DNA from: Candidatus Blautia intestinavium
GTDB taxonomy: Bacteria; Bacillota; Clostridia; Lachnospirales; Lachnospiraceae
NCBI GenBank assembly: GCA_019113745.1
Contig: DXGV01000056.1
Span: 62,001-126,000, forward strand
DNA: 64,000 bases
Reading direction: 5' to 3'
Below are positions 1 to 64,000 of the stretch, one piece after another (positions within the stretch are counted from its first letter, which is position 1; each line of letters opens with the position of its first letter). Below the pieces are notes generated by a model, which searched no databases, had not been told where the DNA came from, and worked only from the letters and a program-made list of their open reading frames with translations. The translations under genes and the position numbers were made by a program.

Positions 1-2
1 TG

Positions 3-410
3 ATGACAAAAATCGCCATGTATGAGCAGGGAGAAGGCAAGAAATATCTCCCGATCAGCAAATATTACAGAAGCGATTATATTGGTCTGGCACTGATAAA
101 GAACTTCTTTCTCGTGACGATTGGCTATCTTCTGGTGATCGCCGCGGTGGCGGCGTATTTCGGGGAGTATCTCATGGAGAATATCCATAAGATGAACATT
201 GTCGCCATGGGGATATATATTGTCATCGGCTATGTGGCGGCTCTGGCAGTATATTCTGTTCTCACTTATATCCAGTATTCGGTGAAGTATTATCAGGCAA
301 AGAAAAGCGTAAGAAAATATTACGGCGAGCTTACAGAGCTGAGCAAAATGTATAGCCGGGAAGAAAAAAGATCCCCGGGAAGAGGAATATCAGGAGGATA
401 TCGGAAATGA
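3..410 (+). CDS. small membrane protein of unknown function
   Basis: 135-aa ORF with two hydrophobic segments; ends by overlapping the next ORF start (ATGA). Confidence 0.6.
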   Translation: MTKIAMYEQGEGKKYLPISKYYRSDYIGLALIKNFFLVTIGYLLVIAAVAAYFGEYLMENIHKMNIVAMGIYIVIGYVAALAVYSVLTYIQYSVKYYQAKKSVRKYYGELTELSKMYSREEKRSPGRGISGGYRK

Positions 411-1516
411 CGGCATTACTGGAATTTAAGCAGAAGATAAAAGGACTGTATGCGAAATATGAGATGTATCTGCATCCTCTTATGAAATTTGTCCTGGCTC
501 TCGTATATTTTATATGGATCAATTCCAACATGGGCTATATGCGCGTGCTGGACAATGTGTTTGTAGTGCTCATCCTGTCTCTGATCTGCTCCATCCTTCC
601 ATCCGGAATGACGATCTTTGCCGGCTTTGTTATGATGGTTGCACACTGCTATGCGCTGGGGATTGAAGTCGCCGGCTTTATGCTGGTTCTGATCCTGTTT
701 ATGATGATCCTGTTTCTGCGGTTCAGTACAGGAAAAAACATAGTTCTGGTACTTACGCCTCTGGCCTGCGCTTTTGACCTGCCGGTGCTTCTGCCTATCG
801 GGTGCGGTCTGTTAAGCAGCGCGCTTTCCGCTCTTCCGGCGGCAGGCGGCGTGATCATTTTCTACTTTGTAAGATTTATCAGAGCCCAGTCCCAGATCCT
901 CCAGAATCCGGATACAGAGCTTTTTGACAGGCTGACGCTTTTGTCAAACGGCCTGATGTCCAATGGAGAAATGTGGATCACGCTTATTGCGTTTGTGGCG
1001 GTTGTCATTGCGGTGAATCTGATCAGAACGAGAATGTTTGATTATGCGTGGAGAATCGCCATCGTAGCGGGCGGCGTCATCTATGTTGTGATCATGCTGG
1101 TGGGAAGTATTTCCTTCGGCGTATCCATTTCGCTGGTTTCTCTGATCGTGTTTACCGTGATCGCGGTACTGATCGGGATCGTGGTGGAGTTCTTTGCGTT
1201 TGGAGGAGATTATACAAGGACGGAGCGTCTGGAGTACGAAGACGACGATTACTATTATTTTGTGAAGGCTGTGCCCAAGGCCCTTGTAACGACTTCAGAA
1301 CGCAATATCAAAAAAATCAACGGGGAACCGTCAAAAGAGAACCATAAGCAGGAACGGGTCGTGAACTATTCAGAACCCCTGTTTGAGGGAGAGGCTCCTC
1401 CGAAGAAAAAGAAAGGACGCACAGAACAGCCGGACGACATGCCGGTGATCAAAAAAGCAGATATAGATAATGTTGATTTTGAGAAAAAGCTGGAGGAATC
1501 CCTTAAAGATCTGTAA
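407..1516 (+). CDS. multi-pass membrane protein of unknown function
   Basis: 369-aa ORF, many hydrophobic helices, charged C-terminal tail; overlaps upstream ORF and precedes cdaA. Confidence 0.65.
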   Translation: MTALLEFKQKIKGLYAKYEMYLHPLMKFVLALVYFIWINSNMGYMRVLDNVFVVLILSLICSILPSGMTIFAGFVMMVAHCYALGIEVAGFMLVLILFMMILFLRFSTGKNIVLVLTPLACAFDLPVLLPIGCGLLSSALSALPAAGGVIIFYFVRFIRAQSQILQNPDTELFDRLTLLSNGLMSNGEMWITLIAFVAVVIAVNLIRTRMFDYAWRIAIVAGGVIYVVIMLVGSISFGVSISLVSLIVFTVIAVLIGIVVEFFAFGGDYTRTERLEYEDDDYYYFVKAVPKALVTTSERNIKKINGEPSKENHKQERVVNYSEPLFEGEAPPKKKKGRTEQPDDMPVIKKADIDNVDFEKKLEESLKDL

Positions 1517-1548
1517 CCTGGAAAGCCATCATAAGGAGAAGAAGAGAT

Positions 1549-2436
1549 ATGCATAACATCGCACAAATATTAGACAGATATCTTTCTCATATTAATCTGC
1601 CGTCTGTCAATATTATTGATGTAATCGAGATTATACTGATATCTTTTTTTGTGTATCAGTTTATGGTGTGGATCAAGTACACCCGCGCCTATACGCTTCT
1701 GAAAGGCCTGCTGATCATCGGCGCCTTCCTTTTGATTGCCTATATTTTTAAAATGAATACGATTCTCTGGATCGTATCGAACCTTGCAGGCGCGCTGATC
1801 ACGGCGGTGGTGGTAATCTTCCAGCCGGAGCTGCGCAAGATCGTGGAACAACTGGGACAGAAAAGGATCATGTCTGCGATCATTCCCTTTGATACGGGAA
1901 AAGAAGTAAAAGAGAGATTTGCGGATAAGACGGTAAATGAACTGATCAGAGCCTGTTTTGACATGGGAGAGGTAAAAACAGGCGCGCTGATCGTGATTGA
2001 ACAGGAGATACGGCTGGATGAATATATACGGACAGGTATCAATCTTGACGCGATCCTGACCAGCCAGCTTCTTATTAATATTTTTGAACATAATACTCCG
2101 CTCCACGACGGCGCGGTGATCGTGAGAGGCAACAGGGTTGTTTCCGCAACCTGTTACCTGCCTCTTTCGGATAATATGGAACTGAGCAAACAGCTTGGGA
2201 CAAGACACAGGGCAGGCGTGGGGATCAGCGAGGTATCTGATTCTGTGACGATTATCGTTTCGGAAGAAACCGGCCAGGTGTCTGTGGCTCAGGAGGGAAA
2301 ACTGACGAGAGATCTGAACAGTTCTGAGCTGAGAGAGATTCTGGAAAAGGCCCAGAACAAGAAAGTAGTAGATAACAGCAAACTGAGACAGCTTTTAAAG
2401 GGGAGGGTGAAGCATGAAGGAAAAACTAATGAATAA
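1549..2436 (+). CDS. cdaA: diadenylate cyclase CdaA (DAC domain, membrane-bound)
   Basis: N-terminal TM segments, DGA (LHDGAVIV) and RHR (TRHRAGVG) motifs of DAC domains; followed by YbbR-like protein. Confidence 0.93.
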   Translation: MHNIAQILDRYLSHINLPSVNIIDVIEIILISFFVYQFMVWIKYTRAYTLLKGLLIIGAFLLIAYIFKMNTILWIVSNLAGALITAVVVIFQPELRKIVEQLGQKRIMSAIIPFDTGKEVKERFADKTVNELIRACFDMGEVKTGALIVIEQEIRLDEYIRTGINLDAILTSQLLINIFEHNTPLHDGAVIVRGNRVVSATCYLPLSDNMELSKQLGTRHRAGVGISEVSDSVTIIVSEETGQVSVAQEGKLTRDLNSSELREILEKAQNKKVVDNSKLRQLLKGRVKHEGKTNE

Positions 2437-3694
2437 TATCCTTCTGAAGATCCTGTCTCTGCTGATCGCTTTTTTTGTATGGCTGATCGTAGTAAATGCA
2501 GATAATCCGATCATGACAAAATCCTTTGTGATCTCGGACGTGCAGCTTCTGAACGAAGCGTATATCGACGCGGACGGAAAAATGTGCATGCAGGACGACG
2601 AGCAGCAGCCGATCCGTGTGACGATACGGGCAGAGAGAAAAATCCTGGACGGGATTTCCACATCGGATATCCGCGCGGTTGCGGATCTGCAGCAGGCGGT
2701 AAGCCTTGATACAGATCCGGTCATGGTGCCGATCACAGCTTTATGCGACGGCGTTTCGCCGGAAAATATACAGGTATCGCCTCAGAATCTGAGTCTTCAC
2801 GTGGAGGACAAAGATACCCAGGAGTTTGTTGTAAATGTTACAACAAATAATACCAGACCGGATAAAGCTTATGAAGTGGGAACCCTGACTTCAAGTCCGG
2901 AGAAAATCAAGATTACAGGACCGATTTCTCTGATTAATAAAATAGATAAGGTGAATGCTGCAATAGATGTTACCGATGCAGTTCAGGACGTGACAGAAGA
3001 AACAGAAGTAACAGTTATTGATAAAAACGGCGAGCCTTTTTCCGATTCTGATATGAGCTATCTGAATGTGTCAAAGGTTACTGTAACGGCAAGACTGTGG
3101 AAGGTGCGCTCAGACGTGCGCATCAGCGCCGAGTATTCCGGAACGCCCGGCGACGGTTATGTGGCCGAAAGCGTGACTACAACGCCAAACGTCATCAGCG
3201 TGGCGGGAAGTTCGACGGCGCTGGCTGCTCTGGAAGAACAGAATAATACAATCTGGATACCGGCAGACGCTGTTGACATTTCCGGGAAAACGTCAGATTA
3301 TGAAGAAAAGGTAAATATTTCTGACTATCTTCCGGAAGGCCTGAAGCTGACGGCGGATTCCAGCGAGGATCTGTTTATCCGTGTAAATATTCTTCCGGAG
3401 GGGAGTACCGTATGTGAAGTGCCTACCAAGAATATTACAGTAGAAAATGCGCCGGATCAGATGCAGGTTGCGTTTGACACGGCTATGATAGAGGTTCGTG
3501 TAAAGAAGACAAGTGAAGATCTGGCAGACCTTAAGGAAAGCGACATCAAAGCCTCCATTGATCTGGACGGAAAGGAAGAGGGCAGTTATGAGCTGCCGGT
3601 GGAAATCAGCCTTCCAAAAGGATATGAACTGGTAGACGAGATTACGACAGGAGTGGAAGTCTCCAGAATCTCCACTGCGGAAGAAAACAGTTAA
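2414..3694 (+). CDS. cdaR: CdaR-like YbbR-domain protein
   Basis: N-terminal TM anchor (NILLKILSLLIAFFVWLIVV) and repeated YbbR-like beta domains; overlaps cdaA. Confidence 0.88.
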   Translation: MKEKLMNNILLKILSLLIAFFVWLIVVNADNPIMTKSFVISDVQLLNEAYIDADGKMCMQDDEQQPIRVTIRAERKILDGISTSDIRAVADLQQAVSLDTDPVMVPITALCDGVSPENIQVSPQNLSLHVEDKDTQEFVVNVTTNNTRPDKAYEVGTLTSSPEKIKITGPISLINKIDKVNAAIDVTDAVQDVTEETEVTVIDKNGEPFSDSDMSYLNVSKVTVTARLWKVRSDVRISAEYSGTPGDGYVAESVTTTPNVISVAGSSTALAALEEQNNTIWIPADAVDISGKTSDYEEKVNISDYLPEGLKLTADSSEDLFIRVNILPEGSTVCEVPTKNITVENAPDQMQVAFDTAMIEVRVKKTSEDLADLKESDIKASIDLDGKEEGSYELPVEISLPKGYELVDEITTGVEVSRISTAEENS

Positions 3695-3709
3695 AGAGGA
3701 GAGAGAAGC

Positions 3710-3973
3710 ATGGTCAGTCAGAAGATCACCATAACAAATCCGTCAGGGCTTCACCTGCGGCCTGCCGGAAATTTGTGCAATGAAGCTCTGAAATATAAGT
3801 CGCTGATCACTTTTTCCTTTGACGGTGGTACCGCCAATGCGAAAAGCGTATTGAGTGTACTGGGAGCCTGTGTGAAATGCGGGGATGAGATCGAGCTGGT
3901 CTGCGAAGGCGCAGACGAGCAGGAAGCGATGAAAGCTTTGGCCGACGCCATCAGCAGCGGCCTTGGTGAATAA
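3710..3973 (+). CDS. ptsH: HPr-family phosphocarrier protein
   Basis: 87 aa, GLHLRPA motif with active-site His and KSVLSVLGA region around the Ser46 equivalent. Confidence 0.88.
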   Translation: MVSQKITITNPSGLHLRPAGNLCNEALKYKSLITFSFDGGTANAKSVLSVLGACVKCGDEIELVCEGADEQEAMKALADAISSGLGE

Positions 3974-4015
3974 AGAAACATAAAGAAACATGTAAAGGGA
4001 CAAGGAGGAAGCAAT

Positions 4016-6862
4016 TTGAAAAAAAGAATTGTGGCAGTTCTGTTAAGCCTTACGTTAAGTTCGGCTATGCTGGCGGAAGCCGGCGCGGCTGCACTGCCTG
4101 ATGTATCAGCAGAAGCCCTGAGCTCTGATACGGTTACATCAGACACAGTTGTGGATGCCGGAGCAGGCGCAGAGGTTGGCACAGATGTAAATGAAGGAAG
4201 AGACACGGATATATCCGCAGGTACCGGAACAGAAGATGGAACGGGTTCGGGCGGAGAATCCGGAACAATAGTGGATGGCGGCGATCTGGGCGACGGCACA
4301 ACAGATGTACCGACAGACGACAGCGTGGTCACACCGACGCCGGAAGCGCCTGTACCGTCAGAAGACGGGACAGAAGCCCCTGTAGGCGACGGAGAAATTT
4401 CAGGAGATACAACGGCAGATGTTCCGGTTACAACTACACCGGAAGCGACAGCAACGCCGACGCCGGAAGCGTCCAATGGACTGGTGGTTACTCCGGAGCC
4501 GACGCCAACCGTTACTCCCACGCCGGCGGTTCAGGTGATGTCCGAAGCGCCAGTGGCAGCAAGTTTGCACGATGGAGAAAAAAAGGAAAAACCAAACGTT
4601 CTCAATTATGTGCATTGGAAAGAGGAGAACGGCAAGTGGAAGCTGGAAAAAATGGAAAAACTTCCCGAGACGCAGGTTCAGGCGGCAAAGGCTGCAGTAG
4701 CGCCTCAGACGGCGGAAGTCCAGGCGGCAAATGAAGTGTCAGTGACGATGGACGCGCCGGCAGAAAACGCTGTTGTAACTCAGGAGGTTTCTTCTGAAGA
4801 AACAGTCAGCCAGGAAGCGGCTGCTGAAAACGTAGTCGTGCCGGAAGCGGCTTCAGCAGAAGGAACAGTATCTGAGGTGGAAGTACCGGTTTCACAGGCT
4901 CAGGAAACGGCCGCAACCGGTTCCGGCGTAGCGAAAGCGGCAGCTCCGGAATATTACACGGCTGCCGACGGGCTGGTAACGATTACTACTGTCAATGGCG
5001 ATGACGAATTGCATACAGGAACTTACCTTTTTGACGAGAATGGCTACCTGGTAACAGGAAGAAAAACAGTCAAAAAAGGGACGAAAGGCTTCAGTATTAG
5101 CGCCGACACGGAATATTATTTCCAGCCGTCTGAAAAAGCAACAGTTGCAAATAAGAATACGCCTGCGGGAAATAAGGTGACACCTTATAATTCTGATCTG
5201 GGTAAGATGCAGACAGAATTATGGATCTGGGACGGAAGTGCATTTCATTACTATGAAACCGACGGACGGGCAAAGAACCTTCCGGCTAATTCCTTCCAGA
5301 ATATTAACATAAACGGCAGCACCAACTGGTATTATCTCCTTGCGGGAGGCAAACCTTTTGTAGGACTGAAGGATACGACATTCTCAAACAGAAAAGGCAA
5401 ATACTACTTTGCCCCGGCTTCAAGCTCTACAGATTTTCCCGGCAAAATGCAGAGGAATAAATGGTGCAATTTCAGCACAAAATATGGTACAAGATGGTTG
5501 TATTTCGCAAACGACGGACGTTATGTGCAGAAAGGCTGCGGCGCTTATAAGCTGATTCCGTCAAGAGACATTCTCTATGTGCTGGACAAGAACGGCTACC
5601 TTGTAAAGAACAGAGTTGTCAAAGGCGCCAACGGATATTACTATATGTCCAACAGATATGGACATGCTTACAGAAATAAACTTGTAAAATACGGCAACTA
5701 CAGATATTACTTTGTAAGCGACGGACGGCGCGCCACCTACAGGAACCGCTGGGTTCGTCTTCCGGGAGCAGGAAACCGTTATTATTACTTCGGTAATGTA
5801 AGAGGAAGGATCCAGGAGAAACACGGATTCCAGAAGATCACCATCGGCGGTAAATTTATCGGATGGTTCTACTTCTCCAAAGCAGGAAATCACTACATCG
5901 ACTACTTCTCCGGCGGAAGATATTATCTTCCGGACGGACGTATGGCCAGCGGCGTGTGCAGAGTAGACGGACGTTATTACTTCTTTGAACGTTCTTCACG
6001 CAACGTATGCCGTGGTAAGATGTATAAAGGAACCTGGATCAAATATGGCGGCAAATACTATTATGCGGCAAGCAACGGAAATCTGGCGACCAACGGATGG
6101 AGAACTATCCGCGGCAACTACTATTACTTCAAGTCTCTTAAGGCGGTAACAAATACCAATATTAAGAGAGGCAATGTATATGGCCGTCTGGACAGCAGAG
6201 GTAAATTTGTAACAGGAATGATGGTTGCCAACGCTGCAAAGAATAGAGTACGCTATATGGATCCTACTACCGGAAGATTCCTGAAAAATACTTCAAAAGT
6301 GATCGACGGCAAGCTGTACTACTTTGACAGCAACGGCTACAGAAGAACAGACCTGACGAATATTTACAAAGGACCGTACTATCTGGAAGTTGATCAGAAA
6401 AATGGCGTTATGACGGTTTACACAAACAGCAGAAAGACTGTTCCGGTGAAGACTATCCGTGTCTCTGTAGGTCTTCCGGCCACACCAACGCCAAATGGAT
6501 CATATACGGTAAAACGTGCAGGACGCTGGCAGCTCCTTATGGGACCGTCCTGGGGCCAGTATGCAAGCCATGTAACGGGCGGCATTTACATCCATTCTGT
6601 GGCAAGCGGCCTTATGAACGCCAACAACCTTCCGGCTGACGAGTATATGAAGCTTGGAAGCCCTGCTTCCCACGGCTGTATCCGCTGCTGTGTGGCGGAC
6701 GCCAAATGGGTATATGAGAACTGCAACGGAGCGCAGATTCGCATTACTAACAAGATCCCGTACGAGTCTGAAGAATGCTTTAAGGGACCGCTGGGAAGAA
6801 ATCCCATCACTCCACTGAGAGGAAGCGGAACCTTCGATCCCACAGACCCGATCTACAGCTAA
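4016..6862 (+). CDS. L,D-transpeptidase (YkuD) with cell-wall-binding repeats and acidic Thr/Pro-rich N-terminal region
   Basis: signal peptide, low-complexity acidic region, many aromatic/Gly repeats (YYYF..DG), C-terminal HGCIRC catalytic motif. Confidence 0.88.
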   Translation: MKKRIVAVLLSLTLSSAMLAEAGAAALPDVSAEALSSDTVTSDTVVDAGAGAEVGTDVNEGRDTDISAGTGTEDGTGSGGESGTIVDGGDLGDGTTDVPTDDSVVTPTPEAPVPSEDGTEAPVGDGEISGDTTADVPVTTTPEATATPTPEASNGLVVTPEPTPTVTPTPAVQVMSEAPVAASLHDGEKKEKPNVLNYVHWKEENGKWKLEKMEKLPETQVQAAKAAVAPQTAEVQAANEVSVTMDAPAENAVVTQEVSSEETVSQEAAAENVVVPEAASAEGTVSEVEVPVSQAQETAATGSGVAKAAAPEYYTAADGLVTITTVNGDDELHTGTYLFDENGYLVTGRKTVKKGTKGFSISADTEYYFQPSEKATVANKNTPAGNKVTPYNSDLGKMQTELWIWDGSAFHYYETDGRAKNLPANSFQNININGSTNWYYLLAGGKPFVGLKDTTFSNRKGKYYFAPASSSTDFPGKMQRNKWCNFSTKYGTRWLYFANDGRYVQKGCGAYKLIPSRDILYVLDKNGYLVKNRVVKGANGYYYMSNRYGHAYRNKLVKYGNYRYYFVSDGRRATYRNRWVRLPGAGNRYYYFGNVRGRIQEKHGFQKITIGGKFIGWFYFSKAGNHYIDYFSGGRYYLPDGRMASGVCRVDGRYYFFERSSRNVCRGKMYKGTWIKYGGKYYYAASNGNLATNGWRTIRGNYYYFKSLKAVTNTNIKRGNVYGRLDSRGKFVTGMMVANAAKNRVRYMDPTTGRFLKNTSKVIDGKLYYFDSNGYRRTDLTNIYKGPYYLEVDQKNGVMTVYTNSRKTVPVKTIRVSVGLPATPTPNGSYTVKRAGRWQLLMGPSWGQYASHVTGGIYIHSVASGLMNANNLPADEYMKLGSPASHGCIRCCVADAKWVYENCNGAQIRITNKIPYESEECFKGPLGRNPITPLRGSGTFDPTDPIYS

Positions 6863-6875
6863 AAATCAAAAATAA

Positions 6876-6907
6876 AAACGCTCTCCCCAAGGGGAGGGCG
6901 TTTCTCA
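6876..6907 (+). terminator. intrinsic terminator
   Basis: aaaaacgctctcccc-aagg-ggagggcgttt hairpin followed by T's, right after the L,D-transpeptidase stop. Confidence 0.75.
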
Positions 6908-6920
6908 GGAGGAAGAAAAT

Positions 6921-8003
6921 ATGAGAACATACCTGGTGACAGGCGGCGCAGGATTTATCGGATCCAATTATATTCACTATATGTTTCAGAAATATGATAA
7001 CGAGATCCGTATCATTAATGTGGATAAGCTGACCTACGCGGGAAATCTGGAAAATCTCAGGGATATTGAGGACAGAGAAAACTATACCTTTATCCGGGCG
7101 GATATCTGCGACAGTGAAGCCATCATGAAGATCTTTGATGAAAACGATATCGACCGGGTGGTGCACTTCGCGGCGGAGAGCCATGTGGACAGAAGTATCC
7201 GGAATCCGGAGGTTTTTGTAAAAACAAACGTTCTTGGAACACTTGTCATGCTGAATGCGGCGAAGGCGGCCTGGGAGCTGCCGGACGGAAGCTTCAAACC
7301 GGACAAGAAGTTCCTGCATGTCTCCACAGACGAGGTTTACGGCTCCCTGGACGACGAGGGCGGTTATTTCTATGAGACGACCCCCTATGATCCTCACAGC
7401 CCCTATTCTGCAAGCAAAGCCTCTTCCGATATGCTGGTGAAATCCTATATGGACACCTATAAATTTCCGGCGAATATTACCAACTGCAGTAATAACTACG
7501 GACCGTACCAGTTTCCGGAAAAGCTGATCCCTCTGATCATCAATAACGCTCTTCATGGAAAGAAGCTTCCGGTATACGGAGACGGCAAAAATGTCCGCGA
7601 CTGGCTGTATGTTATGGATCATGCCAAAGGAATCGATATGGTACAGGAAAAGGGAAGACTTTTTGAGACATATAATATCGGCGGGCATAATGAGAAGCAG
7701 AATATCCAGATCATTCACATCATCCTGGATACACTGAAAGAAATGCTTCCCGAGAACGACCCCCGCAGAGCCCATATCAGCGACGATCTGATCACCTATG
7801 TGGAGGACAGAAAGGGACACGACCGCCGTTACGCCATCGCTCCGGACAAGATCAAAAAAGAAGTGGGCTGGTATCCGGAAACCTGCTTTGAAGACGGGAT
7901 CCGCCTGACGATCCAGTGGTTCTTTGAGCATGAAGACTGGATGAAAAATGTTACCAGCGGAGACTATCAGAAATATTACGACGAGATGTACAAGACAAAA
8001 TAA
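6921..8003 (+). CDS. rfbB: dTDP-glucose 4,6-dehydratase
   Basis: TGGAGFIGSNYIHY NAD-binding motif, YSASKASSD catalytic motif, NNYGPYQFPEKLIPL. Confidence 0.95.
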   Translation: MRTYLVTGGAGFIGSNYIHYMFQKYDNEIRIINVDKLTYAGNLENLRDIEDRENYTFIRADICDSEAIMKIFDENDIDRVVHFAAESHVDRSIRNPEVFVKTNVLGTLVMLNAAKAAWELPDGSFKPDKKFLHVSTDEVYGSLDDEGGYFYETTPYDPHSPYSASKASSDMLVKSYMDTYKFPANITNCSNNYGPYQFPEKLIPLIINNALHGKKLPVYGDGKNVRDWLYVMDHAKGIDMVQEKGRLFETYNIGGHNEKQNIQIIHIILDTLKEMLPENDPRRAHISDDLITYVEDRKGHDRRYAIAPDKIKKEVGWYPETCFEDGIRLTIQWFFEHEDWMKNVTSGDYQKYYDEMYKTK

Positions 8004-8115
8004 AAGGCTCCGATAGAGTTTCTAGGAGGAAGAGGTGCTGTAGGCGTTCGGATCCGTTCGGATGACTGCGGCATTTCTTCTTTCAGGAGTCAAAAACCAT
8101 GACAGGACAGAGGAA

Positions 8116-10236
8116 ATGAAGAAGATTGTGATTATAGGGGCCAATGATTTTCAGCGGCCTCTGATACAGAAAGCGAAAGCCATGGGTTATGAAACTCATG
8201 TATTTGCCTGGAGAGAGGGCGCCACAGGCGCCGAGGATGCGGATCATTTTTATGAGATCAGCATTACAGAAAAAGAAAAGATACTGGAGATCTGCCGGAA
8301 GATCCGGCCGGCCGCGGTAGCTACTATCGGCTCTGACCTTGCCAACATTACGGTACAGTATCTTGCGGAAAAGCTGGGACTTCCAGGGAACAGCCAGGAG
8401 TGCATTGTAAACTCTACGAATAAATACGCCATGAGGAGCGCATTCCGAAAAGCGGGGATCCCGGTACCGGATTACTGGCTTGTTTCTGAGGGAGAGGAAA
8501 TTTATCCAAAACGTTTCCCGGTGATCGTAAAGCCTACGGACCGTTCCGGGAGCAGAGCCATTACAAAGGTGGAGCGTCAGGAGGAGCTGGGCGAAGCCAT
8601 ACGAAAAGCAACGGAGCAGTCTTTTGAAAAGAAAGCGATCGTGGAGGAATATATCCAGGGGGCGGAGTACAGTGTGGAAACAATCAGTTATAAGGGAAAC
8701 CATACTTGTCTCGCCATTACGAAAAAGTTTACAACAGGAAGCCCTCATTATATCGAAACGGGACACCTTCAGCCGGCTCCTGTGGCGAAAGAAATGCAGG
8801 AAAGGGTAAAAGAGACTGTTTTCCGGGCTCTGGACGCTCTTGACGTACAGTTCGGGGCAGGGCACAGCGAGCTTCGGATTGATAAAGACGGTGAGATTCG
8901 GATTATTGAAATCGGTTCCAGAATGGGCGGCGACTGCATCGGTTCCGACCTGGTGCCTCTGTCTGCGGGATATGATTTTGTAGGAATGGTGGTAGATACG
9001 GCGGCGGGCAAACCTCCGGTACTGACAGAGAAGGAGGATCATGTTTCCGCAGTCCGCTTCATTATGAATAAAAATGATCTCCGCCTTCTGGAAGAAATCA
9101 GAGAAAAGTATCCCCGGTATCTGAAAAAAGAAGTGCTGGAAGAGGAATGCGGACACAGGCAGATTGTGGACAGCGGAACAAGACCGGGATTTTTTATTCT
9201 TCAGACAGACACGCAGAAGGAAATGGAAAAAGTGCTGCATCACGGTCCCTGGGAAAACCCGGTGGAGATTTTTGAGACTCCCCTGCAGAAACTCCGGTTC
9301 CACAGAAAAGGAACAGGAAATCATTTTTATATGAAGAGGGACGATCTGCTGCCATATTCCTTCGGAGGAAACAAGGTAAGATTCGCGCGGAAATATATAG
9401 AAGACATGCAGAGAGAACACTGCGACAGTATGATCATTTATGGAAATTATCATTCCAATCTCTGCCGGATCCTGGCGTCTCTCTGTCATGAGCTGGATCT
9501 TCCCTGTTATATGATACACAACACAGAGGATGTAAAGGAAACGAAAGAAACCTGCAACAGCCGGATCATACGGAGCATGGGAGTGACGGAGATCGCCTGC
9601 GGGAAAGCCGGGATTGCGGACGCTGTGCAGCAGGCGATGGACGAACTGACAGAGAAAGGATACCGTCCCTATTATATTTATGGAAATACAGGAGGCGAAG
9701 GGCGCGAATGGGTTCCCATGGCGGCTTACGAGGAAGCCTACAGAGAAATAACTGATTTTGAAAAACGGAGAGGGATCCGTTTCGACTATATTTTTCTTGC
9801 CTCCAGCACAAACGCCACCCAGTCGGGCCTTCTGGCGGGAAGCCTTAAGGCGGGAGACGACAAGAAGATCGCAGGTATTTCCGTTTCAAGAAACGAAGCC
9901 AGAGGAAAGGAAGTCATAGCACACAATCTGGAAGAATACGGGGAGAAATTTTCCTGGAAGCTTCCTGAGGATTTCAGAGAGCATATTCTGTTTACAGACG
10001 CTTATATGGAAGGGGGATACGGCGCCTTCTCGGAAAATGTGGCGGGAATGATCAGGGAAGTATATGCTTCAGACGGGATTCCCCTTGATATGACCTATAC
10101 AGGAAAAGCGTTTTATGGTATGGTAAAGTATCTGGAAGATAATCAGATCCGGAACAAAAACATTCTGTTTCTGCATACAGGAGGAACACCGCTGTTTTTT
10201 GATTTTCTGGAACAGGAGGACGGATTGCAGCCATGA
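8116..10236 (+). CDS. ATP-grasp ligase fused to a PLP-dependent fold-type II (ACC deaminase/D-cysteine desulfhydrase-like) domain
   Basis: ORF 8062-10236; likely start at ATG 8116 (MKKIVIIGAND). N-half ATP-grasp (FPVIVKPTDRSGSRA, IRIIEIGSRMGGDCIGSDLV); C-half RDDLLPYSFGGNKVRF (PLP Lys), YGNTGGEG, HTGGTPLFF. Confidence 0.85.
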   Translation: MKKIVIIGANDFQRPLIQKAKAMGYETHVFAWREGATGAEDADHFYEISITEKEKILEICRKIRPAAVATIGSDLANITVQYLAEKLGLPGNSQECIVNSTNKYAMRSAFRKAGIPVPDYWLVSEGEEIYPKRFPVIVKPTDRSGSRAITKVERQEELGEAIRKATEQSFEKKAIVEEYIQGAEYSVETISYKGNHTCLAITKKFTTGSPHYIETGHLQPAPVAKEMQERVKETVFRALDALDVQFGAGHSELRIDKDGEIRIIEIGSRMGGDCIGSDLVPLSAGYDFVGMVVDTAAGKPPVLTEKEDHVSAVRFIMNKNDLRLLEEIREKYPRYLKKEVLEEECGHRQIVDSGTRPGFFILQTDTQKEMEKVLHHGPWENPVEIFETPLQKLRFHRKGTGNHFYMKRDDLLPYSFGGNKVRFARKYIEDMQREHCDSMIIYGNYHSNLCRILASLCHELDLPCYMIHNTEDVKETKETCNSRIIRSMGVTEIACGKAGIADAVQQAMDELTEKGYRPYYIYGNTGGEGREWVPMAAYEEAYREITDFEKRRGIRFDYIFLASSTNATQSGLLAGSLKAGDDKKIAGISVSRNEARGKEVIAHNLEEYGEKFSWKLPEDFREHILFTDAYMEGGYGAFSENVAGMIREVYASDGIPLDMTYTGKAFYGMVKYLEDNQIRNKNILFLHTGGTPLFFDFLEQEDGLQP

Positions 10237-11420
10237 AAAAACTGATGATTTTGGGAGCCAGCTATTCGCAGCTCCCCCTATATAAAGCCGCCGAAGACCT
10301 GGCCGTTTCCACAGTGGCGGTAAGCACGCCGGGGGACTGGCCGGGGTTCGCCGCTGCGGACGAGTCCTCCTATACAGATATTTCTGATCCAAAGGCGGTT
10401 CTTGAGGCGGCAGAAAAATTTCAGATCGACGGGATCGCTACCTGCTGCCTGGACGCGGGGGTGCGCTCTATCGGGTATGTATGCCAGCATATGGGTCTTA
10501 ACGGAATGACGGCGCAGGCGGCGGAGATCAGCGGGAATAAATATAAAATGAAAGAGGCGTTTATGGCGGGAGGCGTGCGCTGCGCCAGACATATCCGCAT
10601 AAAGAACTGCAAGGAGCTTGAAGCTGCCCTGAAGGAGCTTGATTTTCCTGTAGTGGTAAAGGCGGTGGATCTTATGGGAAGCCGGGGGATTTTCCGCTGC
10701 AATACAAGAGACGAGGCTTTTGCCAATTATGAAAAAACAATGGCGGCTACCAGAAAGGATTACTGTCTGGTGGAGGAGTTTATCGAGGGGCAGATTTTAG
10801 GCTGCGAAGCGATGATGTCCAAAGGCAGGCTGCTTTACTGCCTTCCCAATAATATTGAAGCTTATCAGAGCCATGTTCCTACGCCGATTGGCCATTCTGT
10901 CCCATACAGGAAGATGGAAACCCTCGGGGCGGAGGTGGAGCGCCAGGTGCGCCTTGCCATTCAGGCTACAGGGATCGACAACTGTCCTGTAAACTGCGAC
11001 CTGATCGAAAAGGACGGGGTGATCTATGTGATCGAAATAACGGGAAGAGCCGGGGGAACATGCCTTCCGGAGATGGTAGGTCTGTATTACGGGATAAATT
11101 ATTACGAAGCCATCGCCCGTCTTGCTCTTGATATGGAGCCGGAGAAAATGTTCCAAGAAGACGCGCCTCACAGGGCAAATCTGTCCAGAACCCTTACCTC
11201 TCCAAGAAACGGTATTGTGAAGGCGATCCATAACGAAAACCCACAGGCGGAAGATATTGTGGATCTTTCTTTTAACATTCAGCCGGGAGATACGGTGAGA
11301 CGATACGAAAACGGGATTGACCGTCTGGGCCAGGTGATCCTGACAGGAGAAAACCTGGACGCCTGTGAAAAGAGACTGGAAGAGATTTTGTCGAAAATAA
11401 ACATTGAATTTACGGATTGA
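10233..11420 (+). CDS. ATP-grasp domain protein (carboxylate-amine ligase-like)
   Basis: FPVVVKAVDLMGSRGIFR, VIYVIEITGRAGGTCLPEM; overlaps the upstream fusion gene (ATGA). Confidence 0.88.
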   Translation: MKKLMILGASYSQLPLYKAAEDLAVSTVAVSTPGDWPGFAAADESSYTDISDPKAVLEAAEKFQIDGIATCCLDAGVRSIGYVCQHMGLNGMTAQAAEISGNKYKMKEAFMAGGVRCARHIRIKNCKELEAALKELDFPVVVKAVDLMGSRGIFRCNTRDEAFANYEKTMAATRKDYCLVEEFIEGQILGCEAMMSKGRLLYCLPNNIEAYQSHVPTPIGHSVPYRKMETLGAEVERQVRLAIQATGIDNCPVNCDLIEKDGVIYVIEITGRAGGTCLPEMVGLYYGINYYEAIARLALDMEPEKMFQEDAPHRANLSRTLTSPRNGIVKAIHNENPQAEDIVDLSFNIQPGDTVRRYENGIDRLGQVILTGENLDACEKRLEEILSKINIEFTD

Positions 11421-11435
11421 TTGTGAGAGAATAAC

Positions 11436-11819
11436 ATGAGAAATAACGTTACTTCAAAAAAAAGTATTTATCTTTTGCTGCATATCAGCCTTTTGTTCAG
11501 CTCCTTAAGCGGAGTCTGCTCCAAAATGGCTTCCCGTCATACCGGAAATATCTTCTCTTTGGAGTTTGTTTTCTGGTTTGGCCTTGTCTTTGTGATCATG
11601 TTCGGATATGCGGTGATCTGGCAGCAGATTTTGAAACGGATGCCGCTGACCGTAGCCTACGCCAACCGTCCGGTAACGCTGATCTGGGGAATTGTCTGGG
11701 GAGCCCTTATCTTCGGGGAAAAGATCACCTGGAATATGATCGCGGGGGCGCTGGTCATTTTTGCGGGAATCTATCTGGTAACAGGAGACAATTCAGAGAA
11801 GGGCGGTGAGAGAGTATGA
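11436..11819 (+). CDS. EamA/SMR-like 4-TM half transporter (ArnE/ArnF-like)
   Basis: 127 aa, 4 hydrophobic helices, ANRPVTLIWGIVWGALIFGEKIT motif typical of DMT proteins. Confidence 0.78.
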   Translation: MRNNVTSKKSIYLLLHISLLFSSLSGVCSKMASRHTGNIFSLEFVFWFGLVFVIMFGYAVIWQQILKRMPLTVAYANRPVTLIWGIVWGALIFGEKITWNMIAGALVIFAGIYLVTGDNSEKGGERV

Positions 11820-12160
11820 ACCGTCTTGAGATATCTGTATGTATTTTGCTTTTATCCGTATTTATTTCGTCCGTTTCCCAGATCATTCTGAAAAAGGCTG
11901 CCGGAAAGGTTTATGACAGCACGCTGAAGGAATATCTGAATCCTATGGTGATCGGAGCCTACGCAATGTTTTTCTGCTCCGTGATCCTGACGATGATCGC
12001 CCTGAAGTACGTGCCTCTGTCCATGTCGCCTATCCTGGAATCCACAGGATATATTTTTGTATCGGTGATGGGATACTTTTTTTTGAAGGAAAGATTCAGT
12101 AAAAGAAAACTGGCGGGATTTGCCCTGATCCTGGCCGGGATCGTGATATTTAATCTTTAG
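11816..12160 (+). CDS. EamA/SMR-like 4-TM half transporter, second partner
   Basis: 114 aa, 4 TMs, SPILESTGYIFVSVMGYFFLKERFSKRK; ATGA overlap with the preceding half transporter. Confidence 0.8.
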   Translation: MNRLEISVCILLLSVFISSVSQIILKKAAGKVYDSTLKEYLNPMVIGAYAMFFCSVILTMIALKYVPLSMSPILESTGYIFVSVMGYFFLKERFSKRKLAGFALILAGIVIFNL

Positions 12161-12245
12161 AGCCGGAGGACAGGGCGGACACGTTTCAGACATAAAGCTG
12201 ATATTACGAATGTGGATAAACAAAAAGAAATGAGGAACAAGGAAG

Positions 12246-13262
12246 ATGTTGGTATCGATTGTCATACCCTGCTATAATTCAGAGCACACTATCGGCAAGG
12301 TGGTGGAGCTGGCGATAGAAGAATTTCAGAAGCTGAAAGATTATGAGTGCGAGTTCGTCCTGGTAAACGATTATTCCAGAGACGATACATGGGGCGCCAT
12401 TCACAGCCTTGCCCGGAAACATCCCAATGTAAAGGGGATCAATCTGGCGAAAAATTTCGGACAGCACAACGCGATCATGGCGGGAATGAATTATGCGGAA
12501 GGGGATCTGATCCTGGGAATGGACGACGATATGCAGAATCATCCTTCTCAGATCCCGCAGTTTCTTGACAAGATCCAGGAAGGTTATGATATTGTATTCG
12601 GCGTGTTTAAGCAGAGAAAATTTTCCTGGTTCAAGAATCTTACGGGAGCTGTCAGCCGTTTTCTGCTCTGGCATCTTCTGGACCGCCCGAAACATATCCA
12701 GATGAGCAGCTTCTGGTGCTGCAGGAAATTTGTGCGGGATGAAGTAGTTAAATATGACGGCTACAATACTTTTCTTCAGGTATTGTTCTTCCGGACTTCT
12801 CATAATATTGCCAATATTGAGATCGAACACTTTGAAAGAGAAGTCGGCACGTCAAACTATAATTTCCGCAGGGGACTGAAGCTGTTTCTTTCCTGCCTGA
12901 ATTTTACTGTGATACCTCTCAGGGCGGCCACGCTTTTCGGCACGCTGTTTTCGGCCGCGGGACTGATCGGGGCCATTATTGTATTTATAAGAAAACTTCT
13001 GGATCCATCGGTGGCGATTGGCTGGTCCTCTCTGATGTGCGGTATGCTGGCTCTTTTCGGGATCACCTTTCTGATGCTGGGGATCATAGGAGAATATCTT
13101 GGCAAGCTGATGCTGAACATCAATAAGACTCCCCAGTATGTGATCCGGGAAGCGGAAAATATCAGGAGAATACCTGATACCGGGAAGAACGGCGGAAAAG
13201 AGGAAACGCTCAGGAGCGTACCTGATGCCGAAAACCGCGGCAGGAAAGAGGTAAAGAGGTAA
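12246..13262 (+). CDS. GT2 family polyprenyl-phosphate glycosyltransferase (GtrB/ArnC/DPM-like)
   Basis: VSIVIPCYNSE, MDDDMQNHPSQIP, C-terminal TMs and GEYLGKLMLNINKTPQYVIRE. Confidence 0.9.
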   Translation: MLVSIVIPCYNSEHTIGKVVELAIEEFQKLKDYECEFVLVNDYSRDDTWGAIHSLARKHPNVKGINLAKNFGQHNAIMAGMNYAEGDLILGMDDDMQNHPSQIPQFLDKIQEGYDIVFGVFKQRKFSWFKNLTGAVSRFLLWHLLDRPKHIQMSSFWCCRKFVRDEVVKYDGYNTFLQVLFFRTSHNIANIEIEHFEREVGTSNYNFRRGLKLFLSCLNFTVIPLRAATLFGTLFSAAGLIGAIIVFIRKLLDPSVAIGWSSLMCGMLALFGITFLMLGIIGEYLGKLMLNINKTPQYVIREAENIRRIPDTGKNGGKEETLRSVPDAENRGRKEVKR

Positions 13263-13267
13263 TTTAT

Positions 13268-14398
13268 ATGAAGATTGATTTTAACAGACCCGCGATCGTG
13301 GGGAAGGAACTGGAATATATCAAAGACGCAGTAGACCAGGGAATGCTCTGCGGAGACGGAAAATATACGAAGCTCTGTTCTCAGTGGATGAAGGAGCGTT
13401 TTCACGTAAATCAGGTGTTCCTTACCACCTCCTGTACCCATGCGCTTGAGATGGCGGCTTTTCTCTGCGATATTCAGCCGGGGGACGAGGTGATCATGCC
13501 GTCTTTTACTTTTGTTTCCACAGCGGACGCCTTTGTGCTGCGGGGAGCGAAGATTGTATTTGTAGATATCCGGCCGGATACCATGAATCTTGATGAAAAG
13601 CTGATCGAGCAGGCCATAACGGAAAAGACAAAGGCTATCGTCCCGGTGCATTACGCTGGCGTGGCCTGTGAAATGGATGCCATCATGGATATTGCCCGGA
13701 GGCATCATCTGAAAGTGGTGGAGGACGCCGCTCAGGGAGTGGAAGCCTATTATCACGGGAAAGCTCTGGGAACCATCGGAGATTTTGGCTGCTACAGTTT
13801 TCATGAGACAAAGAATTATACTATGGGAGAGGGCGGAGCCATTGTATTTCAGGACAACGCCTATCAGGAGAAGGCGGAGATCCTCAGAGAAAAAGGAACG
13901 GACAGGAGCAAATTCTTCCGCGGCCAGGTGGACAAATACCGCTGGATCGATTACGGTTCCTCCTATCTGCCCAGCGAGATGAACGCGGCGTATCTTTACG
14001 CCCAGTTGGAAGAGTGTGAGAAGATCAACCGCAAGCGCCACCAGATTTATGATTATTATCACGAAAATCTGAAAGTGCTGGAAGAGGAAGGAAAGATAGA
14101 ACGTCCTTTTGTTCCGGAGGGAATCGAGCACAACGCCCATATGTATTATATGAAGGTGAAGGATCTTCCTACCAGGAGCAGGCTGATCGCATATCTGAAG
14201 GAAAACGGGATCTACAGCGCTTTTCATTATGTTCCCCTGCACAGCTCTCCGGCAGGGAAAAAATTCGGAAGGTTCAGCGGAGCGGACGTTTATACCACCA
14301 GAGAGAGCGAACGTCTTCTGAGGCTTCCCATGTTCTACAATCTGCCTATGGAGGATGTGGCTTATATTGTAGAAAAGATTTTATGCTTTGATTTTTGA
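13268..14398 (+). CDS. DegT/DnrJ/EryC1 (WecE/ArnB-type) nucleotide-sugar aminotransferase
   Basis: TTSCTHALEMAA, EDAAQGVEAYYHGKALGTIGDFGCYSFHETKN (PLP Lys), GEGGAIV. Confidence 0.92.
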   Translation: MKIDFNRPAIVGKELEYIKDAVDQGMLCGDGKYTKLCSQWMKERFHVNQVFLTTSCTHALEMAAFLCDIQPGDEVIMPSFTFVSTADAFVLRGAKIVFVDIRPDTMNLDEKLIEQAITEKTKAIVPVHYAGVACEMDAIMDIARRHHLKVVEDAAQGVEAYYHGKALGTIGDFGCYSFHETKNYTMGEGGAIVFQDNAYQEKAEILREKGTDRSKFFRGQVDKYRWIDYGSSYLPSEMNAAYLYAQLEECEKINRKRHQIYDYYHENLKVLEEEGKIERPFVPEGIEHNAHMYYMKVKDLPTRSRLIAYLKENGIYSAFHYVPLHSSPAGKKFGRFSGADVYTTRESERLLRLPMFYNLPMEDVAYIVEKILCFDF

Positions 14399-14412
14399 CG
14401 GAGGAAAGTCTG

Positions 14413-15732
14413 ATGATAAAGAAATTATGGCGGGCCGCTGCTTTGGGACTGGCGTGTGTTCTGATCCCTTCGGCGACGGTGCAGGCGGTAACAGTGAATT
14501 TCGGTACGGCGGCCGCGGTAGCCACAGACAGTATCCAGGGATGGCCGGCGGCTCCGGCCACTGTTTCTGAGACGGCGGTGCTTATTGACGCCGATACGGG
14601 AGCCGTTCTCTATGACAAGGGAATGGACGAGTACCGTTATCCTGCCAGCACAACAAAAATTATGACGCTTCTTGTGGCTGTGGAGAATGCTTCTCCGCGG
14701 GATACCGTTACCTTTACAGAAACAGGCGTCAGGGATGTAAACTGGGACAGCAGCAATATCGGCATGAAGCTGGGAGAGACGATGACAATGAAGGATTGCT
14801 GGTACGCCGCGATCATTGAGTCCGCAAATGAGGTCTGCGCCCAGATCGCCGAGACAGTGGGCGGTTCCGAAGCGAATTTCATTAATATGATGAACGAGAA
14901 GGCAAAAGCTCTGGGATGTACCAGAACCCATTTTGCCAATGCCGGAGGGCTTCCGGACGCCAACCATTATACCACCGCCCATGACCTGGCAAAGATCATG
15001 CGGGCGGGACTCCAGAACGCCAGATTCCGAAAAGTGATCGGAGCTGTAAGCTATACGATACCGGCCACCAATATGAGCGAAGCCCGGAGAATGCACACCC
15101 ATATGCCGCTGATCGCCCAGGAATCCAATCTCTATTATGAGGGCTGCATCGGAGGAAAAACAGGTTCCACCCAGGACGCGGGACATACTCTCGTAGCGGC
15201 GGCGGAGCGGAATGGAAGGACTTATATTGCCGTTACCATGCGTACCTCCGATCTGGGACAGAACTGCACAGATACCACCGCTCTTTTTGACTACGCCTTT
15301 AATAACTTCGACTCCATAGATGTAAACGGAGTAAAGATGACGGTGCCAAAAGGCGTTACGGTCAATGATCTGACTACGCAGACAATGGAAAAAGGGGGAA
15401 ATACCTTTAACCAGTATTACTATAACGGACAGTTTGTAGGTTACGCCAAAGTCCAGGCTCCTGCGCCTACAGAAGCGGCGGCTGCAGAAGAAAACACAAC
15501 TGCGGCTTCGGGAGAAAACCAGACCGGGGAAACGGTCCAGACCAGCGCGGGCGGAGAAAACAGCCAGAGCGTCCAGGACGTTACGGAAACAGGGGAAAAT
15601 GCCCGGACAGCCAGTGAAGAGGAAACAGAAGGGCTTTCCAGTACCGCGAAACGTCTGCTGATCGTAGGAGGAGTTATGGGAGTGCTTTTGATCGTACTGC
15701 TCATCGCCCTGTATATAAAAAACGACTATTAA
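14413..15732 (+). CDS. D-alanyl-D-alanine carboxypeptidase (PBP5/DacA-like)
   Basis: SxxK (PASTTKIMT), SxN (ESANE), KTG (GGKTGST), C-terminal TM; GGAGGAAAG RBS favours ATG 14413 over 14395. Confidence 0.92.
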   Translation: MIKKLWRAAALGLACVLIPSATVQAVTVNFGTAAAVATDSIQGWPAAPATVSETAVLIDADTGAVLYDKGMDEYRYPASTTKIMTLLVAVENASPRDTVTFTETGVRDVNWDSSNIGMKLGETMTMKDCWYAAIIESANEVCAQIAETVGGSEANFINMMNEKAKALGCTRTHFANAGGLPDANHYTTAHDLAKIMRAGLQNARFRKVIGAVSYTIPATNMSEARRMHTHMPLIAQESNLYYEGCIGGKTGSTQDAGHTLVAAAERNGRTYIAVTMRTSDLGQNCTDTTALFDYAFNNFDSIDVNGVKMTVPKGVTVNDLTTQTMEKGGNTFNQYYYNGQFVGYAKVQAPAPTEAAAAEENTTAASGENQTGETVQTSAGGENSQSVQDVTETGENARTASEEETEGLSSTAKRLLIVGGVMGVLLIVLLIALYIKNDY

Positions 15733-15781
15733 TTAAATGAAATAGATTATAAAAACCACGACGATAAGGAGGAAACCCAAC

Positions 15782-16660
15782 ATGAAGGGAATTATTCTGG
15801 CGGGAGGTTCAGGAACCCGTCTCTATCCGCTGACAAAAGCGATTTCCAAACAGATCATGCCGGTTTACGACAAGCCCATGATTTATTATCCATTATCTAC
15901 TCTGATGCTTTCCGGGATCCGCGAGATCCTGATCATCTCCACACCGCGGGATCTTCCTGTATTCCGTGAGCTTCTGGGAGACGGAAGCCAGCTTGGAATG
16001 AAATTTGAGTACGCGGTGCAGGAACAGCCCAGAGGACTGGCGGACGCGTTTATTATAGGAGCCGACTTTATCGGTTCCGACGCCGTGGCTTTGGTTCTGG
16101 GGGATAATATTTTCTATGGACAGAGCTTTACAAAAGTGCTGCGAAATGTCTATGAGCGTACGGAAAAGGAAAAGGGAGCAACCATCTTTGGCTACTATGT
16201 AAGGGATCCGAGAGAATACGGCGTAGTAGAGTTTGACGAGACAGGAAAGGCTCTTTCCATTGAGGAGAAGCCGGAGCATCCAAAGTCCAACTACGCGGTG
16301 CCGGGACTCTATTTCTATGACAATGATGTGGTGGAGATCGCGAAAAATGTGAAGCCTTCCGCCAGAGGAGAAATAGAGATCACCAGCATCAATAACGAGT
16401 ATCTGCGAAGAGGAACTCTGAAGGTGGAGACTCTTGGACGCGGTTTTGCCTGGCTGGATACTGGAAATCATGATTCCCTTCTGGACGCGGCGGACTTTGT
16501 GGCGGCGTTCCAGAAACGTCAGGGATTATACATTTCCTGTATCGAGGAGATCGCCTATAAGCGGGGATTTATCACAAAAGAGCAGTTGGTAGAGCTGGCT
16601 CAGCCTCTTTTGAAAACTGCCTACGGAAAATATCTGATCGAAATTGCGGAGGGATTATAA
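15782..16660 (+). CDS. rfbA: glucose-1-phosphate thymidylyltransferase
   Basis: [43 protein letters not shown] signature. Confidence 0.97.
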
Positions 16661-16661
16661 A

Positions 16662-17231
16662 ATGGGAAAGATTACAGTGGAAACCTGCCATATTGAGGGA
16701 TTAAAGGTGATCACGCCCACAGTATTCGGAGATGAGCGCGGATACTTTATGGAGACTTATAATTATAACGACTACAAGGCGGCGGGTATCGATATGGAGT
16801 TTGTGCAGGACAATCAGTCCAGTTCCAGAAAGGGCGTTCTGAGAGGACTTCACTTCCAGATCAATTACCCCCAGGACAAACTTGTCCGGGTAGTAAGCGG
16901 AGAAGTCTTCGACGTCGCTGTAGATTTAAGAGAAGGCTCCCCTACCTATGGACAGTGGTACGGAGTAGTACTTTCCGCAGAAAATAAAAAACAGTTTTTT
17001 ATTCCAAAGAATTTCGCCCACGGTTTTCTGGTACTTTCAGATTCCGCGGAATTTGCCTACAAATGCACGGATTTTTATCATCCCAACGATGAAGGAGGCC
17101 TTGCCTACGACGATCCGGATATCGGGGTGGAATGGCCGATCCCGGAGGGAATGTCTCTGATCCTGTCTGAAAAGGATCAGAAATGGGGAAGCTTTCAGGA
17201 ATACACAAAAAACAGAGGGAAAAAGGATTGA
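16662..17231 (+). CDS. rfbC: dTDP-4-dehydrorhamnose 3,5-epimerase
   Basis: DERGYFMETYN, QDNQSSSRKGVLRGLHFQ, FIPKNFAHGFLVLSD; start at ATG 16662. Confidence 0.95.
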   Translation: MGKITVETCHIEGLKVITPTVFGDERGYFMETYNYNDYKAAGIDMEFVQDNQSSSRKGVLRGLHFQINYPQDKLVRVVSGEVFDVAVDLREGSPTYGQWYGVVLSAENKKQFFIPKNFAHGFLVLSDSAEFAYKCTDFYHPNDEGGLAYDDPDIGVEWPIPEGMSLILSEKDQKWGSFQEYTKNRGKKD

Positions 17232-18034
17232 AAAAAGAAGCGCCTCTGCCAGTGGAGCTTTACCGGAACCGCCGGCTTGTATTTTCCCTGGCAAAAAACG
17301 ACTTTAAAACAAAATACGCAGGCTCCTACTTTGGAACAGTATGGGCCTTTGTACAGCCGGTAGTGACGATCTGCGTCTACTGGTTTGTGTTCGGACTGGC
17401 TTTAAGAAACGGAGCGGACAGAGGAGTGCCCTTTGTTCTCTGGCTGGTGGCGGGGCTTGTACCCTGGTTCTTTATCCAGGAAGGACTTACAGGAGGGACC
17501 AGCGCGCTTCTGGAATATAATTACCTTGTAAAAAAAGTGGTGTTCAATATCCGCATCCTTCCGGTGGTGAAAGTGTTCTCGGCAGTATTTGTACATTTCT
17601 TTTTTGTGGTGATCATCCTTGTGATCTATACCTGTATGGGATATCCGCCCAGTCTGTACGCCCTGCAGCTTATTTACTACAGCTTCTGTACCTTTATGCT
17701 TATCCTGGGACTGACCTATCTTACAAGCTCTGTGGTAGTATTTTTCCGGGATCTGATGCAGATGATAAACATTGCCCTTCAGGTAGGCGTATGGGCTACT
17801 CCTATTATGTGGAGCTTCAGCGATCTGGGGCTTACGGGGACGGTGACTACGATACTGAAGCTGAATCCGGTGTTTTATATCGTCCAGGGATACCGGGACT
17901 CCCTTATCGACAAAGTGGGATTCTGGGAACACCCGGTTCTGACTTTATACTTCTGGGTGTTTACGCTTGTTGTATTTTTCCTTGGAACAAAGCTGTTTAA
18001 GAAACTTCAGGTACATTTTGCGGATGTACTGTAA
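17228..18034 (+). CDS. polysaccharide ABC-2 exporter permease (Wzm/TagG-like)
   Basis: NDFKTKYAGSYFGTVWAFVQPVVTICVYWFVF, 6 TMs; probable TTG start overlapping rfbC stop (ORF can extend to 17183). Confidence 0.9.
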   Translation: MKKEAPLPVELYRNRRLVFSLAKNDFKTKYAGSYFGTVWAFVQPVVTICVYWFVFGLALRNGADRGVPFVLWLVAGLVPWFFIQEGLTGGTSALLEYNYLVKKVVFNIRILPVVKVFSAVFVHFFFVVIILVIYTCMGYPPSLYALQLIYYSFCTFMLILGLTYLTSSVVVFFRDLMQMINIALQVGVWATPIMWSFSDLGLTGTVTTILKLNPVFYIVQGYRDSLIDKVGFWEHPVLTLYFWVFTLVVFFLGTKLFKKLQVHFADVL

Positions 18035-18046
18035 ACGGAGAGTAAA

Positions 18047-19303
18047 ATGAGTGATTTTGCAATTCAGGTAAAGCATCTGGACAAGATGTATAAATTATAT
18101 AACAAACCGTCCGACAGGCTCAGAGAGACTCTGGGCCTTAAAGTGCCGGTAAAAGAGCATTATGCCCTCCGGGACGTAAGTTTTGACGTAAAAAGAGGAG
18201 AAACGGTAGGCATTATCGGGACCAACGGCTCCGGAAAGTCCACGATCCTGAAGATTATAACAGGGGTATTGAATCCCACTGCCGGAGAGGTGACTGTGGA
18301 CGGAAGGATTTCCGCCCTTCTTGAGCTGGGAGCCGGGTTTAATCCTGAGTATTCCGGAGTGGAAAATGTATATCTGAACGGAACCATGATGGGATTTTCC
18401 AAGGAGGAGATTGACGGAAGGCTTCAGGATATCCTGGATTTTGCAGATATCGGAGACTTCGTATACCAGCCGGTGAAATCCTATTCCAGCGGTATGTTTG
18501 TCCGTCTTGCTTTCGCGGTGGCAATTAATATTGATCCGGAAATCCTTATTGTAGACGAAGCTCTGTCTGTGGGCGACGTTTTCTTTCAGGCGAAATGCTA
18601 CAGGAAATTTGAGGATTTTAAGGCAATGGGAAAAACGATCCTCTTTGTGAGCCACGATCTCAGCAGCATTGCCCGCTACTGCGACAGAGTGATCCTTTTA
18701 AATAAAGGCGTCAAGCTGAACGAGGGAACTCCAAAGAAGATGGTGGATATGTACAAGCAGCTTCTTGTAGGACAGGACCCGGAAAAGGCGGAAAAGGAGA
18801 AGAAAAAGCAGAAGGAATCCTGGAGCAGACAGTTCCAGGTAAATCCAAATATGCTGGAGTATGGAAGCAGGCTGGCGGAAATTGTGGATTTCGCGGTGCT
18901 TGACGAGAAGGGACTGTGTACAAACACCATAGAAAAAGGAAGCAGTTTTCAGATCAAAATGAAGGTGGCTTTCCGGGAAAATATCCAGGATCCCATACTG
19001 GCTTATACTTTTAAAGATATCAAAGGAACAGAGATCACCGGAACCAATACCCTGTTTGAAAAGGTTCCGGTGGAACACTCCCAGACGGGAGATTCCTGTA
19101 CGGTAATTTTTACACAGGAAATGTATCTCCAGGGAGGAGAGTATCTGCTTTCCTTTGGCTGCACAGGATATAAAGACGGTGAATTTACAGTTTTTCACAG
19201 GCTGTATGACGCCTGCAACGTAACTGTGGTTTCGGAAAAGAACACGGTAGGTTTTTATGATATGAACTCCCAGGTGGAGATTCAGTATGGAGAAGAAGCA
19301 TGA
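18047..19303 (+). CDS. polysaccharide ABC exporter ATPase with C-terminal Wzt-type domain
   Basis: Walker A GTNGSGKST, Walker B ILIVDEALSVGD, plus ~150-aa C-terminal Wzt-like beta-sandwich. Confidence 0.92.
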   Translation: MSDFAIQVKHLDKMYKLYNKPSDRLRETLGLKVPVKEHYALRDVSFDVKRGETVGIIGTNGSGKSTILKIITGVLNPTAGEVTVDGRISALLELGAGFNPEYSGVENVYLNGTMMGFSKEEIDGRLQDILDFADIGDFVYQPVKSYSSGMFVRLAFAVAINIDPEILIVDEALSVGDVFFQAKCYRKFEDFKAMGKTILFVSHDLSSIARYCDRVILLNKGVKLNEGTPKKMVDMYKQLLVGQDPEKAEKEKKKQKESWSRQFQVNPNMLEYGSRLAEIVDFAVLDEKGLCTNTIEKGSSFQIKMKVAFRENIQDPILAYTFKDIKGTEITGTNTLFEKVPVEHSQTGDSCTVIFTQEMYLQGGEYLLSFGCTGYKDGEFTVFHRLYDACNVTVVSEKNTVGFYDMNSQVEIQYGEEA

Positions 19304-21483
19304 AAGAAAAAATCGGGAAGGTAGTCCTGGATGACACATATTATCCGGGAGAGGATTTGTACAGTGACGGAGCGGTGGAGGATGAGATGCTGGATATTGC
19401 CAGAACTTATCCGGAAAACAAGTGGAACCAGGTGATCGCCCAGAGAAAAAGCTGGCCGGTTCTCTATCATTTTTCCCATATCAGGGAAAACATCATAAGC
19501 TGGCTTCCGTTTACCGGAGAAGAAAACGTTCTGGAGATCGGATCCGGCTGCGGAGCAGTCACAGGCGCTCTGTGCAAAAGGGCCAAAAAAGTAACCTGCA
19601 TCGAGCTGTCAAAAAAGAGAAGCCAGATCAACGCATGGCGTCACAGGAAGTTTGGCAATCTCACGATCCTTATGGGAAATTTTCAGGAGATCGAGCGCAG
19701 CCTGACCGAAGAATATGATTATATTACCCTGATCGGCGTATTTGAGTACGGAGAAAATTATATTGACAGCAGTACGCCTTTTGTAGATTTCCTGAGAACA
19801 GTGGCCGCTCATTTGAAACCGGAGGGAAAGATCATCCTTGCCATCGAAAACCGTTTCGGGCTGAAATACTGGGCGGGATGTACGGAAGATCATTTCGGCA
19901 CTCTGTTTGAGGGACTGGAAGGCTATCCCACAACAAAAGGAGTGAAGACCTTTACGAAAAAAGAGCTGTCCGGAATTCTGGAGAAGGCGGGGGGACTGAA
20001 AGCATCCTGGTATTACCCGTTTCCGGATTACAAGCTGCCTATGACGGTTTTTTCGGACAGAAGACTTCCTCTGAAAGGGGAAATGAACCGTATGGAGACA
20101 AATTACGACCGTCTGCGCCTGCAGCTTTTCCAGGAGTCTCCTGTTTACGATTCTCTTCTTGAAAACGATCTGTTTCCGGAGTTTTCCAATTCTTTTCTCC
20201 TTCTCATCGGAAAAGAGGAAAGCTGTTCTCAGACTGTTTACGTGAAATTCTCCAATGAAAGAGACAGGCGTTTTTCTCTGAGAACGGAAATCTGTGAAGC
20301 GGGAAAATACGCGCGGTTTGTACGCAAGGTTCCGGAAACAGAGGAGGCACAGTCTCATGTGCGGAATCTTGAGAATATAGAGAGAGAGCTTACGGGCCTG
20401 TATGAAAAAGAAGGCATGGAGCTGAACTTTTGCAGGCTGGAAAAGGACGGCGCCAGACTGGAATATCTGGAGGGAACCACTCTGGAGGAACGGCTGGACG
20501 GCCTGTTGAAAAAAGGTGAGATTGAGAAGCTGGAGGAGCTTCTGTTCTTCTATCTGAAAAAAATACGGAATATCCACAGCAGAAGTATTTTCCAGAAGAC
20601 GCCGGAGTTTGTGAAGGTCTTCGGAGACGCGGAGCTGGAAGGTGAGCTGCGCTGCGGAGGAATTTCCAATATCGATATCGTTCCGGCAAATATTCTGATC
20701 CAGCAGGACAGAGTTGTGATCCTGGATTATGAGTGGACCTTCCGTTTTCCGGTACCCTGTAACTTTATTCTGTACCGGATGATCCATTACTATCTGGAAA
20801 GCGACGGCAAACGCCGTATACTGAAGGAACGGAATTTCTATGAAAAGGCGGGTATTTCGGAAAAGGAACAGAAAATTTATGCCGGAATGGAAAAACATTT
20901 CCAGGCGTATATAGAAGGAAGCCATGTATCGCTTCTTTCGCTGTATGACGAGGTATCGCCGGGAAAAGTCGAGATCCTGCCGATTTATGAAAAAATGCGT
21001 ATTGCCAGTGCGGAGAGAAGGCTTCAGGTATTTTACGACAGGGGCAGAGACTTCCGGGAGGAGGATTCTGTAAGCCGGCCTATGGGAAAACAGGGGGCAG
21101 CGGCGGAAATTGAGATACCGGAGGGCGTGCGCAGGATACGCCTTGATCCGGGCGAAGCATCCGGCGGACTGATCATTCGGAAGCTCTGTTATGAAAACGG
21201 CGGAAAAGCGGCGTTTACTTCCAATGGGTTTCCTCTGGGCGGCGGAGCATATTACTTCGGCGGCGGAGATCCCCAGTTTATTCTGGAAAAGATCCCGGCG
21301 GGAGCCAGAAAACTTCAGATCGAGATTGAGATCATGAAGGAACCGGAGGCGGAAGAGGCCTTCTGGAGAAGCCTTTCCCGGGTATCCGCAGAAAAAGACG
21401 CGGAGATCGCGGCGCTGAAGGAGAAAATCCGCCAGATGGAAAATACGAAGGTGTGGAAAATTTACCGCAGCCTGAAGAAGTGA
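19300..21483 (+). CDS. SAM methyltransferase + kinase-like + C-terminal coiled-coil protein (WbdD-like architecture)
   Basis: VLEIGSGCGAVTGAL SAM motif; kinase-like ARFVRKV, LEYLEGTTLEERL, NIDIVPANILI, VILDYEW; coiled coil AEKDAEIAALKEKIRQMENTKVWKIYRSLKK at the C-terminus. Confidence 0.8.
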   Translation: MKEKIGKVVLDDTYYPGEDLYSDGAVEDEMLDIARTYPENKWNQVIAQRKSWPVLYHFSHIRENIISWLPFTGEENVLEIGSGCGAVTGALCKRAKKVTCIELSKKRSQINAWRHRKFGNLTILMGNFQEIERSLTEEYDYITLIGVFEYGENYIDSSTPFVDFLRTVAAHLKPEGKIILAIENRFGLKYWAGCTEDHFGTLFEGLEGYPTTKGVKTFTKKELSGILEKAGGLKASWYYPFPDYKLPMTVFSDRRLPLKGEMNRMETNYDRLRLQLFQESPVYDSLLENDLFPEFSNSFLLLIGKEESCSQTVYVKFSNERDRRFSLRTEICEAGKYARFVRKVPETEEAQSHVRNLENIERELTGLYEKEGMELNFCRLEKDGARLEYLEGTTLEERLDGLLKKGEIEKLEELLFFYLKKIRNIHSRSIFQKTPEFVKVFGDAELEGELRCGGISNIDIVPANILIQQDRVVILDYEWTFRFPVPCNFILYRMIHYYLESDGKRRILKERNFYEKAGISEKEQKIYAGMEKHFQAYIEGSHVSLLSLYDEVSPGKVEILPIYEKMRIASAERRLQVFYDRGRDFREEDSVSRPMGKQGAAAEIEIPEGVRRIRLDPGEASGGLIIRKLCYENGGKAAFTSNGFPLGGGAYYFGGGDPQFILEKIPAGARKLQIEIEIMKEPEAEEAFWRSLSRVSAEKDAEIAALKEKIRQMENTKVWKIYRSLKK

Positions 21484-21492
21484 GGACAGAAC

Positions 21493-23922
21493 ATGGAAGA
21501 ATTGCGCTTCAGTGTGGATGAAGAAAAATATGACGACCGCCACGGGCAGGTGCTGAGCCTGTCCGGATGGTGCGTTTCTCCCGGCTACGGAGAATTTCGT
21601 TTCCGGCTCCTGGGAGACGGAAGAGAAGAAATCTGTATTCCCGAAGCGGAGCGCCATGCAAGGCCGGACGTAGGACAGGCGCTGTCTCTGGATTTTGAAG
21701 ATTTTCTCCCGGGCTTTACTGTTACCATTCCGGAAGCAGGAAAACTGGCGGAGCAGTTTGGGACTCTGGAGCTTTTTCTGGAAACGGGAGAACAGAGGGC
21801 GTCTGTGTGGAAAAGGGAAAGCGGCGAACTGAAGGCTTTCCTTCAGGAATGTCTGATCGAGTATCATATTGACCGGGCGGAAATCCTTTACGATACCATG
21901 CTGGAGATCCAGGGCTGGGTAATGGACCAGCGGGGAGACGCAGAGGTAAAACTTCTGAATACGGACGGAAGTCCTGTCCCCTGCAGACTGAGCAGAGGGC
22001 GCAGACCTGACGTAGTGGAAAGAAGGAATCTTGACAACGATTATAAAACAAGAGAGATAGGATTCCGTATTTCCGCTTCTGCGGAGGAAATAAAAGGGAA
22101 GAAAGCGGTTCTGAAATTTTCCGGAACCTCTGCGGAAAAGTCTTATGAGATTGATATTCAAAAGCTCAGAAGAGAAAAGAAGCCGGAAGGATTTTTCGGA
22201 CGCTTTAAGAAGAATGAGAAGGGAAGCAGGGAAGATTATGAGGAGTGGAGAAAGAGCCGCTCTCTGTCACGCTTCGAAGGCTGGAAACAGAAAAGGGCCG
22301 CGTTTTCCTACGCCCCGGTTATCAGTATTGTCATTCCCTTATACAATACTCCTCTTCCTTATCTGGATGAACTGCTGAAATCCATACAGGGACAGACCTA
22401 CAGAAAATGGCAGCTCTGTCTGGCGGACGGAAGCACAGACGATAAAGTCAGATTTCATCTGAAAAAGCATTATGGACGTGAAAAGCGTATTTCTTACAAA
22501 AAACTGAGAGAAAACAAAGGAATCTCTCAGAATACAAACGAAGCGATTTCCCTTGCCAGAGGAGAGTTTCTTATGCTCTGCGATCACGACGATACCCTGG
22601 AGCCGGACGCTCTTTATGAGATCGTAAAAGCCTTGAACGAGCACCCGGAGGCGGACGCGGTTTATACAGATGAAGATAAAGTAAGCATGGACGGCAGACA
22701 TTATTTTGACCCGCATTTTAAATCGGATTTCAATCTTTTCCGCTTCCGGGAAAATAATTATATCTGCCATATTTTCGCGGTACGGAAAACTGTGGCGGAG
22801 AAAGCCGGACTGTTCCGGCCGGAGTTCGACGGAGCTCAGGATTATGATTTTATTTTCCGGTGCTGTGAAGCGTCCCGGGAGACCGTTCATATTCCGAAAG
22901 CTTTATATCACTGGCGATGTCATATGGAATCCACCGCGGCTGATCCTTCCAGCAAGGCTTACGCCTACGAGGCCGGAAGAAGAGCTGTGGAAGAGCATTA
23001 TAAAAGACTTGAGATTCCGGCAGAAGTGGAGCTGACAGAGCGGCCCGGCTGGTACAGAAGCCGTGTGAAGATTCAGGGGAAACCGCTGATCTCCATTATC
23101 ATTCCCAATAAAGACCATATAGGGGATCTGGAGCTGTGTCTTTCTTCGCTGACGGAGAGATCCACATGGGATAACTACGAAGTCCTTGTAGTGGAAAACA
23201 ACAGCGAAAAAGAAGAAACTTTTGCTTATTATAAAAAACTTCCGGAAAAGTATCCGAAAGCGAGGGTGCTTGTCTGGGAGAAAGAATTTAATTATTCTGC
23301 TATCAATAATTTTGCGGCGGAAAAAGCGGCGGGAGATTATCTTCTGTTCCTGAACAACGACGTGGAGATCCTTACTCCGGAGTGGATAGAGGAAATGCTG
23401 ATGATCTGTCAGCAGAGAGACGTAGCCGCCGTGGGGGCGAAGCTTTACTATCCTGACGACACGATCCAGCATGCGGGAGTGGTGCTGGGACTGGGAGGCA
23501 TTGCGGGGCATATTATGTGCCGGGCTTCCAGGGAAGACGCAGGATATTTTGGACGGATGATCAGCGTGCAGGAGATCAGCGCGGTGACGGCAGCCTGTAT
23601 GCTTGTAAAAAAATCGGATTTTCAGGCAGTGGGAGGCTTTGACGAAAGCTTCCGCGTGGCTTTTAATGATATCGATCTGTGTATGAAAATGAGGGCGGAA
23701 AACAAAAAGGTTGTTTTTACCCCTCATGCCGAACTGTATCACTATGAGTCAAAATCCAGAGGGTTGGAGGACACGCCGGAGAAGCAGTTCCGGTTTGACA
23801 AAGAGGTAAAGCGTTTTCAGGAGAAGTGGGGAAAAGAACTGGAAAAAGGCGATCCCTATTATAATCCCAACCTGTCTGTGACGGAAGGCGACTGTTCGCT
23901 TTTGGCCGACGGCGGGCAGTAG
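21493..23922 (+). CDS. tandem GT2 glycosyltransferase with duplicated N-terminal beta-rich domain
   Basis: ISIVIPLYNTPLPYLDELLKSI and ISIIIPNKDHIGDLELCLSSL GT2 starts; DHDD and NNDVEI motifs; two GW...RPDV N-terminal units. Confidence 0.88.
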   Translation: MEELRFSVDEEKYDDRHGQVLSLSGWCVSPGYGEFRFRLLGDGREEICIPEAERHARPDVGQALSLDFEDFLPGFTVTIPEAGKLAEQFGTLELFLETGEQRASVWKRESGELKAFLQECLIEYHIDRAEILYDTMLEIQGWVMDQRGDAEVKLLNTDGSPVPCRLSRGRRPDVVERRNLDNDYKTREIGFRISASAEEIKGKKAVLKFSGTSAEKSYEIDIQKLRREKKPEGFFGRFKKNEKGSREDYEEWRKSRSLSRFEGWKQKRAAFSYAPVISIVIPLYNTPLPYLDELLKSIQGQTYRKWQLCLADGSTDDKVRFHLKKHYGREKRISYKKLRENKGISQNTNEAISLARGEFLMLCDHDDTLEPDALYEIVKALNEHPEADAVYTDEDKVSMDGRHYFDPHFKSDFNLFRFRENNYICHIFAVRKTVAEKAGLFRPEFDGAQDYDFIFRCCEASRETVHIPKALYHWRCHMESTAADPSSKAYAYEAGRRAVEEHYKRLEIPAEVELTERPGWYRSRVKIQGKPLISIIIPNKDHIGDLELCLSSLTERSTWDNYEVLVVENNSEKEETFAYYKKLPEKYPKARVLVWEKEFNYSAINNFAAEKAAGDYLLFLNNDVEILTPEWIEEMLMICQQRDVAAVGAKLYYPDDTIQHAGVVLGLGGIAGHIMCRASREDAGYFGRMISVQEISAVTAACMLVKKSDFQAVGGFDESFRVAFNDIDLCMKMRAENKKVVFTPHAELYHYESKSRGLEDTPEKQFRFDKEVKRFQEKWGKELEKGDPYYNPNLSVTEGDCSLLADGGQ

Positions 23923-23994
23923 GAGACAGGCGGATATGGAATGTCCGGACTTGTGATGGGTTTCGAGACAAAACTGAGAAATGAGGTTTCTGAT

Positions 23995-26439
23995 ATGGCA
24001 AGAGAGATTTTTGAGGTAACAAAAGACCGGTTTCATCTGAAGGATCCCTGCCGCTACATTCTTCAGGGAACATGGCCCAAGGAAGCAAAAATGAGAGCCT
24101 GCCTGGACGGCTCCCAGATAAAGGCGGAGATCAGAAAACTGGAAGTAGTAAGCGCTCTGGAGCGTTTTAAAGATCCGGATCTGATGCGGGGAGAACGTAT
24201 TACGGCGGAGGTGCGGCTTCCGGAATCCCTGGAGGGCTTTCAGAAGCTGACGGTATATGCGGATATGCCGGAAAAAACAATCAACTGGTTTTCTGTTTCA
24301 GTAAAAGAACTGGAACGGCGCCGTGGAAAGCCTCAGTTTTTTATTGAAGAGGAGAAGGTGCAGCAGGGATTTCTCCGCATCCGGGGATGGGCCGTGGCGG
24401 ACAGCCCGGTGCGCATCCAGATCTTTGATGAAAACAAGCAGAAGATTTCTGCGGAAATCCTCCGGACAGAGCGGGTGGACGTGGAGCAGCTTTATGAGGA
24501 GATGGATTTTCCGGATAAAACGGGATTTTTCGTGGAACTGACCAATCTGACAGGAAAGCTGCTCTATATGGTGTTCTACGCCGGAGAAACAAAGTCTGTT
24601 CATATTGTCCATCTGAAGCCTTCTGTAGTTTTCAGGAGAAAAATAGAAAAATATGCCAAAAAGGGGATACGCTACTGGAAAAGCCAGGGCGGGGCGGCGC
24701 TGGCGGGAAAGATCGTTTCCAAGGTAAAAACAGCGTCTACAAGAGAGATCCCTTATCAGAAATGGATCGTCCGCCATCTGCCAGGCGACAGGGAACTGGA
24801 AAAACAGCGCCATGAGAAATTTGAATATCAGCCGAAGATTTCTATTGTGGTTCCCCTTTATAAAACGCCGGAGAAATACCTTCACCAGCTTGTGGAATCC
24901 ATTAAGGCACAGACTTATCCCAACTGGGAGCTCTGTCTTTCCGATGGAAGCGGAGCGGATTCTCCTCTCAGAAAGACGCTGGATGCGCTGGAAAAATCCG
25001 ACGAGAGGATCCGGGTGATCCGAAATGAAACGCCTCTGAGGATCGCGGAAAATACAAACGCCGGAATGGAGGCGGCCACGGGAGATTTTATCGCCTTTGC
25101 CGATCATGACGACGTGCTGACGCCTCACGCGCTGTACCAGTGTGTAAAGGCCGTAAATGAGAACAGAGAGATCAGGCTTCTCTATTCTGACGAGGACAAA
25201 ATGTCCATGGACGGCCATAAATTTTTCCAGCCTCATTTCAAGCCGGATTACAACCCCGATCTTCTCTGTACGGTGAACTATATCTGCCATCTGTTTGTAG
25301 TGAGAAGAGACGTGGTGGATCAGGTGGGGCTGTTCCGTCCGGAGTTTGACGGAGCTCAGGATTATGATTTTATTTTCCGCTGTGTGGAGGCGGTGAAGCC
25401 GGAGGAAATATATCATATTACGAAGATCCTCTATCACTGGAGATGCCATGAGGATTCCACCGCTGAGAACCCGGAGAGCAAGACATACGCTTTTGAGGCG
25501 GGAAAAAGAGCCATCGAGGCCCATTATAAGAGAACAGGGATTCATGCGGAGGTGTTCCAGGGAGAATTCCTGGGACTGTACCGCACAAAATTTATCCGCG
25601 ACCATGATCCGCTGATCTCCATCATCATCCCCAATAAGGATCACACAGACGATCTGAAGCGGTGTATGGATTCCATTGACAGTAAATCCACCTATCAGAA
25701 CTATGAATATATCATTGTGGAAAACAACAGCACAGAGGAAAAAACCTTCCGTTTCTATAAAGACCTGGAAGAAAACCACCCCAAAGCCAGGGTGGTATAC
25801 TGGGACAGAGAGTTCAATTATTCCGCCATCAATAATTACGGCGCTTCCTTCGCGAAAGGAGAATACCTGCTTCTTCTGAACAACGACACGGAGATCATAA
25901 ACGATGACTGTCTGGAGGAGCTTCTGGGATATTGTATGCGCGGCGATGTGGGCGCTGTGGGAGCCAGAATGTATTATGAGGACGATACCATTCAGCACGC
26001 CGGTGTTGTGATCGGATTCGGCGGCATTGCGGGACACTGTTTTGTCCTGCAGCCCAGAGGCACTACGGGATACTGCCACAGGATCATCTGCGCCCAGGAT
26101 TACAGCGCGGTAACGGCGGCCTGCATGATGGTGAAAAAATCCGCTTTCGACCAGGTGGGCGGACTGACGGAAGAACTTGCGGTCGCTTTCAATGACATTG
26201 ATTTCTGCATGAAGCTTCGCGCGGCGGGATACCTGATCGTATATAATCCTTACGCGGAACTGTATCATTACGAGTCCAAATCAAGAGGACTGGAGGATAC
26301 GCCCGAGAAGGTGGCAAGATTCAACAAGGAGATCGCGACTTTTGAAAAACGCTGGCCGGATATCATGCGGGACGGGGATCCCTACTACAATCCCAATCTT
26401 ACGCTGAAAAGCCAGGATTTTTCCCTGAAACGTATTTAG
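23995..26439 (+). CDS. tandem GT2 glycosyltransferase with N-terminal accessory domain
   Basis: ISIVVPLYKTPEKYLHQLVESI and ISIIIPNKDHTDDLKRCMDSI; paralogous to the preceding ORF; start likely at ATG 23995 within ORF 23941-26439. Confidence 0.87.
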   Translation: MAREIFEVTKDRFHLKDPCRYILQGTWPKEAKMRACLDGSQIKAEIRKLEVVSALERFKDPDLMRGERITAEVRLPESLEGFQKLTVYADMPEKTINWFSVSVKELERRRGKPQFFIEEEKVQQGFLRIRGWAVADSPVRIQIFDENKQKISAEILRTERVDVEQLYEEMDFPDKTGFFVELTNLTGKLLYMVFYAGETKSVHIVHLKPSVVFRRKIEKYAKKGIRYWKSQGGAALAGKIVSKVKTASTREIPYQKWIVRHLPGDRELEKQRHEKFEYQPKISIVVPLYKTPEKYLHQLVESIKAQTYPNWELCLSDGSGADSPLRKTLDALEKSDERIRVIRNETPLRIAENTNAGMEAATGDFIAFADHDDVLTPHALYQCVKAVNENREIRLLYSDEDKMSMDGHKFFQPHFKPDYNPDLLCTVNYICHLFVVRRDVVDQVGLFRPEFDGAQDYDFIFRCVEAVKPEEIYHITKILYHWRCHEDSTAENPESKTYAFEAGKRAIEAHYKRTGIHAEVFQGEFLGLYRTKFIRDHDPLISIIIPNKDHTDDLKRCMDSIDSKSTYQNYEYIIVENNSTEEKTFRFYKDLEENHPKARVVYWDREFNYSAINNYGASFAKGEYLLLLNNDTEIINDDCLEELLGYCMRGDVGAVGARMYYEDDTIQHAGVVIGFGGIAGHCFVLQPRGTTGYCHRIICAQDYSAVTAACMMVKKSAFDQVGGLTEELAVAFNDIDFCMKLRAAGYLIVYNPYAELYHYESKSRGLEDTPEKVARFNKEIATFEKRWPDIMRDGDPYYNPNLTLKSQDFSLKRI

Positions 26440-26450
26440 AGGAGGTTCTT

Positions 26451-27299
26451 ATGAAAGTATTGGTAACAGGTGTAAAAGGACAGCTGGGGCATGATGTGAT
26501 GAATGAGCTTGCGCTCCGGGGATACGAAGGCGTCGGCGTGGATGTTGACGAGATGGATATCACAGACGAAGCCGCAGTGCGCAGAGTGATCGGAGAAGTC
26601 CGTCCGGACAGCGTGGTGCACTGCGCTGCGTGGACGGCAGTGGACGCCGCGGAGGATCAGGTGGATATCTGCCGGAAGGTAAATGTGGACGGAACGGAGA
26701 ACATCGCGAAGATGTGCGGGGAACTGAATATTCCCATGATCTATCTCAGCACGGACTATGTGTTCGACGGACAGGGAACGCGGCCCTGGGAACCGGACGA
26801 TCCGGTGGCGCAGCCTTTAAATGTTTACGGGCAGACCAAGTATGAAGGTGAGCTGGCGGTACAGAAATATACTGACAAATATTATATTGTCCGTATCGCA
26901 TGGGTGTTCGGCGTAAACGGAAAGAACTTCATTAAGACTATGCTGAATCTGGGGAAGACACACGACAATCTCACCGTCGTCAGCGACCAGATCGGCACGC
27001 CTACCTATACCTATGACCTGGCGAAGCTTCTTGTGGATATGCTGGAAAAAGAAGAGTACGGGATCTATCACGCCACGAACGAGGGCGGATACATTTCCTG
27101 GTATGATTTCGCCGTGGAGATCTTCCGCCAGGCCGGCATGAAAGTAAATGTTAAGCCGGTAACTTCCGCGGAATATCCTGCGAAGGCAAAACGCCCCTTC
27201 AACAGCCGCATGGAGAAGAAGAAACTGACAGAACACGGATTTACCAGGCTTCCGGACTGGAAGGACGCCCTGGAACGGTATCTGAAAGAGATTATGTGA
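26451..27299 (+). CDS. rfbD: dTDP-4-dehydrorhamnose reductase
   Basis: VTGVKGQLGHDVMNEL, YLSTDYVFDGQG, YGQTKYEGE. Confidence 0.95.
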   Translation: MKVLVTGVKGQLGHDVMNELALRGYEGVGVDVDEMDITDEAAVRRVIGEVRPDSVVHCAAWTAVDAAEDQVDICRKVNVDGTENIAKMCGELNIPMIYLSTDYVFDGQGTRPWEPDDPVAQPLNVYGQTKYEGELAVQKYTDKYYIVRIAWVFGVNGKNFIKTMLNLGKTHDNLTVVSDQIGTPTYTYDLAKLLVDMLEKEEYGIYHATNEGGYISWYDFAVEIFRQAGMKVNVKPVTSAEYPAKAKRPFNSRMEKKKLTEHGFTRLPDWKDALERYLKEIM

Positions 27300-27316
27300 G
27301 AACTGCTTGCAGGCAG

Positions 27317-27368
27317 ACGGCAAAGAGCGCAGTCGCGTAAGGCGGCCCTTGTTCTTTGCCGTATTTTC
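27317..27368 (+). terminator. intrinsic terminator
   Basis: ACGGCAAAGA...TTCTTTGCCGT hairpin followed by ATTTTCTATTTTC. Confidence 0.7.
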
Positions 27369-27414
27369 TATTTTCTTCGCGGGAAAAACAGAACAGAAAA
27401 AGTGAGATGAAAAA

Positions 27415-30048
27415 ATGGGAAAAAAGACGGCGCCCGGAAGGGTGTTTTTTGGCGAATACTGGAAAAAGACGGAAGCTGGAAATTATGTCATACTTCTGGG
27501 GCTTCTGCTTGTAAGCTGTATGATCATATTCTGGGATTATCTGTTCGGAAACCAGCTTATGATCTTTAACGACATCGGCAGCGATACCTGGCAGCAGTAT
27601 ATCATGAATTATACCAGCATCGTGAATCATCTGCGGGACGGGGATTTCGCGCTGTGGGATTTTACAAACGGACTGGGAATAAATATGTTTAATTTCAATC
27701 TGTTTGATCCCTTCCTGATGCTGTTGTACGGGATAGGCGTGGTACTTGGACCCGCCCATATGCTGATCTACATCAATGTAATTCAGATATTGAAGATTCT
27801 CGCCGCCGGCGCGGCGTTTTACTGGTTTCTGTCTCAGTTTACTTTCAGCAGGCAGGCGAAGCTGGCCGCTTCCTATGTATACGGACTGAACGGTTTTCTC
27901 CTGGTATGGGGACAGCATTACCAGTTCGGGACGGCGGTGGTTTATCTGCCCCTTCTGCTCTTGTTCTGTGAGAAATTTATCCGGAAGGAAAAAGGCAGAA
28001 GATTTTTTCCGGTGATGGTATTTCTCTGCGGGATCTACAGCGTATATTTTACCTATATGTGTCTGGCGGCCACAGGGCTTTATCTTTTCTTCCGGGTGCT
28101 GATGCCGGAGAAACTGAAAACAGGAGAAAGAGTCAGGCTGTTTCTGGCCGGATGCGGGCAGATGATCCTGGGGCTCGGAATGAGTCTCGCCGTCTTTCTG
28201 CCTATGGCAGCCGTACTCCTCAACGTATCCTCCAGGCTGAGCAGTGAGGGGGCGGGGGTCCTGGAATGGCTCCGAAGCTGCTTTACCCCATACTCGGATA
28301 ATTTCTACCTGTCTCTTCTGAAACGGCTGTTTTCCTGCAATCTGCAGAACGGATACGGACTGGCAAAAGGTCCTCAGGATTATGTGATGAATTATTATGA
28401 GGATCCGCTGCTGTTCTGTTCCGCCCTTGCCGTTTTTCTGAACGTGCAGTTCCTTGTGGTCCTGAGAAGTGCGGAAATGCCGAAACGGGCGAAGGGGGTA
28501 TTGTACGCGGCGGCGGCGCTGATCGTTCTGGCGGTGGCTTTTCCTGTGGGAGGAACCGTATTTAATTATTTCACGAAACCCACCCAGAGGTATACCTTTG
28601 TACTGATGCCGGTGATCCTGCTTGTGACGGCCTGGATGTGGGATTACCTGCGAAAAGGGGGAAAACTGAACCTGATCCTTCTCATCGCGGTGAGCGCACT
28701 GATGGGATGGGCGTATCTGGAAGGTTGGGATCAGGCGGGATTTGAAGAATATAAGAGGAATATTCTGATTCTGGCTGCGGCGGGAATCGTCACGGTGATC
28801 TGTCTTTTCACCCTTACTTTTATCAAAGAGAAGACCCGGCGGAAAGCGGTTATGGGAATTCTGGGACTGGCGCTGGCGGTAAATATGATCTCCGACGGCG
28901 CGACAGACTATCAGGCGAGAGTGACAATGAAAAAGACGGACACTCCGGCGGAGATCATGGCCGAAGAGACGGAGAGGTATGAGGAAGACAGAAGGTCCGA
29001 CGACCTGGAGATCCGGTACCGCGCGGAGATGGAAAAGCCTCAGGATTTCTTCCGGGAAATGTACCGTGTGGATCTTCAGGACGCGCTGGATTACCTGGAA
29101 GAATACGACAGTGAATTTTACCGGGTGGAGAAGGACTACATTTCCGGAACAGTGGCGATGGATTCCTCGGCCCAGGGATACCGGGGGATTTCCACTTACA
29201 ATTCCGTGATGAACGGATATGTGAAGGACTTCGTGGAGACCTGTGTTCCGGAACTGTTTTTTGCAGATTACAACCACTATACATTCTGGAATCATGTGGA
29301 TGATAACCGTCTGGCCGCGTTCCTGGGAATCCGCTACATCCTGTCAGGAGACGGAAATCCGGATGAAAGCGAGTGGAAGCTTCTGGACAAAGTGGGAAGC
29401 CTCTATATCCATGAGAACGCGCTGGAAACAGATACCGCTCATTTCTACACTACGGCAATCTCCGAGGACAGCCTGCGGGAACTGTGCGCGAAAGAGACAA
29501 GAGACCGGCTCCTGGAAGGCGCCATTGCCCTGGAAGACGGGGAAGACGTGGATTCCATGGAGGAATTCGACGCGCTTATCTCCGGGGGAGAGACGAATAG
29601 CGGAGGCGCGCAGGATGGAGAAAACAGGGACAACGGGAATGAAACAGAAGGGGTCGCTGTACCGGAACACAGGGATAAACTGATAGAAGAAAGGGAAAAC
29701 AAGGACGCAGCGGAAGAAGCGTCGTACGTCACACTGGACGCTCCGGAAAAAGACTCCCGCATCACAGGATCCATCCATGCAGAGACAGAAGGCTACGCCC
29801 TGTTTATGATCCCTTATGAGGACGGATGGAAGCTTACCATCGATGGCGAGGAAGCGGAACTGTTAAGAGGCGACATTGGCTTTCTGGCCTGCGAGGTGCC
29901 GGAAGGAGACCATACCCTTGAACTTACCTTCCACGCCCCGGGCCTTATGGAAGGGGCGGCAGGCAGCGCGGCGTGCTGGGCGGCGTTTGCGATCTTATGC
30001 GCTGTTCCCGGGATAAAAAAGAAGAGGAAGAGTATGAGAAGGATTTAA
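27415..30048 (+). CDS. YfhO-like GT-C fold membrane glycosyltransferase
   Basis: 877 aa, multi-TM, NDIGSDTWQQY and GDFALWDFTNGLGINMF typical of YfhO-family proteins, C-terminal DGWKLTIDG beta domain. Confidence 0.85.
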   Translation: MGKKTAPGRVFFGEYWKKTEAGNYVILLGLLLVSCMIIFWDYLFGNQLMIFNDIGSDTWQQYIMNYTSIVNHLRDGDFALWDFTNGLGINMFNFNLFDPFLMLLYGIGVVLGPAHMLIYINVIQILKILAAGAAFYWFLSQFTFSRQAKLAASYVYGLNGFLLVWGQHYQFGTAVVYLPLLLLFCEKFIRKEKGRRFFPVMVFLCGIYSVYFTYMCLAATGLYLFFRVLMPEKLKTGERVRLFLAGCGQMILGLGMSLAVFLPMAAVLLNVSSRLSSEGAGVLEWLRSCFTPYSDNFYLSLLKRLFSCNLQNGYGLAKGPQDYVMNYYEDPLLFCSALAVFLNVQFLVVLRSAEMPKRAKGVLYAAAALIVLAVAFPVGGTVFNYFTKPTQRYTFVLMPVILLVTAWMWDYLRKGGKLNLILLIAVSALMGWAYLEGWDQAGFEEYKRNILILAAAGIVTVICLFTLTFIKEKTRRKAVMGILGLALAVNMISDGATDYQARVTMKKTDTPAEIMAEETERYEEDRRSDDLEIRYRAEMEKPQDFFREMYRVDLQDALDYLEEYDSEFYRVEKDYISGTVAMDSSAQGYRGISTYNSVMNGYVKDFVETCVPELFFADYNHYTFWNHVDDNRLAAFLGIRYILSGDGNPDESEWKLLDKVGSLYIHENALETDTAHFYTTAISEDSLRELCAKETRDRLLEGAIALEDGEDVDSMEEFDALISGGETNSGGAQDGENRDNGNETEGVAVPEHRDKLIEERENKDAAEEASYVTLDAPEKDSRITGSIHAETEGYALFMIPYEDGWKLTIDGEEAELLRGDIGFLACEVPEGDHTLELTFHAPGLMEGAAGSAACWAAFAILCAVPGIKKKRKSMRRI

Positions 30049-30080
30049 CCTCCCGAAAATAAGAGCCGGAAACTGAAAAA

Positions 30081-30132
30081 AAGAGCCTTATCGAATTACC
30101 GTCCGGTGTTCGATGAGGCTCTTCTTTATCTG
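30081..30132. terminator. bidirectional intrinsic terminator between convergent genes
   Basis: AAGAGCCTTATCGAA / TTCGATGAGGCTCTT (15-bp stem with one G-T) flanked by A- and T-rich tracts. Confidence 0.8.
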
Positions 30133-30140
30133 AAAAATAT

Positions 30141-32318
30141 TTAGTTTCTAAAATCATGGTCAAGCATCCGCTGGGCCCTTTCCAGTGCTTCATTGGCTGT
30201 TAACAGACCAGACATAACAGTCTTTACCGCAGTTCCAATAATATTCAGGAAACGCTTTTCATCAAAGGGGCTGAGATCTGAGTCGGGCAGTCTCTTGGTA
30301 CGGGAAAGGGGGAAACAGTCCTTGGAAAACTCCAGCCAGGGGAATGTATTGATGATATCGTATTTGTTATAGGTCTTGATACAGGGAGAAACACTTCCAA
30401 GCGCCGCCATGGCCGAAGCGACAGGTTCCCGGGTAAGCCATTTAATAAAAGCGAGAGCATTCTTGGGATGCCGGCTGTATCGGGAAACTGCAAGAGATCC
30501 GCCTCCATAAATTGGATTTCCCCCGGGAATCATACCAAACCCGACATTCCCTACGATCTTTGAACTGTACCCCAGGATTTCAGACGCATAATTGCTGAAA
30601 TTAATCATCATAGCCACATTTCCGTTTGCAAATTCTTTTGCTGTATTTGTCCACCATTTTGAAGGTTTGCCTGGGGCATATCGCTGCGCTTCCACAAGTT
30701 CTTCCAACGCTTTTTTTCCAAGGTCGTTATTGATAATAATTCTTCCGTCCTGATTATAAAGATTGTCATGATGGCTGAAAAAGCGGGCAAGAAATTCGGT
30801 TGCCGCAACGCCTGTATTTCCCAGAGTGAGATTTGTTCCATATCTTACATCACAGTCAAGCTCGCTGCATTCTGTAAAAAAAGCCGCGATTTGGTTAAAC
30901 TCTTCAAAGGTTTCGGGAAGTTTTAATTCCTGACGGTATTTTTCCTGGTAGATTCTTTTCACAACGATACTTTCGAAGAGATCTTTTCTGTAAAAAAGAA
31001 GCTGTGAACTGGGGGAAACAGGAAGGGCATAAATTTTGCCCCGTACATAACTGTACTTGTCTTCCAGTGTCGGCAGATACTCTGAGAAAACTTCTTTTAT
31101 AGCAGGGTCTATTTCTTCCAGAGGAAGCAGAAGGCGTTCGGCGAACCATGAGAGCCAGGTGACATCGATACGGAAAATATCATACAAACTTGACATAGCA
31201 GGATCAGCGAACTGTTCGTAAATTTCATCATAAGAGAAAACAGATATTTTGACTTTTGTTCCTGTCTTTTCAGTGTAAAACTGAGCCATGCCCTGCATTA
31301 TAATGGATTCCGGACTGTCCAGGGCAAGAATGTTAAGACAATCAGCCTGATCGTTTTGGATATCTATATTTTTCCAGTTGCGTTCTCCGTCATTTTCAAA
31401 AATATGATCCAGAGAAGAGCTTTCTGATTCTGAATGTATGATATCCGAGGCTACTTCTCGGCCCAGAAGACTGTAATTCAGTTCATATTTTTTAAAATCT
31501 TTTTCGGGCAGGGAAACTACAGGTGAAAGGGTGTGAATATCCACCTGTTTTTCTGAAAAAAAGGATTGCATGAGTGGTCTTATTTTTTCAGCAAAACCTA
31601 TGTTGGTAGTTACGATCACGTCGATTTCTTCATCGCCCGCAAAGAGATTTAGAATACTGTGAGAAACCTGATCTATATCTGTTGAAACTTTCAAAAGATT
31701 GCCATGAAACTCTTTGTCTGTTTCTTCCAGAAATCCTTTTAAAAATTCGGCTTCGTTGGAAAATCTTGCGGATTCCGTTACCAGCACAATGTTGCGGTAT
31801 TTTTTTGTCAGTATTTTGCGGGCAATGTGATTTCCGGCGAGTTTGTAATCAAATCCATAGTAATCAGCCTGAAATCCGGGACGTCTTTCTACAAAACGCA
31901 CATTGTTAAGACCGGAATGCTGATACACATTATCTTTATAATTGAGACAGGTGATAACGGCCATGCCACAGACCATGACAGATTTTGCCTTCTGGATCAT
32001 CTCCTGCTCAGTCTGAGGGTTGTTGTTTGAGATATAAAGTTCGGTAGAATAACCGTTTCTTTCGGCATAATATTTCAGACTGTTATAGAATTCTCTGTAT
32101 TGCTTTGACTCAACGGTGGGAAGAATAACACCGATAATTTTTCCAGAGCCTTTCCGCAGTATTCTTGCCTGTTCATTAATTGTATATCCCAGTTTTCGGG
32201 CGGCTTCTTCGACAATCCGAATTTTTTCACTGCTCACATTTCCTTTTCCATTTAATACATTGGATACAGTGCCCTGAGATACTCCTGCTAATTTTGCTAC
32301 ATCGAGAATAGTTGCCAT
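30141..32318 (-). CDS. LacI-family regulator fused to an extracellular solute-binding protein (SBP family 1-like) domain
   Basis: N-terminal LacI HTH (ATILDVAKLAGVSQGTVSNVLNGKGNVSSEK), peripla_BP sensor, then SBP-like segment (LNILALDSPESIIMQGMAQFYTEKTGTKVKIS ... FANGNVAMMINFSNY ... NALAFIKWLTREP). Confidence 0.9.
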   Translation of the reverse strand: MATILDVAKLAGVSQGTVSNVLNGKGNVSSEKIRIVEEAARKLGYTINEQARILRKGSGKIIGVILPTVESKQYREFYNSLKYYAERNGYSTELYISNNNPQTEQEMIQKAKSVMVCGMAVITCLNYKDNVYQHSGLNNVRFVERRPGFQADYYGFDYKLAGNHIARKILTKKYRNIVLVTESARFSNEAEFLKGFLEETDKEFHGNLLKVSTDIDQVSHSILNLFAGDEEIDVIVTTNIGFAEKIRPLMQSFFSEKQVDIHTLSPVVSLPEKDFKKYELNYSLLGREVASDIIHSESESSSLDHIFENDGERNWKNIDIQNDQADCLNILALDSPESIIMQGMAQFYTEKTGTKVKISVFSYDEIYEQFADPAMSSLYDIFRIDVTWLSWFAERLLLPLEEIDPAIKEVFSEYLPTLEDKYSYVRGKIYALPVSPSSQLLFYRKDLFESIVVKRIYQEKYRQELKLPETFEEFNQIAAFFTECSELDCDVRYGTNLTLGNTGVAATEFLARFFSHHDNLYNQDGRIIINNDLGKKALEELVEAQRYAPGKPSKWWTNTAKEFANGNVAMMINFSNYASEILGYSSKIVGNVGFGMIPGGNPIYGGGSLAVSRYSRHPKNALAFIKWLTREPVASAMAALGSVSPCIKTYNKYDIINTFPWLEFSKDCFPLSRTKRLPDSDLSPFDEKRFLNIIGTAVKTVMSGLLTANEALERAQRMLDHDFRN

Positions 32319-32339
32319 AAATCCCCCTGTTTGTGCTTT

Positions 32340-32353
32340 TTATAACGTTTTAA
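32340..32353. promoter_or_regulatory. candidate LacI-type operator O1
   Basis: TTATAACGTTTTAA, 13/14 match to the perfect palindrome at 32450-32463; 22 bp upstream of the LacI-SBP ATG. Confidence 0.55.
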
Positions 32354-32449
32354 TAAATTATATAACATTTTTCCTGTTTTTGCATATATTTTTTTGATGA
32401 AAATATAAATATAGAAGGATAGAGTAAAAAGCTGGATTTCATTGTAAAA

Positions 32450-32463
32450 TTATAACGTTATAA
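32450..32463. promoter_or_regulatory. candidate LacI-type operator O2
   Basis: perfect palindrome TTATAACGTTATAA with central CG. Confidence 0.6.
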
Positions 32464-32548
32464 AATAGAAGAATGTAAAAAAGAGGTAAAATAACATGAA
32501 AAAATAAGTTAAAAGAGGTAAAACTTGTAAAATATGTCAAAAAATATA

Positions 32549-32577
32549 TTGACACGTTTCAAAATAAATGGTAGCAT
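32549..32577 (+). promoter_or_regulatory. sigma-A-type promoter of the ABC importer operon
   Basis: TTGACA - 17 nt - TAGCAT upstream of the SBP gene. Confidence 0.65.
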
Positions 32578-32629
32578 GAAGCCGTAGCAAAGAGAAAATG
32601 ACACGATACAAAATTAGGAGGAAAAAACT

Positions 32630-33658
32630 ATGAAAAAAGTGTTAGCTACGGTACTTACTGGTGCAATGGTAATGGCAATGGGCGGTGTTGTTGTGCAGGC
32701 AGATGAGGTGGACAAGAGCGAATCCATCGTGGTCTATACCAACAACGGAGGAGAAGGAAGAGATCAGTGGCTGATCGAACGTGCGGCTGAAGAAGGATAT
32801 AACGTTCAGGTTGTTCACGGCGGCGCTTCTGAAATCACACAGCGTATGATCGCAGAAAAAAACAATCCTCTCTGTGATGTTGTGTTCGGACTGAACAATA
32901 TCGAGTATGAAAAACTGAAGGCCAATGAACTGCTGGAGGAGTGGGAGCCGGACTGGACAGACGGAGTGGATGAGAGTCTGATCGATAAAGACGGATTTTA
33001 TTATCCGGTTACCACTACGCCCCTTCTTCTGATCGGAAATGCGGATTATGAAGATATGCCTTCCGACTGGACTGATCTGGTTGACGAGAAATATAAAGGC
33101 CTGTATCAGCTTCATGCACTGAACGGCGGAACTGCGCAGACTGTATATGCAAGTATCATCAGCAGATATGCGGATCCGGACGGGGAGCTGGGAATATCTG
33201 ACGAAGGCTGGGAAATTGCGGCGGCATTTCTCGGAAACGCTCATAATATCGTGGAAGGAGAGGATTCCATTGGCGATGTGATAGACGGTACATATCCAAT
33301 GGATGAGCATTGGGCATCCGGCGTGATCACAGAACAGAATACACGAGATTATAAATTCCAGATCATGACTCCGGAAGTCGGAGAACCATATGTAGTTGAG
33401 TCTGTCGCAATCGCGAAAGGAACAGAGAAATATGATCTCTGTGTGGATTTCCTGAACTGGCTGGGCAGTTCCGACATTCAGCTTGAGTGGTCTAATGAGT
33501 TTGGAACGATTCCCTGTCAGGCGGACGCAATGGAAAATGTATCTGAGGATCTGAAAGAATTAATGGCTATGCTCAAACCGCAGGATCTTGACTGGGCTTT
33601 TATAGCGGAGAACATTGACGCCTGGGTGGAAAAGGCAGAACTTGAATTTATTCAGTAA
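32630..33658 (+). CDS. ABC transporter substrate-binding protein (Fe3+/AfuA/phosphonate-type)
   Basis: signal peptide MKKVLATVLTGAMVMAMGGVVVQA; SIVVYTNNGGEGRDQWLIERAAEEG; operon with ATPase and permease. Confidence 0.87.
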   Translation: MKKVLATVLTGAMVMAMGGVVVQADEVDKSESIVVYTNNGGEGRDQWLIERAAEEGYNVQVVHGGASEITQRMIAEKNNPLCDVVFGLNNIEYEKLKANELLEEWEPDWTDGVDESLIDKDGFYYPVTTTPLLLIGNADYEDMPSDWTDLVDEKYKGLYQLHALNGGTAQTVYASIISRYADPDGELGISDEGWEIAAAFLGNAHNIVEGEDSIGDVIDGTYPMDEHWASGVITEQNTRDYKFQIMTPEVGEPYVVESVAIAKGTEKYDLCVDFLNWLGSSDIQLEWSNEFGTIPCQADAMENVSEDLKELMAMLKPQDLDWAFIAENIDAWVEKAELEFIQ

Positions 33659-33692
33659 CTTCAAAAAAATATGATTCAGACAGGAGCGGACC

Positions 33693-34697
33693 ATGGTTAA
33701 ATTTGAAAATGTTGAAATTAAATATGGCGATTTTGTGGCAATGGAAAATCTGAATCTGGACATTGAGGAAGGTGAGTTTTTCACCTTCCTTGGCCCGAGC
33801 GGATGTGGAAAAACCACTTCTTTAAGAGCTTTGGTGGGATTTATTACGCCGTCAAAAGGTAAGGTGTATGTTTCCGGAAAAGACGTTACCAATCTTCCGG
33901 TGGAAAGCAGAAACATTGGAATGGTGTTTCAGAGTTACGCCCTGTTTCCTACCATGACAGTATATGAAAATATTGCTTTTGGTATGAAGGTAAAGAAAAT
34001 GCCGAAGGCGGAAATCGACAGAAAAGTACATGAGGTAGCGGCCAAGATAAAAATCACAGAAGAACAGCTCCAGAAAAATGTATCTGAACTTTCAGGTGGA
34101 CAGCAGCAGAGAGTTGCGCTTGCCCGGGCGATAGTTCTGGAGCCAAAAATTCTCTGTCTGGACGAGCCGTTATCCAATCTGGACGCGAAGCTTCGTATTG
34201 ATATGCGCCTTGAGCTGAAACGTCTTCAGAAGGAGCTGGGAATCACTACTCTTTATGTCACTCATGATCAGGAGGAGGCGCTGACGCTTTCCGACAGAAT
34301 AGCGGTATTTAATAACGGCTGTATCGAACAGGTCGGAACGCCATATGAGATTTATAATTCTTCCAGGAGTGAGTTTGTCTGTGATTTTATTGGAGATATC
34401 AACCGTTTTGGAGAGAAAATCCTGACTTCCGTTAATGAACAGATGGGAACGAATCTGGACACATCCAAAACAGGGTTTGTAAGAATAGAAAAATGTGTGG
34501 ATGAATACAAACCGGATCACGCCAAGATCATGGGGGTCGTAACAGAACTGGAATTTAATGGGATTCTGACAAAATATACGCTTTCCTGCATGGGGCAGAC
34601 TATCAAATATCTGGAAAAAAATGACGGATATAAATATTATAAAGAAGGCGATCCTGTCGACTTGTATATCGATCCTCGTGATATCATGCAGTTCTGA
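33693..34697 (+). CDS. ABC transporter ATP-binding protein (FbpC/PotA-like)
   Basis: Walker A GPSGCGKTTS, signature LSGGQQQRVALARA, Walker B ILCLDEPLSNLD, C-terminal regulatory domain. Confidence 0.95.
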   Translation: MVKFENVEIKYGDFVAMENLNLDIEEGEFFTFLGPSGCGKTTSLRALVGFITPSKGKVYVSGKDVTNLPVESRNIGMVFQSYALFPTMTVYENIAFGMKVKKMPKAEIDRKVHEVAAKIKITEEQLQKNVSELSGGQQQRVALARAIVLEPKILCLDEPLSNLDAKLRIDMRLELKRLQKELGITTLYVTHDQEEALTLSDRIAVFNNGCIEQVGTPYEIYNSSRSEFVCDFIGDINRFGEKILTSVNEQMGTNLDTSKTGFVRIEKCVDEYKPDHAKIMGVVTELEFNGILTKYTLSCMGQTIKYLEKNDGYKYYKEGDPVDLYIDPRDIMQF

Positions 34698-34711
34698 AGG
34701 AGGAAAGAATT

Positions 34712-36457
34712 ATGGGGAAATTGAAAGCAAAAATACAGGACGGGACGATAAATATACCGGGGCTGATCCTGAAGATCGTTCTGATATGGTTCATTTTTTC
34801 TTTCCTGGTATTTCCGAATATCAATCTGATTTTCCGGGTATTTGTCAAAGACGGTCAGTTTTCGCTGGAAGCTGTTGAAAAAATTACAAAATCTGCGAGA
34901 GCCATAAGCAGTTTGAAGAACAGTTTTATTCTGGCAGTGGCTTCTATAATTACTGTAAATATTTCGGGTATCCTGATCGTGCTGTTTACAGAATACTTTG
35001 ATATCAAAGGCTCGAAGATACTCAGTATGGGATTTATGACTACACTGATCTACAGCGGCGTAGTGCTTGTAACCGGATACAAATTTGTTTATGGTGAAAC
35101 AGGAATTGTGACAAAGGTACTGATGCAGTTCTTCCCGGATATGAATCCCCAGTGGTTTATAGGATTTGGAGCGGTGCTGTTTATCATGACTTTCTCGGGT
35201 ACATCCAATCACATGATGTTTCTGACAAATGCGATCAGAGGTTTGGATTATCACACGATTGAAGCCGCGAAAAACATGGGGGCGTCTCAGAGTACGATTC
35301 TCTTTAAGATTGTTCTGCCTACCATGATGCCTACAATCTTTGCGATCACGATTCTGACATTTATTGCGGCGTTAAGTACCATGTCCGGACCGCTCATCGT
35401 CGGAGGTCCTGATTTTCAGACTATCAATCCTATGATCCGGACGTTCAGCAATATGACGACTTCCAGAGATATAGCCGCTCTTCTGGCAATTATCCTGGGA
35501 CTGGCGACGGCAATCCTTCTGTTCATCATGCAGAAAATTGAGAAAAAAGGAAATTATATTTCAGTTTCCAAAACAAAGGCTAAAATGGTGAAACAGAAAA
35601 TTCAGAATCCGGTATTGAATGTGATTGCTCACATTGTCGCTTATGTGATGTTTATCATTTATATGCTGCCGATCATTAATGTTCTGGTATTCTCCTTTAC
35701 AGACGGAATGACGATCAAGACAGGACAGCTCCGAAAGGATTCCTTTACTCTGGAAAATTATGCAAAGCTTTTCCAGTCTTCATCAGCTTATAAACCTTAT
35801 CTGGTCAGTATTGTATATTCCATTCTGGCAGCGTTTATAGTAGCGGTGATCTGTATCGCGGTTGCCAGAATCGTGACAAAGCTGAAACATAAATGGGATA
35901 AACTGTATGAGCCGTTCATACTGATACCCTGGCTCCTTCCGTCTACAATGATCGCGTTGGGTCTGATGATGACATATGATGAAGCCCGCCTGAATCTTGC
36001 GAATAAGATTCTGGTAGCCACTCCTGTCATTCTTTTGGTAGCGTATATCGTAATAAAAATACCTTTTTCATACCGGATGACAAGAGCTGCGTTCATCAGC
36101 CTGGATGGAAATATGGAAGAGGCGGCGCAGGTTATGGGGGCAAAACCTTTCTATACCATGAGAAAAGTGATTCTTCCGGTGATCATGCCGGTTGTAATCT
36201 CCGTTATTGTGCTGAATTTCAACAGCCTCCTGTCGGAATACGATCTGTCAGTATTCCTGTATCATCCGCTGTTTCAGCCTTTGGGTATCGTTATAAAAAT
36301 GGCTACCGACGAGACGGCTACTACAGAAGCCCAGGCAATGGCTTTCGTATATACAGTGATTTTGATGATTATTTCTACGATCGCACTGTGGCTTGGACGT
36401 TACGGAGGGATTGAAACCGTCAAAAAAATATTCAGGAAGAGAGGAAAAACAGCATGA
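34712..36457 (+). CDS. ABC transporter permease (FbpB-like, fused double permease)
   Basis: 581 aa; two EAA-like loops (EAAKNMGASQSTILFKIVLP; EAAQVMGAKPFYTMRKVILP). Confidence 0.93.
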   Translation: MGKLKAKIQDGTINIPGLILKIVLIWFIFSFLVFPNINLIFRVFVKDGQFSLEAVEKITKSARAISSLKNSFILAVASIITVNISGILIVLFTEYFDIKGSKILSMGFMTTLIYSGVVLVTGYKFVYGETGIVTKVLMQFFPDMNPQWFIGFGAVLFIMTFSGTSNHMMFLTNAIRGLDYHTIEAAKNMGASQSTILFKIVLPTMMPTIFAITILTFIAALSTMSGPLIVGGPDFQTINPMIRTFSNMTTSRDIAALLAIILGLATAILLFIMQKIEKKGNYISVSKTKAKMVKQKIQNPVLNVIAHIVAYVMFIIYMLPIINVLVFSFTDGMTIKTGQLRKDSFTLENYAKLFQSSSAYKPYLVSIVYSILAAFIVAVICIAVARIVTKLKHKWDKLYEPFILIPWLLPSTMIALGLMMTYDEARLNLANKILVATPVILLVAYIVIKIPFSYRMTRAAFISLDGNMEEAAQVMGAKPFYTMRKVILPVIMPVVISVIVLNFNSLLSEYDLSVFLYHPLFQPLGIVIKMATDETATTEAQAMAFVYTVILMIISTIALWLGRYGGIETVKKIFRKRGKTA

Positions 36458-37281
36458 AATCTTTAGCTCAGTTAAGAAAAGAGAAAGGTGTTCTCGTGGC
36501 TGCCCACAGAGGAACATCCGGCGGCAACATTCCGCCGAATACAATTGCCGCCTTTGACCTTGCTTTGAAAGAGGGGGCCGATATCCTGGAAATGGATCTG
36601 TTTAAAAGTCTGGATGGAGAAATCTTTGTTTTTCATACGGGAACAGAGCCGTGTTATCTGGACAGGCATATAAAGATTGAAAGTAAAACGTCGGAAGAAA
36701 TCAGGAATCTGAGACTGTGCAACTGCGACCTGGAAGAAACGTTTCTGGGAGTGAACTCCTTTGATGAGATACTGGAACATTATAAAGGCAAATGTATTAT
36801 GAATCTTGACCGCTGCATTCATATTACCGAGGATGTGATGCGGGCTGTCAGAAGGCATAATATGGTGGATCAGATCCTCCTGAAAAGCGATACCTCAGAC
36901 AAATCTCTGAAGCTGGTGGAAACCTTTGCGCCGGATGTGGCATATATGCCGATTTTCTTTATGGAAGAAGATACCGCTTCCGAGAAAATTGAGAGTATGA
37001 ATATTAATTATGTAGGAGCGGAGCTGGTGTTTGACAGGGAAGATGCTTCTATTGTACAGGATTCGTATCTGGAAATGATGCATAAGAAAAACAGACTTCT
37101 CTGGGCGAATTCTCTTGTATATTCCAGCCGTGTTCCGCTGACGGCAGGACACAGTGACGATATTTCCCTCACAGACGATCCGGAAAAAGGCTGGGGCTGG
37201 CTGGTAGATAAGGGATTTGACATCATACAGACAGACTGGACGTATCATCTGGTTCATTATCTTAAAGACAGAAGAAAATGA
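36454..37281 (+). CDS. glycerophosphodiester phosphodiesterase family protein
   Basis: AAHRGTSGGNIPPNTIAAFDLAL, ADILEMDLFKSLDGEIFVFHTG; ATGA overlap with the permease. Confidence 0.85.
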   Translation: MKSLAQLRKEKGVLVAAHRGTSGGNIPPNTIAAFDLALKEGADILEMDLFKSLDGEIFVFHTGTEPCYLDRHIKIESKTSEEIRNLRLCNCDLEETFLGVNSFDEILEHYKGKCIMNLDRCIHITEDVMRAVRRHNMVDQILLKSDTSDKSLKLVETFAPDVAYMPIFFMEEDTASEKIESMNINYVGAELVFDREDASIVQDSYLEMMHKKNRLLWANSLVYSSRVPLTAGHSDDISLTDDPEKGWGWLVDKGFDIIQTDWTYHLVHYLKDRRK

Positions 37282-37291
37282 TTGGTTCTGG

Positions 37292-37325
37292 AACCGGCTG
37301 CGCTTAAAGTGGCAGCCGGTTTTCA
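37292..37325 (+). terminator. intrinsic terminator
   Basis: AACCGGCTGC-gcttaaagtg-GCAGCCGGTTTTC. Confidence 0.75.
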
Positions 37326-37370
37326 CATTTGCGCCCGTGTGTCATATTATTTTCGGAGAGGAAGGTTAGC

Positions 37371-38060
37371 ATGAGTATTGAGCTTCTGGGAGAATCTATC
37401 AATGAATTGAGTATTGTATCCATGGCTTTGCGGATTCTCATGTCAATGGTGTGCAGCGGGGTGATTGGTCTGGAAAGAGGAAAAGCCAACCAGCCGGCAG
37501 GTATGCGTACTTATATGCTTGTAAGCCTGGGGGCCTGTATCGTGATGATCACAGGAGACTACGTATTTTATAAATATGGTACAGGAGATCCGGCGCGGCT
37601 GGGCGCTCAGGTGGTGAGCGGGATTGGTTTTCTGGGCGCAGGAAGTATCATGGTGTCCGGAAAATTAAGAATCCGGGGCCTGACAACTGCGGCGGGACTG
37701 TGGACTTCCGCCTGTATCGGGCTTGTCATGGGGATCGGATTTTTTGAATGCGGAGTTATAGCGACTGTAGCGGTTTATATCATTATAGGATATTTTAAGA
37801 AACTGGAAGACAGGATCACCTTTTATGACGGCTGGTTCAGCGTTTATGTCCGCGTGGAAGATCCGTCCTGTTTTGCGGATCTTTATGATGAGGTGAAAAA
37901 AATGGGAATGAAAACAGGAGAAGTACAGCTTCTGGACAAAAAACATGAATGCAAAGAAGCCATAATCTCCGTACGGAACAACTCGCACAGAGACAGAGAT
38001 GAGATTCTCTCCACATTACAGAATATAACCGGCGTATCCAAAGCCAGATACGTATCATGA
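37371..38060 (+). CDS. MgtC/SapB family protein
   Basis: IGLERGKANQPAGMRTYMLVSLGACIVMI, ARLGAQVVSGIGFLGAGSIMV, RGLTTAAGLWTSACIGLVMGIGFFECG; RBS supports ATG 37371. Confidence 0.93.
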   Translation: MSIELLGESINELSIVSMALRILMSMVCSGVIGLERGKANQPAGMRTYMLVSLGACIVMITGDYVFYKYGTGDPARLGAQVVSGIGFLGAGSIMVSGKLRIRGLTTAAGLWTSACIGLVMGIGFFECGVIATVAVYIIIGYFKKLEDRITFYDGWFSVYVRVEDPSCFADLYDEVKKMGMKTGEVQLLDKKHECKEAIISVRNNSHRDRDEILSTLQNITGVSKARYVS

Positions 38061-38192
38061 AAAGAACTCCGGTTATTGAACAGCGCCATACAGCTCAGAG
38101 CCATATCTCGAGCTTAAAACAGGTTACAGGCCGATATTAACTGATTAGCTGAGAAATAAAATACGGCATAAATATACAAGCCGTCAAAGAAA

Positions 38193-38246
38193 ATACCCCG
38201 CCGCAAAATCACGAACTACAACATGTCTGCGGCGGGGTATTTCGTT
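38193..38246 (+). terminator. intrinsic terminator
   Basis: ATACCCCGCCGC ... GCGGCGGGGTAT 12-bp stem followed by TTCGTTT. Confidence 0.7.
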
Positions 38247-38276
38247 TAGACGGCTGTAATTTTGCCGATTTTTTTC

Positions 38277-38399
38277 TCAGTCCTTAAGAATCTTATTCAG
38301 CACATACACAAGAATCGTAAGGATGATAATAACCGTAAAAATACTCAGCATCCCTTTCCACATAACTTCCAGGGCCTGCATTACAAGTTCCATATTCAT
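38277..38399 (-). CDS. 40-aa OadG-like small membrane subunit (not in the supplied ORF track)
   Basis: Reverse-strand translation MNMELVMQALEVMWKGMLSIFTVIIILTILVYVLNKILKD*; RBS AGGAAAGGAG 8 nt upstream; immediately downstream of OadB-like gene on the same strand. Confidence 0.82.
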   Translation of the reverse strand: MNMELVMQALEVMWKGMLSIFTVIIILTILVYVLNKILKD

Positions 38400-38466
38400 A
38401 ATACATACTCCTTTCCTGAGCATATCTCAGCATCTGCAGTTCATCATACCGGAAACCCGGCGGAGA

Positions 38467-39603
38467 TTACAGAATACTGGATACAACACTTAAGATAACG
38501 CCTCCGGCTACAACAGACGCGATCTGTCCGGAAACGTTGGTACCGGTAGCCTGCATGATCAGAACGTTGCTGGGGTCTTCCTTCAGAGCCATTCTCTGAA
38601 CAACACGGGCCGCCATGGGGAATGCGGAGATACCTGCGGCGCCGATCATCGGGTTTACCTTCTCCTTTGTGAAGAGGTTCAGAAGCTTCGCAAAGAGAAC
38701 GCCTGCGGCAGTATCAAAGATAAAGGCTGCCAGACCGATCACCATGATCAGAAGAGTCTGCGGATTGACAAAGGATTCCGCTCTCATACTGAAGGCTACG
38801 GTAATACCCAGAAGCAGGGAAACCAGATTGGAAAGGATATTCTGCGCCGCATCTGAAAGATTGTTCAGCACGCCGCACTCGCGGAGCAGATTTCCGAACA
38901 TCAGGAATCCGACAAGGGAAACGGACATCGGAGCAACCAGACCAGCTACGAAAGTAACCACGATGGGGAAAATGATCTTTGCTTTCCTGGAAACATTGAC
39001 CGCTTTATATTCCATATGGATGCAGCGCTCTTTTTTTGTTGTGAGCAGGCGGATAACCACCGGCTGGATGATGGGGACGAGCGCCATATAGGAATAGGCA
39101 ACCACGGCGATAGGCCCTACATAGTTCGATCCCAGCACCTGGGAGACAAGAATGGAAGTAGGTCCGTCGGCAGCGCCGATGATACCGATGGAAGCGGCGT
39201 CCTTCAGGTCGAAGCCCAGGAATACGGCAACCAGGATGGCTGCGAAAATACCGAACTGAGCTGCGGCTCCAAACAGGAACAGCTTGGGGTTGGAAAGCAG
39301 CGGGCCGAAATCGATCATGGCTCCGATTCCGATAAACAACAGGATTGGCATTGCCTCAGAAGCTTCGATTCCCACGTCGAAGAGCCACTGAATAATACCG
39401 TTTGTCTCGCCGATCCCTTCCAGCGTCTGGTTCAGAACTCCGGAATCGGGCAGGTTTACAAGGATCGCGCCGAATCCCAGCGGAAGCAGAAGTACCGGCT
39501 CCAGGTCCTTGCTGATGGCAAGCCAGATCAGGACAGCGCCGATGACATACATGACGATCTGCTGAGGTGTGATAGACGTGATGCCTGAAATTAAAAAGTC
39601 CAT
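38467..39603 (-). CDS. sodium ion-translocating decarboxylase beta subunit (OadB/GcdB-like)
   Basis: 378 aa, MPILLFIGIGAMIDFGPLLSNP, IIGAADGPTSILVSQVLG, NPMIGAAGISAFPMAARVVQ conserved OadB segments. Confidence 0.92.
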   Translation of the reverse strand: MDFLISGITSITPQQIVMYVIGAVLIWLAISKDLEPVLLLPLGFGAILVNLPDSGVLNQTLEGIGETNGIIQWLFDVGIEASEAMPILLFIGIGAMIDFGPLLSNPKLFLFGAAAQFGIFAAILVAVFLGFDLKDAASIGIIGAADGPTSILVSQVLGSNYVGPIAVVAYSYMALVPIIQPVVIRLLTTKKERCIHMEYKAVNVSRKAKIIFPIVVTFVAGLVAPMSVSLVGFLMFGNLLRECGVLNNLSDAAQNILSNLVSLLLGITVAFSMRAESFVNPQTLLIMVIGLAAFIFDTAAGVLFAKLLNLFTKEKVNPMIGAAGISAFPMAARVVQRMALKEDPSNVLIMQATGTNVSGQIASVVAGGVILSVVSSIL

Positions 39604-39743
39604 ATAAGTTCCTCCTTCTTACTATATGGGAAAATTTCTTTCTGCCAGCTCTATGAAGTGCCCTGTCTCCGGATTTGGACGACGGTTCTGCTTCATAAGA
39701 AAACAGAGCCTTCTGATAAAGTGTACTGATTTTCTATGAAATC

Positions 39744-39784
39744 AAAAAGACCTGTGTCCCTGCCATGAATGGAACACAGGTCTT
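39744..39784 (-). terminator. riboswitch expression-platform terminator
   Basis: minus strand AAGACCTGTGTTCC-attcatggca-GGGACACAGGTCTTTTT; its 5' arm overlaps the 3' strand of the aptamer P1. Confidence 0.8.
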
Positions 39785-39886
39785 GTCATATACCGGTTGC
39801 TTGAAAGGTATAGATTAAGCCAGAGCTTACACTCATGAATGTTGACCTAATCGCACAAAAACAGTGCTGGCTACTCCCCTATATCA
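39775..39886 (-). ncRNA. yybP-ykoY family (Mn2+) riboswitch aptamer
   Basis: minus strand TATAGGGGAGTAGCC ... GGTCAACATTCATGAG ... GACAAGACCTGTG; P1 TATAGG/CCTGTG pairs; conserved GGGGAGUA, GUCAAyA and CAAGACC blocks. Confidence 0.82.
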
Positions 39887-39892
39887 AAATGT

Positions 39893-39921
39893 ATTTTACA
39901 GCATATACCTTATGTTTTCAA
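39893..39921 (-). promoter_or_regulatory. promoter driving the riboswitch/OadB transcript
   Basis: minus strand TTGAAA - 17 nt - TAAAAT, a few nt upstream of the aptamer. Confidence 0.7.
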
Positions 39922-39945
39922 GAATTTTTTTTATTTTTGGACAGA

Positions 39946-41193
39946 TCATGACCTGGCGGTCTTTATGATTCCGATAAGAATAAGAAGCATAAGGAAAGCG
40001 CCAACACCTCCGATAATATAATAAGGAACGTCTGTATGGGGGGCGGAATAATCCTGGGCGGCCGTAAGGTTCTGCTGGCTTTCCTGTACAAGACTGTCGT
40101 CCTGTTCCTGAACAGCGGCCATAACAGCCGTTCCCACAGGCGTTCCGCCAAAATAATACTGGCGGCTGGTCTGTCCGTTTTCACCAGGAGAATCTTCTGT
40201 AGTAAGAGCGTCGGCGGAGGTTCCTGACGGAACGTAAACATTTCCGCCGGAGATCATATTGAAATCCGTATCGCCCAGAGAAAGCATCTGGAAATTATCA
40301 AATCCATAATTCAGCAGACTTCCGGCTTCCGTACCGGTAGTGCCGGAAGCTCCCTGAAGGACTACGGCGATAAGGGTGATATCGTTTTTGCGGGCTCCGC
40401 ATACAAGAGTGCTGCCGGAAGCTTCCGTATATCCTTCTCGGCCGCCGAGACAGTATTGATAATATGCGGCGTTGGCGCTGTTTGTCATGGAAAAATTATT
40501 TGTCAGGACACGCTCGCCGCCGGATACGTTTGTGGCCGGAATTGTATAGGAGGTTGTTCCGGCGATAGTACGGAAGGTATCGTTGTCGATAGCGGCCTTC
40601 ATGATCAGGGCCATATCGTGGGCTGTGGTATGCTGGTTTTCATCCGGAAGACCGGTGGGATTGGTAAAAACCGTGTCGGTGCATCCAAACTCGGTTGCTC
40701 TTGTGTTCATCATCTGGACAAAGGCGTCTACAGATCCGCCGATGTGCTCGGCTACCTGAAGGGCGATATCGTTGGCGGAGGACAGCATCATGGCGTAAAG
40801 ACACTGTTCCATGGTAAAAACCTCGTCCAACTGGGCGGAAATATTTGCCCCTCCGTCTGTAACGCCGGATACTCCTGTAGCCGTCATAGTCACCTGGTCG
40901 GTAAGCTGGCTGTTTTCCAGGGCAAGGAGGGTTGTCATCACTTTTACCGTGGCCCCGGGATAAAGAACCTGATCCATGTTTTTGGCGTATACGATAGTGT
41001 TGGTGGAATCCTCCATGACGACCGCTGCGGTAGAGGTGATGTCAGGGCCCTGGGGCCAGCCGGAAATACTGTTGGTAGTGATGCCTGTTCCTGCGGCGGC
41101 TGTTTCTTCCGCGGCTTTGACCGGCGTGTGCAGCAGCAGGGAAAAGGCAGCGGCGGCGGCCAGCAGACCGGCAAAAAATCTTTTTATTCTCAT
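39946..41193 (-). CDS. D-alanyl-D-alanine carboxypeptidase family protein (second DacA-like paralog)
   Basis: signal peptide, YPGATVKVMT (SxxK-like region reads GATVK), SSANDIALQ (SxN), C-terminal TM; RBS supports ATG at 41193 rather than 41319. Confidence 0.82.
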   Translation of the reverse strand: MRIKRFFAGLLAAAAAFSLLLHTPVKAAEETAAAGTGITTNSISGWPQGPDITSTAAVVMEDSTNTIVYAKNMDQVLYPGATVKVMTTLLALENSQLTDQVTMTATGVSGVTDGGANISAQLDEVFTMEQCLYAMMLSSANDIALQVAEHIGGSVDAFVQMMNTRATEFGCTDTVFTNPTGLPDENQHTTAHDMALIMKAAIDNDTFRTIAGTTSYTIPATNVSGGERVLTNNFSMTNSANAAYYQYCLGGREGYTEASGSTLVCGARKNDITLIAVVLQGASGTTGTEAGSLLNYGFDNFQMLSLGDTDFNMISGGNVYVPSGTSADALTTEDSPGENGQTSRQYYFGGTPVGTAVMAAVQEQDDSLVQESQQNLTAAQDYSAPHTDVPYYIIGGVGAFLMLLILIGIIKTARS

Positions 41194-41358
41194 AAATGCA
41201 CTCCTGTTTCCGATGAATGATCTGTTAACTATTATTCCGCAAAAAAAGAAAAAAATCAGTTGATCCGCGGAGTTTGTTTCAGAACCTATCATATCCCATT
41301 TTTCTCTGTAATTCAACACCTTCTTGGCGGCTTTTAGAGAGGAAATGCCTTGTTAGCC

Positions 41359-41390
41359 TTGCAAAAAACAGGGTACAATGATAAAATAAA
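41359..41390 (+). promoter_or_regulatory. candidate promoter of the tandem-GT2 gene
   Basis: TTGTTA - 18 nt - TACAAT upstream of 41444. Confidence 0.45.
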
Positions 41391-41443
41391 CCCGGCGAAA
41401 AGTAAAATATATGTAAAATCGACAATATCTGAGGACTATAAAT

Positions 41444-43303
41444 ATGAATAAAAAGCAGAATACAGGAAGCCGGATCCAATGGGGACGCATGATGAAAAAA
41501 CTGAATCCGTATACTGTGCAGAAGGGATTCCGTTATCTGAAACATTACGGTCCGAAAGAATTCTGGATCAGGCTCCATGAGCGCTTTGAACCGGAGGAGG
41601 TTCCATACGGACCCTGGTATGAAGCGTATGTTCCGGACGAGGCGGAACTTTCCCGCCAGCGGCGTATCAGGCTGGATTATGAACCGCTGATCAGTGTGGC
41701 TGTGCCCGCTTACCGCACGCCAAAGCTGTTTCTTTCCCAGATGATGGACTCCCTCCTGGCACAGACATATAAAAACTGGGAGCTGTGCATTGCAAATGGA
41801 AGTCCGGAAGATGAGGACATGAGAGCGGTACTGGAAGAATATTCCGCCCGGGATAAGCGTATCTGCGTGCAGAACCTTGCGGAAAATCTGGGAATAGCCG
41901 GAAATACAAACGCGGCTCTTTCCATGGCCTCCGGTGAATTTGCGGGGATTCTGGATCATGACGATCTTCTTGCCCCAAACGCTCTTTTTGAAATAGCCAA
42001 AGCGCTGGGAAACGACCGCGGACTGGACGCTGTGTATACAGATGAGGATAAAGTGACCACAGATCTTGAGGAACATTTTCAGCCGCATCTGAAGCCTGAT
42101 TTTAACCTGGATCTTCTCCGGTCAAATAATTATATCTGTCATTTCTTTGTAGTACGGCGTTCTGTCATTAAGAAGGCGGGCGGTTTCCGCCAGGAGTTTG
42201 ACGGGGCCCAGGACTATGATTTCATTTTCCGGTGCGTAGAGCAGGCGGAAAAGGTGGGGCATATCCCGGAAATCCTTTATCACTGGAGAACTCATAAGGC
42301 TTCCACAGCAGATAATCCGGCCAGCAAGATGTACGCCTTTGACGCCGGAAAGTGGGCTATAGAGGCTCATCTGAAAAGAACCGGAGTCAGGGGGACGGTA
42401 AGTCATACGCCGGATCTTGGATTTTACAGGGTGACGTATCCTGTTCAGGGAGAACCTCTGATCTCTATTATCATTCCAAATAAGGATGAGAAGGAGACTC
42501 TGAAGGCCTGCATAGAGTCCATACGTGAAAAAACAGAGTATCCCAATTATGAAATACTGATCATTGAAAACAACAGTACAACAGAAGAGATCTTTCGCTA
42601 TTATAAAGAGCTTTCGGCAGATCCCCGGATTCGTCTTCTGAGATGGAAAAAGGAATTTAATTATTCCGCCATCAATAATTACGGCGTCCGCCACGCAAAA
42701 GGGGAGTATCTGCTGTTTTTGAATAACGATGTGACAGTGATCACTCCCGGCTGGCTGAAAGAGATGCTGGGAGTCTGCCAGCGCCCCGAGGTAGGCGCGG
42801 TGGGAGTAAAGCTGATCTACCCGGACAATACCATCCAGCATGCCGGATGCGTGATCGGGATCGGAGGCATCGCGGGACATATGTTTGTAGACATGCCCGC
42901 GAACCGGACGGGATATCTCCATAAGGCGTCGCTGCTTCAGGACATGAGCGCTGTAACGGCAGCCTGCATGATGATGAAAAAAGAGGCTTTCGATACCGCC
43001 GGGGGATTTACGGAAAAGCTGTCGGTGGCTTTTAACGATGTGGATCTCTGCCTGAAAGTCAGGGAAAGCGGAAAACTGATCGTATATGATCCTTACGTGC
43101 AGCTTTATCACGCGGAATCAAAGACAAGGGGAGCCGAGGACAGTAAAGAAAAGGTGCGCCGTTTTCAGGAAGAGATCGAATATATGCGGAGCCGCTGGAT
43201 CGGAATTCTGAAAAAGGGAGATCCCTATTACAACAAAAATCTTTCTCTGACAAAATGGAATTATTCGCTTCGTCCTCTTCCGGGTATGGCGAAGAAGGGG
43301 TAA
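41444..43303 (+). CDS. tandem GT2 glycosyltransferase
   Basis: ISVAVPAYRTPKLFLSQMMDSL and ISIIIPNKDEKETLKACIESI; paralog of the 21.5-26.4 kb enzymes without their long N-terminal domain. Confidence 0.88.
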   Translation: MNKKQNTGSRIQWGRMMKKLNPYTVQKGFRYLKHYGPKEFWIRLHERFEPEEVPYGPWYEAYVPDEAELSRQRRIRLDYEPLISVAVPAYRTPKLFLSQMMDSLLAQTYKNWELCIANGSPEDEDMRAVLEEYSARDKRICVQNLAENLGIAGNTNAALSMASGEFAGILDHDDLLAPNALFEIAKALGNDRGLDAVYTDEDKVTTDLEEHFQPHLKPDFNLDLLRSNNYICHFFVVRRSVIKKAGGFRQEFDGAQDYDFIFRCVEQAEKVGHIPEILYHWRTHKASTADNPASKMYAFDAGKWAIEAHLKRTGVRGTVSHTPDLGFYRVTYPVQGEPLISIIIPNKDEKETLKACIESIREKTEYPNYEILIIENNSTTEEIFRYYKELSADPRIRLLRWKKEFNYSAINNYGVRHAKGEYLLFLNNDVTVITPGWLKEMLGVCQRPEVGAVGVKLIYPDNTIQHAGCVIGIGGIAGHMFVDMPANRTGYLHKASLLQDMSAVTAACMMMKKEAFDTAGGFTEKLSVAFNDVDLCLKVRESGKLIVYDPYVQLYHAESKTRGAEDSKEKVRRFQEEIEYMRSRWIGILKKGDPYYNKNLSLTKWNYSLRPLPGMAKKG

Positions 43304-43312
43304 GGAGGAGCT

Positions 43313-44266
43313 ATGAAGGTATCGGTGGTTATACCGAATTTTAATGGAATTGCTTTTCTGGACAGTGTTCTTGGAAGTCTTGAGGGTCAGACGCTTAGAG
43401 ATTTTGAAGTGATTCTTGTAGACAACGGTTCTTCAGATGGAAGCTGTTCTTTTGTGGCGGGGAATTATCCCTGGGTCCATATCCTGGAGCTTCCGGAAAA
43501 TTTTGGCTTCTGCAGAGCGGTCAATGAGGGGATCAGGGCGGCAAAGGCGCCCTATGTGCTGCTTCTGAATAACGATACGGAGGCGGAGGAAAACTTTGTA
43601 GAAGAAATGCTGGAAGCCCTGAAAAGACATAAAAACGCCTTTTCCTGCGGGGCCCGTATGGTACAGTATCACGACAGGGACAAGCTGGACGATGCGGGAA
43701 ATTTCTACTGCGCTCTGGGATGGTCTTATGCCAGGGGAAAGGGAAAAGATATCCGCTCCTACGAAAAAGAAGAAAAAATCTTTGCTTCCTGCGGAGGCGC
43801 CGCGATCTACAGAAAGAAAATCCTGGAACAGATCGGGCTTTTTGATGAAGAGCATTTTGCCTATCTGGAAGATATTGATATCGGCTACCGGGCCAGAATC
43901 TACGGATATGAAAACTGGTACGCGCCGAAAGCCGTGGTCTACCATGTGGGCAGCGGAACCAGCGGATCCCGCTATAATCAGTTCAAAACCAGATATTCCT
44001 CAAGAAATAATATCTATCTGATATACAAAAACATGCCGTTGCTGCAGATTATCCTGAATCTTCCTTTTCTTGTGGCCGGTTTCGGCGTTAAGGCGCTGTT
44101 CTTTGCCGCGAAGGGAATGGGAAGAGAATACCTGGCGGGGATAAAGAATGGTTTTTCCATCAGCCGGAAGGGAAAAAAGGTTCCTTTTACCATGAAACAT
44201 CTTTCCAATTATGTAAAGATCCAGATAGAATTATGGGTAAATATTTTCCGGCGTTTCGCGGCGTAA
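43313..44266 (+). CDS. GT2 family glycosyltransferase (rhamnosyltransferase-like)
   Basis: VSVVIPNFNGIAFLDSVLGSLEGQ, LLNNDTE, FFDEEHFAYLEDIDIGYRARIYGY. Confidence 0.88.
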   Translation: MKVSVVIPNFNGIAFLDSVLGSLEGQTLRDFEVILVDNGSSDGSCSFVAGNYPWVHILELPENFGFCRAVNEGIRAAKAPYVLLLNNDTEAEENFVEEMLEALKRHKNAFSCGARMVQYHDRDKLDDAGNFYCALGWSYARGKGKDIRSYEKEEKIFASCGGAAIYRKKILEQIGLFDEEHFAYLEDIDIGYRARIYGYENWYAPKAVVYHVGSGTSGSRYNQFKTRYSSRNNIYLIYKNMPLLQIILNLPFLVAGFGVKALFFAAKGMGREYLAGIKNGFSISRKGKKVPFTMKHLSNYVKIQIELWVNIFRRFAA

Positions 44267-44381
44267 GAAAGAAATTACAGGATTTCATTTTATTTTTATA
44301 AAATAAACATGAAGATCATATTGATTTTAAAGTACAACTATTATAAGATAAACACTATGAAATGGATTGAGGTGGCAGAGA

Positions 44382-45785
44382 TTGATTCAGGATAACCAGA
44401 AGAATTTCAGTCGTCTTCAGATGCTGATAGATGCTTTTGTCATCGCCGGCTCCTACGTGGTCGCATGGATGATCCGTTTTATCGGTCCGTTTTCCTATTC
44501 GGCAGTGCGTACATTATCTTTTGAGCAGTATATGTTTGCCCTGATTTTTATAATTCCGGGCTATCTGCTTCTGTATCAGGCTTTTACGCTCTATGAGCCT
44601 ATGCACATGCAGGGCCGCAGGCTTGTCCTGGCAAATGTGATCAAGGCCAACGTGCTTGGGCTGCTCCTGATCGTATTTACGCTGTACATGCTGGAGGAAA
44701 GCGATTTTTCCCGACTGACGGTATATATTTTCTGTGTGATCAATATCGTTCTGGAGTGGTCCGTCCGTATGCTGATCTTCGCGGCTCTGCGGGATATGCG
44801 GAAAAAAGGACATAACCAGAAGCAGATCATACTGGTGGGATACAGCCGCGCGGCAGAAGAATATATTGACAGGATTCAGCAGAATCCTCAGTGGGGGTAT
44901 GTTATTCGGGGAATCCTGGATGACAATGTTCCTGCCGGAACACTGTACAAAGGAGTAAAGGTGATCGGTAGGATCGCAAATCTTACCGTGATACTTCCGG
45001 CCAACAGACTGGACGAGATAGCGATCACACTGGGACTGAGCGAGTATTACCGCCTGGAAGAAATTGTCGCCATGTGCGAAAAGTCAGGCGTCCATACGAA
45101 ATTTATTCCCGATTACAATAAAATCATACCTACCAAACCATATACAGAAGATATTCTCGGCCTCCCGGTAATTAATATCCGGTATGTGCCTTTGAGCAAT
45201 ACTTTTAATGCCATGGTAAAAAGAGCCATGGATATCGTAGGTTCTATTGCGGCGATCATCGTGTCTTCTCCGGTGATGCTCCTGATGTGCGTTCTGATCA
45301 AAGCTTCGTCTCCCGGACCGCTGATCTACAAGCAGGAAAGGGTCGGCCTCCATAATAAGACGTTTCGTATGTACAAATTCCGCTCCATGGAGATCCAGCC
45401 TGAAGCGGAGGAGAAAAAAGCGTGGACGGTAAAGAACGATCCCAGGGTTACGGGAATCGGGAAATTTATGCGCAGGACAAGTATTGACGAGCTTCCCCAG
45501 TTGTTTAACATTCTGCGGGGAGACATGAGCCTGGTAGGGCCAAGACCGGAACGGCCTTTCTTTGTGGAAAAGTTCCGGGAAGAAATACCGCGCTATATGG
45601 TAAAGCACCAGGTACGTCCGGGACTTACCGGATGGGCTCAGGTAAACGGATACCGGGGCGATACTTCTATCAGAAAACGGATTGATTATGACCTTTATTA
45701 TATTGAAAACTGGACTATAGGATTTGACATAAAGATACTGTTTTTGACATTTTTTAAAGGTTTTATCAATAAAAATGCATATTAA
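44382..45785 (+). CDS. undecaprenyl-phosphate sugar-1-phosphate transferase (WbaP/polyprenol-P hexose-1-P transferase family)
   Basis: N-terminal TMs, CoA-binding-like domain, C-terminal KRAMDIVGSIAAIIVSSPVMLL, DELPQLFNILRGDMSLVGPRPERP; start uncertain (TTG 44367 or 44382). Confidence 0.93.
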   Translation: MIQDNQKNFSRLQMLIDAFVIAGSYVVAWMIRFIGPFSYSAVRTLSFEQYMFALIFIIPGYLLLYQAFTLYEPMHMQGRRLVLANVIKANVLGLLLIVFTLYMLEESDFSRLTVYIFCVINIVLEWSVRMLIFAALRDMRKKGHNQKQIILVGYSRAAEEYIDRIQQNPQWGYVIRGILDDNVPAGTLYKGVKVIGRIANLTVILPANRLDEIAITLGLSEYYRLEEIVAMCEKSGVHTKFIPDYNKIIPTKPYTEDILGLPVINIRYVPLSNTFNAMVKRAMDIVGSIAAIIVSSPVMLLMCVLIKASSPGPLIYKQERVGLHNKTFRMYKFRSMEIQPEAEEKKAWTVKNDPRVTGIGKFMRRTSIDELPQLFNILRGDMSLVGPRPERPFFVEKFREEIPRYMVKHQVRPGLTGWAQVNGYRGDTSIRKRIDYDLYYIENWTIGFDIKILFLTFFKGFINKNAY

Positions 45786-45802
45786 AGATAAGGGGAAAGA
45801 AC

Positions 45803-47392
45803 ATGGCAAAACCAAGATCCAAAACGAAAAAGATACTGTTTGCGGTAGAGATCATCGTTCTGCTGCTGTTTATCGGCGGTCTGTATGTTTACGGGCAGTT
45901 AAATTCAAAACTGGATAAAGTAAACCAGCCGGTAATGGACGAAAGCAAGATCCAGGTCAACCAGGAAGTGCAGGACGCCATCGACTCGGAATCTTCCAAG
46001 CTTACAGGCTACACCACTTACGCCCTGTTCGGTATTGACCACAGGGATAAGAACCCTGCTCTGGGGACAGAAAACAGCGATACCATGATCATCGCCAGCG
46101 TCAACAATGACACAAAGGATGTAAAACTGGTTTCTGTATACAGGGATACGCTTCTGAACCTGGGAGACGACACATATTCCAAAGCAAACGCGGCGTACGC
46201 TTACGGAGGCCCGGAACAGGCGATCACCATGCTGAACACCAACCTGGACCTGAATATAACAGAATACGCGACAGTGAACTTTAACGCTCTGGCGGAGATC
46301 GTTGACTGTCTTGGCGGCCTGGATATGGATATGTCCTATGCGGAGATTGTCCATATGAATAACTACTGTCAGGAGACTTCCGAAGAAACAGGCAAGTCCT
46401 ATACGCCTATCGAGCTTCCGGAAAGACCGGAGGATATTGAGAAGATCGACTACCGTTATCATCTGAACGGCGTCCAGGTAACTTCCTACTGCCGTATCCG
46501 TTACACGGCCAGCCTGGATATGGGACGTACGGAAAGACAGAGAAAAGTTATCCAGATGATCGTACAGAAGGCGAAGACCGCAGGGCTGAGCACGATCTTT
46601 GACATTATGGATAAAGTGTTCCCCATGGTGACGACTTCTCTCAGCAAAACAGAAATTCTTCAGCTCCTTCCTACCATGATCGGATACAGCATGAACGATA
46701 CGGTAGGCTTCCCGTCAAACTATAAGTTTGCAACAGTAAAGGGAAGCGTGATCGTACCTACCGATCTGGAATCCAATGTGATAGAGCTTCACAAATTCCT
46801 GTACGGAGACGAGAACTACACGCCTTCCGCTACAGTTAAGGAGAACAGCCAGGAGATCCTTGATATCGTGGGAGGAACCTCAAACCTGAACGACACCCAG
46901 CCGGCTGTTACAGAAGAAACAGAAAATACAGGAGACGATACCATTTTCTTCCAGAATGACGGAAGCGGATGGGCAGATACAACAGACCAGATCGCGGCAG
47001 ATACAGGCTCCGATTATGATGGAGGCGGAGATTACAACGACTCCGGAACAGGAGACACTGGAAATACCGGAGGAGACACCGGATATGATCCCGGAACGGG
47101 AGACGACGGAAGTACCGGAGGAGACACCGGATATGATCCCGGAACGGGAGACGGCGGAAGTACCGGAGGAGATACCGGTTATGTAGATCCCGGAACGGGA
47201 GACGGCGGAAGCACCGGCGGAGATACCAGCGGTGGAGGAGACACCAGTACCGGCGGAGACGTTGGCGGTGGAGATACCAGCGGAGGCGGAGACGTCGGCG
47301 GTGGAGACAGCAGCGGAGGCGGAGACGTCAGTGGCGGAGATACCGGCGCCGGCGGAGAGGCAGCCGCAGGCGGAACAGAACAGGCAGCATAG
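45803..47392 (+). CDS. LytR-CpsA-Psr (LCP) family glycopolymer ligase with repetitive Gly/Asp/Thr tail
   Basis: TTYALFGIDHRDK, GTENSDTMIIASVN, VSVYRDTLL, RIRYTASLDMGRTERQRKVI; low-complexity C-terminus. Confidence 0.93.
   Translation: MAKPRSKTKKILFAVEIIVLLLFIGGLYVYGQLNSKLDKVNQPVMDESKIQVNQEVQDAIDSESSKLTGYTTYALFGIDHRDKNPALGTENSDTMIIASVNNDTKDVKLVSVYRDTLLNLGDDTYSKANAAYAYGGPEQAITMLNTNLDLNITEYATVNFNALAEIVDCLGGLDMDMSYAEIVHMNNYCQETSEETGKSYTPIELPERPEDIEKIDYRYHLNGVQVTSYCRIRYTASLDMGRTERQRKVIQMIVQKAKTAGLSTIFDIMDKVFPMVTTSLSKTEILQLLPTMIGYSMNDTVGFPSNYKFATVKGSVIVPTDLESNVIELHKFLYGDENYTPSATVKENSQEILDIVGGTSNLNDTQPAVTEETENTGDDTIFFQNDGSGWADTTDQIAADTGSDYDGGGDYNDSGTGDTGNTGGDTGYDPGTGDDGSTGGDTGYDPGTGDGGSTGGDTGYVDPGTGDGGSTGGDTSGGGDTSTGGDVGGGDTSGGGDVGGGDSSGGGDVSGGDTGAGGEAAAGGTEQAA
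47060..47227 (+). repeat. 48/51-bp in-frame tandem repeat in the LCP tail
   Basis: units 47060-47107, 47108-47155, 47156-47206 and a partial 47207-47227 encoding GGDTGYDPGTGDGGST. Confidence 0.85.
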
Positions 47393-47402
47393 AAGCTTTA
47401 TT

Positions 47403-47439
47403 CAGGAGGGAATTTCTCGCAGAGAGGAATTCCCTCCTG
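47403..47439 (+). other. strong RNA hairpin between LCP and GT2 genes
   Basis: CAGGAGGGAATT ... AATTCCCTCCTG 12-bp perfect stem without U-tract. Confidence 0.5.
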
Positions 47440-47457
47440 CTGACAGGAGAAGTTATC

Positions 47458-48378
47458 ATGAAAGAAAAAATAATTGATGTGATCATCCCCACTTATCATC
47501 CGGGGAAGGAATTCGCCGCTCTTCTGGAGCGTCTGGAAAAGCAGAGCCGCCCTGTAAGAAAAGTCCTGGTCATGAATACAGAAGAAAAATTCTGGAATAC
47601 CGGATGGGAGAAAAAATATCCCGGCCTTGAGGTGCATCATCTGAAAAAAGAAGAATTTGATCACGGCGGGACGAGAAAAAGGGCGGCGGAGCTTTCTGAC
47701 GCAGATATTATGGTATTTATGACCCAGGACGCTCTGCCTGCGGACAGAAAACTTATAGAAAATCTGGAGAAGGCTCTCGAGTCAGAGCCGGAGATCGGAG
47801 CGGCTTATGCCAGGCAGATTCCCAGAGAAGACTGCAGTTATATAGAAAAATATACGAGAGCCTTTAATTATCCGGAGCAGTCATCTGTGAAATCTGAAGC
47901 AGATCTGCCGGTATACGGGATAAAAACATTTTTCTGCTCAAATGTCTGCGCGGCATATAAAAAAGACATATACTTAAAGCTTGGCGGTTTTGTCTCCCGT
48001 ACGATCTTTAACGAAGATATGATATACGCTTCCTCCCTGATCCGTAACGGATACCGCATTGCCTACGCGGCGGAGGCGCGGGTTGTCCATTCTCATAATT
48101 ACTCCTGGGCGCAGCAGTTCCGGAGAAATTTTGATCTTGGAGTTTCCCAGGCCGAGCATCCGGAAATATTCGAGGGAGTTTCCTCCGAGGGAGAAGGAAT
48201 GCGCCTTGTAAAAAGGACGTTCAGCCATCTGTTCCGGAATAAAAAATTCTGGATGGCGCCGGGGTTTGTTATCCAGAGCGCGTGTAAATACGCGGGCTAT
48301 CTTGCCGGTAAAAATTTCAGGAAGCTTCCTGATAAAATGATTTTGTGGTGTACGATGAGCCCCGGGTACTGGAAATAA
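47458..48378 (+). CDS. GT2 family glycosyltransferase (rhamnosyltransferase-like)
   Basis: IDVIIPTYHPGKEFAALLERLEKQ, FDHGGTRKRAAELSDADIMVFMTQDALP. Confidence 0.88.
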   Translation: MKEKIIDVIIPTYHPGKEFAALLERLEKQSRPVRKVLVMNTEEKFWNTGWEKKYPGLEVHHLKKEEFDHGGTRKRAAELSDADIMVFMTQDALPADRKLIENLEKALESEPEIGAAYARQIPREDCSYIEKYTRAFNYPEQSSVKSEADLPVYGIKTFFCSNVCAAYKKDIYLKLGGFVSRTIFNEDMIYASSLIRNGYRIAYAAEARVVHSHNYSWAQQFRRNFDLGVSQAEHPEIFEGVSSEGEGMRLVKRTFSHLFRNKKFWMAPGFVIQSACKYAGYLAGKNFRKLPDKMILWCTMSPGYWK

Positions 48379-48495
48379 AAAATCCGGTTATACAGAGGCG
48401 GTACATTTATTTTTTAAAGAGTTGTCACATTTTGAACACAATTGCCTGATACACTGATTTTTATAATAGAGAAAACAGAAGAAGGGAGCAGTAAT

Positions 48496-49914
48496 ATGAA
48501 CGATGATAGATTATGGGATCAGAATGCTCCACAAAACCGAAATGAACAACAAACAGGCGGCGCGCATGGCGAGGTCAGCCGCTATACCCATTATCAGATG
48601 CACCAGAGCAATTTTGACCTGCAGAAAAGACTTCCCCAGAAGAAGTCCGGGAAGAAGAACAGATTCTGGAAAAAGCTTCCGGAGACAGTGGCTTTGGCCG
48701 TTGTTTTCGGCCTTGTGGCCGGAGGCGTTTTCCAGGGCGTGAATATGATTACAGACAGATATCTGGAACCGGATACACAGTCGTCTCTTTTGTCGGTGGA
48801 AACAGTTGATCAGGGAGACGGGGGAACGGTTCAGGCCGGTACGTCCCAGACGTCGGGCACAGTGGCCAGTGTGGCGCAGGCGGCGATGCCTGCCGTAGTC
48901 GCCATCACATCTGTCAGTATCCAGGAAATTCCCAGTTTCTTCGGGATTTACGGTTTCGGAGGAACGCAGCAGTATTCCAGTGAGGGCAGCGGTTCCGGTA
49001 TTATTGTGGGAGAAAACGAGGATGAGCTTCTGATCGCCACGAATAATCATGTGGTGGAAGGGGCGGATACGCTGAGCGTATGTTTTATTGGGAACGACGT
49101 GGCGGACGCGGCGGAAGAGACAGAACAGCTTGCAGGCGCGGCGGACGATATCAATATAGAGGACGCGGTCAGCGCAACGGTAAAAGGAACAGACAGCGCC
49201 AACGATCTGGCAGTGGTGTCTGTAAAGAAGGCGGATATCCCGGAAGATACTATGAGCCAGATAAAGATTGCCCAGATGGGAAGCTCTGACAATCTTCAGG
49301 TGGGAGAACAGGTAGTTGCCATTGGAAACGCTCTTGGTTACGGCCAGTCTGTAACTTCCGGCTGGGTCAGCGCTCTGGACAGGAGTATTGAAACGGAGGA
49401 TGGAACAAGCACGGGACTGATACAGACGGACGCGGCCATTAACCCCGGCAACAGCGGAGGCGCTCTCCTTAATATGAACGGCGAGCTGATCGGGATCAAT
49501 TCCGCGAAGTATGCGGACAACGCCGTAGAAGGGATGGGTTATGCGATCCCTATTTCCACGGCGCAGCCGATTCTGGAAAATCTGATGAACAGAGATAAAC
49601 TGGATACGTCCCAGGCCGGTTATCTGGGCGTGAGAATCCTGGATCTGTCCGCCCAGGCAATGAGTATGTATAATGTGCCTTCAGGCGCCCTGATCTCTTA
49701 TGTGGAGGAAGGCGGCGCGGCTGAAAGCGCTGGACTTCAGGTCCGCGATATTATTACGGAATTTGACGGCCAGACTGTTTCCGGAAAAGAAGATCTGTCA
49801 GAAAAGATGCAGTACTATGCCGCAGGAGAAACTGTGGACATAGTTGTTGCAAGAGCTGAGAACGGACAGTATGTGGAAAAGGATATCCAGGTGACCATGG
49901 GAAATATGCCGTGA
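48496..49914 (+). CDS. HtrA/DegP-like trypsin-fold serine protease with PDZ domain
   Basis: TM anchor, NNHVVEGAD (His), NDLAVV (Asp), NPGNSGGALLN (Ser), C-terminal PDZ; start ATG 48496. Confidence 0.93.
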   Translation: MNDDRLWDQNAPQNRNEQQTGGAHGEVSRYTHYQMHQSNFDLQKRLPQKKSGKKNRFWKKLPETVALAVVFGLVAGGVFQGVNMITDRYLEPDTQSSLLSVETVDQGDGGTVQAGTSQTSGTVASVAQAAMPAVVAITSVSIQEIPSFFGIYGFGGTQQYSSEGSGSGIIVGENEDELLIATNNHVVEGADTLSVCFIGNDVADAAEETEQLAGAADDINIEDAVSATVKGTDSANDLAVVSVKKADIPEDTMSQIKIAQMGSSDNLQVGEQVVAIGNALGYGQSVTSGWVSALDRSIETEDGTSTGLIQTDAAINPGNSGGALLNMNGELIGINSAKYADNAVEGMGYAIPISTAQPILENLMNRDKLDTSQAGYLGVRILDLSAQAMSMYNVPSGALISYVEEGGAAESAGLQVRDIITEFDGQTVSGKEDLSEKMQYYAAGETVDIVVARAENGQYVEKDIQVTMGNMP

Positions 49915-49967
49915 TCAGGCGGATATAAAGCGTAAAAGAGCTTCCGGGTTTTTTATAAAAAGTTTAG

Positions 49968-49995
49968 TTTACAGTGACATGGGTTATGATATAAT
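49968..49995 (+). promoter_or_regulatory. sigma-A promoter of clpX-like gene
   Basis: TTTACA - 16 nt - TATAAT, ~155 nt upstream of ATG 50150. Confidence 0.65.
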
Positions 49996-50149
49996 GGACG
50001 CATAGGCGGCGGATATCCGGGAAAAGGAAAGCTGCCTGTGCGTTCTTCACGTTTCCGGAAGTTTTTGGCGGGCGGAAGGGGCCTGTAGAAAGTCCGTCAG
50101 CCGGGAGAGCTTATGGAGAACGTATGACAGACAGGAGAGAGGAGTTTAT

Positions 50150-51577
50150 ATGACAGATAAATATAGAGACGATATCATAGAAGGAGAGGATCAGGATCAG
50201 GACGAGGACAGGAGAGGGCCGGAAAAATTCTGTTCCCTTTGCCGCAGGCCGGAAAGCCAGGCGGGCAAAATGATCGACCTTCCCAACAATATACATATCT
50301 GTTCAGACTGCATGCAGAAAAGTTTTGACATGATGAACCAGCAGATGAACAAAGGGAACTTCAATTATACAGATCTTCTGCATATGCCCGGAGTCAGCAT
50401 GATCGACCTGACCGGACTGCAGAACCAGATGGCACAGCCGAAAAAAGCGCCCAAAAAGAAAAAGGAAAAGCAGCAGGAGCCTGTTCTTGACCTGAAAAAG
50501 ATTCCGGCGCCTCACAAGATAAAGGCTGCGCTGGACGAGTATGTGATCGGTCAGGAATATGCCAAGAAAGTAATGTCTGTAGCAGTGTATAATCATTATA
50601 AAAGGGTTGCTACAGACACAATGGATGAAATAGAAATTGAAAAATCAAATATGCTGATGATCGGGCCTACCGGATGCGGCAAGACTTATCTGGTCAGGAC
50701 CCTGGCGAAGCTTCTGGACGTGCCGCTGGCTATCGCGGACGCCACGTCTCTTACGGAAGCAGGATATATAGGAGACGATATTGAGAGCGTGGTTTCAAAG
50801 CTTCTGGCGGCTGCGGACAACGATGTGGAAAAAGCGGAGCATGGAATTATCTTTATCGACGAGATTGATAAGATAGCCAAGAAGAAAAACACAAATCAGA
50901 GGGACGTAAGCGGCGAGGCTGTGCAGCAGGGAATGCTGAAGCTTCTGGAGGGAAGCGAGGTAGAGGTTCCGGTAGGCGCAAACAGCAAAAACGCCATGGT
51001 GCCGCTGGTGACTGTGAACACAAGAAATATTCTTTTTATCTGCGGCGGCGCGTTCCCGGACCTGGAAAATATCATCAAGGAACGCTTGAACAGACAGGCG
51101 TCCATTGGTTTTTACGCAGATCTGAAGGATAAGTACGACAATGATCCTCATCTTCTGGAAAAAGTAACGGTGGACGATCTCAGAACTTTTGGAATGATCC
51201 CGGAGTTCCTTGGAAGGCTTCCGGTTATTTTTACCCTGGACGGACTGTCTGAAGAGATGCTTGTAAAAATTCTCCGTGAGCCGAGAAACGCTATATTGAA
51301 ACAGTATCAGAAGCTTCTTGCACTGGATGAAGTGAAGCTGGAGTTTGATGAGGGTTCTCTTCATGCCATTGCCAAAATGGCCATGGAGAAAAAGACGGGC
51401 GCACGTGCCCTGAGGGCTATCCTGGAGGAATACATGCTGGATATTATGTATGAGATTCCGAAAGACGACAGTATCGGGCAGGTGATCATTACCAGAGAAT
51501 ATATTGAAGGAACCGGCGGACCAAAGATCCTGCTGAGAGGTCAGGAGGTTCCGCTCCTGGAAGCGCAGCAGGGCTGA
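50150..51577 (+). CDS. clpX: ATP-dependent Clp protease ATP-binding subunit ClpX
   Basis: CSLCRRP...CSDC zinc finger, GPTGCGKTYLVRTLA Walker A, IIFIDEIDKIAKK, GEAVQQGMLKLLEG. Confidence 0.93.
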   Translation: MTDKYRDDIIEGEDQDQDEDRRGPEKFCSLCRRPESQAGKMIDLPNNIHICSDCMQKSFDMMNQQMNKGNFNYTDLLHMPGVSMIDLTGLQNQMAQPKKAPKKKKEKQQEPVLDLKKIPAPHKIKAALDEYVIGQEYAKKVMSVAVYNHYKRVATDTMDEIEIEKSNMLMIGPTGCGKTYLVRTLAKLLDVPLAIADATSLTEAGYIGDDIESVVSKLLAAADNDVEKAEHGIIFIDEIDKIAKKKNTNQRDVSGEAVQQGMLKLLEGSEVEVPVGANSKNAMVPLVTVNTRNILFICGGAFPDLENIIKERLNRQASIGFYADLKDKYDNDPHLLEKVTVDDLRTFGMIPEFLGRLPVIFTLDGLSEEMLVKILREPRNAILKQYQKLLALDEVKLEFDEGSLHAIAKMAMEKKTGARALRAILEEYMLDIMYEIPKDDSIGQVIITREYIEGTGGPKILLRGQEVPLLEAQQG

Positions 51578-51616
51578 ATTTAACGATAAAACAGACTGAT
51601 AAGGAGGATGGTTTTT

Positions 51617-52210
51617 ATGGGAAAAGAATTTTTTGACGGTTTGGGCGAGGCGATCACAAAGACGGCCAGAGAACTGGGAGGACGGGCGGAAACTCTCTAT
51701 GAGACGCAGAAAATGAAGAACAGGATTTCCGGAGAAGAACGTCAGATACGGAAGATCATGGCGGAACTTGGCAGGATCATCTACAGGAGATACCTGGACG
51801 GGACGCCGCTGGAGGATTCCCAGAGGGTACTCTGCGAGCAGATCGATCAACGGATGGAGAAGATTGCCCGTTATAAGGAAAGCCTTGCGGGAGTAAAAGG
51901 AAGAAAGATCTGCCCGTCCTGCGGCAGCAGCGTGGATGGAAGCGCGTCCTTCTGCCCCCACTGCGGGGCCGTATGTCCCACCCGTGAGACGGAGGCGGAA
52001 GCCGGAGACGTGGTAGAGGATACGGCGGAAGAAATGGATGCGGATGAACAGCCGGAGGAGGAATCTTCTGAAAACAACGCAGAAGAAAAAGCCCCGGAGC
52101 AGGACGGAAACGAAGAAATGGAAGAAGATGCGGAAGGGCAGCCGGAAGAGGAGTCCGCCAAGGAGGAGAACGCGGAAGCTGAAGAACCAAAAACCGCCGG
52201 AGAAGAATAA
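51617..52210 (+). CDS. zinc-ribbon protein with acidic Glu-rich C-terminal tail
   Basis: CPSCGSSVDGSASFCPHCG zinc ribbon; long E/A-rich tail. Confidence 0.75.
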   Translation: MGKEFFDGLGEAITKTARELGGRAETLYETQKMKNRISGEERQIRKIMAELGRIIYRRYLDGTPLEDSQRVLCEQIDQRMEKIARYKESLAGVKGRKICPSCGSSVDGSASFCPHCGAVCPTRETEAEAGDVVEDTAEEMDADEQPEEESSENNAEEKAPEQDGNEEMEEDAEGQPEEESAKEENAEAEEPKTAGEE

Positions 52211-53886
52211 TGGGAGCACAGTGGGCGGAGACTGTCAGGCAGAAGAGAAGAAGCCCCGGCTTTGCCGTCTGTGTCAATCTTCTGGCAATGGCGGTCATGG
52301 TATTGCTGATGCGTCCGTCCTTTGAGACAAACGACGATATCGTTTTTGCGGAATTTGGAAGCGGACTGAGAGGCGTGAAGGACGCTCATCTGGTGTTCCA
52401 GAATTACATACTGGGCCTTTTGTACCGGCTTCTGTATCAGGTGACAGGAAGGCTACCGTGGTATACTATAGTTCAGTACGCGGTGCTGCTGGCTGCTTTC
52501 AGTGCGGTGACTTATGTATTGATGAACAGGCTGGAGGGATATTCCGGCCTGTATCTTTCTGTGATCTTTTTGTGCTGCTTCGGCTATGAAGCTTATATCC
52601 ACATTCAGTTTACCAAGACTGCCGGAATCGCTGCCGGGGCGGCGGTATTCCTTCTTCTGTACCTTGTCAGCCGGGAACGCTTTGCCGTCTGGGAATTTCT
52701 CTGGGGAATCAGTCTGGGACTTCTGGGATTTCTTTACCGGGAGGACCAGTTCTGGGCCAGCAGCGCCCTGATGGCGGGAGCCGGAGTTTATTTCCTTTTA
52801 ACGCTCAGGAAGAAGTATCCTGGAAAGCAACTCAGGAAACTGGGAATCTGCGCCGGAAGCTTTCTGATCCTTCTGATATCGGTGGCTGCCGTAGGAGCTG
52901 TAGATTCTCACATGTACGATGAAAGCCAATGGAAGGACTATCAGGAGTTTAACGGGCTTCGTTCAAAGCTTCTTGATTATGGATTTCCCGACTATGACAG
53001 CAGCATGGAAATATATCGGGAACTGGGGATATCAAGAGAAGCCTATGAGCTTTACAAAACATGGAATTTTAACGATCCGGAAAGATTTACGGCAGATACA
53101 ATGGAAGAGCTTGTTCAGGAAAAAGCGGGACGTACCTTTCATATATCCCAGGTTATCAGCTTTTTAAAAAGATTCCCCTCTGATCTGTCAAAGCTTTCCA
53201 TGGCCTGGTTTGGCCTGGCTTTTCTGGCAGCCTGGCTGATATTTGCCAGAAAAAGCCCAGGGGCGGCGGTTTCTCTTTTGGCTGAGGGAATTCTGTTGTG
53301 CGCTGTGTATTTTTATCTCTATTACCAGGGCAGATATATGGTGAACCGGGTGGACGTAGGGATATGGTGCAGCGTATGTCTTGTGGTTCTCTGGATCATC
53401 TCAGACGGACGGTCGCTATCAGGAAAAGCAGGAGTGATCCTGTGCATTATAGTCTTTGCCGCCAGCCAGCTTATGTGGAAGGACGACTGGAGGATCACAA
53501 CCGCCTCGATTCCGGAGGCCCGGGTCAGCCAGAGAGCGGTTCTGGAAACGATCGGAACAGATAAAGACCATGTGTATCTGGCGAAAAGCGGAACTGTATC
53601 AGAAATTGTCTGCTATGGGCCGTTTGACCGGATGCCGGAAAATCTCCTGGATAATCTTTACTGGCTGGGAGGCTGGGAGTGCCGCACGCCCGGAATTGTA
53701 AAAAAAATGGAAGAGCATGGAATTGTAAATCCCTACAGGGATATGATCAACAATGACAGAGTATACCTGATCGACAATCAGATAGACCTGACTTTGGCAT
53801 ATATCCGGCAGTACTATGACAGGAATGCAGAGGCTGTTTTTGTCAGGACGCTGGGAAATGTGGATCTGTATCAGATAAAAAGCTGA
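52210..53886 (+). CDS. multi-pass membrane protein, GT-C glycosyltransferase-like
   Basis: 558 aa, ~10 TMs, early FETNDD acidic motif; overlaps upstream gene by one base. Confidence 0.6.
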   Translation: MGAQWAETVRQKRRSPGFAVCVNLLAMAVMVLLMRPSFETNDDIVFAEFGSGLRGVKDAHLVFQNYILGLLYRLLYQVTGRLPWYTIVQYAVLLAAFSAVTYVLMNRLEGYSGLYLSVIFLCCFGYEAYIHIQFTKTAGIAAGAAVFLLLYLVSRERFAVWEFLWGISLGLLGFLYREDQFWASSALMAGAGVYFLLTLRKKYPGKQLRKLGICAGSFLILLISVAAVGAVDSHMYDESQWKDYQEFNGLRSKLLDYGFPDYDSSMEIYRELGISREAYELYKTWNFNDPERFTADTMEELVQEKAGRTFHISQVISFLKRFPSDLSKLSMAWFGLAFLAAWLIFARKSPGAAVSLLAEGILLCAVYFYLYYQGRYMVNRVDVGIWCSVCLVVLWIISDGRSLSGKAGVILCIIVFAASQLMWKDDWRITTASIPEARVSQRAVLETIGTDKDHVYLAKSGTVSEIVCYGPFDRMPENLLDNLYWLGGWECRTPGIVKKMEEHGIVNPYRDMINNDRVYLIDNQIDLTLAYIRQYYDRNAEAVFVRTLGNVDLYQIKS

Positions 53887-53916
53887 CGGGCCTAACTGAT
53901 GATCAAAAGCATATGT

Positions 53917-53972
53917 AAACACCTTCGTGGAATTTCTGTTTCAGACTTTCGCGAAGGTGTTTTTCTTTTTTG
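53917..53972 (+). terminator. intrinsic terminator
   Basis: AAACACCTTCG ... CGAAGGTGTTTTTCTTTTTT. Confidence 0.75.
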
Positions 53973-54139
53973 TAAAAATACTCAGCGTCAGTGCCGTCCC
54001 TTCTGTGCCGGCGCAATGGGGGCCAAAAAGAAAATCCTGCATATGATAAAGGGAAAAGCGTTTCCGCGCTCCTGGTTTTACATAAAAATAACAGAGAAGC
54101 TGCGGGAATTTTGCCTGGAACGGCAGGAAAGGATGGAAA

Positions 54140-54439
54140 ATGGATCTCAGCTTTTTGATGGATTATGTGAATCTGGTGACTCTTGGCATCTGTCTCTGTA
54201 TAGGCTTTGCGTTAAAATACGCGAAACTTTTTGAGTGGATGGGAAATCAGTATATTCCGCTGGCGATGCTGATTCTCGGAACTGTCATCAATATTATGGT
54301 CTCCTGGCCGGACGTAGGCTCCAAAATCATTCTGGAAGGAATGATTTCCGGACTTGCGTCTACCGGGTTTTATGAAATGCTGCGTAATATGCTGCGAAAA
54401 GATGGGAAAAAGAAGGAAGAGAGCGGAAAAGAGTTTTGA
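54140..54439 (+). CDS. phage-holin-like small membrane protein
   Basis: 99 aa, hydrophobic segments and charged C-terminus (RKDGKKKEESGKEF), directly upstream of endolysin. Confidence 0.7.
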   Translation: MDLSFLMDYVNLVTLGICLCIGFALKYAKLFEWMGNQYIPLAMLILGTVINIMVSWPDVGSKIILEGMISGLASTGFYEMLRNMLRKDGKKKEESGKEF

Positions 54440-54463
54440 TCAGAATCTGGGAGGGAAGTTTTT

Positions 54464-56149
54464 ATGGAAATAAAAGGGATCGATGTTTCAGCATGGCAGG
54501 GACGTATCGACTGGAAAACAGTGGCGGATTACGGGATGGGCTTTGCTATTCTCAGGATCACGGAGGCAGGAAATGTAATTGACAGTACTTTTGAAGATAA
54601 TTATGCGGGGTGCGTTCGATACAGGATCCCGGTGGGAGTATACAAATACAGTTATGCCCTGACTGCGGAAGAATCCCGCAGGGAAGCGGAAAAAGTGATT
54701 GAGGTTCTGCAGGGGAGAGAAATCCGCTTTCCCGTTTTTCTGGATCTGGAGTGGAACAGCCAGAGAGCCCTGGGAGCAGCCGGAGTGGAAAAGATTGCAG
54801 AGGCATTTGAGCAGGTGATAACGAAAGCCGGATATAAATTCGGAATTTATTGCAATGTAGACTGGTATCAGACTATGATCAGCGTCAAATTAAAGAAATA
54901 TGATTTCTGGATCGCCCGGTATCCTGCAAATGATAACGGGACGCTTCAGGAACGCCTCCGCCCGGATTTCGGAGTGGGGTGGCAGTACAGCAGCAAAGCT
55001 GTGATCCCGGGAATATCCGGTTATGTGGACAGAGATGTTTTTTACAAGGACTATAGAGAAGATGACGGAGGCGAAAAAGAACCGGAAAAGGACGACAGTG
55101 AAGCGTCAGGGACAGTGGAAAGCAACGAAAACGCTCCGGAACTGTGGGAAAAGACGGAAGAACTTATGAAGGAACAAGTGGGCTATCTGGAGAAAAAATC
55201 CCCGGAAGATTTGGACAGTAAAACGGAAAACGCAGGTTATGGAAATTATACAAAGTATGCGAGAGACGTGGACAGCTGGGGGCTTCCGGGATATCAGGGA
55301 CAGCCCTGGTGCGCGGTATATCAGTTCTGGATCTGCGCGAAGGTGTTCGGCAGGGAGAAAGCGCTGAAGATCATGGGAAACGGATTTTATAACTGCAACA
55401 GCGTCCGTTCCCATGCAAAAGCGGAAGGAACCTGGCATACGGAGCCGAGACTTGGCGCGCTGGTGAATTTTCGCAACGGAGCCCATATGGGGCGCATCAT
55501 CCGTATTACAGAAAAAATTATTTATACAAACGAAGGAAACACTTCGTCAGGAAAACTGAATAACGTAGAAGCAAACGGAGGCAGTGTGGCGGAAAAGTCC
55601 TATACAATAGGGAATCCCCAGATTGACGGATACGTGTGGATCGACTATGGCTCGGGAAGCGGAACTACAGAAGAAAGCCGGTGGAAAGCGGTTGGGACCG
55701 CTGTGTCTACGGTGGATAATCTTTTTGTAAGAGCAAGACCTGACGGCGAAGTCCTGGGAGAGCTGATGAAAGGGAACCGTTTTGAGATCAACGGAGTGGT
55801 ATCGGGAGACTGGATTCAGGTAATGGTAGCGAATATTGGAGTCGGCTGGGTGGCGTCTAGGTATACTCAAAAAGACGGAGAGAGTGCGGAAGATGTGGAA
55901 ATCACTGATAAGCAGGATAAAAAACAGCGCCTTTTCGTGGGAAAAGTAACCGCTTCTGTTCTGAATGTCCGCAACTGGGCAGGAACAGAGTATCCTCAGA
56001 TCCGCTCTTACCCCATACTGAAAAGAGGAAATCTTGTAGACGTAATGAATTTCACGCAGACAGCGGCAGACGGCAGTTTCTGGTATTATATCCGGATCGC
56101 GGGAAAATACTACGGATTTGTGGCTTCGCGGTATATTCAGAGACAGTGA
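54464..56149 (+). CDS. endolysin: GH25 lysozyme + CHAP-like segment + two SH3-like domains
   Basis: IKGIDVSAWQGRIDWKTV, FPVFLDLEWN; QPWCAVYQFWICAKVFG; two SH3-like repeats (DNLFVRARPDGEVLGEL; SVLNVRNWAGTEYPQI). Confidence 0.88.
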   Translation: MEIKGIDVSAWQGRIDWKTVADYGMGFAILRITEAGNVIDSTFEDNYAGCVRYRIPVGVYKYSYALTAEESRREAEKVIEVLQGREIRFPVFLDLEWNSQRALGAAGVEKIAEAFEQVITKAGYKFGIYCNVDWYQTMISVKLKKYDFWIARYPANDNGTLQERLRPDFGVGWQYSSKAVIPGISGYVDRDVFYKDYREDDGGEKEPEKDDSEASGTVESNENAPELWEKTEELMKEQVGYLEKKSPEDLDSKTENAGYGNYTKYARDVDSWGLPGYQGQPWCAVYQFWICAKVFGREKALKIMGNGFYNCNSVRSHAKAEGTWHTEPRLGALVNFRNGAHMGRIIRITEKIIYTNEGNTSSGKLNNVEANGGSVAEKSYTIGNPQIDGYVWIDYGSGSGTTEESRWKAVGTAVSTVDNLFVRARPDGEVLGELMKGNRFEINGVVSGDWIQVMVANIGVGWVASRYTQKDGESAEDVEITDKQDKKQRLFVGKVTASVLNVRNWAGTEYPQIRSYPILKRGNLVDVMNFTQTAADGSFWYYIRIAGKYYGFVASRYIQRQ

Positions 56150-56254
56150 AGCGGGAAAACGTGACCACGCGTGACCAGAAAATCATTACTTTTCCGGCAT
56201 AAAAAAATACGGGAAACCTCAGTAAAATCAAGGCTTCCCGTAAATAAAAAATAA

Positions 56255-56338
56255 TGCAGGAGATGGGACTTGAACCCACACGATCTTGCGACCACAGGCA
56301 CCTGAAGCCTGCGCGTCTGCCAATTCCGCCACTCCTGC
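56255..56338 (-). tRNA. tRNA-Leu (anticodon CAG)
   Basis: minus strand GCAGGAGTGGCGGAATTGGCAGACGCGCAGGCTTCAGGTGCCTG...GGTTCAAGTCCCATCTCCTGCA; 7-bp acceptor stem, class II long variable arm. Confidence 0.95.
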
Positions 56339-56491
56339 ATTTCTTATTTCTCAGCCGCTCTCTCGCGACTGCTTGATTATAATACATCAATCCAGAATAA
56401 ATGTCAATAGATATTTTTAAAAAAATTAAAAAAATTTCTTGAACAGAAATATTTTAAGCCATACAGAATTATTTTTTGCCCCGTGTTTTGT

Positions 56492-56520
56492 TGAAAAAGC
56501 ACATCTCTTGTGATACAATC
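56492..56520 (+). promoter_or_regulatory. promoter of carAB
   Basis: TTGAAA - 17 nt - TACAAT, 39 nt before carA ATG. Confidence 0.7.
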
Positions 56521-56558
56521 TTGAAGATTTAGGATAAAACAAGAGAAAGGGAGATTGT

Positions 56559-57647
56559 ATGAAAGCATTTCTGATATTAGAAGACGGTCATGTTTTTACC
56601 GGAACCAGTATCGGTTCTTCCAGAGAAGTAATCAGCGAAATTGTTTTTAACACCTCTATGACAGGATATCTGGAAGTTATGACGGATCCGTCCTACGCAG
56701 GACAGGCTGTGTGCATGACATATCCTCTCATAGGAAATTATGGAATCTGTTATGAGGATCAGGAGTCCAGGAAACCATGGGTGGACGGATTTATTGTCCG
56801 TGAATTATCCCGGGTGCCAAGCAACTTCAGAAGCGTGGACACTATTCAGCATTTTCTTGAAAAACATGATATACCAGGGATCGCAGGCATTGACACAAGA
56901 GCCCTGACAAAAATTCTCCGTGAAAAAGGTACCATGAACGGTATGATCACAGTCAATGAAAATTATGATTTAGATGCAATTATCCCCCGTTTAAAAGAGT
57001 ATACAACTGGAAAAGTAGTAGAAAAGGTTACCTGCCGTGAGAAGGATGTGCTGAAAGGAGCAGGTCCGAAAGTGGCTTTGATGGATTTTGGCGCAAAGAG
57101 AAATATCGCCCGTTCCCTGAACAAAAGAGGATGCCAGGTGACGATTTATCCTGCACTGACCACGGCGGAAGAGATCCTGAAAGACAATCCTGACGGGATC
57201 ATGCTCAGCAACGGCCCCGGAGATCCAAAAGAATGCACTTCCATTATAAAGGAGATCCGCAAACTGTATGAGTCGGATGTGCCGATTTTTGCGATCTGCC
57301 TTGGACATCAGCTTATGGCGCTGGCGGCAGGCGGGGATACTCATAAAATGAAGTACGGACACAGAGGCGGCAATCATCCGGTGAAAGACCTTTCCACTGG
57401 AAGAGTTTATATCTCTTCCCAGAATCATGGCTATGTGGTGGATGCGGAGGAACTGGAGAAGAAGCATATTGCCAGGCCGGCTTTTGTCAACGTCAACGAC
57501 GGAACCAACGAGGGTATGGTCTATGAGGGCAAAAATATTTTCACTGTGCAGTTCCATCCGGAAGCATGCCCTGGACCGCAGGATTCCGGATATCTGTTTG
57601 ACCGCTTTATGGAAATGATGGGAGGAAACGACAATGCCGAGAAATAA
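56559..57647 (+). CDS. carA: carbamoyl-phosphate synthase small subunit
   Basis: GYLEVMTDPSYAGQ, IMLSNGPGDPKEC, FAICLGHQLMALAAG class I glutamine amidotransferase Cys, VQFHPEACPGPQD. Confidence 0.97.
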   Translation: MKAFLILEDGHVFTGTSIGSSREVISEIVFNTSMTGYLEVMTDPSYAGQAVCMTYPLIGNYGICYEDQESRKPWVDGFIVRELSRVPSNFRSVDTIQHFLEKHDIPGIAGIDTRALTKILREKGTMNGMITVNENYDLDAIIPRLKEYTTGKVVEKVTCREKDVLKGAGPKVALMDFGAKRNIARSLNKRGCQVTIYPALTTAEEILKDNPDGIMLSNGPGDPKECTSIIKEIRKLYESDVPIFAICLGHQLMALAAGGDTHKMKYGHRGGNHPVKDLSTGRVYISSQNHGYVVDAEELEKKHIARPAFVNVNDGTNEGMVYEGKNIFTVQFHPEACPGPQDSGYLFDRFMEMMGGNDNAEK

Positions 57648-60600
57648 AGAGATAAAAAAAGTCCTTGTGATCGGTTCCGGTCCGATTGTCATTGGACAGG
57701 CCGCGGAATTCGACTATGCAGGAACACAGGCCTGCCGTTCCCTGAAAGAGGAAGGCATTGAAGTAGTGCTGCTGAACTCCAATCCCGCCACTATTATGAC
57801 AGATAAGGATATTGCGGACAGAGTTTATATTGAGCCGCTGACTGTAGAGGTTGTGGAACAGCTGATCCTGAAGGAAAAACCGGACAGCGTGCTGCCGACG
57901 CTGGGAGGTCAGGCCGGACTGAATCTTGCTATGGAGCTGGAAGAAAAAGGCTTCCTGAAAGAACATCATGTACGTCTGATCGGTACGACTGCGGAGACCA
58001 TCCGTAAGGCGGAGGACCGTCAGGAATTCAAAGATACCATGGAAAAGATCGGCGAACCGGTTGCGGCTTCAAAGGTAGTGACTACGGTGGAGGATGGACT
58101 TGCCTTTACAAAGACCATAGGTTATCCGGTGGTCCTCCGTCCTGCCTATACTCTTGGAGGAAGCGGCGGCGGTATCGCCAACAACGAATATGAGCTGAGA
58201 GAGATTCTGGAAAACGGCCTTCGTCTTTCCAGAGTGGGTGAGGTGCTTGTAGAGCGCTGCATCGCCGGATGGAAGGAAATCGAGTATGAGGTAATGCGGG
58301 ACAGTGCAGGCAACTGTATTACTGTCTGCAATATGGAGAACATTGACCCGGTAGGCGTGCATACGGGAGATTCTATCGTTGTGGCTCCCTCCCAGACGCT
58401 GGGGGACAAAGAATACCAGATGCTCCGTACCTCAGCGCTGAATATCATTACAGAGCTTGGGATCACCGGAGGATGCAACGTTCAGTACGCCCTTCATCCG
58501 GACAGCTTTGAATACTGCGTGATCGAGGTAAATCCCCGTGTAAGCCGTTCTTCTGCTCTTGCCAGCAAGGCTACAGGTTATCCCATCGCCAAAGTGGCGG
58601 CGAAGATCGCTCTTGGATATACTCTGGACGAGATCCCCAACGCAATTACAGGCAAGACTTACGCAAGCTTTGAACCTATGCTTGACTACTGCGTGGTAAA
58701 AATACCCCGTCTGCCTTTCGATAAATTTATCACAGCAAAGAGGACTCTCACCACTCAGATGAAAGCTACCGGCGAGGTTATGAGTATCTGCAGCAATTTT
58801 GAGGGTGCGCTTATGAAAGCGATCCGCTCTCTGGAGCAGCATGTGGACAGTCTGATGTCCTATGATTTTACAGGACTTGACGAGGATGAACTGATCGAAG
58901 AACTGGCGGTGGTGGACGACCGCCGTATCTGGAAGATCGCGGAAGCGATACGGAGAGATATTTCCAGAGAATATATCCACCGTATTACAAAGATCGACCG
59001 CTGGTTCATTGATAAGATCGCCGTTCTTGTGGAGATGGAGCAGGCCCTGAAAACACAGCCGCTGACGGGAGAGCTTCTTCTGGAGGCGAAACGCCTGGAA
59101 TTCCCGGACTATGTTATCGCGCGGCTCTGCGGACGTACAGAAGAAGAAATCAAGGCGCTGAGAGCGGGATATAAGATTCAGGCCGCATATAAAATGGTAG
59201 ATACCTGCGCGGCGGAATTTGCGGCGGCCACTCCCTATTACTATTCCGTATACGGCGGTCCTGATACGGAAAATGAGGCCGTGGCGACGAATGATAAAAA
59301 GAAAGTCCTTGTTCTTGGTTCCGGACCTATCCGTATCGGGCAGGGAATCGAGTTTGACTTCTGTTCTGTACATTGTACCTGGGCTTTTGCAAAGGAAGGA
59401 TATGAAACGATCATCATCAACAACAATCCGGAGACAGTCAGCACAGACTTTGATATTGCGGATAAGCTGTATTTCGAGCCTCTTACTCCGGAGGATGTGG
59501 AAAATATCGTCAATATCGAAAAACCGGACGGCGCGGTGGTACAGTTCGGAGGACAGACTGCCATTAAGCTGACGGAAGCTCTTATGAAAATGGGCGTTAA
59601 GATTATGGGTACTTCTGCGGAGAATGTAGACGCCGCAGAGGACAGGGAGCTTTTCGACGGAATTCTGGAACAGTGCGGAATCCCCCGTCCGAAAGGACAT
59701 ACCGTATTTACCGCGGAGGAGGCAAAAAAAGCAGCCAACGAACTGGGATATCCGGTTCTGGTGCGTCCTTCCTATGTGCTGGGCGGCCAGGGTATGAGAA
59801 TCGCGGTAAGCGACGAGGACGTAGAGGAATATATCGGTATCATCAATCAGATAGCCCAGGAACATCCCATTCTGGTAGACAAATATCTGATGGGAAAGGA
59901 AATCGAAGTAGACGCGGTTTGCGACGGGGAAGATATCCTGATCCCGGGCATTATGGAACATATCGAGAGAGCCGGCATCCATTCCGGCGACAGTATTTCC
60001 GTATATCCGGCCAGAACTATCAGCGAGGGAGCCAAAGAGACTATCGCGGAATATACCCGCCGTCTGGCGAAAGCCCTTCATGTGGTCGGTATGATCAATA
60101 TACAGTTTATTGTCTGCGGCGAGGAAGTTTATGTGATCGAGGTAAACCCGCGCTCCAGCCGTACTGTTCCTTATATCAGCAAGGTGACGGGAATTCCTAT
60201 CGTTCCGCTGGCAACAAAAGTGATCCTTGGATATAAGCTGAAAGACCTGGGCTATACGCCGGGACTTCAGCCGGAAGCAAAACATATTGCCATCAAGATG
60301 CCTGTGTTTTCCTTTGAAAAGATCCGGGGCGCGGATATCAGCCTGGGACCGGAGATGAAATCCACAGGAGAATGTCTCGGCATTGCGGAAACCTTTAATG
60401 AGGCGCTTTATAAGGCGTTCCTGGGAGCGGGGATCCGCCTTCCGAAATACCGTAACATGATCATTACTGTAAAGGATGAGGACCAGCAGGAGGTAGTGCC
60501 TATTGCAAAAAGATTTGCAGATCTTGGATACCGCATCTATGCAACAAGAGGAACCGCCCGTGTTCTGAAAGAAAACGGCATTAAAGCAATCCGTACCAAC

Positions 60601-60849
60601 AAGCTGGAACAGCCCGCGCCGAACCTGATGGATCTGATCCTGGGACATAAGATCGACGTGGTGATCGATACGCCGCCTCAGGGTGTGGAACATCAGAAGG
60701 ACGGTTTTGTGATCAGAAGAAACGCCATTGAAACAGGCGTAAACGTTCTGACCAGCCTTGACACAGCGGAGGCTCTCGTTACCAGTCTTGAAAATACAGA
60801 TCTGAACCATCTGACACTGATCGACATCGCGACGATTGCGGATCGATAA
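57634..60849 (+). CDS. carB: carbamoyl-phosphate synthase large subunit
   Basis: 1071 aa, duplicated ATP-grasp halves (GSGPIVIGQAAEFDYAG; GSGPIRIGQGIEFDFCSVH), C-terminal MGS domain. Confidence 0.98.
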   Translation: MPRNKEIKKVLVIGSGPIVIGQAAEFDYAGTQACRSLKEEGIEVVLLNSNPATIMTDKDIADRVYIEPLTVEVVEQLILKEKPDSVLPTLGGQAGLNLAMELEEKGFLKEHHVRLIGTTAETIRKAEDRQEFKDTMEKIGEPVAASKVVTTVEDGLAFTKTIGYPVVLRPAYTLGGSGGGIANNEYELREILENGLRLSRVGEVLVERCIAGWKEIEYEVMRDSAGNCITVCNMENIDPVGVHTGDSIVVAPSQTLGDKEYQMLRTSALNIITELGITGGCNVQYALHPDSFEYCVIEVNPRVSRSSALASKATGYPIAKVAAKIALGYTLDEIPNAITGKTYASFEPMLDYCVVKIPRLPFDKFITAKRTLTTQMKATGEVMSICSNFEGALMKAIRSLEQHVDSLMSYDFTGLDEDELIEELAVVDDRRIWKIAEAIRRDISREYIHRITKIDRWFIDKIAVLVEMEQALKTQPLTGELLLEAKRLEFPDYVIARLCGRTEEEIKALRAGYKIQAAYKMVDTCAAEFAAATPYYYSVYGGPDTENEAVATNDKKKVLVLGSGPIRIGQGIEFDFCSVHCTWAFAKEGYETIIINNNPETVSTDFDIADKLYFEPLTPEDVENIVNIEKPDGAVVQFGGQTAIKLTEALMKMGVKIMGTSAENVDAAEDRELFDGILEQCGIPRPKGHTVFTAEEAKKAANELGYPVLVRPSYVLGGQGMRIAVSDEDVEEYIGIINQIAQEHPILVDKYLMGKEIEVDAVCDGEDILIPGIMEHIERAGIHSGDSISVYPARTISEGAKETIAEYTRRLAKALHVVGMINIQFIVCGEEVYVIEVNPRSSRTVPYISKVTGIPIVPLATKVILGYKLKDLGYTPGLQPEAKHIAIKMPVFSFEKIRGADISLGPEMKSTGECLGIAETFNEALYKAFLGAGIRLPKYRNMIITVKDEDQQEVVPIAKRFADLGYRIYATRGTARVLKENGIKAIRTNKLEQPAPNLMDLILGHKIDVVIDTPPQGVEHQKDGFVIRRNAIETGVNVLTSLDTAEALVTSLENTDLNHLTLIDIATIADR

Positions 60850-60932
60850 GCGCAGAGGCGGAAGAATAAAACAGAAGATGTTTCCAGATAAACGCGCCGG
60901 AGCGAAACAGCGCAGACGGAAATCCAGACGAG

Positions 60933-60972
60933 CCGGAGGGATGACAGAAATTCCTCCGGTTTCCTGTTTTTA
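60933..60972 (+). terminator. intrinsic terminator after carB
   Basis: CCGGAGG...CCTCCGG stem followed by TTTCCTGTTTTT. Confidence 0.6.
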
Positions 60973-61072
60973 GAAAAAGCGGCGACAGTCCCGGAAAAGA
61001 CATGCCGGCGCAGGAAAGACATTTTGCTGGAGTGTACTTGTATTTTCCGCACTGAAATGAGCCGGAAGAAGG

Positions 61073-61101
61073 TTTACGGACAGGCAAATCTGTAATATAC
61101 T
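61073..61101 (+). promoter_or_regulatory. promoter of uppP
   Basis: TTTACG - 17 nt - TATACT. Confidence 0.55.
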
Positions 61102-61199
61102 TATAGAAACCGGAGTATGCAAAAAATCAAGACTCCGGAGAAAACGCAGCGCCGCTGTACAGAACGCCTGTACATCTGTGCGGAAGAAAGGAAAAGGAT

Positions 61200-62105
61200 A
61201 TGAATATTGTGGAATTTATAAAAGCCGTGTTCCTGGGAATTGTGGAAGGGATCACGGAATGGCTTCCCATCAGCAGCACCGGACATATGATCCTGGTGGA
61301 TGAATTTATCAAGCTGGATGTGACGCCGGAATTTAAGGAATTTTTTCTTGTGGTGATACAGCTTGGGGCGATCCTGGCGGTAGTGGTCCTATACTGGAGC
61401 AAACTGTGGCCGTTTTATATACGGGAGATCCCGAAGAAGAAACAGGCGGCGATCCGTTCGCAGGGAGCGGTATCCCGGTGGGTGCTGACTTTTGTGGAAA
61501 AATACTGCGACAAGGAAAAGTGGATCCTCTGGTTTAAGATTCTGGTGGCCTGTATACCAACTATCGTGATCGCGCTGCCTTTCAATGATGTGATCGAGGA
61601 AAAGTTCAATAACTATGTGGTGGTCGCTATTGCGCTGATCGTTTACGGCGTGATCTTCATTATTATTGAAAATTATAACAAAAAGAGACGTCCTGTTTGT
61701 ACTTCGCTGGAGGATATGAGCTTTAAGACTGCGTTCCTGATCGGAATTTTCCAGGTGCTGTCGGTGATCCCGGGAACCTCCCGTTCCGGTTCCACCATCA
61801 TAGGAGGGATCCTTGTGGGAACTTCCAGGACAGTAGCGGCGGAGTTTACCTTCTTTCTGGCGATCCCGGTCATGTTCGGAGCCAGCCTGTTAAAACTTGT
61901 AAAATTCGGATTTGCGTTTACCGGAACAGAAGTCGTGATTCTGGTCACCGGTGTTGTGGTGGCTTTTGTAGTTTCGATCCTGGCGATCAAGTTCCTGATG
62001 GGTTACATCAAGAAACATGATTTCAAGGCCTTTGGATGGTACAGAATCATACTTGGCGTGCTGGTGCTGGGATATTTTATTGGAAAAAACGTCCTTATGG
62101 CGTAG
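61200..62105 (+). CDS. uppP: undecaprenyl-diphosphatase (BacA/UppP)
   Basis: [36 protein letters not shown]. Confidence 0.97.
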
Positions 62106-62132
62106 AGAAAGATGGACGGAAAACGTCGGTAA

Positions 62133-63680
<1,548 letters not shown>

Positions 63681-63754
63681 GATTTTTGCCAATATCTGAA
63701 TTGGATGATCATAGAACCTCTGAAAAGCGGTTTTAGAAAGGAAGGTATGCGATA

Positions 63755-64000
63755 ATGAAAAAATCCAGAATATTTTTAATAGCAGCCGGTACGGCGATGG
63801 CTCTGACTCTTGCCGGATGCGGCACAAAAGAAGAGGCGCCTGAAATAACGCCGACTCCTGTGCCAACGGCAACGCCCACGGCGGTTCCTGCAACGGTAAC
63901 GCCAGCGCCAACGGCAACACCTGCTCCCAGGGTGATCGGTGTAAAAACCTCTCAATCCAAATTTATTTACCTTACAAATGATCTTGGAACAAATCTGAGA
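63755..64000 (+). CDS. lipoprotein, truncated at the window end
   Basis: MKKSRIFLIAAGTAMALTLAGC lipobox followed by TP-rich linker; open to the window edge. Confidence 0.75.
   Translation, partial: MKKSRIFLIAAGTAMALTLAGCGTKEEAPEITPTPVPTATPTAVPATVTPAPTATPAPRVIGVKTSQSKFIYLTNDLGTNLR

Follow-up and report, generated by a model that had tools for sequence, protein, structure and literature searches.

The stretch of DNA analysed here (the window, 64,000 nucleotides of a contig of Candidatus Blautia intestinavium) carries on its minus strand a regulatory leader at positions 39744-39921, followed by genes for an OadB-like protein and for a much reduced OadG-like protein (mini-OadG). In minus-strand order the leader reads TTGAAA-17-TAAAAT, then UAUAGGGGAGUAGCC...GGUCAACAUUCAUGAG...GACAAGACCUGUGUUCC, then a hairpin and a U run; the sequence, coordinates, strand and promoter given in a preliminary description, made from sequence alone, all held. 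The features are as follows.

39893..39921, minus strand: sigma-70-type promoter TTGAAA-17-TAAAAT (from sequence and a scan, 10/12 consensus matches).
39772..39886, minus strand: yybP-ykoY (Mn2+) riboswitch aptamer including P1.1, very likely of this class (RF00080, model R1, fold).
39878..39885, minus strand: P1.1 5' strand GAUAUAGG (8 pairs in a row, fold).
39839..39845, minus strand: metal-sensing loop L3, UCAACAU (from sequence, by equivalence to A41 of Lactococcus lactis, UCA41AUUC; PMC6754395).
39773..39780, minus strand: P1.1 3' strand CCUGUGUU, common to the 5' arm of the terminator (folds).
39744..39784, minus strand: intrinsic terminator, a 14-bp stem (39784-39771 / 39760-39747) and U run (fold, sequence).
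38467..39603, minus strand: OadB-like gene, 378 aa, OAD_beta fold, member of a stand-alone clade (PF03977, 504 bits; AF2 model).
38277..38399, minus strand: mini-OadG gene, 40 aa, one predicted transmembrane helix (PF04277, NF040909).

A MgtC/SapB-family gene lies on the plus strand at window positions 37329-38060, convergent to the oadB unit, and an inverted repeat, CCCCGCCGCA...TGCGGCGGGG, separates the two.

The leader had been assigned to the yybP-ykoY class, with a cmscan search against RF00080 proposed as a check, which it passed narrowly. At relaxed thresholds (441 nt searched) RF00080 was the sole meaningful match, covering 39891-39788 with 33.5 bits and E=1.4e-7 (2.0e-7 in a genome search), while at gathering thresholds no match was reported at the window leader, as the Rfam gathering score for this family is 45 bits. 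The MntP and P-type ATPase leaders of the same genome likewise fall under that score, and the RF00080 cut-off is therefore strict for this group. Model R1, a covariance model built from 22 OadB leaders only, scores the window leader 82.6 bits over 39772-39886, its training set containing this leader. The aptamer has the form of a four-way junction with a P4 hairpin; its L1 is GGGAGUAG, and the third base of L3 (the A of UCA, at 39843) corresponds to an invariant adenosine that contacts Mn2+ through its N7 (PMC6754395). L1, the UCA of L3 with its discriminating A, the four-way junction and the competition of the P1.1 switch helix with a terminator are all shared with the L. lactis yybP-ykoY riboswitch (PMC11087558, PMC6754395). 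Significant homology to RF00080 and the L1/L3 core with the discriminating A are thus met, the curated gathering score is not, and the leader departs from known members of the class in this score, in a C.A mismatch in P1.2 and in its oadB-like/mini-oadG target. We regard membership in the yybP-ykoY (Mn2+) class as very likely, the assignment having held in Rfam, structure folding, covariation and genomic context, whereas Mn2+ as the ligand sensed by this particular copy is inferred.

A different ion riboswitch, notably the Na+ class (DUF1646), deserves consideration, as Na+-I riboswitches occasionally control pycB/oxaloacetate decarboxylase genes (PMC9337991) and would, like the window leader, be ion riboswitches upstream of an OadB-family gene. 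Na+-I (DUF1646), however, is another RNA class with another ligand and controls decarboxylase genes proper, L1, L3, P1.1 and P1.2 of the window leader all fit yybP-ykoY, and cmscan at relaxed thresholds found no DUF1646 match but RF00080 instead, all of which leaves this alternative practically no room.

Folding supports a transcriptional ON-switch, as the preliminary description had proposed from the overlap of the terminator with P1. When the RNA is folded up to 39772, leaving out the 3' arm of the terminator, it forms the 8-bp P1.1 (GAUAUAGG/CCUGUGUU) together with P2, P3 and P4, whereas with this arm included a 14-bp terminator with a 10-nt loop takes the P1.1 3' strand. The leader and terminator folds are therefore mutually exclusive, although the competition between P1.1 and the intrinsic terminator is met by folding only. 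The terminator-containing fold has an energy of -46.7 kcal/mol (z -3.9, 0/200 shuffles as good); a terminator scan reported none at the leader because of the 10-nt loop. By itself, the folding energy of the aptamer is not significant (z -1.5), and the case for a riboswitch therefore rests on covariation and homology. The layout is that of the published mechanism in L. lactis, where Mn2+ holds P1.1 and so stops termination (PMC11087558).

Covariation was assessed on 22 OadB leaders, a diverse set in which several are near-identical Blautia copies. Their alignment supports a 20-pair structure with 93.2% of cells paired and two-sided changes at 10 pairs, and its covariation score was reached by 0/500 shuffles, slid controls being 28-41% paired. 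The two-sided changes lie mainly in P2 and P3; P1.1 shows only one-sided changes in this alignment, and co-changes in remoter copies (UAUAGG/CCUGUG, AAAAG/CUUUU, GUAUAGG/CUUAUAC). Helices P1.1, P1.2, P2 and P3 are thus backed by covariation, save for the middle pair of P1.2 in the window, the C.A mismatch (C39870/A39786), which is common to the three closest relatives. Recurrence and covariation in relatives exclude a chance origin of the leader.

The survey of stand-alone OadB relatives that had been suggested earlier covered 89 OadB-like relatives (clade A), made up of 80 named contigs and 9 genomes including that of the window, whose closest named relative is Blautia caecimuris (92% protein identity). 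The leader in B. caecimuris DSM 29492 (L034) closely resembles that of the window. Motif and model together place a yybP-ykoY leader directly upstream of the oadB-like gene in 51 of these 89, in Lachnospiraceae, Oscillospiraceae and Butyricicoccaceae, as opposed to none of 22 loci with a canonical decarboxylase oadB (Fisher p 2.2e-7). No leader was detectable at the other 38 of the 89 clade-A genes, so the role of the protein cannot depend on the riboswitch everywhere. In the phylogeny clade A is fully apart from canonical OadB (SH-aLRT 100), and the leader is scattered over the OadB tree, where its state changes 14 times. The leader very likely controls the oadB-like/mini-oadG unit, with read-through in vivo being inferred.

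The OadB-like protein and mini-OadG resemble the OadBG pair of Salmonella Typhimurium (6iww/6iva) in the beta fold, the Na+-site residues and a gamma-like membrane helix; the AlphaFold model of the former (mean pLDDT 79) matches 6iww, S. Typhimurium OadB, with a Foldseek TM of 0.85. The Na+-binding residues Asp203, Ser382 and Asn412 of OadB (PMC7274780) are retained as D146, S326 and N356, and Na+ coupling is inferred from this retention. The residues for carboxybiotin decarboxylation are likewise retained, and the loss of a decarboxylase role is therefore inferred from missing partners only. Mini-OadG scores under the cut-offs of both PF04277 (20.6 bits, cut-off 27) and NF040909 OadG_rel_small (17.9 bits, cut-off 25); it belongs to or borders the latter, an OadG-related small transporter subunit whose title names no substrate and whose cut-off some relatives pass. 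A mini-OadG gene is kept downstream of most clade-A relatives, encoding 37-52 aa in the copies found, with a single helix and the motif LxIMxKGMxGIF. The protein ends after its helix and is without the C-terminal alpha-binding domain. Genes for an alpha carboxyltransferase or biotin carrier are absent at the window and do not recur near relatives, where a search for conserved neighbours found none recurring but mini-OadG, P-type ATPase and CNNM/CorC genes being sporadic. Among the hallmarks of decarboxylase complexes (OAD/Mmd/Gcd), an OadB-type beta subunit is therefore present, whereas the alpha-binding domain of gamma, the alpha subunit and the biotin carrier are not.

CNNM/CorC-type transporter genes were seen about 1.4-1.7 kb upstream of oadB in six genomes (L056, L057, L062, L086, L094, L095), the one in Kineothrix alysoides (L095) having a degenerate Mn2+ leader in front of it.

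The pair could in principle be a second beta-gamma unit of the cell's biotin-dependent decarboxylase that borrows its alpha subunit and biotin carrier from other loci, Mn2+ serving merely as the switch. The conserved catalytic and Na+ residues would agree with this, and the genome does hold a complete set: inspection by eye identified a separate pump on another contig, with carboxyltransferase, full OadG, biotin carrier, OadB and an OadA-like protein. But that pump already comes with an OadB and a full OadG, the part of gamma that docks alpha is absent from the mini-OadG copies, and clade A stands apart from canonical OadB without a recurring alpha gene nearby, making such borrowing very improbable.

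Further differences from OadBG lie in the OadB-like protein itself. E83, D297, Q360 and M273 are invariant in the 89 relatives and differ from the 22 canonical sequences, where E83 is replaced mostly by S or G, D297 by G in all, Q360 by V in all and M273 by T or A. Q360 lies one helix turn from N356, a residue of the second Na+ site, and D297 mid-way along a long predicted helix. These changes may point to a site for a divalent ion, a possibility inferred from sequence alone.

The genes found under the same leaders indicate which regulon the unit belongs to. Run on 391 Clostridia genomes, R1 gave roughly 140 matches in 120 of them, and 60 loci were fetched, mostly the top-scoring first, with the last batch partly picked for OadB. 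The genes behind them encode MntP (29), P-type cation ATPases (22), CaCA antiporters (5), ABC ATPases (4) and OadB (5), some loci having two; MntP is thus the commonest neighbour. Where the L1 motif was found, the fetched MntP and ATPase leaders have mostly the same L1/L3 core. R1 was trained on the very group of OadB leaders that it supports, whereas this training had no influence on its matches to leaders of MntP and ATPases. Window apart, oadB stands behind only 5 of the roughly 140 matches in the 391-genome sample, and across these genomes clade-A OadB and an R1 leader do not significantly co-occur (42 with both, odds ratio 1.29, p=0.29).

Three R1 matches were found in the genome of the window itself, the leaders of the oadB-like gene, of a P-type cation ATPase and of MntP, the latter two both with GGGAGUAG and UCAACAU as in the window. 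Although OadB-like proteins (PF03977) are unrelated in protein family to MntP (PF02659), the two thus share a riboswitch class within one genome, and in another (G419) a single leader is followed in line by mntP, oadB and mini-oadG. A P-type ATPase gene lies close downstream at two loci (L046 and L091, with a further leader in between in L091) and upstream on the opposite strand at a third (L050). One mark of a Mn2+ exporter, to be under a Mn2+ riboswitch and grouped with known Mn2+ exporters, is shown by the pair through genomic association. The notion that OadB replaces MntP was rejected, MntP being also present in most genomes with clade-A OadB.

Several side observations concern these leaders. 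The own-genome leaders of MntP (L173, C43) and the P-type ATPase (L172, C1) went undetected in the genome search with RF00080, even at E<=1. Four Mn2+-type leaders (L193, L200, L203, L220) precede ABC transporter ATP-binding genes, an unusual target. RF02617 (SSRC10, 'Streptococcus sRNA 10') gives matches under its cut-off that coincide with Mn2+ leaders (L172:2370-2491(-), L173:343-451(+), L042:3838-3950 and L055:3837-3949, as well as L174, L175, L176, L180 and L205), and this family is therefore probably a yybP-ykoY leader plus terminator, not a separate small RNA. RF02514 (5' ureB sRNA, Helicobacter) gives 114 bits at L173:2154-2446 (-), downstream of the own-genome MntP, likely owing to ureB coding similarity.

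It could be argued that the aptamer of this subgroup mainly senses another divalent ion, e.g., Ca2+, which the transporter would export. Strong binding of Ca2+ has been reported for one yybP-ykoY leader, that of Streptococcus mgtA (PMC9495176), and the P-type ATPases and CaCA antiporters associated here can be Ca2+ transporters. Against this stand the presence of the invariant Mn2+-discriminating A and the prevalence of MntP, a Mn2+ efflux family, behind the same leaders, and we hold this reading to be highly improbable.

Another alternative accepts a Mn2+-responsive riboswitch but has the pair move Na+, H+ or carboxylate/bicarbonate and so be of only indirect benefit to cells under Mn2+ stress, e.g., by re-establishing the ion gradients on which other exporters draw. 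It is favoured by the retention of all Na+-site residues, by a fold which is that of Na+-coupled transporters, and by a regulon that already holds two dedicated exporter families. However, the clade-wide invariance of E83, D297 and Q360 suggests an altered cargo, the rest of the main genes under these leaders mostly encode proteins that export metals directly, and the neighbourhood shows no conserved gene for a coupled partner, so that we consider indirect help unlikely.

The reading we prefer is a Mn2+-ON riboswitch driving a stand-alone transporter that is most likely a Mn2+ exporter, to which we assign a probability of about 0.6. At low Mn2+ the P1.1 3' strand would pair into the terminator and transcription would end at about 39744, whereas Mn2+ would dock loops L1 and L3, holding P1.1 and blocking the terminator so that oadB-like and mini-oadG are transcribed. 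Their products would represent the beta-gamma core of a decarboxylase sodium pump minus its enzyme, working as a stand-alone elevator-type (CPA/AT fold) transporter that exports Mn2+, probably in exchange with Na+ or H+, and that joins MntP and the P-type ATPase as third member of the Mn2+-efflux regulon in this cell. The leader class, the mutually exclusive folds, the linkage, the missing enzyme parts and the Na+-site residues are shown by sequence, whereas the Mn2+ cargo, the direction of transport and the coupling ion are inferred. The case for Mn2+ export draws on the shared regulon, the operon link and the changed residues, without transport data, and against it speaks that the genome, with MntP and a P-type ATPase, has no a priori need of a third exporter. 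The preliminary description had inferred a Mn2+- or Na+-linked efflux system, an inference now supported by linkage in many genera and by the shared regulon, but still an inference.

That OadB is not a usual target, as also proposed there, held against a 2022 review of bacterial Mn2+ exporters, which lists MntP, CDF, P-type ATPase, UPF0016 and TerC but not OadB (PMC9334652). No link between OadB and Mn2+ export was found in the open-access literature searched, which did not include the target lists of the original riboswitch papers, and an earlier notice of OAD_beta in those lists remains possible.

The arrangement of riboswitch and OadB recurs in many gut bacteria, alongside known Mn2+ exporters, and Mn2+ riboswitches in this bacterial group are hidden by the Rfam cut-off. 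A bolder reading, for and against which we see the balance as roughly equal, is that the enzyme-free beta branch and its single-helix gamma remnant form a Mn2+ exporter family of gut Clostridia, Mn2+/Na+ or Mn2+/H+ exchangers induced by Mn2+ via yybP-ykoY riboswitches. If the pair does export Mn2+, a new family would be added to the Mn2+ transporters, the widespread clade-A gene pair of OadB and mini-OadG would be given a role, and a chemically driven Na+ pump would have turned into a secondary metal transporter.
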